NCBI GenBank assembly: GCA_017511865.1
Contig: JAFWIQ010000001.1
Location: 1 to 38,137 of the forward strand
Direction of reading: 5' to 3'
DNA from: Candidatus Saccharimonadota bacterium
GTDB lineage: Bacteria; Patescibacteriota; Saccharimonadia; Saccharimonadales; Saccharimonadaceae
Length of the DNA stretch: 38,137 bases
The position numbers and the translations under genes are program-made. The notes under the pieces are model-generated. The model was given only the letters and a program-made list of their open reading frames with translations, did no database searches and was not told the origin of the DNA. Below, piece after piece: positions 1 to 38,137 of the stretch. How positions within the stretch are numbered: position 1 is the stretch's first letter; the number at the start of each line of letters is the position of its first letter.

Positions 1-228
1 GGACCGAGATGGACGCATCTCTAGTGTGCCGGTTGTGGTCAACTACTGCATTGCCGGGTAGCTATGTGCGGAAGAGATAAGCGCTGAAAGCATATTAAGC
101 GCGAAGCCCACTCCAAGATAAGGATTCCCTAGGAGACTCCAGAAAGAAGATCTGGTTAATAGGCTATAAGTGGAAGTATGGTAACATATGGAGCTGAGTA
201 GTACTAATAGGTCCATCGCCTTTTTATG
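1..228 (+). rRNA. rrl: 23S ribosomal RNA, 3' end (partial)
   Basis: The stretch reads as the last part of bacterial 23S rRNA: it has the conserved block around 194-210 (agctgagtagtactaatagg), equivalent to the E. coli segment ending in ggtactaatgaacc, just before the mature 3' end. The 5' part lies outside the window. The 3' end at about 228 is estimated by comparison with E. coli and may be off by several bases. A 5S gene follows on the same strand after a spacer of about 100 bases with no tRNA. A small hairpin at 248-263 (cggtgt/acaccg) lies in that spacer and may take part in processing. Confidence 0.93.
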
Positions 229-326
229 TTTTGGACTTAGCTAGCAACCGGTGTTTGAACACCGTGCGTCTTAAAATCTTTGCATCTTATGGACATCAAT
301 AGTAATAATTGACGCTCAATTGTTAC

Positions 327-438
327 GATTTGGTGCCCATAGCGCTGGGGAAATACCTGTTCCCATTCCGAACACAGAAGTCAAGCCCAGTAGCGCCGAT
401 TATACTGCAACAGCGGGAAACTAGGAAGGTGCCAAATT
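327..438 (+). rRNA. rrf: 5S ribosomal RNA
   Basis: About 112 bases long. The ends pair to form helix I (gatttggtgcc at 327-337 with ggtgccaaatt at 428-438). The conserved inner block cccattccgaacacagaagt is at 361-380, as in bacterial 5S. It follows the 23S gene in the usual order and is followed by an intrinsic terminator. Ends are set from the closing helix. Confidence 0.95.
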
Positions 439-444
439 ATGCAG

Positions 445-471
445 AAAACCACCCTTTATGAGGGTGGTTTT
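445..471 (+). terminator. Intrinsic terminator of the rRNA operon
   Basis: A perfect 11-bp stem (aaaaccaccct 445-455, agggtggtttt 461-471) with a five-base loop and a T run lies seven bases after 5S. It is placed to end rRNA transcription. Confidence 0.88.
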
Positions 472-477
472 TGCTAG

Positions 478-507
478 AAAATATCCCGCCTGTTGGCGGG
501 ATATTTT
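478..507. terminator. Bidirectional hairpin between 5S and sahH
   Basis: A perfect 13-bp stem (478-490 with 495-507) with loop tgtt and A/T flanks on both sides. It can act as a second rRNA terminator on the + strand. On the minus strand it is the terminator for sahH, whose stop codon is eight bases away. Confidence 0.85.
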
Positions 508-515
508 GTAAGTGT

Positions 516-1760
516 TTAGTTTGGGCTATAGTATGAATACTGATCGACGGTGAGCTGATCTATCTTGATGCCAAGAGCATCCAATTTGGACCAAGCTACG
601 GAATCATCAATATCCCTGGGGAGATTGTATACTTTACGACTGAGAGTACCATGGTGGTCGATTAAGTATTTCAACCCGAGAGTCTGGAGAGAGAAGCTCA
701 TGTCCATGATTTCGGCGGGATGGCCATCACCGGCAGCGAGATTGACAAGGCGACCTTCGGCGAGTACGTTAAGAGTGTGGTTGTAGGAAAGATGGTAGCC
801 AGTGACTCCATTGCGTCTCTCGCTGGTAGACTTTGAAATGCTGCGTAACTGTTTGAGATTGATTTCGACGTCAAAATGTCCGGCGTTGGCTAAAAAAGCA
901 TTGTTGTGCATTTTGTTGAAGTGGGCGCTAGTGATGACATCTTTGCAGCCAGTAGCAGTGATAAAATAGTCGCCGATTGGGGCGGCTTTTTCCATTTTCA
1001 TGACGATAAATCCGTCATGGTGTGCTTCTAGGGCTTTGGCGGGATCGATTTCGCAAACGATAACTTTGGCGCCGAGTCCATGTGCGCGCATAGCAATACC
1101 GCGACCACAATAGCCATAACCAGCAATGACAACATTTTTGCCAGCAATTAAAGTATTGGTGGCGTGCATGATGGCTTCCAGGACAGATTGGCCAGTGCCG
1201 TAGCGATTATCATAATAATGTTTGCAACGGGCATCATTGATGTCTATCATTGGGAAGGGTAGGGTTTTTTGCTTTTGGCGTTGTCTGAGTCTAAGTACGC
1301 CAGTGGTGGTTTCTTCGCATCCGCCAATTACTGGCCAACGTTTGGATTCGGGAAGATCGCAATAAGCTTCTAGTAAATCTCCACCGTCGTCAATGATGAG
1401 ATCGGGCTGATGTAATAACACTGCTTTAAGATGGCGCCTGTAGGTTTCTTCGTCTACGCCGTGAATAGCATATACTTCAATATCGTTCGTATTTGTGGCA
1501 AGAGCTGCAGCTATGTCGTCTTGAGTGGATAAAGGATTGCATCCAGTAATGAAGACGGAAGCCCCAGCATTAGAAAGGATTGTTGCAAGATAGGCAGTTT
1601 TGGCTTCCATATGGATGGACATGCCAATTTTAAAGCCAGCAAAAGTTTGCTTTTTTGCCAATTCTATGCCTATTTTGGTGAGTGTAGGCATAAAATCTTT
1701 TACCCATCTAATTTTCTGGTTGCCACTGCTAGCAAGAGCAGGATTTTTGATAACCGACAA
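516..1760 (-). CDS. ahcY: Adenosylhomocysteinase (S-adenosylhomocysteine hydrolase)
   Basis: Cytosolic enzyme splitting S-adenosylhomocysteine into adenosine and homocysteine, removing the inhibitory product of SAM-dependent methylation. Family signs: DDGGDL and GGCEETTTGV in the first half, RYGTGQS before the NAD domain, and the dinucleotide motif GYGYCGRG near residue 215. At 414 residues it is close to the shorter bacterial forms. The family's C-terminal tail (K-x-DHYRY type), which reaches into the neighbouring subunit's NAD site, is not recognisable; the protein ends DQYSYYSPN. The start chosen is TTG at 1760 because GGAGG (complement of 1769-1773) lies eight bases upstream. An in-frame TTG five codons further out overlaps this ribosome site. 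It has its own promoter and leader hairpin and lies downstream of nusA on the same strand. Confidence 0.9.
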   Translation of the reverse strand: MSVIKNPALASSGNQKIRWVKDFMPTLTKIGIELAKKQTFAGFKIGMSIHMEAKTAYLATILSNAGASVFITGCNPLSTQDDIAAALATNTNDIEVYAIHGVDEETYRRHLKAVLLHQPDLIIDDGGDLLEAYCDLPESKRWPVIGGCEETTTGVLRLRQRQKQKTLPFPMIDINDARCKHYYDNRYGTGQSVLEAIMHATNTLIAGKNVVIAGYGYCGRGIAMRAHGLGAKVIVCEIDPAKALEAHHDGFIVMKMEKAAPIGDYFITATGCKDVITSAHFNKMHNNAFLANAGHFDVEINLKQLRSISKSTSERRNGVTGYHLSYNHTLNVLAEGRLVNLAAGDGHPAEIMDMSFSLQTLGLKYLIDHHGTLSRKVYNLPRDIDDSVAWSKLDALGIKIDQLTVDQYSYYSPN

Positions 1761-1795
1761 AATAAACACCTCCAAAAAAATAAATGTACAAGAAG

Positions 1796-1818
1796 AACGG
1801 AGCTATAGGCGCCCCGTT
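1796..1818 (-). promoter_or_regulatory. Leader hairpin upstream of ahcY
   Basis: An 8-bp stem with one G-U pair (aacggagc 1796-1803, gccccgtt 1811-1818) lies between the likely ahcY promoter and its ribosome site. It does not match an SAH riboswitch that I can recognise. It could stabilise the mRNA or attenuate transcription weakly. Confidence 0.35.
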
Positions 1819-1833
1819 TTTCTAGCTGGTTTA

Positions 1834-1862
1834 ATTATAACATATTTTGTGTTTTTGGAAAA
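1834..1862 (-). promoter_or_regulatory. Likely ahcY promoter
   Basis: Read on the minus strand: perfect -10 TATAAT (1834-1839), 17-base spacer, weak -35 TTTTCC (1857-1862). It lies just past the nusA stop, so ahcY can be transcribed independently. Confidence 0.5.
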
Positions 1863-1868
1863 ATATGG

Positions 1869-3014
1869 TTATTCTGTTGTAGTTTGATCCGCTGAATCTT
1901 CTGTTGGTTCGTCGGCCGTTTCTTCTTCGATAGCGCTGAGTAAGGCGTCTTCGACGTTTTGCTTTTTCTTCTTTGCTGTGGGTTTAGATAAGACAATATC
2001 TATGTCATAACCAGTGAGTTTGGATGCTAGGCGGACGTTTTGACCTTGTTTGCCGATAGCAATAGATTGCTGATCTTCGGATACGTAGACTTTGGCTTTT
2101 TTGCCATCGATTTCTACTTTGATGATTTCGGCGGGACTGAGGGCTTCACGGATATATTCGGAGGCGTTATCACTCCAGTTGATGATGTCGATTTTTTCTT
2201 TATCGCCGATTTCGTTCATGACGGCTCCTACGCGGATGCCACGGCCACCGACGAAGGTCCCAACTGGGTCGACTCCTGGAACGGTAGACATAACGGCGAT
2301 TTTGGTACGACGACCAGCTTCGCGTGCGATGCCACGGATTTCGACGCTACCGTTTTCGACTTCGGGAACTTCTTGGCGGAAAAGACATTCGATAAACTCG
2401 GCAGAACCTCGAGAAACTATTAGCTGGGCTCCGCGTTCACCTCGTTCAATGTTTTTGATATAAACTTTGATACGATTGCCAACGGTGTAGTATTCTCCGT
2501 CGATTTGTTCGGATCTAGGCATGATAGCGTTGGCGTGGCCGAGATCGATACGGACGAGTTTGGGCTCAACGCGGGAAACGGTACCAGTGACAATGGTGCC
2601 AATTTTGTCTTCAAATGCCGTCAATACGGCATCGTTTTCGGCTTCACGGAGGCGTTGAACGACGACTTGCTTGGCGGTCATGGCGGCAACGCGACCGAAA
2701 CTTTTGACTTTGAATTTTTCTTCGACAATGTCGCCAATTTTGGCGTTTTTGCCAGCTTCACTGATTGGAATTTCGGTTGATGGGTTGTAGGCTAGGCCAT
2801 CTTCGATGACTTCTCTTGCAACAAAAACTTCGGCTTCGCCAGTTTTAGTATTAAGAACGGCGCGAACGTTCATGTCGCGATCGCCATTGTCTTTACGCCA
2901 AGCGGCGGCGATGGCTTGTTCAATGACGTTTAGCACGGTGTCTTTTGGTAGGCCTTTTTCTTCGGCGATAATATCTACCATGGTAGACATTTGTTTGAGA
3001 TCTAGATTTTCCAT
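1869..3014 (-). CDS. nusA: Transcription termination/antitermination protein NusA
   Basis: RNA polymerase-associated factor acting in pausing, termination and antitermination. The 381 residues match the shorter NusA form of Gram-positive bacteria, without the E. coli C-terminal repeats. Order: N-terminal polymerase-binding domain (about 1-125); S1 domain (IGTIVTGTVSRVEPKLVRID and following); KH1 with the conserved VPGVDPVGTFVGGRG block; KH2 with IGKQGQNVRLA; then an acidic Glu/Asp/Thr tail of about 35 residues. The ATG at 3014 has AAAGG at good spacing. The usual partners rimP, infB and rbfA are absent here; the gene stands alone, divergent from RNase J. A terminator-like hairpin directly in front of it suggests autoregulation. 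Confidence 0.95.
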   Translation of the reverse strand: MENLDLKQMSTMVDIIAEEKGLPKDTVLNVIEQAIAAAWRKDNGDRDMNVRAVLNTKTGEAEVFVAREVIEDGLAYNPSTEIPISEAGKNAKIGDIVEEKFKVKSFGRVAAMTAKQVVVQRLREAENDAVLTAFEDKIGTIVTGTVSRVEPKLVRIDLGHANAIMPRSEQIDGEYYTVGNRIKVYIKNIERGERGAQLIVSRGSAEFIECLFRQEVPEVENGSVEIRGIAREAGRRTKIAVMSTVPGVDPVGTFVGGRGIRVGAVMNEIGDKEKIDIINWSDNASEYIREALSPAEIIKVEIDGKKAKVYVSEDQQSIAIGKQGQNVRLASKLTGYDIDIVLSKPTAKKKKQNVEDALLSAIEEETADEPTEDSADQTTTE

Positions 3015-3031
3015 TTGATTCCTTTCTAACT

Positions 3032-3061
3032 AAAAAACCGCCTCTATTTCAAGAGTCGGTT
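3032..3061 (-). promoter_or_regulatory. Terminator-like hairpin in the nusA leader (candidate attenuator)
   Basis: On the minus strand a 10-bp stem with one mismatch (3052-3061 with 3036-3045) is followed by TTTTTT (3037-3032), the form of an intrinsic terminator. It lies after the nusA promoter and about 17 bases before the start codon, just ahead of the ribosome site. As NusA modulates hairpin-dependent termination, negative feedback is plausible; this is inference. Confidence 0.6.
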
Positions 3062-3077
3062 AAATCTGTATGTTTTT

Positions 3078-3105
3078 ATTATATCAAAAACTTGCAAAAA
3101 GACAA
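3078..3105 (-). promoter_or_regulatory. nusA promoter
   Basis: Minus-strand -35 TTGTCT (3100-3105), 16-base spacer, perfect -10 TATAAT (3078-3083). It predicts a start near 3071 and a leader of about 55 bases containing the hairpin. It overlaps the divergent RNase J promoter. Confidence 0.7.
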
Positions 3106-3120
3106 GAGGCTTGGTATAAT
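3092..3120 (+). promoter_or_regulatory. RNase J promoter
   Basis: -35 TTGCAA (3092-3097), 17-base spacer, perfect -10 TATAAT (3115-3120). The leader to the ATG is about 32 bases with AAGGG ahead of the start. It shares 14 bp with the nusA promoter on the other strand. Confidence 0.75.
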
Positions 3121-3158
3121 AGAGATACTTAAGTTTACTTGTAATAAAAAAGGGAATT

Positions 3159-5279
3159 ATGAATCAAAAAGAAGAAGAGCGTCGTGCCCGGCTCTTAAAA
3201 TCTAGGGCAGAGCGATTGCCGGATATAAAAAGACAATTTGAAGCGGCACAAAATCGTAATTTTAATTCTAATTTTCAGGCTGGGGGAAAAGATGAGAATT
3301 TAGTAAAAAATAAAAAAAAGGTAGCTAAAAAAGCGCCAAAAAAGGCAGCAAAAGCGCCAACTCAATCAAAAGCAAAGCTTGAGGCAGAGAAGCGTAAGGT
3401 GAAACTGTCTGTAAATGCCAAAAAAGGCGATATGGTACATCATCAAAGGATGCTTTCTCAGGATGTAAACGCGCAGGCAACGCAACACATTATTGGAATT
3501 CCGGTGAATAAATCTCGTTATAATGGATATAACGGTGAACAGGTGACAAATGCGAAGTTGAAATCAGCGCGTCCGGATCCGGAATCTGTGAGGATTATTC
3601 CGATTGGTGGTATGGGGGAATTTGGAATTGGTAAAAATATGACTTTGATTGAATACAAGTCTGAGATTTTGATAGTAGATATGGGTGTATTGTTCGCTGG
3701 AGATGATTATCCGGGCGTAAATTATATGATTCCGGATATTAAATATTTAGAGGATAATAAAGAAAAGGTGAAGGCAATTTTGTTTACGCATGCCCACCTT
3801 GATCATATTGGTGCGTGTAGGCATCTTTTGCCTAAATTTAATCCTTTGACGCCTATTTATGGTACTGATTTTACGATTGGCATGATAAAGAAACAGATGT
3901 CTGAACTTGACGAGGCACCAGACCTTAATTATCAAGTAGTGGACCCATTTAAACATGAAAAAATTCAGGTTTCGGAACATTTTGGTGTGGAATTTATTCA
4001 TACCCTACATTCAATTCCGGGCAATACGGCAATTGTAGTGAGGACGCCGAACGGAGTGGTTTATTTGTCTGGTGACTGGCGTCACGAAGAACGTCCGATG
4101 GGGATACAAACGGATTATGCTAGAATTGATGAAATTGTGGCAAAAGAGGGTATTGATTTGATGCTGAATGAATCAACGAATATTGATTCGCCGGGTAGGC
4201 ATCCACATTCTGAATATGATGTAGGTGAGAATCTTGGTCGGGTGATGGACCATTATGCAAATGGCAGAGTAATTATCTCTTGTTTTTCGTCACAGATTTT
4301 AAGGATTGAGTTGATATTGAAAGAAGCGGCTGCCAGAGGAAGAAAAGTGGCCTTCTCGGGCTTTTCGATGATAAACAATGTGGAAGTAGCTCTTCGTTCG
4401 AAGGCTATAAAAGTGCCTAAGGATACCATTGTAAAAATGGAAGATATTATCAAGCTTCCGGACGAAAAAGTCTGCATTGTGTGTACTGGGTCGCAAGGGG
4501 AGTTGAATGCAGTACTGAATAGGATGGTGACGGGGGCGCATAAATATATTAAAATTAAATCTACAGATACAATTGTATTTTCGTCAAATCCGATTCCTGG
4601 CAATGAACCACATGTGGTGAATACTGTTGATGGATTATTGCGGGAAGGTGCTCAGGTGATTCAGAACGGAAAGACTCATTTGACAAATATTGGACCTTTG
4701 CATTTGTCTGGGCACGCTTATTATGAAGATCATGTGGAATTTGTGACGAGATTGAACCCTAAGAATTATATGCCCTATCATGGTGAATTTTATATGCTTG
4801 AACATAATGCAGAAATGGCCGAAAATGTGATTGGTCTACCTAAAGAGCGAATTTTGATTTGTGATGATGGTGATGTGGTGGAATTAACTAAAGATAAAAG
4901 GATTCGTAAGGCTGGTAGGATTAGTGCGGGAAATAAACTTTATGACGACGCAGACAAGCCAGTACATGAGGCAGTAGTCAAAGACAGAATTCATATTTCT
5001 AGAGAGGGTATTTTTGTGATTGTATTGACGCTAAATAAGAAAACTGGACATTTGATGAAAACACCAGATATTGTATCTAGGGCATTTATTTATCTTGACA
5101 ATTCAGAGGAATTAATCGGTAAGATTAGGCATTATTTGCGTCAAAAGACAGATAAGTCGATCTCTACCGATCCGGAAATGAAGGTATTAAAGGAAGAAAT
5201 TAAGGAAGATATTACGCATATTTTATTTGACGCAACGGGGCATACTCCGATTGTGATTCCGGTAATTAATAAAGTGTAA
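3159..5279 (+). CDS. rnj: Ribonuclease J (metallo-beta-lactamase / beta-CASP)
   Basis: Endo- and 5'-exoribonuclease for mRNA turnover and RNA maturation. The catalytic part starts near residue 143 (VRIIPIGGMGEFGIGKNM), has the zinc motif THAHLDHIG near residue 210, the GDWRHEERP block, beta-CASP features (STNIDSPG, SGFSMINN, CTGSQGE, SSNPIPGNE) and the HGEFYMLEHN block, followed by the usual C-terminal domain. At 706 residues it exceeds the typical 550-560. The excess is an N-terminal extension of about 140 residues rich in Lys, Ala and Gln, with an acidic/basic helix first and KKVAKKAPKKAAKAP in the middle. Such a tail could bind RNA or ribosomes. Start ATG has AAGGG upstream. The 3' end is 15 bases from a convergent gene with no clear terminator between. 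Confidence 0.95.
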   Translation: MNQKEEERRARLLKSRAERLPDIKRQFEAAQNRNFNSNFQAGGKDENLVKNKKKVAKKAPKKAAKAPTQSKAKLEAEKRKVKLSVNAKKGDMVHHQRMLSQDVNAQATQHIIGIPVNKSRYNGYNGEQVTNAKLKSARPDPESVRIIPIGGMGEFGIGKNMTLIEYKSEILIVDMGVLFAGDDYPGVNYMIPDIKYLEDNKEKVKAILFTHAHLDHIGACRHLLPKFNPLTPIYGTDFTIGMIKKQMSELDEAPDLNYQVVDPFKHEKIQVSEHFGVEFIHTLHSIPGNTAIVVRTPNGVVYLSGDWRHEERPMGIQTDYARIDEIVAKEGIDLMLNESTNIDSPGRHPHSEYDVGENLGRVMDHYANGRVIISCFSSQILRIELILKEAAARGRKVAFSGFSMINNVEVALRSKAIKVPKDTIVKMEDIIKLPDEKVCIVCTGSQGELNAVLNRMVTGAHKYIKIKSTDTIVFSSNPIPGNEPHVVNTVDGLLREGAQVIQNGKTHLTNIGPLHLSGHAYYEDHVEFVTRLNPKNYMPYHGEFYMLEHNAEMAENVIGLPKERILICDDGDVVELTKDKRIRKAGRISAGNKLYDDADKPVHEAVVKDRIHISREGIFVIVLTLNKKTGHLMKTPDIVSRAFIYLDNSEELIGKIRHYLRQKTDKSISTDPEMKVLKEEIKEDITHILFDATGHTPIVIPVINKV

Positions 5280-5294
5280 AGCGTTGCTTATTAT

Positions 5295-7514
5295 TCAAAA
5301 CTTTAGTGCATTTTTCTTGTTGCGTATACGTTTGTGGATATTAAATACGACTATAGATGCCGTGATTATGGTGATGATGGAAATATTAATGATGGAGTGG
5401 GTTGGGCTGTTGTTTGTGTCGGTGCTGCTACCGGTGTTTGGAACAACTATAAACTCATCGTCTTCGTCTTCATCATCGTCTTCGTCTGGGGCGGGAGTGC
5501 TATTTTCTTCCCAAACCGCATAGATAGTCTTGTCAGCAGTTAAAGTAATTTCTGCTCCTGGCTGATAGGTGGCAGTGGTGGCAGAAGCATCATTTGCCCA
5601 ACCGAGGAAAGTATAACCTGCGCGAGTAGGTGTAGTGTCGCTGATGTTGATAGAGCAAGAGGTTTCAGCTCCAGAAATAGTGCAAGTTTGATCATCTGGA
5701 ATATTGCTTGCATCATCGGTATCGTTAGCATCGTAGCTTAGGGTAAAGGTGCTAGTATTTTCTTCCCAAACCGCATAGATAGTCTTGTCAGCAGTTAAAG
5801 TAATTTCTGCTCCTGGCTGATAGGTGGCAGTGGTGGCAGAAGCATCATTTGCCCAACCGAGGAAAGTATAACCTGTGCGAGCAGGTGTAGTGTCGCTGAT
5901 GTTGATAGAGCAAGAGGCAGTAGTGGTGCCAGTAGCGATAGCAGCGATGCAATTTTGCTCTAGAGTAGTACTCTCGTCGTAATTTTGATTTAGTGTTAAT
6001 ATGTGGGTTTGGATGTCTGACATTGCTTCATAACCGCAGTATGTTGTGCCGGCAGCATTGATAATGCAGCTGATTCCGTCTGCAGAATGGCCGGTGTATA
6101 GCTTGACGGCTTTATCTAGGGCATAGTATTGATATCTGGTCGCGTCGAAGGTAATTCTGTAACCACCAAGATTGTCTCTATATGTGGCAATGGAATAAGT
6201 AGAAGGTTTGTTTAGGTTAACTTCGTTGATGGCATCGGGGGCATTATTTAGGTGGTGATGAGCGGCTTGATAGATGGTGATATTGTTGACGGCTGCTTCA
6301 CCAAAATCGGTTTTGATTCTTTTGGCGATGTTGGTTTCACTTGGGACTTTGATGGTAGGATTAATGTTCGAAGGGTTAATTTCTCCGGTTTCGGAATTGT
6401 AAAAATCTTCTGGATTTTCGTAAAGCACCGTGTATCCGTTGGCGTAGATTCCGTCTTCTGGTGTTAGTCTATACCCAATATTTTCTAGATCGCTTGGGAA
6501 ATAGGCGTATTTTTTGGTATTAGTATTGTCTGTTACTTCTGCAAAAACAGCTAGGGAATTGCCGTTTGAATTACAATTTGAAACATTGCTGCTGACGTAT
6601 GCATAAAAGTATCGATCTAGCCCTCGTGCATTGTCGTTTTTTCGTATAAATTCGGGAGTAGTTTTGAGCTCAATATTTGGATATGTGCTTCCGTCAAAAT
6701 AGATATATTGGCCATTAAATTTTGTTATGGAGGCAGAGCTGTCTATTTGTTCTTGGCTTGAATATGCCGCGAATCTAACCATGTAACCTTTTTGGCAGGT
6801 TTGATTTTCGAAGACATCAGAAGTGTTGTAAATGTATAGATTTAGATAGTCGCCGATTGGGAATTTTTGTCCTTCTGTTAAATAGGAAAAATCATCATCT
6901 TGATAAACACTGGTTCCGACATTGTCGGTAGTGTAGATGTTGGCGCTAGCTGCTTTGGCGGCATTAATGATGGTCTCGAATTTATATGAGTTTAGATTGT
7001 TTTCTTCGTTGGTTTTTTCATATTTGACGATAACATTTTTTACTTCGAATCTACTTGTGTCTTCAAGTAGGCTTCTCGCATTGCCTACGTGGTCTGAGTG
7101 GAAATGAGAAATGATGAAATAGTCGATTGTGACTTTTTCTTTTTGTTGGTAGTCGTATAAATTATTGTAGATGGCATCTAGAAACTCGGAGTTTTTGCTG
7201 GCCGTATCGATAAGAACGTACTTGTCGTCGAATGTTTTTAAGATGATTGTTTCGTTGGAACGGTAATCGGTGCCAGATGGTGTAGTGTTGGGGAATTTGA
7301 CTTCGAACATGTTGTCGGATGACAAAAACGAGCCATCTGACGAGCCTGAGGTGGCGTCGGTGATTTCTTGTAAGTGAAGTGTGGCGGTGCTGGCGATAGT
7401 GAAAAATGTGGTTATGAGAATGAGGCTCAAATATTTGAGGTTGTGAGATAATTTTTCGCCTCTACCTAAAGATCCATATATAGATCTTTTAGACCTAAAA
7501 ATTTTGTTTTTCAT
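5295..7514 (-). CDS. Secreted metallo-beta-lactamase-fold protein with InlB-type repeats and C-terminal wall/membrane anchor
   Basis: 739 residues. A basic N-terminus and hydrophobic stretch (about 26-46) form a signal peptide or anchor. Next comes a metallo-beta-lactamase domain with SHFHSDHVGN (residues 136-145), the HxHxDH zinc motif of the hydrolase superfamily; order and spacing resemble ComEC-like or secreted MBL hydrolases, substrate unknown. Two Listeria-Bacteroides (InlB B / Flg_new) repeats follow, each with GYTFLGWANDASATTATY and ending TIYAVWEEN, then an acidic Asp/Glu linker, VPNTG, a hydrophobic helix and a basic tail (HKRIRNKK). VPNTG plus helix plus basic tail resembles a sortase signal (LPxTG variant); no sortase is in the window. 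The ATG has AAGG 10 bases upstream and a 17-spaced promoter further up. The duplicated repeat is nearly identical in DNA, so the array is young. Confidence 0.82.
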   Translation of the reverse strand: MKNKIFRSKRSIYGSLGRGEKLSHNLKYLSLILITTFFTIASTATLHLQEITDATSGSSDGSFLSSDNMFEVKFPNTTPSGTDYRSNETIILKTFDDKYVLIDTASKNSEFLDAIYNNLYDYQQKEKVTIDYFIISHFHSDHVGNARSLLEDTSRFEVKNVIVKYEKTNEENNLNSYKFETIINAAKAASANIYTTDNVGTSVYQDDDFSYLTEGQKFPIGDYLNLYIYNTSDVFENQTCQKGYMVRFAAYSSQEQIDSSASITKFNGQYIYFDGSTYPNIELKTTPEFIRKNDNARGLDRYFYAYVSSNVSNCNSNGNSLAVFAEVTDNTNTKKYAYFPSDLENIGYRLTPEDGIYANGYTVLYENPEDFYNSETGEINPSNINPTIKVPSETNIAKRIKTDFGEAAVNNITIYQAAHHHLNNAPDAINEVNLNKPSTYSIATYRDNLGGYRITFDATRYQYYALDKAVKLYTGHSADGISCIINAAGTTYCGYEAMSDIQTHILTLNQNYDESTTLEQNCIAAIATGTTTASCSINISDTTPARTGYTFLGWANDASATTATYQPGAEITLTADKTIYAVWEENTSTFTLSYDANDTDDASNIPDDQTCTISGAETSCSINISDTTPTRAGYTFLGWANDASATTATYQPGAEITLTADKTIYAVWEENSTPAPDEDDDEDEDDEFIVVPNTGSSTDTNNSPTHSIINISIITIITASIVVFNIHKRIRNKKNALKF
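5501..5917 (-). repeat. Direct repeat pair of 162 bp encoding two InlB-type repeats
   Basis: 5501-5662 and 5756-5917 are direct copies with offset 255. By eye they differ at two positions (gcgcgagtagg against gtgcgagcagg). The offset is a multiple of three, so gain or loss of a unit keeps the frame. Confidence 0.88.
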
Positions 7515-7540
7515 TTTTGTGTGACCTTGTTTGTATTTCT

Positions 7541-7569
7541 AGTGTAGGATGTTTTGTTAAAAAAAGCAA
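7541..7569 (-). promoter_or_regulatory. Promoter of the secreted MBL-fold gene
   Basis: Minus strand -35 TTGCTT (7564-7569), 17-base spacer, -10 TACACT (7541-7546), about 27 bases before the ATG. The intergenic region is shared with the divergent flavoprotein gene. Confidence 0.5.
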
Positions 7570-7609
7570 GAGTTTTTTGGCTTTTTTGATTTTTTGTAAT
7601 ATGAATTTG

Positions 7610-7638
7610 TTGAAAAAATAAGATTTTTGGGCAATAAT
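7610..7638 (+). promoter_or_regulatory. Promoter of the thioredoxin-reductase-like gene
   Basis: -35 TTGAAA (7610-7615), 17-base spacer, -10 AATAAT (7633-7638), followed by an AGGGAG ribosome site (7649-7654) before the GTG at 7663. Confidence 0.55.
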
Positions 7639-7662
7639 AAAGATGTATAGGGAGATAAATTT

Positions 7663-8445
7663 GTGAAAGAAAAAAAGCATCATGATGTTGTAGTGGTGGG
7701 GGCGGGAATTGCTGGGATGACGGCGGCCATTTATGCTCGGCGGGCTGGCAAGACAGTGTTGGTCTTTGAGAGTAGCATGCAGGGTGGACAAATAGTCAAT
7801 ACGTCTAGTATTGAGAATTGGCCGGGTGATTTTGGGGTGTCGGGTATGGATTTGTCGCAAAAAATATATCATCAGATGAATAATTTGGGGGTAGATGTAG
7901 AGTTTGATGAAATTTTGACTATTGAGAAAAAGAAAGAAGATGAATTCTTGGTTTTAACTGAACAGGAAAGTTATTCGTGTAGTGCGATAATTCTGGCGGT
8001 AGGAACAGAACCACGCAAGATGAGTGAAAAACAAACCAAAGATGCTGGAGGGCGAGCGATTTCTTATTGTGCTACTTGTGACGGGGCACTTTATAAAGAT
8101 AAACCGGTGGTAGTGGTGGGTAGTGGTAACACCGCAAAACATGAAATGAAATATTTAAAAAATATTGCCTCGAAGGTTTATCATATCCACCATGATGATC
8201 CGATACCAAAAGATGCAGAGGCGGTTTTTGTGGCGATTGGGCGCGTGCCGAGTACGGCGTTTTTGGGGGATTTGGTAGAGTTGGATAAAGATGGTTATAT
8301 AGTGGCGGAAGAGGATTGTAAGACTTCTCTGTCTGGCGTGTTTGTGGCGGGAGATTGTCGGACGAAAGATGTGCGACAATTGGTGACTGCGGCAGCGGAC
8401 GGTGCAGTGGCGGCGATGGCGGTGGTGGAATATTTGGATAGGTAA
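7663..8445 (+). CDS. trxB: Thioredoxin reductase-like flavoprotein with shortened NADPH domain
   Basis: FAD-dependent disulfide reductase family. FAD motif GAGIAGMTAA near residue 14, redox pair CATC at residues 136-139, second dinucleotide motif GSGNTA, and the C-terminal FVAGD FAD block are all present. The protein has 260 residues against about 310-320 for usual TrxB. The loss is internal: after the second dinucleotide motif, VYHIHHDDPIP leads directly to AVFVAIGRVP. The HRRxxxRA-type NADPH phosphate-binding motif and roughly 50 residues of that domain are missing. The frame is continuous, so this is not a local frameshift. NADPH use is doubtful; another donor is possible. GTG start with AGGGAG seven to eight bases upstream. 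The next gene starts two bases after the stop, so the two are probably cotranscribed. No thioredoxin gene is nearby. Confidence 0.85.
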   Translation: MKEKKHHDVVVVGAGIAGMTAAIYARRAGKTVLVFESSMQGGQIVNTSSIENWPGDFGVSGMDLSQKIYHQMNNLGVDVEFDEILTIEKKKEDEFLVLTEQESYSCSAIILAVGTEPRKMSEKQTKDAGGRAISYCATCDGALYKDKPVVVVGSGNTAKHEMKYLKNIASKVYHIHHDDPIPKDAEAVFVAIGRVPSTAFLGDLVELDKDGYIVAEEDCKTSLSGVFVAGDCRTKDVRQLVTAAADGAVAAMAVVEYLDR

Positions 8446-8447
8446 TT

Positions 8448-8942
8448 ATGGCGGATCAAGAAACAGAAGAGTGGGCAAAAAAGTCAAAACGTATTGAGGC
8501 GGAACGGATGAAAGCCGTGAAGGCTTTGGCTGAAGAAAAAACGGATAAGACAAATTTAGCATTTTTGGACCCGTCTACGAAAGTGAAGGGTTGGTCTAGT
8601 GATTTGGATGTGATATTTGCGAGAGCAGAACGGATGAGTAATGTCAGTATTTTGTTTGCCGTGCTGGGGGTTGTGTTTGGGCTTTTTTCTGCTGTTTTTG
8701 GTGTAGTGGCTGAGGTGAATAATCTGGGGTTGGCTGGTGCCGGAATAAGTATCGTGATTGGCGTGGTAAAAGCAATAGGGATTGGTGTAGGTGTTTTGAC
8801 TGGTTTGGTGGCGCTGATTTGTACGCTCGTGATTGCACGTAGGACTAAGCGTAAAGTTAAACACATTATTATTGCGTCTTGTTTTTCGTTGGGACTGATT
8901 GCGGTGTATTATTTGGTTTTGTATTTGGTTAATCATCTGTAA
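8448..8942 (+). CDS. Small multi-pass membrane protein, unknown function
   Basis: 164 residues. A charged, helical N-terminal part of about 60 residues (many Lys and Glu) is followed by three or four hydrophobic segments (about 64-90, 95-131 possibly two helices, 139-163) with a basic loop ARRTKRKVKH between the last ones. I recognise no family. ATG lies in the same transcription unit as the preceding flavoprotein gene, separated by two bases, with only a weak ribosome site (TAGG) inside the end of that gene. A link to redox metabolism is possible only by position. Confidence 0.7.
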   Translation: MADQETEEWAKKSKRIEAERMKAVKALAEEKTDKTNLAFLDPSTKVKGWSSDLDVIFARAERMSNVSILFAVLGVVFGLFSAVFGVVAEVNNLGLAGAGISIVIGVVKAIGIGVGVLTGLVALICTLVIARRTKRKVKHIIIASCFSLGLIAVYYLVLYLVNHL

Positions 8943-8970
8943 ATATTAAAGTATGATATAATAATAGAGT

Positions 8971-9055
8971 GCTCGGATGGCGGAACTGGTATACGCGTTC
9001 GACTTAAAATCGAATGGAGAAATCCGTGCGGGTTCGATTCCCGCTCCGAGCACCA
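8971..9055 (+). tRNA. tRNA-Leu (anticodon UAA)
   Basis: Acceptor GCTCGGA pairs with TCCGAGC; discriminator A and CCA are encoded (9052-9055). The anticodon loop CTTAAAA is at 9003-9009 with TAA at 9005-9007. A long variable arm and canonical T-loop (TTCGATT) fit leucine. A perfect TATAAT at 8957-8962 with an upstream TG (TGATATAAT) is the promoter. Confidence 0.96.
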
Positions 9056-9275
9056 AGATATGAAAAGAAGCCACTTGTGGCTTGTTTTTATATCTTTAGC
9101 GAGATCAGGGAAGAATTTCCCGCTCCGAGCACCAACACCTGATGGTGCACAAAAAATTGGAATCGTTTTTCAAATCGATTCCCGCTCCGAGCACCAAGAT
9201 ATGAAAAGAAGCCACTTGTGGCTTGTTTTTATATCTTTAGCGAGATCAGGGAAGAATTTCCCGCTCCGAGCACCA
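9034..9275 (+). repeat. Tandem 101-bp repeats carrying copies of the tRNA-Leu 3' end
   Basis: 9034-9134 and 9175-9275 are identical by eye, offset 141. Each contains an 18-bp copy of the tRNA-Leu 3' end (ttcccgctccgagcacca) at both of its ends, giving four copies in all: 9038-9055 (in the tRNA), 9117-9134, 9179-9196 and 9258-9275. Extra copies are preceded by short self-pairing sequence (ggaagaatttcc or gaatcg/cgattc), so each could fold a T-arm-like hairpin. Between the copies lies a long hairpin. No protein gene is convincing here; a translated frame through the repeat is an artefact. Confidence 0.9.
9056..9095 (+). terminator. Long hairpin directly after tRNA-Leu (terminator), copied at 9197-9236
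   Basis: Left arm 9056-9074, loop tt, right arm 9077-9095: 17 of 19 positions pair as Watson-Crick, with one G-U and one mismatch. The gccac/gtggc core followed by gttttt gives intrinsic-terminator form. It begins at the base after the encoded CCA. An exact second copy is at 9197-9236. Confidence 0.75.
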
Positions 9276-9291
9276 TTTTTTGTTGGTGGTT

Positions 9292-9300
9292 TGATATAAT
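9292..9300 (+). promoter_or_regulatory. Extended -10 promoter, leaderless start of the first GT8 gene
   Basis: TGATATAAT ends at 9300; the ATG at 9307 follows after exactly six bases (aaagtt), where transcription should begin. No ribosome site is present. Confidence 0.65.
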
Positions 9301-9306
9301 AAAGTT

Positions 9307-10182
9307 ATGAATATTCTTTATTGTGGTGATGAGGGAATTAGTCGAGGGGTTTTGGTGTCGATTTTGTCGCTTCTTAGAAATGGAAGAAAAAAATATGATG
9401 AAAAACTTAAGAAAATGGTAGAAAGTGGAGATATTGAAGAGCCGATTTATCATATATATATAATGACGATTGATTATGAAGACACAAAACCCTTTAAAGA
9501 TAAAACTGCGAAATTTTTAAATGATTTAGTCAAAGGGGCGAACTCAAAAAATTTTGTGAAACTGATTGATGCGACTGAGGTTTTTGTAAAGAATTTGCCT
9601 AAAAAAAATATGGGTTCGTATTTTACGCCGTGTTCGATGCTCCGACTTTATATAGACAAGGTGCCGGAGTTCGCTAAGCTGGATAGAATATTATATTTGG
9701 ATTACGATGTGATGTGCCGTGGTGATTTGTCTGAATTTTATGAAATGGATTTGGATGGGATTGAGGCTGCGGGAGTTTTGGATATTTATGGTAAGAATTT
9801 TTATCATTATCATGGTTTACTTAAATTTGATTATATGAATTCCGGGGTGATGTTATTTAATGTGCCAGAATGCCTGAAGACCGGAATGTTTGAAAAAACA
9901 GTAAAATTGTGTGCTGGGCGATGGATGATGTTGGCGGATCAGGCGGCTTTAAATAAATCGATTATGCGTAGAAAATTGGTAGCACGAAAATATAATGAGC
10001 AGGAAGAGCGGCCGAGACCCGACACGATACTGCATCATTTTTCTAATAATTTTAAGTTTTGGCCTTATTTTCGCGTGCAAAAAGTAAAATCGTTTGAAAT
10101 TGATAAAATTCATACGATTTTGAAGATTTATGAGTATGATGATATACTTAAGGAGTATAAAAAGTTAGAGGAGAATCTGTAA
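9307..10182 (+). CDS. Glycosyltransferase family 8 protein
   Basis: 291 residues. Cytosolic sugar transferase of the GT8 type using a nucleotide-sugar. Visible: LYLDYDVMCRGD with the DxD metal/nucleotide-sugar motif, MNSGVMLFN, ADQAALN and the late HHFSNN histidine block, in the usual order. The acceptor is not predictable; glycolipid or wall-sugar assembly is likely given the neighbours. First gene of a three-gene unit: its TAA overlaps the next ATG by one base (TAATG). It has no ribosome site, and an extended -10 sits six bases before the ATG, so the transcript is probably leaderless. It follows the tRNA-Leu repeat array. Confidence 0.85.
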   Translation: MNILYCGDEGISRGVLVSILSLLRNGRKKYDEKLKKMVESGDIEEPIYHIYIMTIDYEDTKPFKDKTAKFLNDLVKGANSKNFVKLIDATEVFVKNLPKKNMGSYFTPCSMLRLYIDKVPEFAKLDRILYLDYDVMCRGDLSEFYEMDLDGIEAAGVLDIYGKNFYHYHGLLKFDYMNSGVMLFNVPECLKTGMFEKTVKLCAGRWMMLADQAALNKSIMRRKLVARKYNEQEERPRPDTILHHFSNNFKFWPYFRVQKVKSFEIDKIHTILKIYEYDDILKEYKKLEENL

Positions 10183-11015
10183 TGGCTAAGGCTGAATTAT
10201 TTCAGAAGGACATTCCGAAGGATGAACGAGTTTTTTATTATGAATCCGAAGAAGATGATCCGATTCAGACTGACGAGCAGGAAAAAAAGGTAGAGGTTGG
10301 TTTGCCTGAAGGCTATAAATTTATTCCAAAAAATATATTTGTGAGGATGTATTCTTCGATTTTGTATAGGATGTTTAAGATATTTGGGCAATATTATGAA
10401 CGGGGGTATTGGCAGGCAAAGTTTTATGGGCGAGAAAAATTAAAAAAGGCTAAAGGTAAGGGCTATGTGATTTATGCTAATCATACTAACCCCTTTCATG
10501 ATGTGTTTGGGCCGGCGATTGCAGCGGATAGAAGAATTTTTACGATAATTAGTCCAGTAAATTTATTGGTGCCGGGAATTGGTAAATTTTTGCCATTGAT
10601 TGGGGGGTTGCCGCTTGGAAAAACTAAAGAAGAGAAGCAAGCTTTTAATGAGGCAGTAGATAAAAGATTGGCGCAGAAAAATTGTCTAGTAATTTATCCA
10701 GAGGCGCACGTTTGGCCGTATGCGACTAAAGTGCGTAAGTTTCCGGCAGGTGATAAATCTTTTAAGTATGCGACGCGGAATAACTTGCCGATTTTTACGA
10801 TGACAACTACATATCATAAGCGTAAGGATAGGAAGCGTGGTGATTTGCCACGAATGGATATTTATATAGATGGGCCATTTTATCTTGATGCGAAATTAAG
10901 TGAGGAAGAGAACCGTGTAAAGTTGGCAAAGGAAGCTTATGAAAGCATGGTAAAATGGAGTAAGAAAAATAGCTACGAGTATTTTGAGTATATAAAGAAG
11001 ATGAAGAGTAAGTGA
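10182..11015 (+). CDS. PlsC-like lysophospholipid acyltransferase
   Basis: 277 residues, membrane-associated acyltransferase fold. The block ANHTNPFHD corresponds to the catalytic NHx4D motif but with one extra residue between His and Asp. YPEAHVWPYATKVRKF replaces the usual FPEGTR-type acyl-acceptor motif. A family with this NHTNPF...YPEAH pattern is known to me from Firmicutes lysophospholipid acyltransferases, so I call this by analogy. A hydrophobic stretch with glycines (VPGIGKFLPLIGGLPLG) lies between. The N-terminal 45 residues are acidic and probably disordered. Start overlaps the stop of the first GT8 gene; the next GT8 starts one base after its stop. The unit suggests synthesis of a glycosylated lipid, which is inference. 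Confidence 0.8.
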   Translation: MAKAELFQKDIPKDERVFYYESEEDDPIQTDEQEKKVEVGLPEGYKFIPKNIFVRMYSSILYRMFKIFGQYYERGYWQAKFYGREKLKKAKGKGYVIYANHTNPFHDVFGPAIAADRRIFTIISPVNLLVPGIGKFLPLIGGLPLGKTKEEKQAFNEAVDKRLAQKNCLVIYPEAHVWPYATKVRKFPAGDKSFKYATRNNLPIFTMTTTYHKRKDRKRGDLPRMDIYIDGPFYLDAKLSEEENRVKLAKEAYESMVKWSKKNSYEYFEYIKKMKSK

Positions 11016-11016
11016 A

Positions 11017-11988
11017 ATGAGTATTTTTAATACTGGTAATCCGATTAAAAAACATGTTAAGGTGGTGCCAGTGTTTTTGACGATTAATAGTGCTTATGCG
11101 CCATATGCGGCGGCGGCAATTCATTCTTTGACTGAACACGTGGATCCGAAACGATATTACCGAGTGATTATTTTGCATGATGGGCTTAATTTGGTAAATC
11201 GTTGGAGGTTGAGGAATTTAGTAACAAAGAACGTGGCTTTGCAATTTAAAAAAATGACACGCAGTTTGCATTTAAAAGTGATTATTGCTTATTGCACTAG
11301 GAGACAGAAAGGCGCTGGGGATTTCTTTTCTTCGGCGGTGTATTATTATCGGGCGTTTATTCCACTTATGTTTCCGCTTTATAAAAAAGCAGTATATATA
11401 GATAGTGATGTGATTTTGCGTGGAGATATTGGAGAATTATTTGATATTGATTTGGGTGACAAAGTGTTGGCAGCGATGGTAGACCCGAAGGTGACTGCGG
11501 TTCCGGAATTTCGGGATTATGTGAACAACGCTGTGGGAGTGCCACATACAGAATACGTGAATTCTGGTGTGCAAGTGATGGACTTAAAAAAGATGCGAAG
11601 AATAAAATATCTGCAACAGATGATTAAATTAATTCGTGATTTTGACGCGGATTTGGTAGCGCCAGATCAGGATTATCTGAATGTGATTTTGAAGGGGCAG
11701 ATATTGCACCTTGATTCCAAATGGAACGCAGAGCCTCAAGAAGATTTGTCCGAAGATACGAAGTTAGTGCATTTTAATTTGTTTAATAAACCATGGCATT
11801 ACAAAAATGTGCCAGGTGAGAAAATTTTTTGGGATGCAGCTAAGGGCACGGGGTTTTTGGGAGATTTGAAACGACAGCAGGCTGCGTTTGATAAGAAGAA
11901 GCAAAAGGAAGACCATGAGAAGGTAGAGGCATTGATTAAGAAAGCGGCTAGATTAGCAGAGGTTGAAAAACCATTGCTGGAGCCGTAG
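11017..11988 (+). CDS. Glycosyltransferase family 8 protein (second)
   Basis: 323 residues. GT8 fold: starts VPVFLTINSAYAPYAAAAI, metal/nucleotide-sugar DxD in AVYIDSDVILRGD, NSGVQVMDL, and APDQDYLN followed by LVHFNLFNKPWHY with the late histidine. It is closer to the LgtC/GspA pattern than the first GT8 in this operon. The last 35 residues are a Lys/Glu/Ala-rich helix (KKKQKEDHEKVEALIKKAA), possibly a membrane or partner contact. It follows the acyltransferase gene after one base and is last in the unit; a strong terminator follows at 12001. Confidence 0.87.
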   Translation: MSIFNTGNPIKKHVKVVPVFLTINSAYAPYAAAAIHSLTEHVDPKRYYRVIILHDGLNLVNRWRLRNLVTKNVALQFKKMTRSLHLKVIIAYCTRRQKGAGDFFSSAVYYYRAFIPLMFPLYKKAVYIDSDVILRGDIGELFDIDLGDKVLAAMVDPKVTAVPEFRDYVNNAVGVPHTEYVNSGVQVMDLKKMRRIKYLQQMIKLIRDFDADLVAPDQDYLNVILKGQILHLDSKWNAEPQEDLSEDTKLVHFNLFNKPWHYKNVPGEKIFWDAAKGTGFLGDLKRQQAAFDKKKQKEDHEKVEALIKKAARLAEVEKPLLEP

Positions 11989-12000
11989 TTTTTGGCTTTG

Positions 12001-12030
12001 AAAAAATCCAAGTAGAGTCTTGGATTTTTT
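12001..12030. terminator. Bidirectional terminator after the GT8 operon
   Basis: Perfect 12-bp stem aaaaaatccaag (12001-12012) / cttggatttttt (12019-12030), loop tagagt. It can also end the minus-strand tRNA-Cys transcript. Confidence 0.9.
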
Positions 12031-12044
12031 TGTTTTTACCATAC

Positions 12045-12118
12045 TGGAGGTGCCTACCGGAATTGAACCGGTGTACGCGGTTTTGCAGACCGCTGCGTAA
12101 CCACTCCGCCAAAGCACC
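12045..12118 (-). tRNA. tRNA-Cys (anticodon GCA)
   Basis: Minus strand: acceptor GGTGCTT with AGGCACC, discriminator U and encoded CCA (complement of 12045-12048). The anticodon loop CTGCAAA contains GCA; U73 is a cysteine identity base. The T-loop TTCAATT is canonical. An upstream TGATATAAT (minus strand, about 12131-12139) serves as promoter. Confidence 0.95.
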
Positions 12119-12175
12119 GCCTGGGCTTATTATATCATGAAAACTTAGACTTGGGTTTGTAAAAACAATAATCTT

Positions 12176-13162
12176 CTAGGCTAGTGCTTCATAGACGATG
12201 TAGCCGTAGTAGGCTAGGAAGAGGGCTAACATGATGAAACCTTCGTAGCGAAGGATTTTGCCTTCTTTGCCTTTGCTGCCGCGACGAGAGAAAATCCAAA
12301 GTAGGGCAGCTGAACCAATTAGCATGGCTATATCGATAGCTTCGAAGCTGTCTGGAGAGATAGAACCAAAGATGGCTGCCGGAAGACCAAGTACTATACA
12401 GATATTGAAAATATTACTGCCGATAATGTTGCCAACGAGGAGCTCGTTTTCGTGTCGGCGGGCGGCCGTGATGGTGGTGACTAGTTCTGGTAGAGATGTG
12501 CCGAGGGCGACGATGGTGAGAGCGATGATGCGGTCGGAGATACCAATGGCAGAGGCGATGGTCGATGCGGAATCGACAACGAACTGGCTACCAGCGACGA
12601 CGCCGACAAGGCCAATTATGGTAATAAGTAAAGATTTTTCGGTTTTCCATTTGGGTTTTTCTACTTCTTTTTTGGAGTTGCGACCTTTTTTGATCATATT
12701 GAAGATGTAGTAGGTAAAGATGGCAAAGAGTAAGACGCAAATAATGCCATCGCCACGTGTGAAAATGTTTGCGTCGGCGCCGGCCAGGCCAGTGTCTAGG
12801 AAGAGTACTACGAGGGACGTAGAAATAAGAAGTAAGAGCGGAAGCTCCTTGGAGATGGTGCTTTTTTTGATACGGATGGGATGAATCATGGCGGCTACGC
12901 CAATTAAGAGAAGGATATTGATAATATTGCTGCCCATGACGTTGCCGAGAAGCATATCGGTATTTCCGGAAATAAGTGCGGATATAGAAACGGCAAGCTC
13001 TGGGGCGCCAGTGCCAAAGGCGACAATGGTGAGGCCGATTATTTGTTTTGATACTTTGAAATTTGAAGCAACGCTTGAGGCGCCGGACACTAACCAATCG
13101 GCACCCTTAATGAGGAGTATGAATCCAACAATGAGTATTATGATTTGTAGAAATATTTCCAT
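12176..13162 (-). CDS. Na+/Ca2+ exchanger family antiporter (CaCA, YrbG-like)
   Basis: 328-residue inner-membrane cation exchanger, about 10 hydrophobic helices. Both family alpha-repeats are clear: FGTGAPELAVSISA with GNVMGSNIINI in the first half and LGTSLPELVTTITA with GNIIGSNIFNI in the second; the Glu in each PEL is the ion ligand. A short charged loop of about 25 residues links the halves. Length matches bacterial YrbG/CaxA-type exchangers. The ATG at 13162 has no ribosome site; TAAAAT lies eight bases before it, so this start may also be leaderless. The gene stands alone between tRNA-Cys and the divergent tRNA-Gly. Confidence 0.92.
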   Translation of the reverse strand: MEIFLQIIILIVGFILLIKGADWLVSGASSVASNFKVSKQIIGLTIVAFGTGAPELAVSISALISGNTDMLLGNVMGSNIINILLLIGVAAMIHPIRIKKSTISKELPLLLLISTSLVVLFLDTGLAGADANIFTRGDGIICVLLFAIFTYYIFNMIKKGRNSKKEVEKPKWKTEKSLLITIIGLVGVVAGSQFVVDSASTIASAIGISDRIIALTIVALGTSLPELVTTITAARRHENELLVGNIIGSNIFNICIVLGLPAAIFGSISPDSFEAIDIAMLIGSAALLWIFSRRGSKGKEGKILRYEGFIMLALFLAYYGYIVYEALA

Positions 13163-13205
13163 AATTTTTTATTTTAAGTGTTTATGGTTATATAATATAT
13201 AATTT

Positions 13206-13235
13206 TTGAAAAAAATGCAAGAGTTGTGTTATAAT
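13206..13235 (+). promoter_or_regulatory. tRNA-Gly promoter
   Basis: -35 TTGAAA (13206-13211), 18-base spacer, perfect -10 TATAAT (13230-13235), about ten bases before the tRNA. It can also drive lemA downstream. Confidence 0.7.
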
Positions 13236-13245
13236 GGGGGCATGT

Positions 13246-13322
13246 GCGAGCGTAGCTCAGTTGTTTAGAGCGCTTCCTTGCCAAGGAAGAGGTCGAGAGT
13301 TAGAGTCTCTTCGCTCGCACCA
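13246..13322 (+). tRNA. tRNA-Gly (anticodon GCC) with altered elbow
   Basis: Acceptor GCGAGCG/CGCTCGC, discriminator A and encoded CCA (13319-13322). Anticodon loop TTGCCAA gives GCC. The T-loop reads TTAGAGT (13300-13306), with A in place of the near-universal C56. The D-loop reads AGTTGTTTA with U in place of G19 (13264). The G19-C56 tertiary pair is thus replaced by U19-A56, a coordinated change. Confidence 0.92.
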
Positions 13323-13352
13323 TGCTTATTAAAAAGGACAAAAGGAGAAAAA

Positions 13353-13931
13353 ATGTCTACAGGTGGAATTATCGCGATTGTAATTGTGGTAGTCATAGTT
13401 TTGATTATTGCATTTATCGTGGGTATTTATAACAGTTTGGTTAAATTGGACGAGCGTGTCAATGAGGCATGGTCAGACATAACCGTACAGCTAAAATACC
13501 GTGCAGATTTGATACCAAATGTGGTGGAGACTGTTAAGGGTTATGCGAAGCATGAAAAAGAAACTTTTGAAATGGTGACTGAAGCACGTACGGCAGCGAT
13601 GGGTGCAAAGACCGTGAAGCAGGCTGCTGAGGCTGAAAAGGAAATGCAAAGTGCTTTGGGTCGGATTTTTGCGATTGCGGAGGCTTATCCAGAACTTAAG
13701 GCAAATGAAAACTTCGTAAAGTTGCAATCGCAGCTTCAGGACGTAGAGGACAAGATTCAGGCGGCACGTAGGTTTTATAATGCCGGAGCTAAAGATCTTA
13801 ATACTAAGATTAAGACTTTCCCAACCAATTTGGTTAACAACTTTATTGGTCATTTCAAGAAGCGTGATTACTTTGAAGTTGATGAGGCTGAGAAAGCTAA
13901 AATCAAAGAAGCTCCAGAAGTTAAGTTTTAA
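13353..13931 (+). CDS. lemA: LemA family protein
   Basis: 192 residues. One N-terminal membrane helix (about 6-26, IIAIVIVVVIVLIIAFIVGI) is followed by the LemA helical domain: YNSLVKLDERVNEAWSDI, LIPNVVETVKGYA, then a long helical hairpin and the conserved ARRFYNAGAKDLN and FPTNLV blocks. In the family the domain stays on one membrane face; its biochemical role is poorly known, often tied to HtpX-type quality control. Start ATG at 13353 has AAAGGAG five bases upstream; a longer in-frame start would run back through tRNA-Gly and is rejected. htpX follows after 74 bases, the usual lemA-htpX pairing. Confidence 0.93.
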   Translation: MSTGGIIAIVIVVVIVLIIAFIVGIYNSLVKLDERVNEAWSDITVQLKYRADLIPNVVETVKGYAKHEKETFEMVTEARTAAMGAKTVKQAAEAEKEMQSALGRIFAIAEAYPELKANENFVKLQSQLQDVEDKIQAARRFYNAGAKDLNTKIKTFPTNLVNNFIGHFKKRDYFEVDEAEKAKIKEAPEVKF

Positions 13932-13984
13932 AAACTTAAGGTTAAGATTTTTTCTTTCTCTATTAAAAGGCGGTTTAAGTTTTT
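13930..13984 (+). other. Inverted repeat between lemA and htpX
   Basis: A ten-base arm (aaaaacttaa at 13930-13939) and its complement (ttaagttttt at 13975-13984) span the gap. They may form a weak terminator or processing stem that lowers htpX relative to lemA. Confidence 0.35.
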
Positions 13985-14005
13985 AAAACATGAGGTTGAG
14001 TTGAA

Positions 14006-14884
14006 ATGTATAAACAAATTGCCGAAAATAAGCGTAGGACTATTTATATCATAATTGGTTTTGTGTTGATGATTGGTGCTATTGCTGGGATTTTTGCTTA
14101 TGTTTATGGTGATTGGAAAATTGCGGTTTGGACTTTGATTGTAGCGATAGCGTATGCGGTTTTTCAGTATTTTTATGCTGGTTCGCTTGCTGTCATGATG
14201 ACCGGGGCCAAGGAGATTGAAAAAAAAGATAATCCGAGATTTTATAATATCGTAGAGAACCTTAGTATCACGACTGGTTTGCCGATGCCAAAGGTTTATA
14301 TTATCGATGATCAGGCGCCGAATGCGTTTGCTTCCGGGAGAGATCCTAAACATGCTTTGGTGGCGGCGACGACTGGTTTGCTTGATATTATGGATGATAA
14401 AGAGCTTACCGCCGTGATGGCGCACGAAATGTCACATGTGAAGAATTATGATATTAGGGTTTCTATGATTGTGTTTGGTTTGGTGTGTGTAATTGGTTTG
14501 ATTTCTGATTTGGCATTTAGGATGATGTTTTATGGTAATAGGAGACGGAACGAAGAGGGGAGTCCGGTGGGATATGTTTTGATTTTGGTGGTGGCGGTTT
14601 TGTCGCCAATAGTAGCTGCAGTGGCACAGATGGCGGTATCTAGGCAGCGGGAATTTCTTGCAGATGCTTCTGCAGTGAATATCACGAGATATCCGGAAGG
14701 AATGATTAGTGCTTTGAAAAAATTACAATCACACTCGCAGCCGATGAAGAGTCAGAATGTTGCGGCGGAGGCTATGTATATTAATAATCCTTTGCGTAAG
14801 AGTTTTTTAAGTAATTTACTTTCTTCTCACCCGCCAATAGAAAAACGGATTGAAAGACTTGAGCATGGCAAAACAACGTTCTAA
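14006..14884 (+). CDS. htpX: Membrane zinc metalloprotease HtpX
   Basis: 292 residues, M48 family. Two N-terminal membrane helices (about 13-34 and 37-60), then the protease domain with NAFASGRDPKHA, catalytic zinc motif HEMSH (residues about 139-143), two more hydrophobic segments, and the downstream glutamate in RQREFLADASA. It ends SSHPPIEKRIERL, the usual family end. Role: degradation of damaged membrane proteins, in part overlapping with FtsH, which is also in this window. It lies 74 bases after lemA and overlaps the next gene by 20 bases. The site before the ATG is only weakly ribosome-like (gagg 14 bases away). Confidence 0.95.
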   Translation: MYKQIAENKRRTIYIIIGFVLMIGAIAGIFAYVYGDWKIAVWTLIVAIAYAVFQYFYAGSLAVMMTGAKEIEKKDNPRFYNIVENLSITTGLPMPKVYIIDDQAPNAFASGRDPKHALVAATTGLLDIMDDKELTAVMAHEMSHVKNYDIRVSMIVFGLVCVIGLISDLAFRMMFYGNRRRNEEGSPVGYVLILVVAVLSPIVAAVAQMAVSRQREFLADASAVNITRYPEGMISALKKLQSHSQPMKSQNVAAEAMYINNPLRKSFLSNLLSSHPPIEKRIERLEHGKTTF

Positions 14885-15845
14885 AAAAGAAAAACAAAAA
14901 TCAACTAATCCGCACAAATCTTTTAAACGATCGTATCGGGAAGATTATTTGCGTGAGGCTCAAACTCCTGGCATAATGCAACATGTCGTAGCAAGTTTTA
15001 AAATAATTTTTAAGAACTGGAAGTTGTTTTTGCCGTTTTTGGTGATTATGGTGGTTTTGTATGTAGTTTTGGTGGGAATTACGAGCGAATCTAGTTATGT
15101 GAAATTTCAGGATACTTTGAATCAGGCAAATGTGCAAATGGCTGGGCAGGAAATTGGTGGTGTGGCGAAGGCTGGAATATTGCTGGTTTCGATGGTGACG
15201 ACTGGGATTACTGGTGAATCTTCGGGAACAGCGGCGGTGTTTGGAGTGCTGTTGTTTTTGGTGATTTGGCTAGTGACGATTTTCTTTTTGCGGCACAAAA
15301 TGGCTGGACATCAAGTGACGTTGCAAGATGGATTGTATAATGCGATGACGCCGATGATTTCTACTTTTGTGGTTTTTGTGGTGGCATTGATTCAGTGTGT
15401 GCCGATTTTTATTTTGATAATTGCGTATTCTGCGGCGGTGCAGACGGAGTTTTTGGCTACGCCATTTTATGCTTTGATGTTTTTTGTTTTTGCGGCGTTG
15501 ATGATTTTGTTGTCTGGGTATCTCTTGTCTAGTTCGTTGATGGCTTTGGTAGCAGTGAGTGCGCCGGGGCTTTATCCTGCGAAGGCCCTTCGTACGGCTT
15601 CGGATTTGATGATGGGGCAGAGAATAAGATTTGTTTTGAGGCTAGTAGCTTTAATTATTGTCTTGGTGATTTTGTGGGTGGTCATTATGTTGCCATTGAT
15701 TTTGTTTGATATGTGGGTTAAGTCATTTGAGTGGACGGCTGGGATACCATTTATCCCGATTTGCTTTACTGTTATGATGTGTTTTACATATATTTATGTG
15801 ACGACGTATTTATATATGTATTATAGATGGATGTTAAAGATTTAA
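14865..15845 (+). CDS. Six-helix membrane protein, unknown function
   Basis: 326 residues. A strongly basic N-terminus of about 45 residues (KQRSKKEKQK, KSFKRSYRED) is followed by about six membrane helices: 48-70, 95-137 (possibly two), 155-180, 190-225, 240-270 and 285-310. I recognise no family motif. ATG at 14865 lies within the last 20 bases of htpX and is preferred over an in-frame TTG five codons earlier. ligA starts 11 bases after the stop, so htpX, this gene and ligA form one unit. A role near the membrane protease is only positional. Confidence 0.75.
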   Translation: MAKQRSKKEKQKSTNPHKSFKRSYREDYLREAQTPGIMQHVVASFKIIFKNWKLFLPFLVIMVVLYVVLVGITSESSYVKFQDTLNQANVQMAGQEIGGVAKAGILLVSMVTTGITGESSGTAAVFGVLLFLVIWLVTIFFLRHKMAGHQVTLQDGLYNAMTPMISTFVVFVVALIQCVPIFILIIAYSAAVQTEFLATPFYALMFFVFAALMILLSGYLLSSSLMALVAVSAPGLYPAKALRTASDLMMGQRIRFVLRLVALIIVLVILWVVIMLPLILFDMWVKSFEWTAGIPFIPICFTVMMCFTYIYVTTYLYMYYRWMLKI

Positions 15846-15856
15846 GGTTGTAAAAT

Positions 15857-17962
15857 ATGGACAAAAAACAAGCGCAAGCGAGAATTGAAAAATTGAGGGA
15901 GCTGATTAATGATTATAGATATCATTATCATGTGTTAGATGAATCAATTATGAGTGAAGCGGCGGCGGATTCGTTGAAGCATGAGCTTAGTTTGTTGGAA
16001 GCAGAATATCCGGATTTGATTACGCCAGATTCACCGACTCAGCGGGTGGCTGGAAAACCTTTGGATAAATTTACAAAAGTAAAACATGAAAAAAGAATGA
16101 TTAGTCTTGCAGATGTGTTTTCGGAACAGGAAATTGAGGAATGGATTAATCGTAATGAAAAGTTGGTTTCTGGTGGTAAAATTGCAGAGTTTTTTACCGA
16201 TATTAAAATGGATGGGTTGGCTTGCGCGTTGAAATACAAAAATGGGATTTTTTATCAGGCGGTGACTAGGGGGGATGGACTGGTGGGGGAGGATGTGACG
16301 TTAAACGTAAAAACTATACAAAATATTCCGCTCAATTTAACTTTAGAAAACTCCAAGCCGTCTTTTTCGGGCACGGCGTCCTCGCGCTCGTCGTTACGGG
16401 GCTCGGATGCTCACTTGCTCCTCGTTAGTCGCAAAAGCCCCTCAAAGGAGGGTATTCCTTCTGAAGTTGAAGTACGTGGTGAGATTGTGATTTTTAAGGA
16501 GGATTTTGAACGCCTTAATGAAATTCAGCGTAAAAATGCTGAGGCGGAGTTTGCGAATCCGCGTAATCTTGCGGCGGGGTCGATTAGACAGCTTGATCCG
16601 AGAGTGGCGGCTGCGAGACCACTTAAATTTATTGCGTATGATTTGGTGACGCCAGATTTGCCGACATGGAAAGAAGCCTATGAAATGTTGAGGCGTTTGG
16701 GCTTTCAAACTTCAAACGAGGATAGGGTTTTTCAAGCTTCTGAGCGAAAAGAATTATTTGAATATATTAAAAATCTTGACGAATATCGTAAAGGTTTGAA
16801 ATTTAATACAGATGGAATGGTAATTAAGATTAATGATAGAAAAATTTATGATGAACTTGGGATAGTGGGTAAGACTCCACGTGGGGCGGTGGCGTTTAAA
16901 TTTCCGGCGGAGGAATCTACTACGGTAGTAAGAGATATTGTGATTTCGATTGGAAGGACTGGTGCGGCGACGCCGGTGGCGATTTTGGATCCAGTTTTGG
17001 TGGCTGGTACGACGGTGCGGCATGCGTCTTTGCATAATGCGGATGAAATTAAACGACTGGATGTGAGAGTTGGCGATACAGTAATTGTTTATAAGGCTGG
17101 TGATATTATCCCGCAGGTAAAAGAAGTTTTGACTTCTCTCAGGCCGGAAAATACAAAACCATTTGATTACGTTGAGGCGTTAAAAAATCAATATCCGGAT
17201 TTGGAATTTGAACGACCTAGTGGGGAGGTGGTTTATCGGGTGAAGGGGGAGTCTAGTGATTTTATTTTGAAGCGGGCGATAGAATATTATGCGAGTAAGC
17301 CAGCGCTTAATATTGAGGGTTTGGGTGAAAAAAATGTGGTAGCGTTGGTGGATGCTGGATTAGTGAAATCAATCGCGGATCTTTATAAATTGGATGAGAG
17401 AAAGGTTGCGCAGCTGGAGAGGTTTGGTGAGCTTTCGGCACATAATTTGATTACGGCGATTCAGAAATCAAAGGCGCCGTCGCTCAATAAATTTATTACG
17501 GCGCTTGGGGTTCGTCATGTGGGGGCGCAAACGGCGATGAGTTTGGCACGCGAATTTAAGAGTTTGGATAATTTAATCGAGGCGGCTGAGGATGATTTGC
17601 TGAGAATTCCGGATATTGGCGAAGTGGTTGCAGAGTCGATTTTGGCGTGGTTTGCGGATGAAGATAATTTGAAATTACTTTCTGAATTAAGAGAAATGGG
17701 TGTTTGGCCGGTTGATGAAAAAAACGATAATTTGCCACTTGTGGGAAAATCATATATTGTGACTGGGACTTTGGCGAGTATGGGGCGTGAAGAAGCGGAA
17801 GACAAATTGCGTGTGCTTGGCGCCACGGTAACTTCTTCGGTGACCAAAAACACTACGGCACTTATTGTGGGGGAGAAGCCGGGAAAATCTAAGATTGATA
17901 AGGCGGAGAAGTTGGGGATATCTCAAATTGATGAAAAAGAATTTTTGAAGTTGGTGGGGTGA
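15857..17962 (+). CDS. ligA: NAD-dependent DNA ligase LigA (zinc finger lost; internal insertion)
   Basis: Seals nicks in DNA replication and repair, using NAD+. Ia domain YHYHVLDESIMSEAAAD binds NMN; the adenylated lysine is in DIKMDG (Lys117); then VTRGDGLVGEDVTLNVKTI, RGEIVIF, NPRNLAAGSIRQLD, TDGMVIKIN, the OB fold (GRTGAATPVAILDPVLVAGT), four HhH motifs (NIEGLGEKN, PDIGEVVAES) and a C-terminal BRCT domain. Two deviations. First, between the OB fold and HhH the four-cysteine zinc finger is absent: the segment DYVEALKNQYPDLEFERPSG and what follows has no cysteine. Second, about 38 residues (162-200) of Ser-, Arg- and Leu-rich sequence are inserted in the nucleotidyltransferase domain. Total 701 residues. 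AAGG precedes the ATG. Confidence 0.95.
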   Translation: MDKKQAQARIEKLRELINDYRYHYHVLDESIMSEAAADSLKHELSLLEAEYPDLITPDSPTQRVAGKPLDKFTKVKHEKRMISLADVFSEQEIEEWINRNEKLVSGGKIAEFFTDIKMDGLACALKYKNGIFYQAVTRGDGLVGEDVTLNVKTIQNIPLNLTLENSKPSFSGTASSRSSLRGSDAHLLLVSRKSPSKEGIPSEVEVRGEIVIFKEDFERLNEIQRKNAEAEFANPRNLAAGSIRQLDPRVAAARPLKFIAYDLVTPDLPTWKEAYEMLRRLGFQTSNEDRVFQASERKELFEYIKNLDEYRKGLKFNTDGMVIKINDRKIYDELGIVGKTPRGAVAFKFPAEESTTVVRDIVISIGRTGAATPVAILDPVLVAGTTVRHASLHNADEIKRLDVRVGDTVIVYKAGDIIPQVKEVLTSLRPENTKPFDYVEALKNQYPDLEFERPSGEVVYRVKGESSDFILKRAIEYYASKPALNIEGLGEKNVVALVDAGLVKSIADLYKLDERKVAQLERFGELSAHNLITAIQKSKAPSLNKFITALGVRHVGAQTAMSLAREFKSLDNLIEAAEDDLLRIPDIGEVVAESILAWFADEDNLKLLSELREMGVWPVDEKNDNLPLVGKSYIVTGTLASMGREEAEDKLRVLGATVTSSVTKNTTALIVGEKPGKSKIDKAEKLGISQIDEKEFLKLVG
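16342..16455 (+). repeat. In-frame insertion inside ligA
   Basis: The stretch interrupts the conserved run between IPLNL and EVEVRGEI. It is more GC-rich than the gene around it and has many TCG, CGC and GGGGC words (for example gcgctcgtcgttacggggct at 16384-16403). Its arms pair only weakly (ctcc/ggag). It shares no clear core with the uvrD/pepN element, but the word AAGTGAGCA in its complement also occurs in the hairpin cluster after ligA. Boundaries are approximate. Confidence 0.5.
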
Positions 17963-17989
17963 TTGGGTTTTTGATCTTGGCGGGAGTTT

Positions 17990-18204
17990 GATTTGTGCTT
18001 TAGTGCAAATCAATTTGTGGGGCGTTACTTAGGCGTCGAGAGTAAGGATTTGCTTTGCAAATCCTTTCCTTTCTGCGTCGCTTGAAAAAAGAAAAATAAA
18101 TTTTTCTTTTTTGCTCACTTCCTTGAAAGGGCGAACTTCGTTCGCCTCTCGCTGAGAATCGTTAGCAATAAAAATAAGACTCAAAGAGTCTTCTTTTTAT
18201 TGCT
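17990..18204. repeat. Cluster of five hairpins between ligA and tRNA-Glu
   Basis: This gene-free stretch folds into successive stems: 17990-18011 (gatttg/caaatc); 18044-18066 (10 bp perfect, loop ttt); 18085-18112 (12 bp perfect A/T-rich, loop taaa); 18130-18146 (ggcgaac/gttcgcc, loop ttc); and 18164-18204 (18 of 19 bp, loop aaa). The last starts directly after the CCA of tRNA-Glu on the minus strand and is its likely terminator. The third can end ligA transcription. I see no coding sequence. Confidence 0.7.
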
Positions 18205-18278
18205 GGTGATCTCGGCGGGAGTCGAACCCGCGTTGTCGGGATGAAAACCCGATGTACTAACCGTTATACTACGAGACC
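18204..18278 (-). tRNA. tRNA-Glu (anticodon UUC)
   Basis: Minus strand: GGTCTCG pairs with CGAGATC (one G-U), discriminator A and CCA encoded (complement of 18204-18207). Anticodon loop TTTTCAT contains TTC. T-loop TTCGACT is canonical. A long hairpin follows the CCA at once, as for tRNA-Leu. Confidence 0.96.
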
Positions 18279-18313
18279 GCGGTATTTTGTGATATTTATT
18301 ATAACAAAAAAAG

Positions 18314-18769
18314 TTAAAATTCGCAAGAATACTTGTATTCTATATGATATGAAGTTTTGGTGTAGGGTGGTTCGGGGTAGAATTTGATAGTGGTGCGATC
18401 CTCGTCGCAATATTCTTTAATCATAGGCGCAACGTCGGCGTTTTTTTGATGATCGTAGAGAAGAATTTGTCGGAGAATGACGGAGGCTAGGCCATGCTCT
18501 TCATATTTTGACATGGTTTCGGCTAATTTTTCATCGGAGATATTGCTGTTTTCGGAAATGAAGTTTTGATAAAGATGATTTTCGTAATAGTCGCGGGAGA
18601 GTTCTGATATTTTGGATTTGACCAGATCTTCTGGTTTTAATAGGAATGAACAAACAAGCGCCACGACAACAGTAATCATGGCTGCAATGATGACACAAAT
18701 AATTGTTTTTTGAGAATTAGTAAAACAATGTTTTTTTGAATTTGTTTTTTTACGTTTACGGTTAGCCAT
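18314..18769 (-). CDS. Small single-pass membrane protein, unknown function
   Basis: 151 residues. Very basic N-terminus (NRKRKKTNSKKH), one membrane helix at about 21-44 (TIICVIIAAMITVVVALVCS), then an outward-facing domain of about 105 residues with many Tyr, Glu and Lys and two Cys (in EYCDED and YSCEF) that could form a disulfide. The topology (basic inside, helix, outside domain) fits an envelope protein of this lineage; I recognise no family. The ATG has no ribosome site; TAAGAT lies six bases before it, so the start is probably leaderless. The gene is divergent from pyruvate kinase, with 45 bases between starts. Confidence 0.75.
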   Translation of the reverse strand: MANRKRKKTNSKKHCFTNSQKTIICVIIAAMITVVVALVCSFLLKPEDLVKSKISELSRDYYENHLYQNFISENSNISDEKLAETMSKYEEHGLASVILRQILLYDHQKNADVAPMIKEYCDEDRTTIKFYPEPPYTKTSYHIEYKYSCEF

Positions 18770-18775
18770 GTTTAT

Positions 18776-18808
18776 ATCTTAGCATAAAAATAAAACTTAT
18801 GGTAAGAT
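18776..18808. promoter_or_regulatory. Paired divergent leaderless -10 elements
   Basis: TAAGAT on the minus strand (18776-18781) and TAAGAT on the plus strand (18803-18808) each lie exactly six bases from the ATG of their gene (18769 minus and 18815 plus). No ribosome sites are present on either side. Confidence 0.55.
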
Positions 18809-18814
18809 ATTATT

Positions 18815-20248
18815 ATGAGTAAGTTTTTTAAGCGAACAAAAATTTTGGCAACAATTGGGCCGGCAACAAATTCGGCAGAGAAAATTGAAGAAATAATCAT
18901 GGCTGGAGTGAATGGTTGTAGATTGAATTGCTCTCATGGTTCTAATGAAGAGCGCGATCAGCAGATTGAGTGGATTAGGGCTGCGGCGGCTAAAAAAGGT
19001 CGTAGTGTGGCGATTTTGCAAGATTTGCAAGGGCCAAAAATTCGGTTGGGTATGATAAAAGATAATCATTTGGATTTAAAGGCCGGTGATGAAGTGATTT
19101 TGGAGTCCAAAGAATTTGAACATGATGGTGGCTATACCATTCCGGTGCAATATAATTTGGCGGAACGGGTAAAAGTGGGTGAGCCGATTTCGATGTTTGA
19201 TGGAAAAATAAAAAGTGAGGTGATAGAGATTGTTTCTGGTACGGCGATAAAGGTTAAAATTTTGAACGATGGTTTTGTTATGTCTAAGAAGGGGCTAAAC
19301 TTGCCGGAGACAGATTTTGGTGGAGATATCTTGACGCCTAAAGATTTGGCAGATATTGAGTATGGTGCAAGTTGCGACTATGACTATGTGTCGTTGTCTT
19401 TCGTGCAGTCGGCGAATGATATTTTGAAATTAAAGCAACTTTTGCTGTCTTATGGTTCGACAGCAAAGGTGGTTGCCAAAATTGAAACTAAAAAAGCAAT
19501 TGAGAGCGAAAAGAATTTAGAAGAAATCGTGAAAGTAGCGGATGGCATTATGGTGGCTCGAGGTGATATGGCGGTTGAGGCTGGTGCTGAGGTGGTGCCG
19601 ATTATTCAGCGCAAATTAATTGCGATGTGTAGGGCGAATGCGAAGTTTTGTATTGTAGCAACTCAGATGATGGGTTCGATGGTGGAGGAGTTGGAGCCAA
19701 CGCGGGCAGAGGTTTCGGATGTGGCAACGGCGGTAATACAGGGTGCTGATGTGGTGATGCTTTCTGATGAGACGGCGAATGGAAAGTATCCGGTGGAGAC
19801 AGTGGAAGAAATGAAAAAAGTAATTCTTTATGCACAGAATCATTCTAAAGTTGCTTCGATTGCTCAGTTGCCAGTAGGGGGGAAATCGGAGATTTATGAT
19901 GCGATTTCTGATGCGGTCGCGAGGCTGGCAGAAAGAATAGATGCTGATGTAATAGTTTGCCAGACGGCGACTGGCGCAACTGCTACGACAATGGCGGCGC
20001 AAAGGCCGAATTTGCCAATAGTCTCAGTTACTTCTAATCAAAGAGTGGCAAATCAGTTGGCGCTAAATTATGCGAGTTCGGCTTTTTATAGACCTTATGC
20101 GGAAGATTTTGGTCTTCGGTTGACCGAAGAATTAAAGGCCGCTGGTTATTTGCAAACCAAAGAGGGTGAGAAAAATTTGTTGGCAGTGATAGTGTCTGGT
20201 GACAAAAATCAAGCTGGAACGGACACAATTAAAGTTAGAAAAGTATAA
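18815..20248 (+). CDS. pyk: Pyruvate kinase
   Basis: Last glycolytic step, phosphoenolpyruvate + ADP to pyruvate + ATP; cytosolic. 477 residues, normal for the bacterial enzyme without the extra C-terminal PEP-utiliser domain. Seen: TKILATIGPAT, CRLNCSHGS, QDLQGPKIRLG, the catalytic lysine region VAKIETKKAI, MVARGDMAVEAG, TRAEVSDVATAVIQGADVVMLSDETA. The GDM box carries Met-Ala where GDLGVE is usual, a mild change. The end (SGDKNQAGTDTIKVRKV) is the family end. The start is probably leaderless. It is convergent with pgk, the stop codons two bases apart and no terminator visible between them, so the two transcripts must overlap. Confidence 0.96.
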   Translation: MSKFFKRTKILATIGPATNSAEKIEEIIMAGVNGCRLNCSHGSNEERDQQIEWIRAAAAKKGRSVAILQDLQGPKIRLGMIKDNHLDLKAGDEVILESKEFEHDGGYTIPVQYNLAERVKVGEPISMFDGKIKSEVIEIVSGTAIKVKILNDGFVMSKKGLNLPETDFGGDILTPKDLADIEYGASCDYDYVSLSFVQSANDILKLKQLLLSYGSTAKVVAKIETKKAIESEKNLEEIVKVADGIMVARGDMAVEAGAEVVPIIQRKLIAMCRANAKFCIVATQMMGSMVEELEPTRAEVSDVATAVIQGADVVMLSDETANGKYPVETVEEMKKVILYAQNHSKVASIAQLPVGGKSEIYDAISDAVARLAERIDADVIVCQTATGATATTMAAQRPNLPIVSVTSNQRVANQLALNYASSAFYRPYAEDFGLRLTEELKAAGYLQTKEGEKNLLAVIVSGDKNQAGTDTIKVRKV

Positions 20249-20250
20249 AA

Positions 20251-21309
20251 CTATTCTTTGATAGCAACTAATCCGGGTAGTTTTTTGCCGAGAAGAAATT
20301 CGAGGGCAGCGCCGCCACCCGTGGAAACGAGAGAATATTGTAAGGTGGGGTGATCTTTCATGAGGTTTTCGACAAAGCCAGTGGTATCTCCGCCACAAAC
20401 AACGGTGGTGGCGTCTTGTTTTTCGCCAATCATTTCGGCTACAATGGTAGAAGCGGTGGCGTAAGTAGGGTCTTCGGCGTATCCGAGTAGGCCGTTCCAG
20501 ATAATAGTTTTTGCGTCGGTAATATGGTCTGTGAATTTTGCGGTTGAAATGGGGCCAATATCTAGCTTTTGGCCTTTAGAATTTTCGTCAAAATCTTCTG
20601 CGACATAGATTTTGGGATTTTTAGCCTTGTATCCATCGGCGGCGATTTTGCCACCAACGAGAATGGTGTCGGCGATTTTAGTAAATTTGTCGATGAGTGG
20701 TTGTTTGTCTTCGACTTTTGCTCCGCCAATGATTAATAGGACTGGTTTTTCTGGATTTTTGATGATTTTTTCCAAATTAGAAACTTCTTTTTCTACTAGT
20801 AGCCCTGCATAAACTGGAAGATAGTTTTTTACGGCATCAGTGGAAGCGTGGGCGCGGTGCACAACAGCAAAACCATCTTGGACGAAAGCGTCGGCATGGA
20901 TCGCCTCAATAATATTTTGGATGAATTCTGATGAATTGGCTTCTTCTCCGGGATAGAAACGAAGGTTTTCAAGGACAGCGATTTTAATTTCTTTTGGAAT
21001 ATCAGGGAATTTATCACCAGTTTTTGGAATGGGATAATGACCAATAAATTTTTGATCCGGCAGTAATTTATGTAAACAATTTACGACTGAGGTTAGGTCG
21101 AACTTTGGGTCGTGTTTGCCTTCCGGCCTACCAAGATGAGTGATGATAAAAATTCTTTTGGCGCCATGTTCTAATAAATAATTAATAGTTGGAAGACTGG
21201 CGCGAATGCGTAAGTCGTTTTCGACTTTACTGTCTTTGAGCGGAACGTTGTAATCTGTTCTAAGTAGGATGATTTTGTTTTTGATATCTAAATCTTTGAT
21301 AGTCTTCAT
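20251..21309 (-). CDS. pgk: Phosphoglycerate kinase
   Basis: Makes ATP from 1,3-bisphosphoglycerate and ADP. 352 residues against the usual 390-400. Seen: ILLRTDYNVPL, THLGRPEGK, AVLENLRFYPGEE, HRAHAS, IIGGAKVEDK, the late WNGLLGYAED (usual WNGPMGVFE), VVCGGDTTGFV and STGGGAALEFL. The substrate arginines and glycine loops are present, while the PMG turn is changed to LLG. The ATG at 21309 (MKTIKDLD) is chosen over an in-frame codon 12 earlier because the N-terminal family pattern begins here. No ribosome site is visible, and TATAGT lies 12 bases upstream. Convergent with pyk. Confidence 0.94.
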   Translation of the reverse strand: MKTIKDLDIKNKIILLRTDYNVPLKDSKVENDLRIRASLPTINYLLEHGAKRIFIITHLGRPEGKHDPKFDLTSVVNCLHKLLPDQKFIGHYPIPKTGDKFPDIPKEIKIAVLENLRFYPGEEANSSEFIQNIIEAIHADAFVQDGFAVVHRAHASTDAVKNYLPVYAGLLVEKEVSNLEKIIKNPEKPVLLIIGGAKVEDKQPLIDKFTKIADTILVGGKIAADGYKAKNPKIYVAEDFDENSKGQKLDIGPISTAKFTDHITDAKTIIWNGLLGYAEDPTYATASTIVAEMIGEKQDATTVVCGGDTTGFVENLMKDHPTLQYSLVSTGGGAALEFLLGKKLPGLVAIKE

Positions 21310-21367
21310 ATGCAAGATGTTACTATAGATAGAGGTAAAAATCAACAGTTTACAAATATTCGTTCTG

Positions 21368-21376
21368 TGATATAAT
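21368..21376 (+). promoter_or_regulatory. Extended -10 of the HTH-MurA gene (leaderless)
   Basis: TGATATAAT, with TATAAT at 21371-21376, followed by six bases and the ATG at 21383. No ribosome site is present. Confidence 0.65.
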
Positions 21377-21382
21377 GTTTTT

Positions 21383-22933
21383 ATGAAAAAGCAGAGGTCT
21401 TATCAACAAGTAATTGGTGAAACAATCGAGCGTATGCGACTTGAAAAGGGGTGGACTCAAGGGGAATTAGCCAAAATAGTAGGCTCTAGCCAGTCGGCGA
21501 TTCATCGTATTGAGAAAGGTGGGCAAAACGTATCTTTGGAAATGATAAAGAAACTTTCGGAGGCATTAGGGAACCAAATTCTCTCTATAAATGACTCGGT
21601 TTCGCAGAGCTTTAGGATAAACGGCGGTAAGGAATTATCTGGTGAAATTACAATTAATACGTCTAAGAATGCAGCTGTGGGGCTACTTTGTGCGGCGCTT
21701 CTTAATACTGGAAAAACAGTTTTTCATAGGGTGGCTAGAATTGAGGAAGTGTTTAGAATCATTGAGGTTTTGGAGTCGATTGGGGTGAAATGTCGCTGGA
21801 CAAATCGTCGTAGAGATTTGGAAATTATATCACCACGCGAATTAAAATTAGATGAGATGAATATTGAAGCAGCAAGAAGGACGCGCTCTATTATTATGTT
21901 TTTGGGGCCACTTTTGCATCGATATAAAAAATTTCATATTCCATATGCGGGGGGATGTTCTTTGGGGACGCGCACGGTAGAGCCGCATTTGCAGGCGCTA
22001 AAATCTTTTGGCTTAATGGTTGATGCGGAATGTAATAGTGGCTTCTACGAGGTAGCGGTAAGGCAGGAAACTTTGCATAAGTATACAGATAGATATATTG
22101 TATTGACGGAACGGGGCGATACGGTGACCGAAAATGTATTGATGGCGGCGGCTCTTGCTCCTGGTAAAACTACAATCGTGGGGGCTTCGCCTAATTATAT
22201 GGTGCAAGATATGTGTTTCTTTTTGGAAAAGTTAGGAGTAAAGATTTCTGGTATTGGCACTACTAGATTGATTGTGACGGGGCGATCTAGAATTGAGGCT
22301 GATGTTGAATATTATCCTTCGGAAGACCCAATAGAAGCGATGTCGTTTATTGCGGCAGGGCTTGTGACGCATTCGGAAATTACTATATTGAGAGCGCCGA
22401 TTGAATTCTTGGAGATTGAGCTTGAAATATTGAAGAGTATGAATGCAAAGATTATTAAATCGGAAGAATACTTGTCGGCTAATGGAAGAACTAGATTAGT
22501 GAACTTGACACTTAAAAAATCTGATTTAGTGGCACCAATAGATAAGATTCATCCGATGCCGTTTCCGGGGCTTAATATCGACAATCTGCCATTTTTCTCA
22601 GTGATTGCGGCAGTGAGTGAAGGAAGAACTTTGATACATGATTGGGTATTTGAAAATCGGGCGGTGTATATTACGGAATTGTCTAATTTGAATGTAAAAG
22701 TAGAGCTTTTGGATGCGCATCGGGTGTATATTGAGGGGCCAACTAATTGGCGTCCAGCGGAATTGGTGGCGCCGCAGGCTTTGCGGCCAGCAGTGGTGGT
22801 GTTGATTGGGATGTTGGCGGCACCGGGTAGATCTATTCTTCGCAATGTGTACCCGATTAATCGTGGATATCAGGATTTTGCGGTGAGATTGCGGCATCTC
22901 GGGGCAGATATAATGCCGCTTACTGGTATATAA
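21383..22933 (+). CDS. murA: UDP-N-acetylglucosamine 1-carboxyvinyltransferase with N-terminal HTH domain
   Basis: First committed step of peptidoglycan synthesis: enolpyruvyl transfer from PEP to UDP-GlcNAc. 516 residues. Residues 1-70 are an XRE-type helix-turn-helix (IGETIERMRLEKGWTQGELA, SSQSAIHRIEKGGQNVSLEM). The MurA domain begins near residue 77 (FRINGGKELSGEITINTSKN) with catalytic Lys/Asn in SKNAA; the loop cysteine is Cys192 in AGGCSLGTRTVEPH. Late conserved parts: MPFPGL, NRAVYITELSNLNVK and NRGYQDF. The MurA part is about 440 residues, normal size. Fusion of a DNA-binding domain to a wall-synthesis enzyme suggests autoregulation or regulation by substrate, which is inference. Leaderless start; an ABC transporter pair follows after 16 bases. 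Confidence 0.92.
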   Translation: MKKQRSYQQVIGETIERMRLEKGWTQGELAKIVGSSQSAIHRIEKGGQNVSLEMIKKLSEALGNQILSINDSVSQSFRINGGKELSGEITINTSKNAAVGLLCAALLNTGKTVFHRVARIEEVFRIIEVLESIGVKCRWTNRRRDLEIISPRELKLDEMNIEAARRTRSIIMFLGPLLHRYKKFHIPYAGGCSLGTRTVEPHLQALKSFGLMVDAECNSGFYEVAVRQETLHKYTDRYIVLTERGDTVTENVLMAAALAPGKTTIVGASPNYMVQDMCFFLEKLGVKISGIGTTRLIVTGRSRIEADVEYYPSEDPIEAMSFIAAGLVTHSEITILRAPIEFLEIELEILKSMNAKIIKSEEYLSANGRTRLVNLTLKKSDLVAPIDKIHPMPFPGLNIDNLPFFSVIAAVSEGRTLIHDWVFENRAVYITELSNLNVKVELLDAHRVYIEGPTNWRPAELVAPQALRPAVVVLIGMLAAPGRSILRNVYPINRGYQDFAVRLRHLGADIMPLTGI

Positions 22934-22937
22934 GTGC

Positions 22938-22943
22938 TATAAT
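22938..22943 (+). promoter_or_regulatory. -10 of the ABC ATPase gene (leaderless)
   Basis: TATAAT (22938-22943) inside the last bases and just past the murA stop region; the ATG at 22950 follows after six bases. No ribosome site. Confidence 0.6.
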
Positions 22944-22949
22944 GGTAGC

Positions 22950-23654
22950 ATGATTAAGATTTCTCATGTAACAAAAAAATATGGCGGAAAAAAGGCTCTG
23001 GACGATGTTTCTTTTGAGGTTGGAAAGGGTGAAATTTTTGCCTTTATTGGGCATAATGGTGCAGGTAAGACTACACTCATCAAGGCGATGACAGGGATTC
23101 ATGATTTTGATGAAGGCGAAATTTTGATTAATGGAAAGTCGATTAAAAAGGAGCCTGTAGCTTGCAAAAAGGAACTTGCTTATGTGCCTGATAATCCGGA
23201 GTTGTATGAAAATATGCGCGCGATTCAGTTTATAAATTTTATTTGTGATATGTATGGAGTAGAACAATCACGTCGAGAAAAAAACATCAAAAAATATGCC
23301 GAGATGTTTGAAATTACGAAAAATTTGAATGATACAATTGATTCATTTTCGCACGGAATGAAGCAAAAGACTGCGTTGATTGCGGCTTTGGCACATGATC
23401 CAAAAATTATGATTATGGATGAACCATTTGTAGGATTGGATCCAAAAGCTGTATTTGATATGAAAGAAGTGATGCGAGAAATGATTAAAGATGGCAAGAC
23501 GATTTTCTTTTCTACGCATATTTTGGATGTGGCGGAAAAATTATGCACGAAAGTGGCAATTATTAAAAAAGGTAGAATTATGAAGGTTGGTAGCATGAGG
23601 GAAGTTAAGGGTGACAAGAGTTTGGAAAATGTGTTTTTGGAGTTGGAAAAATAA
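22950..23654 (+). CDS. ABC transporter ATP-binding protein
   Basis: 234 residues; nucleotide-binding subunit of an ABC-2-type exporter, cytosolic face. Walker A GHNGAGKTTL, Q-loop region near CKKELAYVPDNPELYENM, signature SHGMKQKTALIAAL, Walker B IMIMDEPFVGLDP, and H-loop FFSTHILD. The signature reads SHGMK instead of SGGQ, common in drug- or lantibiotic-type exporters. The partner permease starts directly after the stop. It has its own leaderless -10, so it can be transcribed apart from murA. Substrate unknown. Confidence 0.92.
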   Translation: MIKISHVTKKYGGKKALDDVSFEVGKGEIFAFIGHNGAGKTTLIKAMTGIHDFDEGEILINGKSIKKEPVACKKELAYVPDNPELYENMRAIQFINFICDMYGVEQSRREKNIKKYAEMFEITKNLNDTIDSFSHGMKQKTALIAALAHDPKIMIMDEPFVGLDPKAVFDMKEVMREMIKDGKTIFFSTHILDVAEKLCTKVAIIKKGRIMKVGSMREVKGDKSLENVFLELEK

Positions 23655-25268
23655 ATGAATAAAATGTTTTCATTGCTGAGAGCGTCGATGTCGGAGGGGA
23701 TGAATATTTTTCGAATCAGCGGTAGAAAACAATCAAAAGTAATGAGGATTGGGTTGCCAATTATTGTGGCTGTGCTTTTGATGTTTTCGGTAGGTTTTTA
23801 TGCAGATATGATGATGGAGCCACTGGCGGAAGTCGGTATGGAATTCGTAGTTTTGACTTTGTTTGTGGTTATTGGTGCGCTGTTCATTCTCGTGGAAGGA
23901 GTATATAAAGCAAGTGGGTTATTGTTTAATTGCCGTGATGACGACATGCTACTTTCCTTACCGATAAAAAAGTCGACCGTGTTGTTTGTGCGGATTTTGA
24001 AATTCTATTTTTTTCAGGTGATGGTAAATGCCTTAATATTGTTGCCGGCGATGATTGCGTATGCGATGAGGGTGGATGTGGGGGCAACTTTTTATTTGGT
24101 GTCGGGAATGGCGTTATTGGTTTTGCCGATGTTGCCGGTGGCGATTGCGTGTGCGATAGGTAGCGTGATTGCGTTTTTTTCGGCGAAGTTTCGGTTCAAA
24201 AGTTTTGCGCAAATTATCATAACGACTTTATTTCTTTTGGTGTTAATGTATGCGTCGTTTAATATGCAAGACATTGTAAGATTGTTGGCGGAAAATGCAA
24301 CAAGCGTTAATGAAATTATTACGAAATTATATTTTCCAGCGGGAGAATATGTTGGTCTAGTGGCTGATTTTAAGGGCTTGGATTTGGTGAAGTTTCTTGG
24401 CATTAATTTTGGGATTTTTGGAGTTTTGGTGGCTATACTTGGTAGCGTATATTATAAAATTAACTCGCGCGTGAAGGTGGTGAAGAGCGATATCCGGAAA
24501 AAAGAATATAAAATTAGGGCTACATCTCCGCTACTAGCCTTGATAAAAAAAGAGGCTAGTAAGTTTACAAGTTCGCCGGTCTTTGTAATAAATGCAGGAT
24601 TTGGCTTAGTTTTATTTGTGGTGGCCTGCATATTGATATGCGTTAATATTCAAGAAATATTAAAAATGTTTGCTGGGTATGGGGTTGGGGTGTCGGCGGA
24701 ATTTATTATTGGGAATATGCCGGTGGTGCTATTTGGTTTGGTGGTTTTTGCTTCGATGACGTCGTCGATTACAAGCTCGATGATTTCGCTTGAGGGAAAG
24801 TCGTTTAATATTTTAAAGAGTTTGCCAGTAAGACCCGTGACGATTATTTTGGCAAAAGTTTTGACAGCGGTGTTTATTATGGTGCCGTTTATTTTGTTGG
24901 GGGATTTGATTATGTTTGTTAATTTCGAGTTTAGTGTTTGGCAGATTGTGCTGATTTTGGTCGCTTCGGTAATTTGGCCACTAGTAGCGGAGATGGTTGG
25001 GATAATTGTAAATTTGAAGTATCCAAAAATGGATGCAAAAAATGATACCGAAGTAGTGAAACAAAGTATGAGTTCGGCGGTGTCGGTGTTCGTGGGGATT
25101 GGGGTGGTTGGTGTGATGGTTTATTTGATATATATGGCGATTAAGAATGGGTTTGACATGACTTTGTTTATTGCGATGGGGACTTTGTTTGGTGCGGTGA
25201 TTTTGGCTGGTCTTTTGATTTATTTGAAGCTTAAGGGTGCGAAGGAGTTTAATTCTATCAATGTCTGA
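23655..25268 (+). CDS. ABC-2 type transporter permease
   Basis: 537 residues, about 12 hydrophobic helices in two groups of six with a charged central stretch (YYKINSRVKVVKSDIRKKEYK). Residues 1-35 are basic and cytosolic. LLFNCRDDDMLLSLPIKKST and MISLEGKSFNILKSLPVRPVT, one in each half, resemble the coupling motifs of the two-domain exporter permeases next to such ATPases in Firmicutes. Starts directly after the ATPase stop (TAA then ATG). Its last eight bases overlap the start of uvrD (ATGTCTGA). Substrate not predictable. Confidence 0.85.
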   Translation: MNKMFSLLRASMSEGMNIFRISGRKQSKVMRIGLPIIVAVLLMFSVGFYADMMMEPLAEVGMEFVVLTLFVVIGALFILVEGVYKASGLLFNCRDDDMLLSLPIKKSTVLFVRILKFYFFQVMVNALILLPAMIAYAMRVDVGATFYLVSGMALLVLPMLPVAIACAIGSVIAFFSAKFRFKSFAQIIITTLFLLVLMYASFNMQDIVRLLAENATSVNEIITKLYFPAGEYVGLVADFKGLDLVKFLGINFGIFGVLVAILGSVYYKINSRVKVVKSDIRKKEYKIRATSPLLALIKKEASKFTSSPVFVINAGFGLVLFVVACILICVNIQEILKMFAGYGVGVSAEFIIGNMPVVLFGLVVFASMTSSITSSMISLEGKSFNILKSLPVRPVTIILAKVLTAVFIMVPFILLGDLIMFVNFEFSVWQIVLILVASVIWPLVAEMVGIIVNLKYPKMDAKNDTEVVKQSMSSAVSVFVGIGVVGVMVYLIYMAIKNGFDMTLFIAMGTLFGAVILAGLLIYLKLKGAKEFNSINV

Positions 25269-27360
25269 TGAAATTTTGGAAGGATTAAACTCGCGCCAGA
25301 GGGAGGCGGTGGAGATATTGGAAGGACCGGTGTTGATTTTGGCTGGTGCTGGTTCTGGAAAAACTAAGACTTTGACACATAGAATTGCGAATTTGATTGC
25401 CCATGGAGTGCAGCCATCTAATATTCTCGCTGTAACGTTTACGAATAAGGCTGCGAAAGAAATGCGTGAGAGGTTGTGGTCGCTTATATCTCGTTCAGGG
25501 CCGCGTCCGTCCGGCCCGTCGCCACGGGCGGACGGCGCTAACTCTCGCGCTGCCGCGCTCCGAAATATCCCGAACCGAGACATAAGCGACCAACCCCCAC
25601 GGAGTTTCATGCCTTATATGGGGACGTTTCATGGAATTGCGGTGAGGATTTTGAGGATTGAGGCTGATGCGATAGGGCTAGACCGAAATTTTGTAATTTA
25701 TGATACGGATGATCAAATTTCTTTGATTCGGCGAATTATGCGAGATTTGAAATTGTCGGATAATAAAAATTTAAAGCCAAAATCGATTCAATCGATTATC
25801 TCGGGCGAAAAAAATCAAGGAAATGGGCCAGATGAGTATGCGGCGAATGCATTTTATCCGAATCAAAAAAACATTGCAAAGATTTTTAGAAAATACGAAG
25901 AAGAGAAGACAAAAGCAGGGGCATTGGATTTTGATGATTTGTTGTTGAAAGAATTGGAATTATTACAAAAACATCCGGAAATTAGAAAAAAATGGCAGGA
26001 AAAATTTAAGCATATTTTGGTTGACGAATATCAGGATACTAATCATGTGCAATACAATATAGTAAAATTGCTTACCAATGATAAAAAGAATGTTTGCGTA
26101 GTGGGTGATGATTGGCAGTCTATATATTCGTGGCGAGGGGCGGATTTTATGAATATCTTGAATTTTGAAAAGGATTTTCCGGGGGCAAAAGTAATAAAAT
26201 TGGAGCAGAATTATCGTTCGACAGGGAATATTTTGGAGGCGGCACAAAAAATAATTAATGAAAATAAGACGCGGACGGAAAAGATTTTGTTTACTGAAGC
26301 GGGGAAGGGAGAGCCGGTAGATATAGAATCTTTGAGAGATGAGACGGCGGAGGCAAACTATGTGGCGCTTTCTATTTTGAATATGCAAAAGGAATATCCA
26401 GATTTTAGTGATTTTGCGGTACTTTATCGGACCAATGCGCAATCATATACTTTTGAAAAAGCGTTTATTGATTTGCATATTCCGTATAAGATTGTGGGTG
26501 GGGTGAGATTTTATGATCGGAAGGAAGTGAAGGATGTGTTGGCGATTTTGAGGTTAATCGTAAACCAACGCGATAAAGTGAGTTTGACTAGAGTAGTGCA
26601 AAATGTGTTGTCGGGAATTGGGGAGGCGTCCTTGGCGAAAGTTTTGGTAGCGATGGATGCGATAGGTGGCACGGAGCCGCTACTTGATGCGGATTTGCCA
26701 GAAGTATTAAAAGCTGGTAAAGCTAAAAACGCCTTGCTTAGATTGGTGAATTTTGTGCGAAAAAATTTGGGAAGGAAAGACCCTGGAGGTATTGTAAAAG
26801 ATGCTGTGGAATATTTTGATTTTAAAGTTTTGACCGATGACGGAACGCCAAGTGGTGATGAGCGGATGGCAAACCTTGAGGTTTTGGCGGCGAATGCGGC
26901 TACATATGGTGATTTGGAAGATTTTTTGGCGGATGCAAGTTTGATGTCGTCGGTGGATGAGAGTTCGGGCAAAAATGCTGTGACTTTGATGACGATGCAT
27001 GCAGCTAAAGGTTTAGAGTTTCCGGTGGTATTTATGGTGGGGATGGAAGAAGGGCTTTTTCCTAGTTCGCGAGCGGCCGAAGAGCAGGAGGGGTTGGAGG
27101 AAGAACGGCGGTTGGCGTATGTGGGAATGACGCGGGCAATGCGAAAGTTATTTTTGACATATGCGGCATCTAGATATGCCTATGGGAGTAGAAACTACAA
27201 TATGCCATCGAGATTTTTGATGGAGCTGGGGTACAATCCGTATGGGTCGTCTGGATATAGGGACGAAGACGGTGATGGATTTACGGATGGGGGTGGTTTT
27301 GACGATTTTAGTGAAGGCGATTTTGATCCGTTTCCGGAAGATTTGCCGATTTACGAGTAG
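25261..27360 (+). CDS. uvrD: UvrD/PcrA-type DNA helicase (with in-frame palindromic element)
   Basis: SF1A 3'-5' helicase acting in repair and in clearing protein from DNA. Motifs in order: Q motif LNSRQREAV, motif I LAGAGSGKTKTLTHRI, Ia VTFTNKAAKEM, TFHGIAVRIL, II ILVDEYQDTN, III VGDDWQSIYSWRGA, IV LEQNYRS, V MTMHAAKGLEFPVVFM, VI EERRLAYVGMTRA. 699 residues with ATG at 25261, which overlaps the permease stop; AAGGAG is 13 bases upstream. Residues about 73-111 (RSGPRPSGPSPRADG and on) have no counterpart in the family and coincide with the GC-rich palindromic element, between motifs Ia and Ib of domain 1A. The C-terminal 40 residues are Gly/Asp-rich. Confidence 0.94.
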   Translation: MSDEILEGLNSRQREAVEILEGPVLILAGAGSGKTKTLTHRIANLIAHGVQPSNILAVTFTNKAAKEMRERLWSLISRSGPRPSGPSPRADGANSRAAALRNIPNRDISDQPPRSFMPYMGTFHGIAVRILRIEADAIGLDRNFVIYDTDDQISLIRRIMRDLKLSDNKNLKPKSIQSIISGEKNQGNGPDEYAANAFYPNQKNIAKIFRKYEEEKTKAGALDFDDLLLKELELLQKHPEIRKKWQEKFKHILVDEYQDTNHVQYNIVKLLTNDKKNVCVVGDDWQSIYSWRGADFMNILNFEKDFPGAKVIKLEQNYRSTGNILEAAQKIINENKTRTEKILFTEAGKGEPVDIESLRDETAEANYVALSILNMQKEYPDFSDFAVLYRTNAQSYTFEKAFIDLHIPYKIVGGVRFYDRKEVKDVLAILRLIVNQRDKVSLTRVVQNVLSGIGEASLAKVLVAMDAIGGTEPLLDADLPEVLKAGKAKNALLRLVNFVRKNLGRKDPGGIVKDAVEYFDFKVLTDDGTPSGDERMANLEVLAANAATYGDLEDFLADASLMSSVDESSGKNAVTLMTMHAAKGLEFPVVFMVGMEEGLFPSSRAAEEQEGLEEERRLAYVGMTRAMRKLFLTYAASRYAYGSRNYNMPSRFLMELGYNPYGSSGYRDEDGDGFTDGGGFDDFSEGDFDPFPEDLPIYE
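25477..25592 (-). mobile_element. In-frame GC-rich palindromic element in uvrD (copy 1)
   Basis: 116 bp with inverted outer arms (tggtcgcttatatctcg at 25477-25493; complement of cgagacataagcgacca at 25576-25592, one mismatch) and an inner hairpin built from ccgtccg/cggacgg and cccgt/acggg. A 70-bp core (25498-25567) equals 35381-35450 of the aminopeptidase gene in reverse complement, with one mismatch by eye. The reading frame of uvrD stays open through it. It resembles Rickettsia palindromic elements in habit. Boundaries come from the inverted arms and are approximate. Confidence 0.85.
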
Positions 27361-27510
27361 GGTTCTTTGGGGGATTTTTTGAATTTTATATGTGGAAAAG
27401 TGTGGATTTTTTGTTATGGGGGTGGCTTGAAAAAAAATTGAAAAAAGGCTTGAATAAGATAACAATAAGTATTATTATAGTAAGTATAAGAGCAATATAA
27501 AAAGTAAATT
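27361..27510 (+). other. AT-rich intergenic region before the FISUMP gene
   Basis: No gene. It has an A/T-rich stretch with ttgaaaaaa and ttgaataag words and a run aagtattattatagtaagtataag at 27467-27490 containing several possible -10 elements. No ribosome site is seen before the ATG at 27511. A promoter is likely here but I cannot place it. Confidence 0.4.
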
Positions 27511-30500
27511 ATGAAAGAAAAAAAGGGAGTGAAATCTTTTAGTACGAGGTTTTTAGGGTCTTTTGGTCTGCTGATGGTGGCGTCTTTTGTTGTGCTTTCT
27601 TTGATTTGTGGCGATTCGGCCTCGGCGATTTATTCGATGTCACTCTCTACGGATGGTGCGGTAAATTTGGACGTGGTGCCGACAGTGGGGGCGACGGTTG
27701 ATACGGACAATGTGGTGGTGAATTCTACTTGTCCTTTGGGATATACGTTGTCTATTGGTGGGCCGAGCGACACTACGCTTTATATGGGTGGAGATAGTAC
27801 TAGCGGAGATACTATTAATACTAGTACTGGTACCGTATCTACGCCAACAGCAATTATGGGGGAGGGAAAATTGGACACCTGGGGATATAGTGTAGCTTCT
27901 GGAACGGGGATTTCTTCTAATACTTTTGTTGGTTTGACGAATACGGCGACTAGGTTGGCGACGTCTAGCTCCGCTTCTGCTGTGGGGGGCGATACGGTGC
28001 CGGTGCACTATGGCGCGTCGGTTTCGGCGACTAGGGGATCTGGTATTTATAAGATGGCTAATAGTGCCGGAATCACGTATTATTTGACTGCGAATCCGAA
28101 CTGTATTTATTTTACTGTGCAGTACGATGGTAATAACGCTAATTCTGGCACAACCATGAGCGTACGACATACCAATGTACAAGAAGATGATGAGATTAAC
28201 CTTTATCCCTCTAATTATAAAAGAGCAGGATATGGATTTGCTGGGTGGAGTACGACACAGATAAATCCAGATGCTGCCAATGCTGCTTCTCTAATTAGCG
28301 CAGCGGCTGCTAATGGCGAAATCTATGGTCCGATGGCTACTATTACTGCGGATAGTAATTTTCTTGGTCTGGCAGACAATACGAATACGATTACACTCTA
28401 TGCCGTATGGGTAAAGCCGGTTAATAATGCCACCATGCAGAGCTGGACTGGTTGCAGTACAATGAATCAAGGCGAAGTAATTGCTCTAAAAGACCAACGT
28501 GATAATGATGTCTATGCCGTAGCTAAACTAGCTGACAATAATTGTTGGATGATAGAAAACTTAAGATTAGATTATGATGCAGAGCACAATGCAGATGGTT
28601 CACTAGCACAGGGCTATGGTACTTCTACTACCTATGGCAACTTTATTGGACTGGCTGAACCGGAAACAACTAATTTCTCTAACTCCACTACCGCTAACTC
28701 ATTATACAAATCTGATGGCTCTGGCGATATTAAAGGCATTAATGGAGCTACACTAACTGATATTGGTACAGCAGACTATCCAGGCTACCGATTCCCACGT
28801 TATAACAACAACAATACCAATCCTACTGCCACTGCCGCTAATCCTAACACTACCGTAGCTGATATGACTGGGCCTAGTGATAGCGGAAGTTATAAAGCTA
28901 ACATCTACAGTTATGGTAACTACTACACCTGGGCTGCAGTCATTGCCAATACTGGTTATTATAATACCACTACAGTAGATGCTAATGGATATACTCCATC
29001 AGAAGCAGCTGGTACTTCTATATGTCCTAAAGGTTGGAAATTACCCTATGGTAGAAATACTGGTAAAGGTGCCACAAGTGGAGGATTCTATAATCTTAAT
29101 TATAAAATCAATAATGATTCTAATGTCACCGATGCAACTGCGAGTAATAATATAAGAAGTTATCCTAATAATCTCCTCTACTCCGGCCTCGCCGGTACTA
29201 CGTCGGTGGATCGTAGGGGCAGCAGCGGGGACTATTGGTCGTCTACTGCTGGCAGCGGCCTCTATTCGTACAGCCTGAGTTTGAATAGCTCAAGGGTCAG
29301 TCCAGGTATCACTAACGGCAGCAAGTACTACGGCAGCTCTGTTAGGTGTATAGCCAGCACAGACTACACAATTTCTTATGACGCTAATGGTGGAACAGGA
29401 ACGATGGGGGATCAATTGGCCTTTAATGATAATCTAATTGAGTTGAACGCTAATACCTTCACTCGTCAGGGATGGGAATTTGTTGGTTGGAATACAGCGG
29501 CGGATGGTAGTGGTACGGCGTATACTAATCAGGAGAAGGTGAATAATTTAGCTGCGGCGGGTGGTGTGGCTGTCTTGTATGCGCAGTGGAATCAACTTTC
29601 CTATACGGTGAATTTTGTGACTTCCAATGCTACCGGTATTAATATTGATGGAGTTACTTATACTAATGGGCAATCAGCAACGATTTTATCTGGAAGTCAC
29701 CGAATTTATGGTGAATATGCCACTAAATACAGCTTTTCTTCTTGGACTACTACGGCTGGTTCGGTGGCAAGTAATATACCGGTGACTACTTATGATTTGT
29801 ATGCTAATACAACAATTACTCTTACTGGACAGCAGGCTACGGTGAATATGTCTTCTTTGATTCCTTCATCTGATTCGATTAGTAGCACTTGTAAAAATGA
29901 TCCTGTAACTCCACAATTGGTTTATGACCCGCGTGATAACGAGGCTTATTGGGTGGCGAGGCTTTGTGATGGGAATTATTGGATGTTGGATAATTTGAGA
30001 CTGGATTTGGCTGATTCTACTACACTGAGCAATCTTTCTACTTCTAATACTAACGCGGATGAGCATTCTTTGTCGTGTTTGAAGACTGGTTCTTATAATG
30101 GTAGTGCTTGCGGTGGTCAATATGCCAGGAGAACGGTGGTCCATTCGGATAGCTGGGCTTATTATGTTAATCCGCTGATCAATAATACCTATAAAAATAG
30201 TGTTGTAACGAATTTTGGCGTTGGTAGTGGTAGGGTGGGGGTGTATTATAATTATTGTGCTGCTTCCGCTGGCTCTTTCTGTTATGCTAGTGGGAGTGGG
30301 GTAGATAAAGAGGATACTTACCGTGACATAGATGGTGATATTTGTCCGGCTGGATGGCATATGCCTACTGGTGGTGATTATGATGTTGCAGAATATAGGA
30401 CTTTGCTTATGTCCTATTATGGTGCTTCTGGTGGCACCTGGGTTGCTGCTCGTAATGCTTTGTCTGCTAATCTTACGGGATATTGGGATCTTACTGATAC

Positions 30501-30657
30501 GGCTAATTACGAAACAACTGGTTGTGCCTGGACTTCTACTTGGTATGATGTTAGTAGGGCATATCGTTTAGCTGCTAGTACGAGTAGTGGAAGTGCAAAC
30601 TCTGGTCTTGTGCGGGGTAGAGGAGCACCTGTACGTTGCGTGATGGATTCGCAATAG
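27511..30657 (+). CDS. Large secreted FISUMP / InlB-repeat surface protein
   Basis: 1048 residues, exported. N-terminal signal peptide (about 1-43, hydrophobic core LGSFGLLMVASFVVLSLIC, ending SASA). An N-terminal beta-rich domain follows to about 205. Next is an InlB-type repeat (FTVQYDGNN to LYAVW), then a FISUMP domain starting WMIENLRLDYD near residue 345 and ending YGSSVRCIAS near 615. Another InlB-type repeat follows (YTISYDANGGTGTMGDQ to LYAQW), a linker, and a second FISUMP domain starting WMLDNLRLDL near 823 and ending VRCVMDSQ. FISUMP domains have a C-type-lectin-like fold. No anchor is seen at the C-terminus. Between about 28190 and 29350 base composition changes sharply (C and A-rich), while the flanks are G and T-rich, so the gene looks chimeric. 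Adhesion or binding is likely, the ligand unknown. Confidence 0.85.
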   Translation: MKEKKGVKSFSTRFLGSFGLLMVASFVVLSLICGDSASAIYSMSLSTDGAVNLDVVPTVGATVDTDNVVVNSTCPLGYTLSIGGPSDTTLYMGGDSTSGDTINTSTGTVSTPTAIMGEGKLDTWGYSVASGTGISSNTFVGLTNTATRLATSSSASAVGGDTVPVHYGASVSATRGSGIYKMANSAGITYYLTANPNCIYFTVQYDGNNANSGTTMSVRHTNVQEDDEINLYPSNYKRAGYGFAGWSTTQINPDAANAASLISAAAANGEIYGPMATITADSNFLGLADNTNTITLYAVWVKPVNNATMQSWTGCSTMNQGEVIALKDQRDNDVYAVAKLADNNCWMIENLRLDYDAEHNADGSLAQGYGTSTTYGNFIGLAEPETTNFSNSTTANSLYKSDGSGDIKGINGATLTDIGTADYPGYRFPRYNNNNTNPTATAANPNTTVADMTGPSDSGSYKANIYSYGNYYTWAAVIANTGYYNTTTVDANGYTPSEAAGTSICPKGWKLPYGRNTGKGATSGGFYNLNYKINNDSNVTDATASNNIRSYPNNLLYSGLAGTTSVDRRGSSGDYWSSTAGSGLYSYSLSLNSSRVSPGITNGSKYYGSSVRCIASTDYTISYDANGGTGTMGDQLAFNDNLIELNANTFTRQGWEFVGWNTAADGSGTAYTNQEKVNNLAAAGGVAVLYAQWNQLSYTVNFVTSNATGINIDGVTYTNGQSATILSGSHRIYGEYATKYSFSSWTTTAGSVASNIPVTTYDLYANTTITLTGQQATVNMSSLIPSSDSISSTCKNDPVTPQLVYDPRDNEAYWVARLCDGNYWMLDNLRLDLADSTTLSNLSTSNTNADEHSLSCLKTGSYNGSACGGQYARRTVVHSDSWAYYVNPLINNTYKNSVVTNFGVGSGRVGVYYNYCAASAGSFCYASGSGVDKEDTYRDIDGDICPAGWHMPTGGDYDVAEYRTLLMSYYGASGGTWVAARNALSANLTGYWDLTDTANYETTGCAWTSTWYDVSRAYRLAASTSSGSANSGLVRGRGAPVRCVMDSQ

Positions 30658-30671
30658 TATAGGGAATGTGC

Positions 30672-30677
30672 TATAAT
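30672..30677 (+). promoter_or_regulatory. -10 of the tRNA-Pro pair
   Basis: TATAAT at 30672-30677 lies eight bases before the first tRNA. The two tRNA-Pro genes, nine bases apart, are probably one transcript. Confidence 0.6.
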
Positions 30678-30685
30678 GTGAGCAT

Positions 30686-30761
30686 CTGGGATTGGCGCAG
30701 TTGGTAGCGCGCACGCCTGGGGGGCGTGAGGTCGCCAGTTCAAGTCTGGTATCCCAGACCA
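30686..30761 (+). tRNA. tRNA-Pro (anticodon GGG)
   Basis: Acceptor CTGGGAT/ATCCCAG, C1-G72 as in proline tRNAs, discriminator A and encoded CCA. The anticodon loop CTGGGGG gives GGG. T-loop TTCAAGT is canonical. Confidence 0.95.
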
Positions 30762-30770
30762 GATGTTTAT

Positions 30771-30846
30771 CTGGGTGTGGCGCAGTTGGTAGCGCGCAGC
30801 GTTCGGGACGCTGAGGTCGCCTGTTCAAGTCAGGTCACCCAGACCA
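30771..30846 (+). tRNA. tRNA-Pro (anticodon CGG)
   Basis: Acceptor CTGGGTG/CACCCAG, discriminator A and encoded CCA. Anticodon loop TTCGGGA gives CGG. The body is very similar to the other two proline tRNAs in this region. Confidence 0.95.
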
Positions 30847-30861
30847 TTTTAAGATTTGAGT

Positions 30862-30890
30862 TTGACTTTTTTGATAATGTATGATATAAT
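30862..30890 (+). promoter_or_regulatory. Strong promoter of the SleB-like gene
   Basis: -35 TTGACT (30862-30867), 17-base spacer, -10 TATAAT with upstream TG (30885-30890). This is the best consensus promoter in the window. The leader starts near 30897 with a hairpin ctacttag/ctaagtgg (30900-30921), which may protect the mRNA. Confidence 0.8.
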
Positions 30891-30949
30891 GAGGGTAGGC
30901 TACTTAGTATTTGCTAAGTGGCAGTAATTTATAATACGGAAAGGAAGTG

Positions 30950-31759
30950 ATGATTATCTTGTTTTACAAGATAATAGCTAAAACAGCATTACTGCTTGCT
31001 GTTTTGGTTTGCGTCAGTATGTTCGGTGGTAGTGCATGGGCCGCATTTTCTGTTGAAGATACGGTGGGGCCGACGAAGTCTTATGGAAAATCCGCCATAA
31101 GAAATGCAGTAAAAACCGTTCTGATTATGCAAAAAACAGGAAATTTGCAAGAGGACGGAACGCTGGCGAAGACGTTGGTAGGAGCTTCGTTAGAAAAAGT
31201 AGCAGAAGCTTCAGCGGAGGAGCCAGTGGAATTATCACAGGTGCCAGAGCCGGAACCGGTGAAAGATTATGAATGGTTTAGGAATAATCCAGATGATCCG
31301 GAGGCTTTGGGATGGGTAAAGGCTAATCTTGACCAGTTTTATACGGCCGAAGAAATTCGTCAGACCTCTTTGATTGTAGAGGCGGAGGATTTGGTTGCCT
31401 ATTCTTATACGATTTGGGCTGCTCATGTTTGGGTGGTTTTGAATCGCGTGGGGGCACCGGGCTTTAAACAAAATGGCAGCATCATTGGTGTGTTGTCGGC
31501 GCCCGGGCAGTTCACGACTTATAAGAAGAAAAATCTGGAAAAAGCGGTTAATGCTGATATAGAATGGCTAGTAAGAGACGTTTTTGCCAGAAAAGTACTG
31601 GAAGATTGGGGGGCTAGTCCAGAAACAGTAGGTAGAACTTTGCCGGCTACGCATAAGTTTTTCAAAGCGTCAGGTGGTAAGTATGACTACTTTTATGAAA
31701 AATGTTGGAAGGGAAGATATGATCCCTTTAGCTCGCCTTTCAATCCGTACGACAATTAG
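30950..31759 (+). CDS. Secreted cell-wall hydrolase, SleB-like (Hydrolase_2)
   Basis: 269 residues. Signal peptide (about 1-30, core ALLLAVLVCVSMFGG, cut after AWA). Variable Glu/Pro-rich middle (about 65-105). The C-terminal domain carries the SleB pattern: LIVEAED with the likely catalytic Glu, WAAHVWVVLNRVGAPGF and VLSAPGQFTTY, matching VVLNRV...PGQF of spore cortex-lytic and related lytic enzymes (PF07486). In non-sporulating bacteria such proteins remodel peptidoglycan, or here perhaps host wall. Start ATG at 30950; GTG one codon earlier is too close to AAGGA. Strong promoter upstream and terminator downstream make it a single-gene unit. Confidence 0.8.
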   Translation: MIILFYKIIAKTALLLAVLVCVSMFGGSAWAAFSVEDTVGPTKSYGKSAIRNAVKTVLIMQKTGNLQEDGTLAKTLVGASLEKVAEASAEEPVELSQVPEPEPVKDYEWFRNNPDDPEALGWVKANLDQFYTAEEIRQTSLIVEAEDLVAYSYTIWAAHVWVVLNRVGAPGFKQNGSIIGVLSAPGQFTTYKKKNLEKAVNADIEWLVRDVFARKVLEDWGASPETVGRTLPATHKFFKASGGKYDYFYEKCWKGRYDPFSSPFNPYDN

Positions 31760-31777
31760 ACAATTAGAAAGAAAAAT

Positions 31778-31801
31778 ACCCTGGTTTTGCCAGGGTTTTT
31801 T
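31778..31801 (+). terminator. Terminator of the SleB-like gene
   Basis: Stem accctgg (31778-31784) / ccagggt (31790-31796), loop ttttg, then a T run. A standard intrinsic terminator. Confidence 0.9.
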
Positions 31802-31999
31802 CATGATGTGTTTGCACGTCACCATGGAGAAGCAAATTACCGCCGTTCCCACATTCTCTGCTTCTCAATCCAAATTACTATTTATCGTACACCTTATCAT
31901 AAATGGGTGCATAAGTAACGTCATGTCATAATCGGTAGCGGCAAGCCACCGTCCGTTCCTCCGCGACGCTGCATATTCAAATCTTATGCTGCCAGTATG
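31802..31999. other. Gene-poor left part of the island
   Basis: Base composition differs from the rest of the window: the + strand is C-rich instead of G-rich. A 42-codon open frame (31803-31931) begins in the terminator T run and has no ribosome site, so I do not call it a gene. Around 31931-31975 is a GC-rich stretch with ggtagcgg and ccgtccgttcctccgcg. Nothing recognised. Confidence 0.4.
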
Positions 32000-32028
32000 A
32001 AAAAGCCCTCATATTTACAGAGGGCTTT
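32000..32028 (-). terminator. Terminator of the island gene
   Basis: Minus strand: stem aaagccctc/gagggcttt (32002-32010, 32020-32028), nine-base loop, then TTTTT (32004-32000). It lies eight bases after the stop of the island gene. Confidence 0.85.
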
Positions 32029-32035
32029 AAAGGGG

Positions 32036-32509
32036 CTATTCGGCTCTTTTGGGGCCACCGCCATGTTTATCCGCTCGGAAACGATATACTTCTTTACGCC
32101 ATTGATCAAATTCTTCTCTCTGTCTTGGGCTAAACCTTGTTTGTTTCCATTGATAACCAAGCCGTTTCATTTCTTTCGTAACGGTTTCCAGTGACGGGCG
32201 CGTGCCGGGTTCTATGTAGAGTGGGTTGCGTGCACGATTAAGAGCGACGTCCAGATTCCCTTTTTTTCGTTCTTCTCTGAGCGCTGCTGCTCTTTCCCAG
32301 AACCAATACATATGACTGTCAAAAAACAACTGAAACGCACTATATCCAACGGGGCCAAATGCTTTGCGAACGGTGTCAACGAATTTGATTTTTGCTTCGT
32401 CGGGCATCGCCATAAACTCATCCCAACTTACCATGGGTATGGACGCAATTAAGTCCTCTCTGGTTTCTGGTTCAACTTGTTTTCCTTGAGTATGTTGCAC
32501 ATTATTCAC
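32036..32509 (-). CDS. Hypothetical soluble protein of the island
   Basis: 157 residues, charged, without signal or membrane segment. Features: VSWDEFMAMPDEAKIKFVDT, an aromatic stretch FFDSHMYWFWERAAALREE, and a basic C-terminal half (KEMKRLGYQWKQTRFSPRQRE, RADKHGGGPKRAE) that could bind nucleic acid. I recognise no family. GTG start at 32509 with AAGGAG eight bases upstream, a much better ribosome site than most genes here. Its + strand shows C over G (9 G against 18 C in 32281-32340), opposite to the window, which points to transfer. A long structured leader precedes it. Confidence 0.7.
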   Translation of the reverse strand: MNNVQHTQGKQVEPETREDLIASIPMVSWDEFMAMPDEAKIKFVDTVRKAFGPVGYSAFQLFFDSHMYWFWERAAALREERKKGNLDVALNRARNPLYIEPGTRPSLETVTKEMKRLGYQWKQTRFSPRQREEFDQWRKEVYRFRADKHGGGPKRAE

Positions 32510-32532
32510 TTAGATCACTCCTTAATATTTTT

Positions 32533-32596
32533 CTGCGGAATAAACTTAGCCGCAGGATAGGAACGTCAGATTATTATGACGCGTCCTATTCTGCGG
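32533..32596 (-). promoter_or_regulatory. Leader with alternative hairpins ahead of the island gene
   Basis: CCGCAG at 32550-32555 can pair with CTGCGG at 32533-32538 (short hairpin) or, as part of a 19-base arm (32550-32568), with 32577-32596 (about 18 bp, one G-U and a one-base bulge, loop of eight). The two folds exclude each other and the short one is nearer the ribosome site. It could be a cis-regulatory switch or the end of a mobile element. Confidence 0.55.
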
Positions 32597-32786
32597 CCAA
32601 AACAATAAATTAAAGGGCAATTTATATGAATAAATACAGTTAATATTGTAGCATATTTTCTTAAAAAAGCAAATTTATATCAATTCAACACTCTAGGAAA
32701 TATTTATTCTCCATTAGGTTGGGCTATGTCTATGCTATTTTTTGGTCTAGGTTATTAAATGAGGTTTTAACAGCTCCACAACAGAG
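32597..32786 (+). pseudogene. Gene-poor stretch with a possible C-terminal coding remnant
   Basis: AT-rich with no complete gene. On the + strand one frame is open from about 32634 to a TAA at 32757-32759. It ends with SPLGWAMSMLFFGLGY, which looks like a membrane-protein terminus. No in-frame start with a ribosome site exists, so it may be a broken gene tail. The evidence is weak. Confidence 0.25.
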
Positions 32787-32809
32787 AAAAAACGACCTAA
32801 AACGGTCGT
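32787..32809 (-). terminator. Terminator of tRNA-Pro (UGG)
   Basis: Minus strand: acgacc/ggtcgt (32792-32797, 32804-32809), loop of six, then TTTTTT (32792-32787). It lies 11 bases after the tRNA CCA. Confidence 0.85.
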
Positions 32810-32820
32810 CATTTATCCTA

Positions 32821-32896
32821 TGGTCTGGGTGACAGGACTTGAACCTGCGACCTCGACTTCCCAAAAGTCGCGCGCTACCAACTGTGCTACACCCAG
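32821..32896 (-). tRNA. tRNA-Pro (anticodon UGG)
   Basis: Minus strand: CTGGGTG/CACCCAG, discriminator A, CCA encoded (complement of 32821-32824). The anticodon loop TTTGGGA gives TGG. With the other two genes at 30.7-30.8 kb, three proline isoacceptors lie within 2.2 kb. Confidence 0.95.
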
Positions 32897-32960
32897 ATGT
32901 TTTTATTTTATCATATTTTTGGTAAATATGGTAGAATAAAAAGATAAAGGAGAAATTTAC

Positions 32961-34883
32961 GTGGCGGAAAATATATCTAAAAAGCCGACGAATCGGAACG
33001 GGAAGAATGCTTCTAATACGGTAAGAAGTGTGCTGTTTACGTTTATTTTGATTTGTTTTGGTGCGTTTTTGATTGCTAATATGAATTATGGCAACGTTGA
33101 AAAAAAGGAAGTGCCGATTTCGGAGGTAGTGGCTAGGGCTAATGACCCCGAGGGTAATATTGCTAAGATTACTGTGGTGGGTAATAATTTGGAAATCACC
33201 TTGAAGGGTAATGATTTTGCGACGGAGACATCAAGAAAAGATGGTGCGGGCACTTTGTATGATCAAGGGTTGATTAACTATTGCGACGGGAAGGAAGGCG
33301 ATGAGTTGTCCGATTGCCAGGCGAAATATCCAACGATTGAATATAAAGAGGATGTGGATGTTTGGGGGATTGTGTTTAATGTCATGTTGACTATTTTGCC
33401 AATTATAGCAATCATATTCTTCTTTAGTTGGATGATGAGGCAGGCTAATGCGGCCAATAATCAATCAATGTCCTTTGGGAAGTCACGGGCAAGATTGTAT
33501 GGTCCAGACAAGAAAAAAGTGACGTTTAAAGATGTGGCGGGTAATGAATCTGCCAAACAGGACTTGGTGGAAATTGTGGACTTCTTGAAGAATCCAAAGA
33601 AATACGAGAAATTGGGTGCGAAGATTCCTCGAGGGGTGCTTCTTGCTGGCGATCCGGGTACTGGTAAGACTTTGATGGCTAGGGCGGTGGCCGGAGAGGC
33701 GGATGTGCCATTCTTTTCAATTTCTGGTTCGGAATTTGCGGAAATGTTTGTGGGCGTGGGTGCGAGCCGGGTACGAGATTTGTTCTCTAAGGCAAAGAAG
33801 AACTCACCGTCAATTATCTTTATTGACGAAATTGATGCGGTGGCACATAAACGTGATGCGAGAGGTGGTGCAGGGCGCGAAGATGAGCAGACTTTGAACC
33901 AAATTTTGGTGGAAATGGACGGGTTTGATAATGATTCTGGGGTGATTGTGATGGCGGCAACAAACCGCGTAGATATGCTCGATAAAGCGTTGCTTCGTCC
34001 GGGGCGATTTGATAGGCATGTAAATGTAACTTTGCCAGAAAGAAAAGATCGTTTGGAAATTTTGAAAGTGCATTTTAAGGGGAAGCCAGTGGAAGAAAAC
34101 GTGGACCTCGAGGCTTTGGCAAAGAAGACGGCTGGGTCTTCGGGCGCGGACCTTGCGAATATTGCAAATGAAGCAGCGATTACGGCGGCGCGTGAGGGGC
34201 ATAAGGCGATTTCGAACCATGATTTAACTGAGGCATTTGAGAGGGTGGCGATTGGACCAGAGAGAAAATCAAAAGTCATGAACGATAAAGAAAAGAAAAT
34301 TACGGCATATCATGAGGCGGGGCACGCCATTGTGGGGCATGTGTTGCCGGATTCAGATCCAGTACATAAAGTTACTATTATTCCGCGAGGGTCTACTGGC
34401 GGTGTGACGTGGTTTTTGCCACCAGAGGATAGAAACTATAAAAATATTTATGAATTGAAAGATATTTTGGCGCGAGCGATGGGTGGCAGAATGGCGGAAA
34501 AATTGATATTTGGTAAGGATGCGGTGACGACTGGGGCTTCGTCTGACCTTAAAAACGTGGCAGAGTTGGCAAAGTCTATGATTACACAAGAGGGAATGGG
34601 GGAAGGATTGAGAAACTTGGTATTTCCTGGTGAGGAGACTGGTTATTATACGATTACGACCGGTAAACCATATTCGGAAAAAACTGCTGAGTTGATTGAT
34701 GCGGAAATTAAAAAATTGTCAGATGAAGCATCAAAGCGAGCTGAGGATGTTTTGAAAGCTAATAAAGCAGTGTTAGATAAATTGGCAGAAGAATTGTTGG
34801 CGCATGAAACATTGGAAGAAGCAGAACTTGCGCCGATTTTGAAGCCAGCAAAAATGCCAGAATCAGCAAAATTATATAAATAA
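32961..34883 (+). CDS. ftsH: ATP-dependent zinc metalloprotease FtsH
   Basis: Hexameric membrane AAA+ protease degrading misassembled membrane proteins and short-lived regulators. 640 residues, normal length. Two membrane helices (about 22-43 and 135-157) flank the extracytoplasmic domain. AAA+ part: Walker A GDPGTGKTLMARA near 230, pore loop region FAEMFVGVGASRVRD, Walker B IIFIDEIDA, second region of homology RVDMLDKALLRPGRFDR. Zinc motif HEAGH near residue 450, third ligand in the ASSDLKNV region. GTG start with AAAGGAG eight bases upstream. The M1 aminopeptidase gene starts 13 bases after the stop, an operon of a protease and a peptidase. Confidence 0.97.
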   Translation: MAENISKKPTNRNGKNASNTVRSVLFTFILICFGAFLIANMNYGNVEKKEVPISEVVARANDPEGNIAKITVVGNNLEITLKGNDFATETSRKDGAGTLYDQGLINYCDGKEGDELSDCQAKYPTIEYKEDVDVWGIVFNVMLTILPIIAIIFFFSWMMRQANAANNQSMSFGKSRARLYGPDKKKVTFKDVAGNESAKQDLVEIVDFLKNPKKYEKLGAKIPRGVLLAGDPGTGKTLMARAVAGEADVPFFSISGSEFAEMFVGVGASRVRDLFSKAKKNSPSIIFIDEIDAVAHKRDARGGAGREDEQTLNQILVEMDGFDNDSGVIVMAATNRVDMLDKALLRPGRFDRHVNVTLPERKDRLEILKVHFKGKPVEENVDLEALAKKTAGSSGADLANIANEAAITAAREGHKAISNHDLTEAFERVAIGPERKSKVMNDKEKKITAYHEAGHAIVGHVLPDSDPVHKVTIIPRGSTGGVTWFLPPEDRNYKNIYELKDILARAMGGRMAEKLIFGKDAVTTGASSDLKNVAELAKSMITQEGMGEGLRNLVFPGEETGYYTITTGKPYSEKTAELIDAEIKKLSDEASKRAEDVLKANKAVLDKLAEELLAHETLEEAELAPILKPAKMPESAKLYK

Positions 34884-34896
34884 GTTGGAGGTAGGC

Positions 34897-37389
34897 GTGG
34901 AAAAATTATTGGATTATTTTGTGCCAGAAAAGTATATACTGGATATTGCGATTGATAAGCATGCAAAGACGATTGATGGGGTGGTTGTGGTTTTGGGCGA
35001 AGTTTTGCAGGAGACGGTGAAGTTTCATGCGGTTGATTTGAAAATAACAGACGTACTGGTGAATGGTAAAAAAGTCAAATTTGAGGCGGATGGAGAGGTG
35101 CTGGAGATTCCTGGAACGAAGCTAGGCGAAGCGGAAATTACTATATATTATAATGGTACGTTGAATGAAAATATGGAGGGGGCGTATTTGTCTACCTATG
35201 AACATGAAGGCAGAACCGAAACGATTGTGGCGACGCAGTTTGAATCGCATTATGCGCGAGAGGCGTTTCCATGTATTGATGAGCCAGCAGCCAAAGCGGT
35301 GTTTGAGTTGACACTGTCTGTGCCGGATACGGAGGATATGATTTTGGCTAATACGCCAGAGGCTAAAGTTCAACTCGGGGTATTTCGGAGCGCGGCAGCG
35401 CGAGAGATAGCGCCGTCCGCCCGTGGCGACGGGCCGGACGGACGCGGCCCCGAGGTGAATTTTAGCTCTGGTGGTAAAACAATATCGTTTGAACCGACGC
35501 CAAGAATGTCAACATATTTACTAGCTTGGGTGATTGGGAAATTTCATGGTAAGACAGTGACAAATAAACATGGCGTAGAAATTACGACTTATTGCGCTTT
35601 AAATCAAAACGTAGATGCGGTGGATTTTGCAAATGAAATTGCGGCTAAGAGTTTGGAGTTTTATGATGATAATTTTGGGGTGCCATATCCTTTAAAAAAA
35701 TTGGATCAAGTGGCTTTGCCAGATTTTGAAGCAGGTGCGATGGAAAACTGGGGATTAGTAACTTATCGCGAGTCGATGTTGCTTGTTGGGGAATCTGCGA
35801 CTTTGGGAGATAAAAAAAGCGTAGCAATGACGGTGGCGCATGAGTTGTCACACCAATGGTTTGGTGATCTAGTGACGATGGCATGGTGGGATGATTTGTG
35901 GCTGAATGAATCTTTTGCTTCAATAATGGAGTATTATGCAGTAGATGCTATCCATCCAGAATACAAAATTTTTGAGGGATTTTTTACGCGAGATTGCTGT
36001 GCGGCGCTACTGAGAGATGCTTATTTTGGCGTGCAGTCAGTACATCAAGAAGTGAAGGACCCGGCGGAAATTGCAACATTGTTTGACGCTGCAATTGTGT
36101 ATGCAAAAGGGGCAAGGTTGATGCTGATGGTGATTAGGTTGATGGGATGGGAAAACTTTTGCAAAGGAATTAAAGATTATTTTAAGAAGTTTCAATATAA
36201 AAATACAGTTGGCGATGATTTGTGGAATAGCCTGAAGCCGTATGCAGATTTTGATCCAAAGAAATTGGTACATGCGTTTATTGATGAGCCTGGTTATCCG
36301 GTAATTACGAATGAGGCTGGGGATTTTGATAAGTTTTCGCAGAAGAGATTTTTGCTTGACGGGCCTTTGGTGGAGGAAGAGTGGCCGTTGCCAGAGATTG
36401 CGGAAGACATGTCTGGGCATTACATTTTGAATTTGAGCGAAAAAGAATTTAAACAGCGTTTAGAGAATTTTGACGAGTTGGGGATTGAAGAAAAATTGCG
36501 GTTACTGATTGATCGGGATTTGGTTACGAAGTCTGGATTACAAAGTGCGACATCTTTGGTTCCGTTGGCTTTGGAATTTAAAAATAACGATTCGGCTTCG
36601 GTGTGGAATAAAGTTGCAGGGTTGATGGGCAATTTGGGTATATATTTTGATGATGATTCGGAAGAAGAAAAGTTATTTAAGAAATATGTTTTGCAGTTGG
36701 TTGATGAAAAATTAAACGAAGTGGGGATAAAAACGAGACAAGGCGATGATGAAAATATGATTCGTCTGCGAGCGAATTTGATGGGGTTGGATTATTTTGC
36801 GGAGGACGTGGATAGATTTAAGATTCTCGCAAAAATGTATGATGATGATTATAACAAAATGGATTCGGAGGTTCGGAGTGATATTTTGAGCGCAAAGGTC
36901 TATTTGGAGCCAGAAATTGTAGATGAGTTTTTGGAAAAATATAAGACAATAGTGGATCCGGATGTGAAATTTGACTTCTTGGCGGCGGCGACTTTGGTAA
37001 AGGATGAGAAATATTTGGAAAAAATGCTGAATTTGCTTGGAGATATTAAGATTGTGAAGCCACAAGATCAGTTATATTTATTTGTTTATCTTTATCGGAA
37101 TCCCAAGTCCAAAAAACAGACGTTTGAGTGGTTGACGAAGCATTGGAAGCTGGTGAAAGAGATGGGCGGAGAAAAAACGCTTAGCGATTATCCAATGTTG
37201 GTTGCAAGGTTAGCGAGAACGGAAGAAGAATTGGAAAAATTTGTGGAGTTCTTTGGGCCAATGCGAGAAGATTCGGCTTTGAAACGGGCGATTGAAATCG
37301 GCGAAAATGAGATTCGGGCAAGGGTAAAATTGATTCGTGAGAATAAAGACGCGGTATATAAAACTTTGAAGAAATATACTATTGTATGA
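34897..37389 (+). CDS. pepN: M1 family aminopeptidase (PepN/ERAP-like), with in-frame palindromic element
   Basis: Removes N-terminal residues from peptides, probably finishing products of FtsH and other proteases. 830 residues. N-terminal beta domain, then GAMENWGLVTYRE near residue 280, zinc site HELSHQWFGDLVT with NESFA downstream, and the long helical C-terminal domain. GTG at 34897 is preferred since GGAGG lies five bases upstream; an in-frame TTG four codons earlier overlaps the ribosome site. Residues about 156-190 (VFRSAAAREIAPSARG and on) are not family sequence; they are encoded by the same GC-rich palindromic element found reversed in uvrD. They fall between the beta strands of the N-terminal domain, where a loop could accept them. 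Confidence 0.94.
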   Translation: MEKLLDYFVPEKYILDIAIDKHAKTIDGVVVVLGEVLQETVKFHAVDLKITDVLVNGKKVKFEADGEVLEIPGTKLGEAEITIYYNGTLNENMEGAYLSTYEHEGRTETIVATQFESHYAREAFPCIDEPAAKAVFELTLSVPDTEDMILANTPEAKVQLGVFRSAAAREIAPSARGDGPDGRGPEVNFSSGGKTISFEPTPRMSTYLLAWVIGKFHGKTVTNKHGVEITTYCALNQNVDAVDFANEIAAKSLEFYDDNFGVPYPLKKLDQVALPDFEAGAMENWGLVTYRESMLLVGESATLGDKKSVAMTVAHELSHQWFGDLVTMAWWDDLWLNESFASIMEYYAVDAIHPEYKIFEGFFTRDCCAALLRDAYFGVQSVHQEVKDPAEIATLFDAAIVYAKGARLMLMVIRLMGWENFCKGIKDYFKKFQYKNTVGDDLWNSLKPYADFDPKKLVHAFIDEPGYPVITNEAGDFDKFSQKRFLLDGPLVEEEWPLPEIAEDMSGHYILNLSEKEFKQRLENFDELGIEEKLRLLIDRDLVTKSGLQSATSLVPLALEFKNNDSASVWNKVAGLMGNLGIYFDDDSEEEKLFKKYVLQLVDEKLNEVGIKTRQGDDENMIRLRANLMGLDYFAEDVDRFKILAKMYDDDYNKMDSEVRSDILSAKVYLEPEIVDEFLEKYKTIVDPDVKFDFLAAATLVKDEKYLEKMLNLLGDIKIVKPQDQLYLFVYLYRNPKSKKQTFEWLTKHWKLVKEMGGEKTLSDYPMLVARLARTEEELEKFVEFFGPMREDSALKRAIEIGENEIRARVKLIRENKDAVYKTLKKYTIV
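35364..35464 (+). mobile_element. In-frame GC-rich palindromic element in pepN (copy 2)
   Basis: 101 bp. Outer arms taaagttcaactcgggg (35364-35380) and ccccgaggtgaatttta (35448-35464) pair with one G-U and one mismatch; the inner ccgtccg/cggacgg hairpin is as in copy 1. Core 35381-35450 matches copy 1 reversed with one mismatch in 70. The outer arms differ from those of copy 1, yet are self-complementary in each. The frame is kept. Confidence 0.87.
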
Positions 37390-37429
37390 TGATGTAGCAT
37401 GGCACTAAGATTTGTAGTTTTCGGTGTTG

Positions 37430-37438
37430 TGACATAAT
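37430..37438 (+). promoter_or_regulatory. Extended -10 for a 37-codon small ORF (leaderless)
   Basis: TGACATAAT ends at 37438; the ATG at 37445 follows after six bases, the same spacing as at the other leaderless starts here. Confidence 0.5.
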
Positions 37439-37444
37439 TTAAGC

Positions 37445-37558
37445 ATGAATGTTTTTGAATATGCTAAGAGGGTGGAAAGATTGGTTGATTCGATGGCGGT
37501 TGGAAAAACGCATTATTTGCAGACGAAGCTTTCTCATTATTTGAGGTTTGTGGTGTAG
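37445..37558 (+). CDS. Possible small protein of 37 residues
   Basis: It runs MNVFEYAKRVERLVDSMAVG and on to a TAG at 37556-37558. No ribosome site, but an extended -10 with the leaderless spacing lies ahead of it. The sequence is amphipathic and basic with no membrane segment. I recognise no family. It could also be the front of a gene truncated by rearrangement, since the next segment has a different composition. Confidence 0.4.
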   Translation: MNVFEYAKRVERLVDSMAVGKTHYLQTKLSHYLRFVV

Positions 37559-37651
37559 TAATTTTTCAGTGATGCTGTATAGTCACATTACAAAACAGTG
37601 TGGATTACTTTTTTTGCTAAGTAAGCTTACGTTCTATTCTTGCTCAACAAT
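37559..37651. other. Short intergenic stretch
   Basis: AT-rich, with a 10-bp perfect palindrome gtaagcttac (37621-37630) and the arm of a hairpin aacaatc/gattgtt (37647-37653, 37663-37669) that overlaps the end of the following minus-strand gene. No gene seen. Confidence 0.4.
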
Positions 37652-38137
37652 CTAATCAAGCGATTGTTTTAAGGTTTCTAGTGATTTTGGAGGTACCTGA
37701 GCTTCATAAAGAGCGCCATTCCACCCTCCAACCAGCATATTACCATTAGGAAGAGGGGAGATGGCATAGATGTTAGTTTCATCGCCATCTTTATCCTCAA
37801 ATCCTTCAATACGATGTTCACTTAGTTTATAAGAGCCATCTGGTTGTTTTTGGTATTCATAAAGAACACTATCTCCTCCAATTAGCATATTACCATTAGG
37901 AAGAGGGGAGATGGTATGGATGTCTGTTTCATCGCCGTCTTTATCCTCAAATCCTTCAATACGATGTTCACTTAGTTTATAAGAGCCATCTGGTTGTTTC
38001 TGGTACTCATAAAGAGCGCCGTAATGTCCTCCAATTAGCATATTACCATTAGGAAGAGGGGAGATGGTATGGATGTCTGTTTCATCGCCGTCTTTATCCT
38101 CAAATCCTTCAATACGATGTTCACTTAGTTTATAAGA
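37652..38137 (-). CDS. Tandem-repeat (beta-propeller-like) protein, partial at the window edge
   Basis: The C-terminal 161 residues are in the window; the frame is open to the right edge, so the start is outside. It consists of units of 50-51 residues, each with HRIEGFEDKDGDET, ISPLPNGNML(I/V)GG, ALYEYQKQPDGSYKLS. The pattern of a glycine-rich strand followed by YEY and a polar loop resembles blades of a WD40- or PQQ-like propeller, usually used for binding. No signal can be judged without the N-terminus. The last unit diverges and ends AQVPPKSLETLKQSLD, a probable cap. Units are almost identical at DNA level, so they arose recently. Stop TAG at 37652-37654. Confidence 0.75.
   Translation of the reverse strand, partial: SYKLSEHRIEGFEDKDGDETDIHTISPLPNGNMLIGGHYGALYEYQKQPDGSYKLSEHRIEGFEDKDGDETDIHTISPLPNGNMLIGGDSVLYEYQKQPDGSYKLSEHRIEGFEDKDGDETNIYAISPLPNGNMLVGGWNGALYEAQVPPKSLETLKQSLD
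37824..38137 (-). repeat. Tandem DNA repeats of 150-153 bp in the propeller-like gene
   Basis: The block cttagtttataaga recurs at 37821, 37971 and 38124, giving spacings of 150 and 153 (one codon difference). Long stretches between are identical by eye. The array continues beyond the window. Confidence 0.9.

Follow-up and report, generated by a model that had tools for sequence, protein, structure and literature searches.

The window analysed here comprises the 38,137 nucleotides of contig C4, part of a genome of 600 kb with 86% completeness, and contains two genes that carry hairpin-forming inserts, one coding for a uvrD/pcrA-type helicase and one for an M1-family aminopeptidase (Table 1). 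Judged by homologues of the aminopeptidase, chiefly of ruminant-gut origin, the genome belongs to Ca. Saccharibacteria and is near Ca. Nanosyncoccus. A sequence-only reading of the window had reported that a 70-bp core in uvrD (25498-25567) recurs in inverted orientation in the M1 gene (35381-35450) with one mismatch, and that both copies are palindromes lying in frame within their host genes. Indeed, 69 of the 70 positions are identical, and the inverted repeat pair as a whole spans 79 nt (25495-25573 and 35375-35453, 96% complementary). The range given for the uvrD element, 25477-25592, coincides exactly with the outer boundary of the palindrome, whose arms are 17 nt long. Both copies fold as strong hairpins (z-scores of -5.1 to -8.2; 0 of 200 shuffled sequences were as stable) and both open reading frames are intact. 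The insertion points had been placed where the protein families have no residues, and structure alignments agree with this: UvrD residues 85 to 127 face only residues 81 to 88 of PcrA (approximately 41 extra residues against 6 in PcrA), and M1 residues 164 to 197 face residues 144 to 147 of the tricorn factor F3 (approximately 32 extra residues against 2 in F3). Both inserts are located at loops that are almost without residues in the solved homologues.

Table 1 Features of the two focal copies and their host genes (positions in the window).
Feature	Position	Strand	Evidence or remark
uvrD/pcrA-type helicase, host gene, 707 aa, frame open across the insert	25237..27360	+	Pfam PF00580 and PF13361; PcrA/UvrD structures
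uvrD 5' arm TGGTCGCTTATATCTCG, native uvrD sequence, encodes conserved L-W-x-L	25477..25493	+	Empty orthologues also encode LW/F-x-L/I-L
uvrD type-A core, three-way junction, inverted relative to the gene	25494..25575	-	Model R1 match 25478-25591, 116.8 bits
uvrD 3' arm CGAGACATAAGCGACCA, reverse complement of the 5' arm with one mismatch	25576..25592	+	Missing from empty orthologues
M1-family aminopeptidase, host gene, 834 aa, frame open across the insert	34885..37389	+	Pfam PF01433/PF17900
M1 5' arm CCAGAGGCTAAAGTTCAACT	35356..35375	+	
M1 type-A core, on the gene strand, 69/70 identical to the uvrD core	35376..35452	+	Model R1 match 35358-35470, 119.9 bits
M1 3' arm AGGTGAATTTTAGCTCTGG, complementary to the M1 5' arm	35453..35471	+	

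The conserved part of these type-A elements is only a core of ~80 nt, which forms a three-way junction. The strand reading CGGAGCGCGGCAGCGCGAG folds into a basal stem, a first hairpin (hp1, CGGA-GCGC-GGCA-GCGC-GAG) and a long second hairpin (hp2), which CCCGT-GGCG-ACGGG closes. From 16 copies a covariance model, R1, was built, and base pairs were counted over 112 distinct copies. Hp1 and hp2 are kept through compensatory changes, for example from C-G to G-C in 26 of the 112 copies. In the basal stem all or most Watson-Crick types occur at every pair, because the stem sequence differs at every site. The motif of hp1, CGGA-stem-GAG, is common to types A and B and to copies in other CPR families.

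R1 matched 153 of 174 congeners, often with 10-20 copies each and with at least 21 at the upper end; the source genome has at least 12, the genomes being mostly MAGs. This rumen-associated genus of Saccharibacteria carries hundreds of such hairpin inserts, which lie in frame and in either orientation across the genus, so that both the proposed family of dual-orientation, coding-compatible palindromes in a CPR genome and the expected many copies per genome were found. An order-level search gave no matches outside the same family, while a sample of the phylum gave weaker matches in three genomes of two other families. In the copies inspected outside Saccharibacteria, either the hp1 motif recurs or the fold is a related three-way one, and one of them (L329) has perfect arms of ~27 bp. 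These observations suggest a wider Patescibacteria family of type-A-like junctions; the distantly related copies with long perfect arms, in other CPR families, lie at L329 2035-2139 and L328 2021-2121. Phage records, plasmids and viral contigs contained nothing that matched the core, and Rfam returned no family at either focal copy and none over a copy at 20 scanned loci with intergenic copies. An assembly error is ruled out by the occurrence in hundreds of independent assemblies. Chance origin was also rejected, because a codon-block-shuffled control contained no inverted repeat with a score of at least 13, compared to 41 observed in 0.9 Mb, and because the core recurs across the genus.

The main point, which the sequence-only reading overlooked, is the nature of the outer stems: they differ from site to site and derive from the target gene. 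At each site the core is closed by a stem of 15-30 bp that is self-complementary there and unrelated to the stems at other sites. Complementarity was scored by aligning the left arm with the reverse complement of the right arm. Among 132 unique copies the score of a copy's own arms had a median of 15.0, compared to 5.5 for mismatched arms, and 126 of the 132 exceeded the 99th percentile of the control, in which arms of different copies are combined; the R1 score includes the stem, so that this test is biased toward paired stems and partly circular. Free of this bias are 19 copies that BLAST retrieved when only the core served as query, all of which exceeded the 95th percentile of the arm control. 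Within one genome, identical cores are found in different genes with unrelated arms (tatD and mnmA in G150, uvrD and leuS in G157). If the inserts were over-read and simply MITEs or REP-like elements of the usual kind, whose terminal inverted repeats are conserved, their size, multicopy occurrence, hairpin and partly intergenic location would fit, but the terminal stems are not common to the copies (left-left arm similarity across copies was 5.5, the background level) and a REP-type transposase is lacking, which makes this explanation highly improbable.

Comparison of orthologous sites revealed where the stems come from. The uvrD loop, measured between the motifs NKAAxEM and P(Y/F)MGTFH in 30 species, was empty in 15 (39-72 nt, best inverted repeat 3-7) and filled in the other 15 (144-219 nt, best inverted repeat 9-22), with no intermediate sizes. 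The sequence-only reading had named as counting against it a core found nowhere else and a segment carried by all relatives; neither was observed, and the orthologues vary in presence and absence of the segment. The 5' arms of filled uvrD alleles encode a conserved RLWxLL, of which W-x-L-L is also encoded by empty alleles, and the 3' arms code for unrelated peptides (RQHIAEAP, RELLVANP, RIDHIEVSD, REHLVTNST) that track the nucleotides of the 5' arm. For trmD, the A-R-E-F-A (AR(E)FA) that empty alleles carry natively is encoded in the 5' arm; the 3' arm repeats this arm in reverse complement and directly precedes the native HYII. Thus, both uvrD and trmD have one arm that copies the adjacent native sequence in reverse complement. 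A fixed polarity of the native arm was considered but found no support, since it lies upstream in uvrD and trmD but apparently downstream in tatD.

The sites did not contain long palindromes before insertion, because the empty orthologues have none. That the core enters long palindromes already present in genes is therefore the least probable of the readings considered; the native inverted repeats of 4-8 bp at some empty sites (trmD L227, nifS L202) speak for it, but the scores of empty and filled uvrD loops and the shuffled control, in which long inverted repeats are lacking, speak against it. Short native inverted repeats may nevertheless pre-exist at target sites. The one clean pair is nifS L197 and L202, in which a 69-nt insert with another core lies between GGACGG and GTCCATG, both flanks align, and the insertion point is a native 4-bp inverted repeat, GGAC..GTCC. 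Here the stem outside the core has only 7-8 bp, of which 4 are native, and the GTCC repeat fits either a 4-bp target duplication or the native inverted repeat. Other pairs of empty and filled sites were compared at ~80% identity, and an insertion separating very close relatives was not seen, the best uvrD relative being 81% identical. Among pairs of 87-94% identity, L075 and L076 share no alignment around the copy and the alignments of L064-L066 stop short of it; in the strain pair L073/L101 the insert is present in both.

In at least eight genes (those for UvrD, M1, TrmD, TatD, MnmA, LepA, Obg and NifS) both orientations of the core were found at one site across species, which would reflect flips or independent insertions, without a fixed native side. 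At six orthologous sites (M1, UvrD, TatD, MnmA, NifS and LepA) the two arms of a copy are more alike than the same arm is between species; in trmD the two values are near equal, one arm there being mis-cut. These six sites show signs of arm homogenisation over time, a known outcome of template switching.

The 132 unique copies comprise 101 that lie in frame inside open reading frames, mostly of housekeeping genes and in either orientation, and 31 that are intergenic; none was seen to split a gene. Host genes, named from conserved motifs with a Pfam check for uvrD and M1 only, are uvrD, M1, trmD, nifS, lepA, tatD, mnmA, leuS, alaS, ligA, obg-like, tgt, der and tsaD; the tallies of host genes and native sides are based on motif matching, not on trees. 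In most copies four of the six frames of the core are open; every one of the six is used somewhere, but two dominate (51 and 28 cases) and yield peptides rich in S, P, R, A and G, which are probably disordered. This frame usage indicates that selection acts through the protein. A functional RNA element in cis, i.e. a stem-loop that acts on the mRNA by pausing, RNase processing or stability with the pairing of the variable stem under selection, could explain the very strong folds and the thorough covariation of the stem. Nevertheless, it is very unlikely, since the copies in unrelated genes use either orientation and every reading frame, any given site is without the insert in most congeners, the arms around identical cores at two genes are unrelated and no Rfam family matched.

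In-frame deletion remnants (L221, L158), inserts nested at the tips of existing hairpins (L063, L261, L282) and a partial tandem copy in the M1 gene of L093 show that the elements insert, grow and decay in a life cycle. Intergenic hairpins nested in outer hairpins of unrelated sequence were also seen in several species (L056 21223-21394, L084 19357-19526, L062 14855-15011).

A second core of 25 nt, ACACTCRAGGSCGTTCGSCCRAGCTTATG, is unrelated in sequence and has the same architecture, with perfect site-specific arms of up to 25 bp. It was found with the pattern ACTCRAGNNCGTTCGNNYRAGCTTA, for which 78 matches were listed in 39 of 170 genomes, compared to none for the reversed pattern. Examples are both genic and intergenic (L309/L052 7901-7979, L070 5180-5244, L099 15756-15824, L298-L327), and of 30 copies chosen without regard to arms, 24 exceeded the 99th percentile of the arm control. 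A further family of longer hairpins encodes (G)LEFSSTSYAG..PAEPSLRDEPVG..RNIRVENSNQ and occurs in the same loops of TrmD (L168, L172, L182, L217), UvrD (L345, L336) and NifS (L195). The uvrD loop hosts four unrelated cores, namely A, B, the 25-nt core and the GLEFSSTSYAG-encoding core.

Taken together, a mobile core is shared between sites, the complementary stems are specific to each site, the inserts are retained in frame and the core occurs in both orientations. The inserts are probably selfish, mobile coding palindromes that resemble Rickettsia palindromic elements (RPEs) and whose stems are made by fold-back template switching at the target. In this model, the structured core of ~80 nt, with its two hairpins on a three-way junction, would be copied to new sites by an agent that moves it. 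Synthesis at the target would enter the hairpin core, fold back on its own nascent strand, copy 10-25 nt of adjoining host sequence in reverse and, once the new end pairs with the original template at a short inverted repeat already present, return to it. The product would have the order host-arm / core / inverted host-arm with a long stem unique to each site, and we favour fold-back template switching because it is the simplest process that gives this order. Later template switching would maintain the complementarity of the arms and could flip the core. Survivors would be insertions that keep the frame in tolerant protein loops, or intergenic ones, and the former would be translated as ~25-45 extra residues, as their open frames suggest, and later decay by in-frame deletion. 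More tentatively, with somewhat less than an even chance, the inserts may constitute a new class of Patescibacteria mobile elements: folded cores without conserved ends, a stem made de novo by copying the target in inverted form, several unrelated cores on the same route and new elements that favour the tips of existing hairpins.

The conserved core fold and the related junctions in other CPR families suggest that a dedicated factor recognises the core, which weighs against pure template switching, since the latter needs none. The main rival to template switching is therefore a dedicated enzyme, a transposase or a reverse transcriptase acting in trans, that would integrate the core after recognising its fold in ssDNA or RNA and prime synthesis on the target strand with the element's own end, so that the inverted arm arises during integration. 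Besides the fold, which beyond the sequence is kept by compensatory changes, and the common hp1 motif, the reverse transcriptases (RVT_1) encoded in 39 of 60 congeners argue for this. They number up to four per genome, are mostly open frames of ~380-400 aa (e.g. in G007, G058 and G059, and L297 in G162) and possibly belong to diversity-generating retroelements. But genomes that are near-complete and free of reverse transcriptases are rich in copies (G111, 20; G130, 17; G128, 14; G003, G004 and G125, 13 each; G150, 11), Y1 (RAYT) transposases were found in only 3 of 100 congeners, the second core shows the same stem behaviour without sequence relation, and matches in viral contigs, phages and plasmids are lacking. 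In the source genome, neither a Y1 transposase nor a reverse transcriptase was found. We consider the enzyme unlikely as the maker of the stems, and a Y1/REP transposase or reverse transcriptase as mover was rejected for lack of co-distribution with the copies.

In the literature, RPEs figure as a trait of Rickettsia and Wolbachia. Later accounts (PMC2229807, PMC10969869) of the work on RPEs (Ogata et al. 2000, 2002) describe in-frame palindromic repeats in conserved genes, and in the former the terminal inverted repeats of 12 bp belong to the repeat. The RPEs and the coding palindromes of Wolbachia are, like the Saccharibacteria inserts, multicopy hairpins of ~100-150 bp, in frame in genes and also intergenic, in reduced genomes of host-dependent bacteria; most R1 matches have 110-115 nt (z of -5 to -8), and the 101 of 132 copies spanned by long open reading frames leave only intergenic ones. 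The proposed likeness to RPEs holds for behaviour and palindrome form, but not for the conserved terminal inverted repeats reported for RPEs, which are absent here; instead, the stems are site-specific and come from the target gene, a distinction drawn from the published description of RPEs. The host phylum, Patescibacteria, and the several unrelated cores with one architecture are further differences.

Template switching is known to homogenise the arms of inverted repeats and to invert spacers, also in coding DNA (PMC8604942), and perfect hairpins arise in a single template-switch event (PMC8794818). Quasipalindrome correction by template switching (Ripley model; PMC8604942, PMC8794818, PMC7202029) likewise gives reverse-complement copies adjacent to their source but brings no shared mobile core, whereas the fold-back product proposed for Saccharibacteria contains the same ~80-nt core at many unrelated sites. 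Bacterial MITEs and RAYT-mobilised REP-BIMEs are also small, non-autonomous palindromic repeats, but the Saccharibacteria copies have no conserved terminal repeats and 97 of 100 genomes lack a Y1 transposase. Coding palindromes in mitochondria of Nematomorpha (PMC6649704) show that long inverted repeats can be tolerated in essential coding sequence; there, conserved protein sequence is encoded by both arms and the abstract mentions no mobile core, whereas in Saccharibacteria a native arm is joined by an inverted copy that was added. Earlier reports of such elements in Saccharibacteria or other Patescibacteria were not found in the open-licence literature. To our knowledge, a mobile element that builds its stem from host-gene sequence copied backwards has not been described.

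RPE-like behaviour is now seen in an unrelated phylum, at the scale of 153 of 174 species, with an anatomy that hints at how the palindrome may form. Since the host gene can be identified as the source of one arm, the origin and spread of coding palindromes become testable. Essential proteins of reduced genomes repeatedly accept inserts of ~30 residues at the same loops; these natural insertion sites are usable for protein engineering, and knowledge of them helps to read MAG annotations correctly.

The window contains further repeats. Two direct repeats of 162 nt (5501-5662 and 5756-5917, 99% identical, 255 nt between) lie inside a minus-strand ORF (5295-7514) and are a recent in-frame duplication. 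A direct repeat of 114 nt (9034-9147 and 9175-9288, 95% identical) has its start within the 3' portion of a tRNA gene (8971-9052). At the contig end (37704-38137), three copies of a ~131-150-nt repeat overlap a minus-strand ORF of 129 aa, and this array may extend beyond the contig.

Follow-up and report, generated by a model that had tools for sequence, protein, structure and literature searches.

A mobile palindromic element in Saccharibacteria with a stem probably built in part from inverted host sequence

Hairpins found within protein-coding genes of the Saccharibacteria genus Nanosyncoccus are probably copies of a non-autonomous mobile palindromic element in which only the core moves and about 20 nt of one target flank is inverted onto the far side of the core. 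In textbook insertion, short stretches of the target end up as direct repeats. Here the repeat of the target is inverted, with many natural examples within important genes of ultra-small bacteria, and such an inverted target duplication, if true, would set the outcome apart from transposition that duplicates the target site directly.

Results

Two hairpins with a common core and different arms

In the window, by which we mean the whole 38,137-nt stretch of Nanosyncoccus DNA that was analysed, pepN and uvrD each hold a good hairpin copy and ligA holds a decayed one:

15857–17962, plus strand: host gene ligA, reading frame open across the element
16369–16441, minus strand: divergent core copy within ligA, arms decayed
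25237–27360, plus strand: host gene for a UvrD/Rep-type helicase, reading frame open across the element
25475–25494, plus strand: gene-left arm of the uvrD copy, native host codons LWSLI (left arm p 0.0037)
25495–25573, minus strand: mobile core in uvrD, antisense to the gene, 96% identity with the pepN core
25574–25593, plus strand: gene-right arm of the uvrD copy, CGAGACATAAGCGACCA, an inverted copy
34885–37389, plus strand: host gene for a pepN-like aminopeptidase, reading frame open across the element
35355–35374, plus strand: left arm of the pepN copy, 20 nt, GCCAGAGGCTAAAGTTCAAC, native host codons PEAKV
35375–35453, plus strand: mobile core in pepN, 79 nt, with outer stem TCGGGG/CCCCGA, hairpin P2 with tandem G.A and long hairpin P3
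35454–35473, plus strand: right arm of the pepN copy, an imperfect inverted copy of the left arm, contains AGCTCTGG

The arms quoted in the initial annotation lie where it had placed them, with taaagttcaactcgggg at 35364–35380 and ccccgaggtgaatttta at 35449–35465 in pepN, and tggtcgcttatatctcg at 25477–25493 and cgagacataagcgacca at 25576–25592 in uvrD, although the pepN arm is really about 20 nt long (35355–35374 and 35454–35473). The two copies also have, as it had proposed, a common 79-nt core that is 96% identical between them, and arms that differ. Folded as single-stranded DNA, they gave z scores of -8.0 and -7.4 and none of 200 shuffles was as good, so this folding is not due to chance.

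The mobile unit is a core of ~73–79 nt that forms a covarying three-way junction, made up of an outer stem stub (TCGGGG/CCCCGA, or GA-GGG/CCC-GA with a tandem G.A), P2 with its tandem G.A and the long P3. From a first consensus alignment, which included very divergent cores, RNAalifold recovered part of the structure, and a cleaner alignment of 50 sequences was then used. In these 50 sequences 90.7% of cells are paired in the drawn structure, compared to 72.6% when shuffled and 36–45% when slid, and over all the variable core stems there are 455 double-changed cells against 152 when shuffled. Covariation of this kind does not on its own prove that a stem functions as RNA. We found no fixed terminal inverted repeats; the shared sequence stops at the 6-nt stem stub, and the arms beyond it are site-specific.

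Related units were also seen. A longer unit of 121 nt (L270, L222, L056, L260, L264 and others) ends in GGTGRC and (C/A)CAGGACC and has its own site-specific outer arms of ~10 nt, and L114, L066 and L233 carry a third core type between the ends of this 121-nt unit. The copy L126, in uvrD of genome G035, has a different core of 31 nt with near-perfect arms of 24 nt in the same uvrD loop, and represents another core type with the same architecture.

The element is concentrated in one family

In total 243 hairpin copies were collected. In the genome that contains the window, DNA and covariance-model searches found at least 14 copies, with the ligA copy as one more. In a class-level sample of 244 genomes, the element is present in 58 of the 63 genomes of the same genus and in 9 further genomes from three other genera of the same family, and was not found in the rest of the class. 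A phylum-level sample gave two single matches in other families, one of which (L357) has near-perfect arms of 27 nt, and a Nomurabacteria genome holds one copy with the same arm architecture. The per-genome counts in these large searches are lower bounds, with few candidates scored. The matches that a 19-mer scan gave in Streptomyces, Bacteroidales and other GC-rich sequence were rejected as chance. The element was not found in a plasmid collection, an Rfam search gave chance-level matches only, with no family above its gathering score, and we found no description of the element in the published literature.

Arms belong to the site and not to the core

The initial annotation, made from the pepN and uvrD copies, had claimed that the outer arms differ between copies and are self-complementary in each. 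This holds generally: across 115 copies the true flank pairs have a median pairing score of 14, compared to ~4 for swapped pairs, and nearly every copy has self-complementary arms of ~20 nt. Arm length is nearly constant, because in the aligned arms (larger, GA subfamily) the mismatch rate is ~5% at each position through position 20, rising to 12–31% further out. An anchored ungapped pairing test, which is blurred by bulges, reached background near 19–20 nt.

It is the core alone that moves, and the arm sequence tracks the site and not the element. Among copies at different sites, 126 pairs have cores with 0–3 mismatches between them; their flanks diverge at the core edge, with an identity of 0.25–0.66 over the first 7 nt and near chance past ~7–12 nt. 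In genome G004 three copies agree throughout their 73-nt cores, while their arm pairs are unrelated to one another and each is self-complementary, and an identical-core trio in G026 shows the same. In the 121-nt structural subfamily and the L090/L070/L192 group some arm sequence travels with the unit, so the arms are not always entirely new.

The arms also have features of their own. One-base bulges recur at fixed distances (near 6 on the right side, near 12–14 on the left), there are weak base preferences, and mismatches are present in young copies too. Counted symmetrically within the arm and in the orientation of the core, arm mismatches are 141 G.T against 27 A.C (~5:1), in sense and antisense copies alike; this count replaces one of 153 to 71 that extended past the arm. 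An earlier count in gene orientation, with the mRNA as reference, gave 71 G.T against 78 A.C and thus no bias.

One arm matches the host protein at several sites

The initial annotation had further suggested that one arm is host coding sequence and that the insertion copied its target in inverted form. We aligned, as protein, orthologous genes that lack the element. An arm matches the host protein at p<0.01 in 23 of 272 arm tests (2.7 expected), and at least one arm does so at 14 of the 72 sites with empty orthologs, on one side only at 12 sites and on both sides at 2. The site count is the safer of the two, because copies that share a site are not independent. Nativeness can be read at a minority of sites, because relatives are ~75–87% identical at most of them and the insertion loops are hypervariable.

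Inverted copying is clearest at three sites, in each of which one arm is kept in the empty genes and the other, its inverted copy, is absent from them. In L028 the left arm, KDVFLR, is kept (KDILL/KDIFLR), while the right arm encodes the extra residues RRETSLL. In L039, within a tRNA-synthetase-like gene, EIEF of the left arm is kept; in L077, within an Obg-like gene, it is VLLADL of the right arm, so that the native arm may be on either side of the core. L028 and L039 are young copies with identical-core sisters. In uvrD, the empty genes keep RLW.LL before PPRSF; the gene-left arm of the window's copy consists of the WSLI codons, and its gene-right arm encodes extra residues, RDISDQ, with no clear counterpart in the empty orthologs. 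In pepN, the filled orthologs have ...ATGCCAGAA..AAAGTT in common in the region left of the core.

However, the close empty site for L192, L241 (87% identity), contains neither arm. The pepN site L109 was considered as an empty site and rejected, as it keeps GAAGCTTCTGG and looks like a relic from which the core was deleted. For the window's own copies no strain-level empty allele was found, the nearest pepN relatives being ~72–79% identical. No direct target-site duplication is apparent in the filled and empty comparisons that were read, in which no empty allele is near-identical. The prediction of one native arm and one inverted copy is partly supported, holding at the clearly readable sites with one counter-example.

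Cores flip in place and arms change together

About 205 of 242 copies (~85%) lie within open reading frames of at least 360 nt that are open across the element, and the core runs sense to the gene in 93 of them and antisense in 112, close to random. The pepN core is without stops in five of six frames, which would allow frame-keeping insertions to survive. Between L256 and L240, whose flanks are 95% identical, the whole hairpin including its arms and bulge is inverted in place, and 88 of 236 orthologous filled pairs have cores in opposite orientation, some of which may instead be independent insertions at one hot spot. Across species the pepN arms change together, drifting yet remaining complementary. 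The presence of copies varies widely between species, and many sites are common to several species.

Polymerase template switching between inverted repeats is known to homogenise their arms and to invert the spacer between them, also in coding DNA (PMC8604942, PMC8794818), and this published type of mutation explains both the flipping and the arm correction. The proposal in the initial annotation of template switching at a hairpin therefore stands for the changes seen between relatives; insertion itself, for which we found neither an intermediate nor an enzyme, may also use it.

Discussion

How the core inserts and first gains its arms we infer as follows. Only the structured core of ~73–79 nt is mobile. 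Its insertion, possibly as a foldback single strand, would go together with DNA synthesis, by snap-back or template switching, across the neighbouring flank, so that ~20 nt of one target flank is duplicated and inverted across the core from the original. Each copy would then come to form the tip of a stem in which one arm is native to the host and the other is its inverted copy. Hairpin-driven template switching of the same kind could later correct the arms and flip the core. A stronger version, which we hold tentatively and with slightly less than even confidence, is that insertion obligatorily makes this ~20-nt inverted duplication on one side, with self-primed (snap-back) synthesis along the core strand as a possible route.

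Several observations do not fit easily with the main model. One is the empty site with neither arm (L192/L241); bulges at fixed distances and weak base preferences are not expected under plain copying, and the G.T excess follows the core orientation, which plain homogenisation does not predict. This excess reflects either recognition of the folded core strand or polymerase G.T mispairs that persist in an inverted copy made on that strand; self-primed synthesis on that strand would account for the bias too.

Recognition of the folded strand leads to the main alternative, which we consider possible but distinctly less probable than our model. Here a dedicated enzyme would recognise the folded single strand (ssDNA or RNA, in either case in the core orientation) including the bulged arm helix, like a structure-specific recombinase; host sequence would be recruited to the stem during the reaction and selection for the fold would keep the arms, with wobble tolerated. 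The covariation in all variable stems, the conserved tandem G.A, the fixed bulge positions, the arm base preferences and the G.T excess, alike in sense and antisense copies, are all consistent with this. However, we found no transposase candidate for mobility. An HUH Y1 transposase (PF01797), as an IS200/IS605 or REP/RAYT system would have, occurs in 1 of 40 genus genomes and in no copy-rich one, and was rejected as the mover because it is not where the copies are. Reverse transcriptases (RVT_1), which a retroelement such as a group II intron, DGR or retron derivative would call for, occur in 25 of the 40 and yet are missing from the copy-rich G000, G004, G018, G025, G026 and G029, and were rejected for this absence. 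Furthermore, selection for mobility would be hard to sustain at individual sites, and the arms have decayed in old copies such as that in ligA. On the side of hairpin persistence, SbcD was found above cut-off in none of the 40 genomes, with positive controls in E. coli and B. subtilis, and the absence of the hairpin nuclease SbcCD may favour persistence of the element.

The remaining explanations account for less of the data. That gene conversion swaps cores among ancient hairpins, with the arms being old site features and identical cores not recent insertions, would fit the many sites common to several species and the GC-rich core found identical at distant loci of one genome, but it is improbable given how widely presence and absence differ among species and given that L028 and L039, young copies that have identical-core sisters and a native arm, do have true empty genes. 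Weak arm base preferences could point to targets with a pre-existing inverted repeat, both arms being already there; this we think very unlikely, as clear empty orthologs of the uvrD, L039, L077 and L028 genes hold one arm only. Some mitochondrial hairpins are bypassed in translation, and a role of the stable stem in the host mRNA (splicing, bypass or regulation), with the arms kept by selection on the transcript, could be imagined. We rejected this as the least probable: the orientation relative to the gene is random, and the frames are open across the element so that simple translation is possible. A G.T bias that follows the core, equally in sense and antisense copies, and disappears with the mRNA as reference argues that the mRNA is not what is selected.

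We prefer core insertion with inverted copying of one flank, and compared such an element to known systems. In-frame palindromic elements are a known kind, and it is the host-built stem that is new. Rickettsia palindromic elements (RPEs) are short dispersed palindromic repeats, often in-frame inside unrelated protein genes, in a reduced bacterial genome (PMC10969869). Compared by description only, the element here is likewise dispersed, multicopy, palindromic and in-frame in protein genes. However, the descriptions of RPEs give families of ~150 bp that have a conserved peptide of their own, whereas the core here is ~79 nt, its stem extends into site-specific host-built arms and its orientation is often reversed between copies at a shared site. 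Template-switch mutation at (quasi)palindromes produces arm homogenisation, stem extension via insertion in one stem half and loop or spacer inversion (PMC8604942, PMC8794818, PMC7202029), but does so locally, in inverted repeats that stay in place; here a mobile core occupies hundreds of sites with near-constant arm length. Nematomorpha mitochondria have long inverted repeats in protein genes, with concerted arm evolution and suspected template switching (PMC6649704), but those repeats are not described as having a mobile core in common, and conserved residues are encoded in both of their arms, whereas here one arm is native.

MITEs, IS200/IS605-type elements and integron attC folded-strand substrates are, like the element here, small, non-coding and hairpin-forming, and its fixed extrahelical bases recall attC. 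In contrast to these systems, it has no direct target duplication that we could see, no matching Y1 transposase and no fixed terminal inverted repeats past the stem stub. The element offers a natural system for testing hairpin-driven template switching. It also provides a way to study how a non-coding unit can spread in coding regions while the genes survive, and how stems whose arms change in concert can arise when the mRNA is not under selection.

Other repeats in the window

Two direct repeats of 114 nt, 95% identical, lie at 9034–9288, the first overlapping the 3' end of a tRNA (8971–9052). A surface-type protein at 5295–7514 (minus strand) contains a pair of nearly identical repeats (99% at the DNA level) and carries a VPNTG-like sorting motif at its C-terminus, and a propeller-like protein at 37652–38137 (minus strand), with tandem repeats of ~50 amino acids, runs past the contig end.
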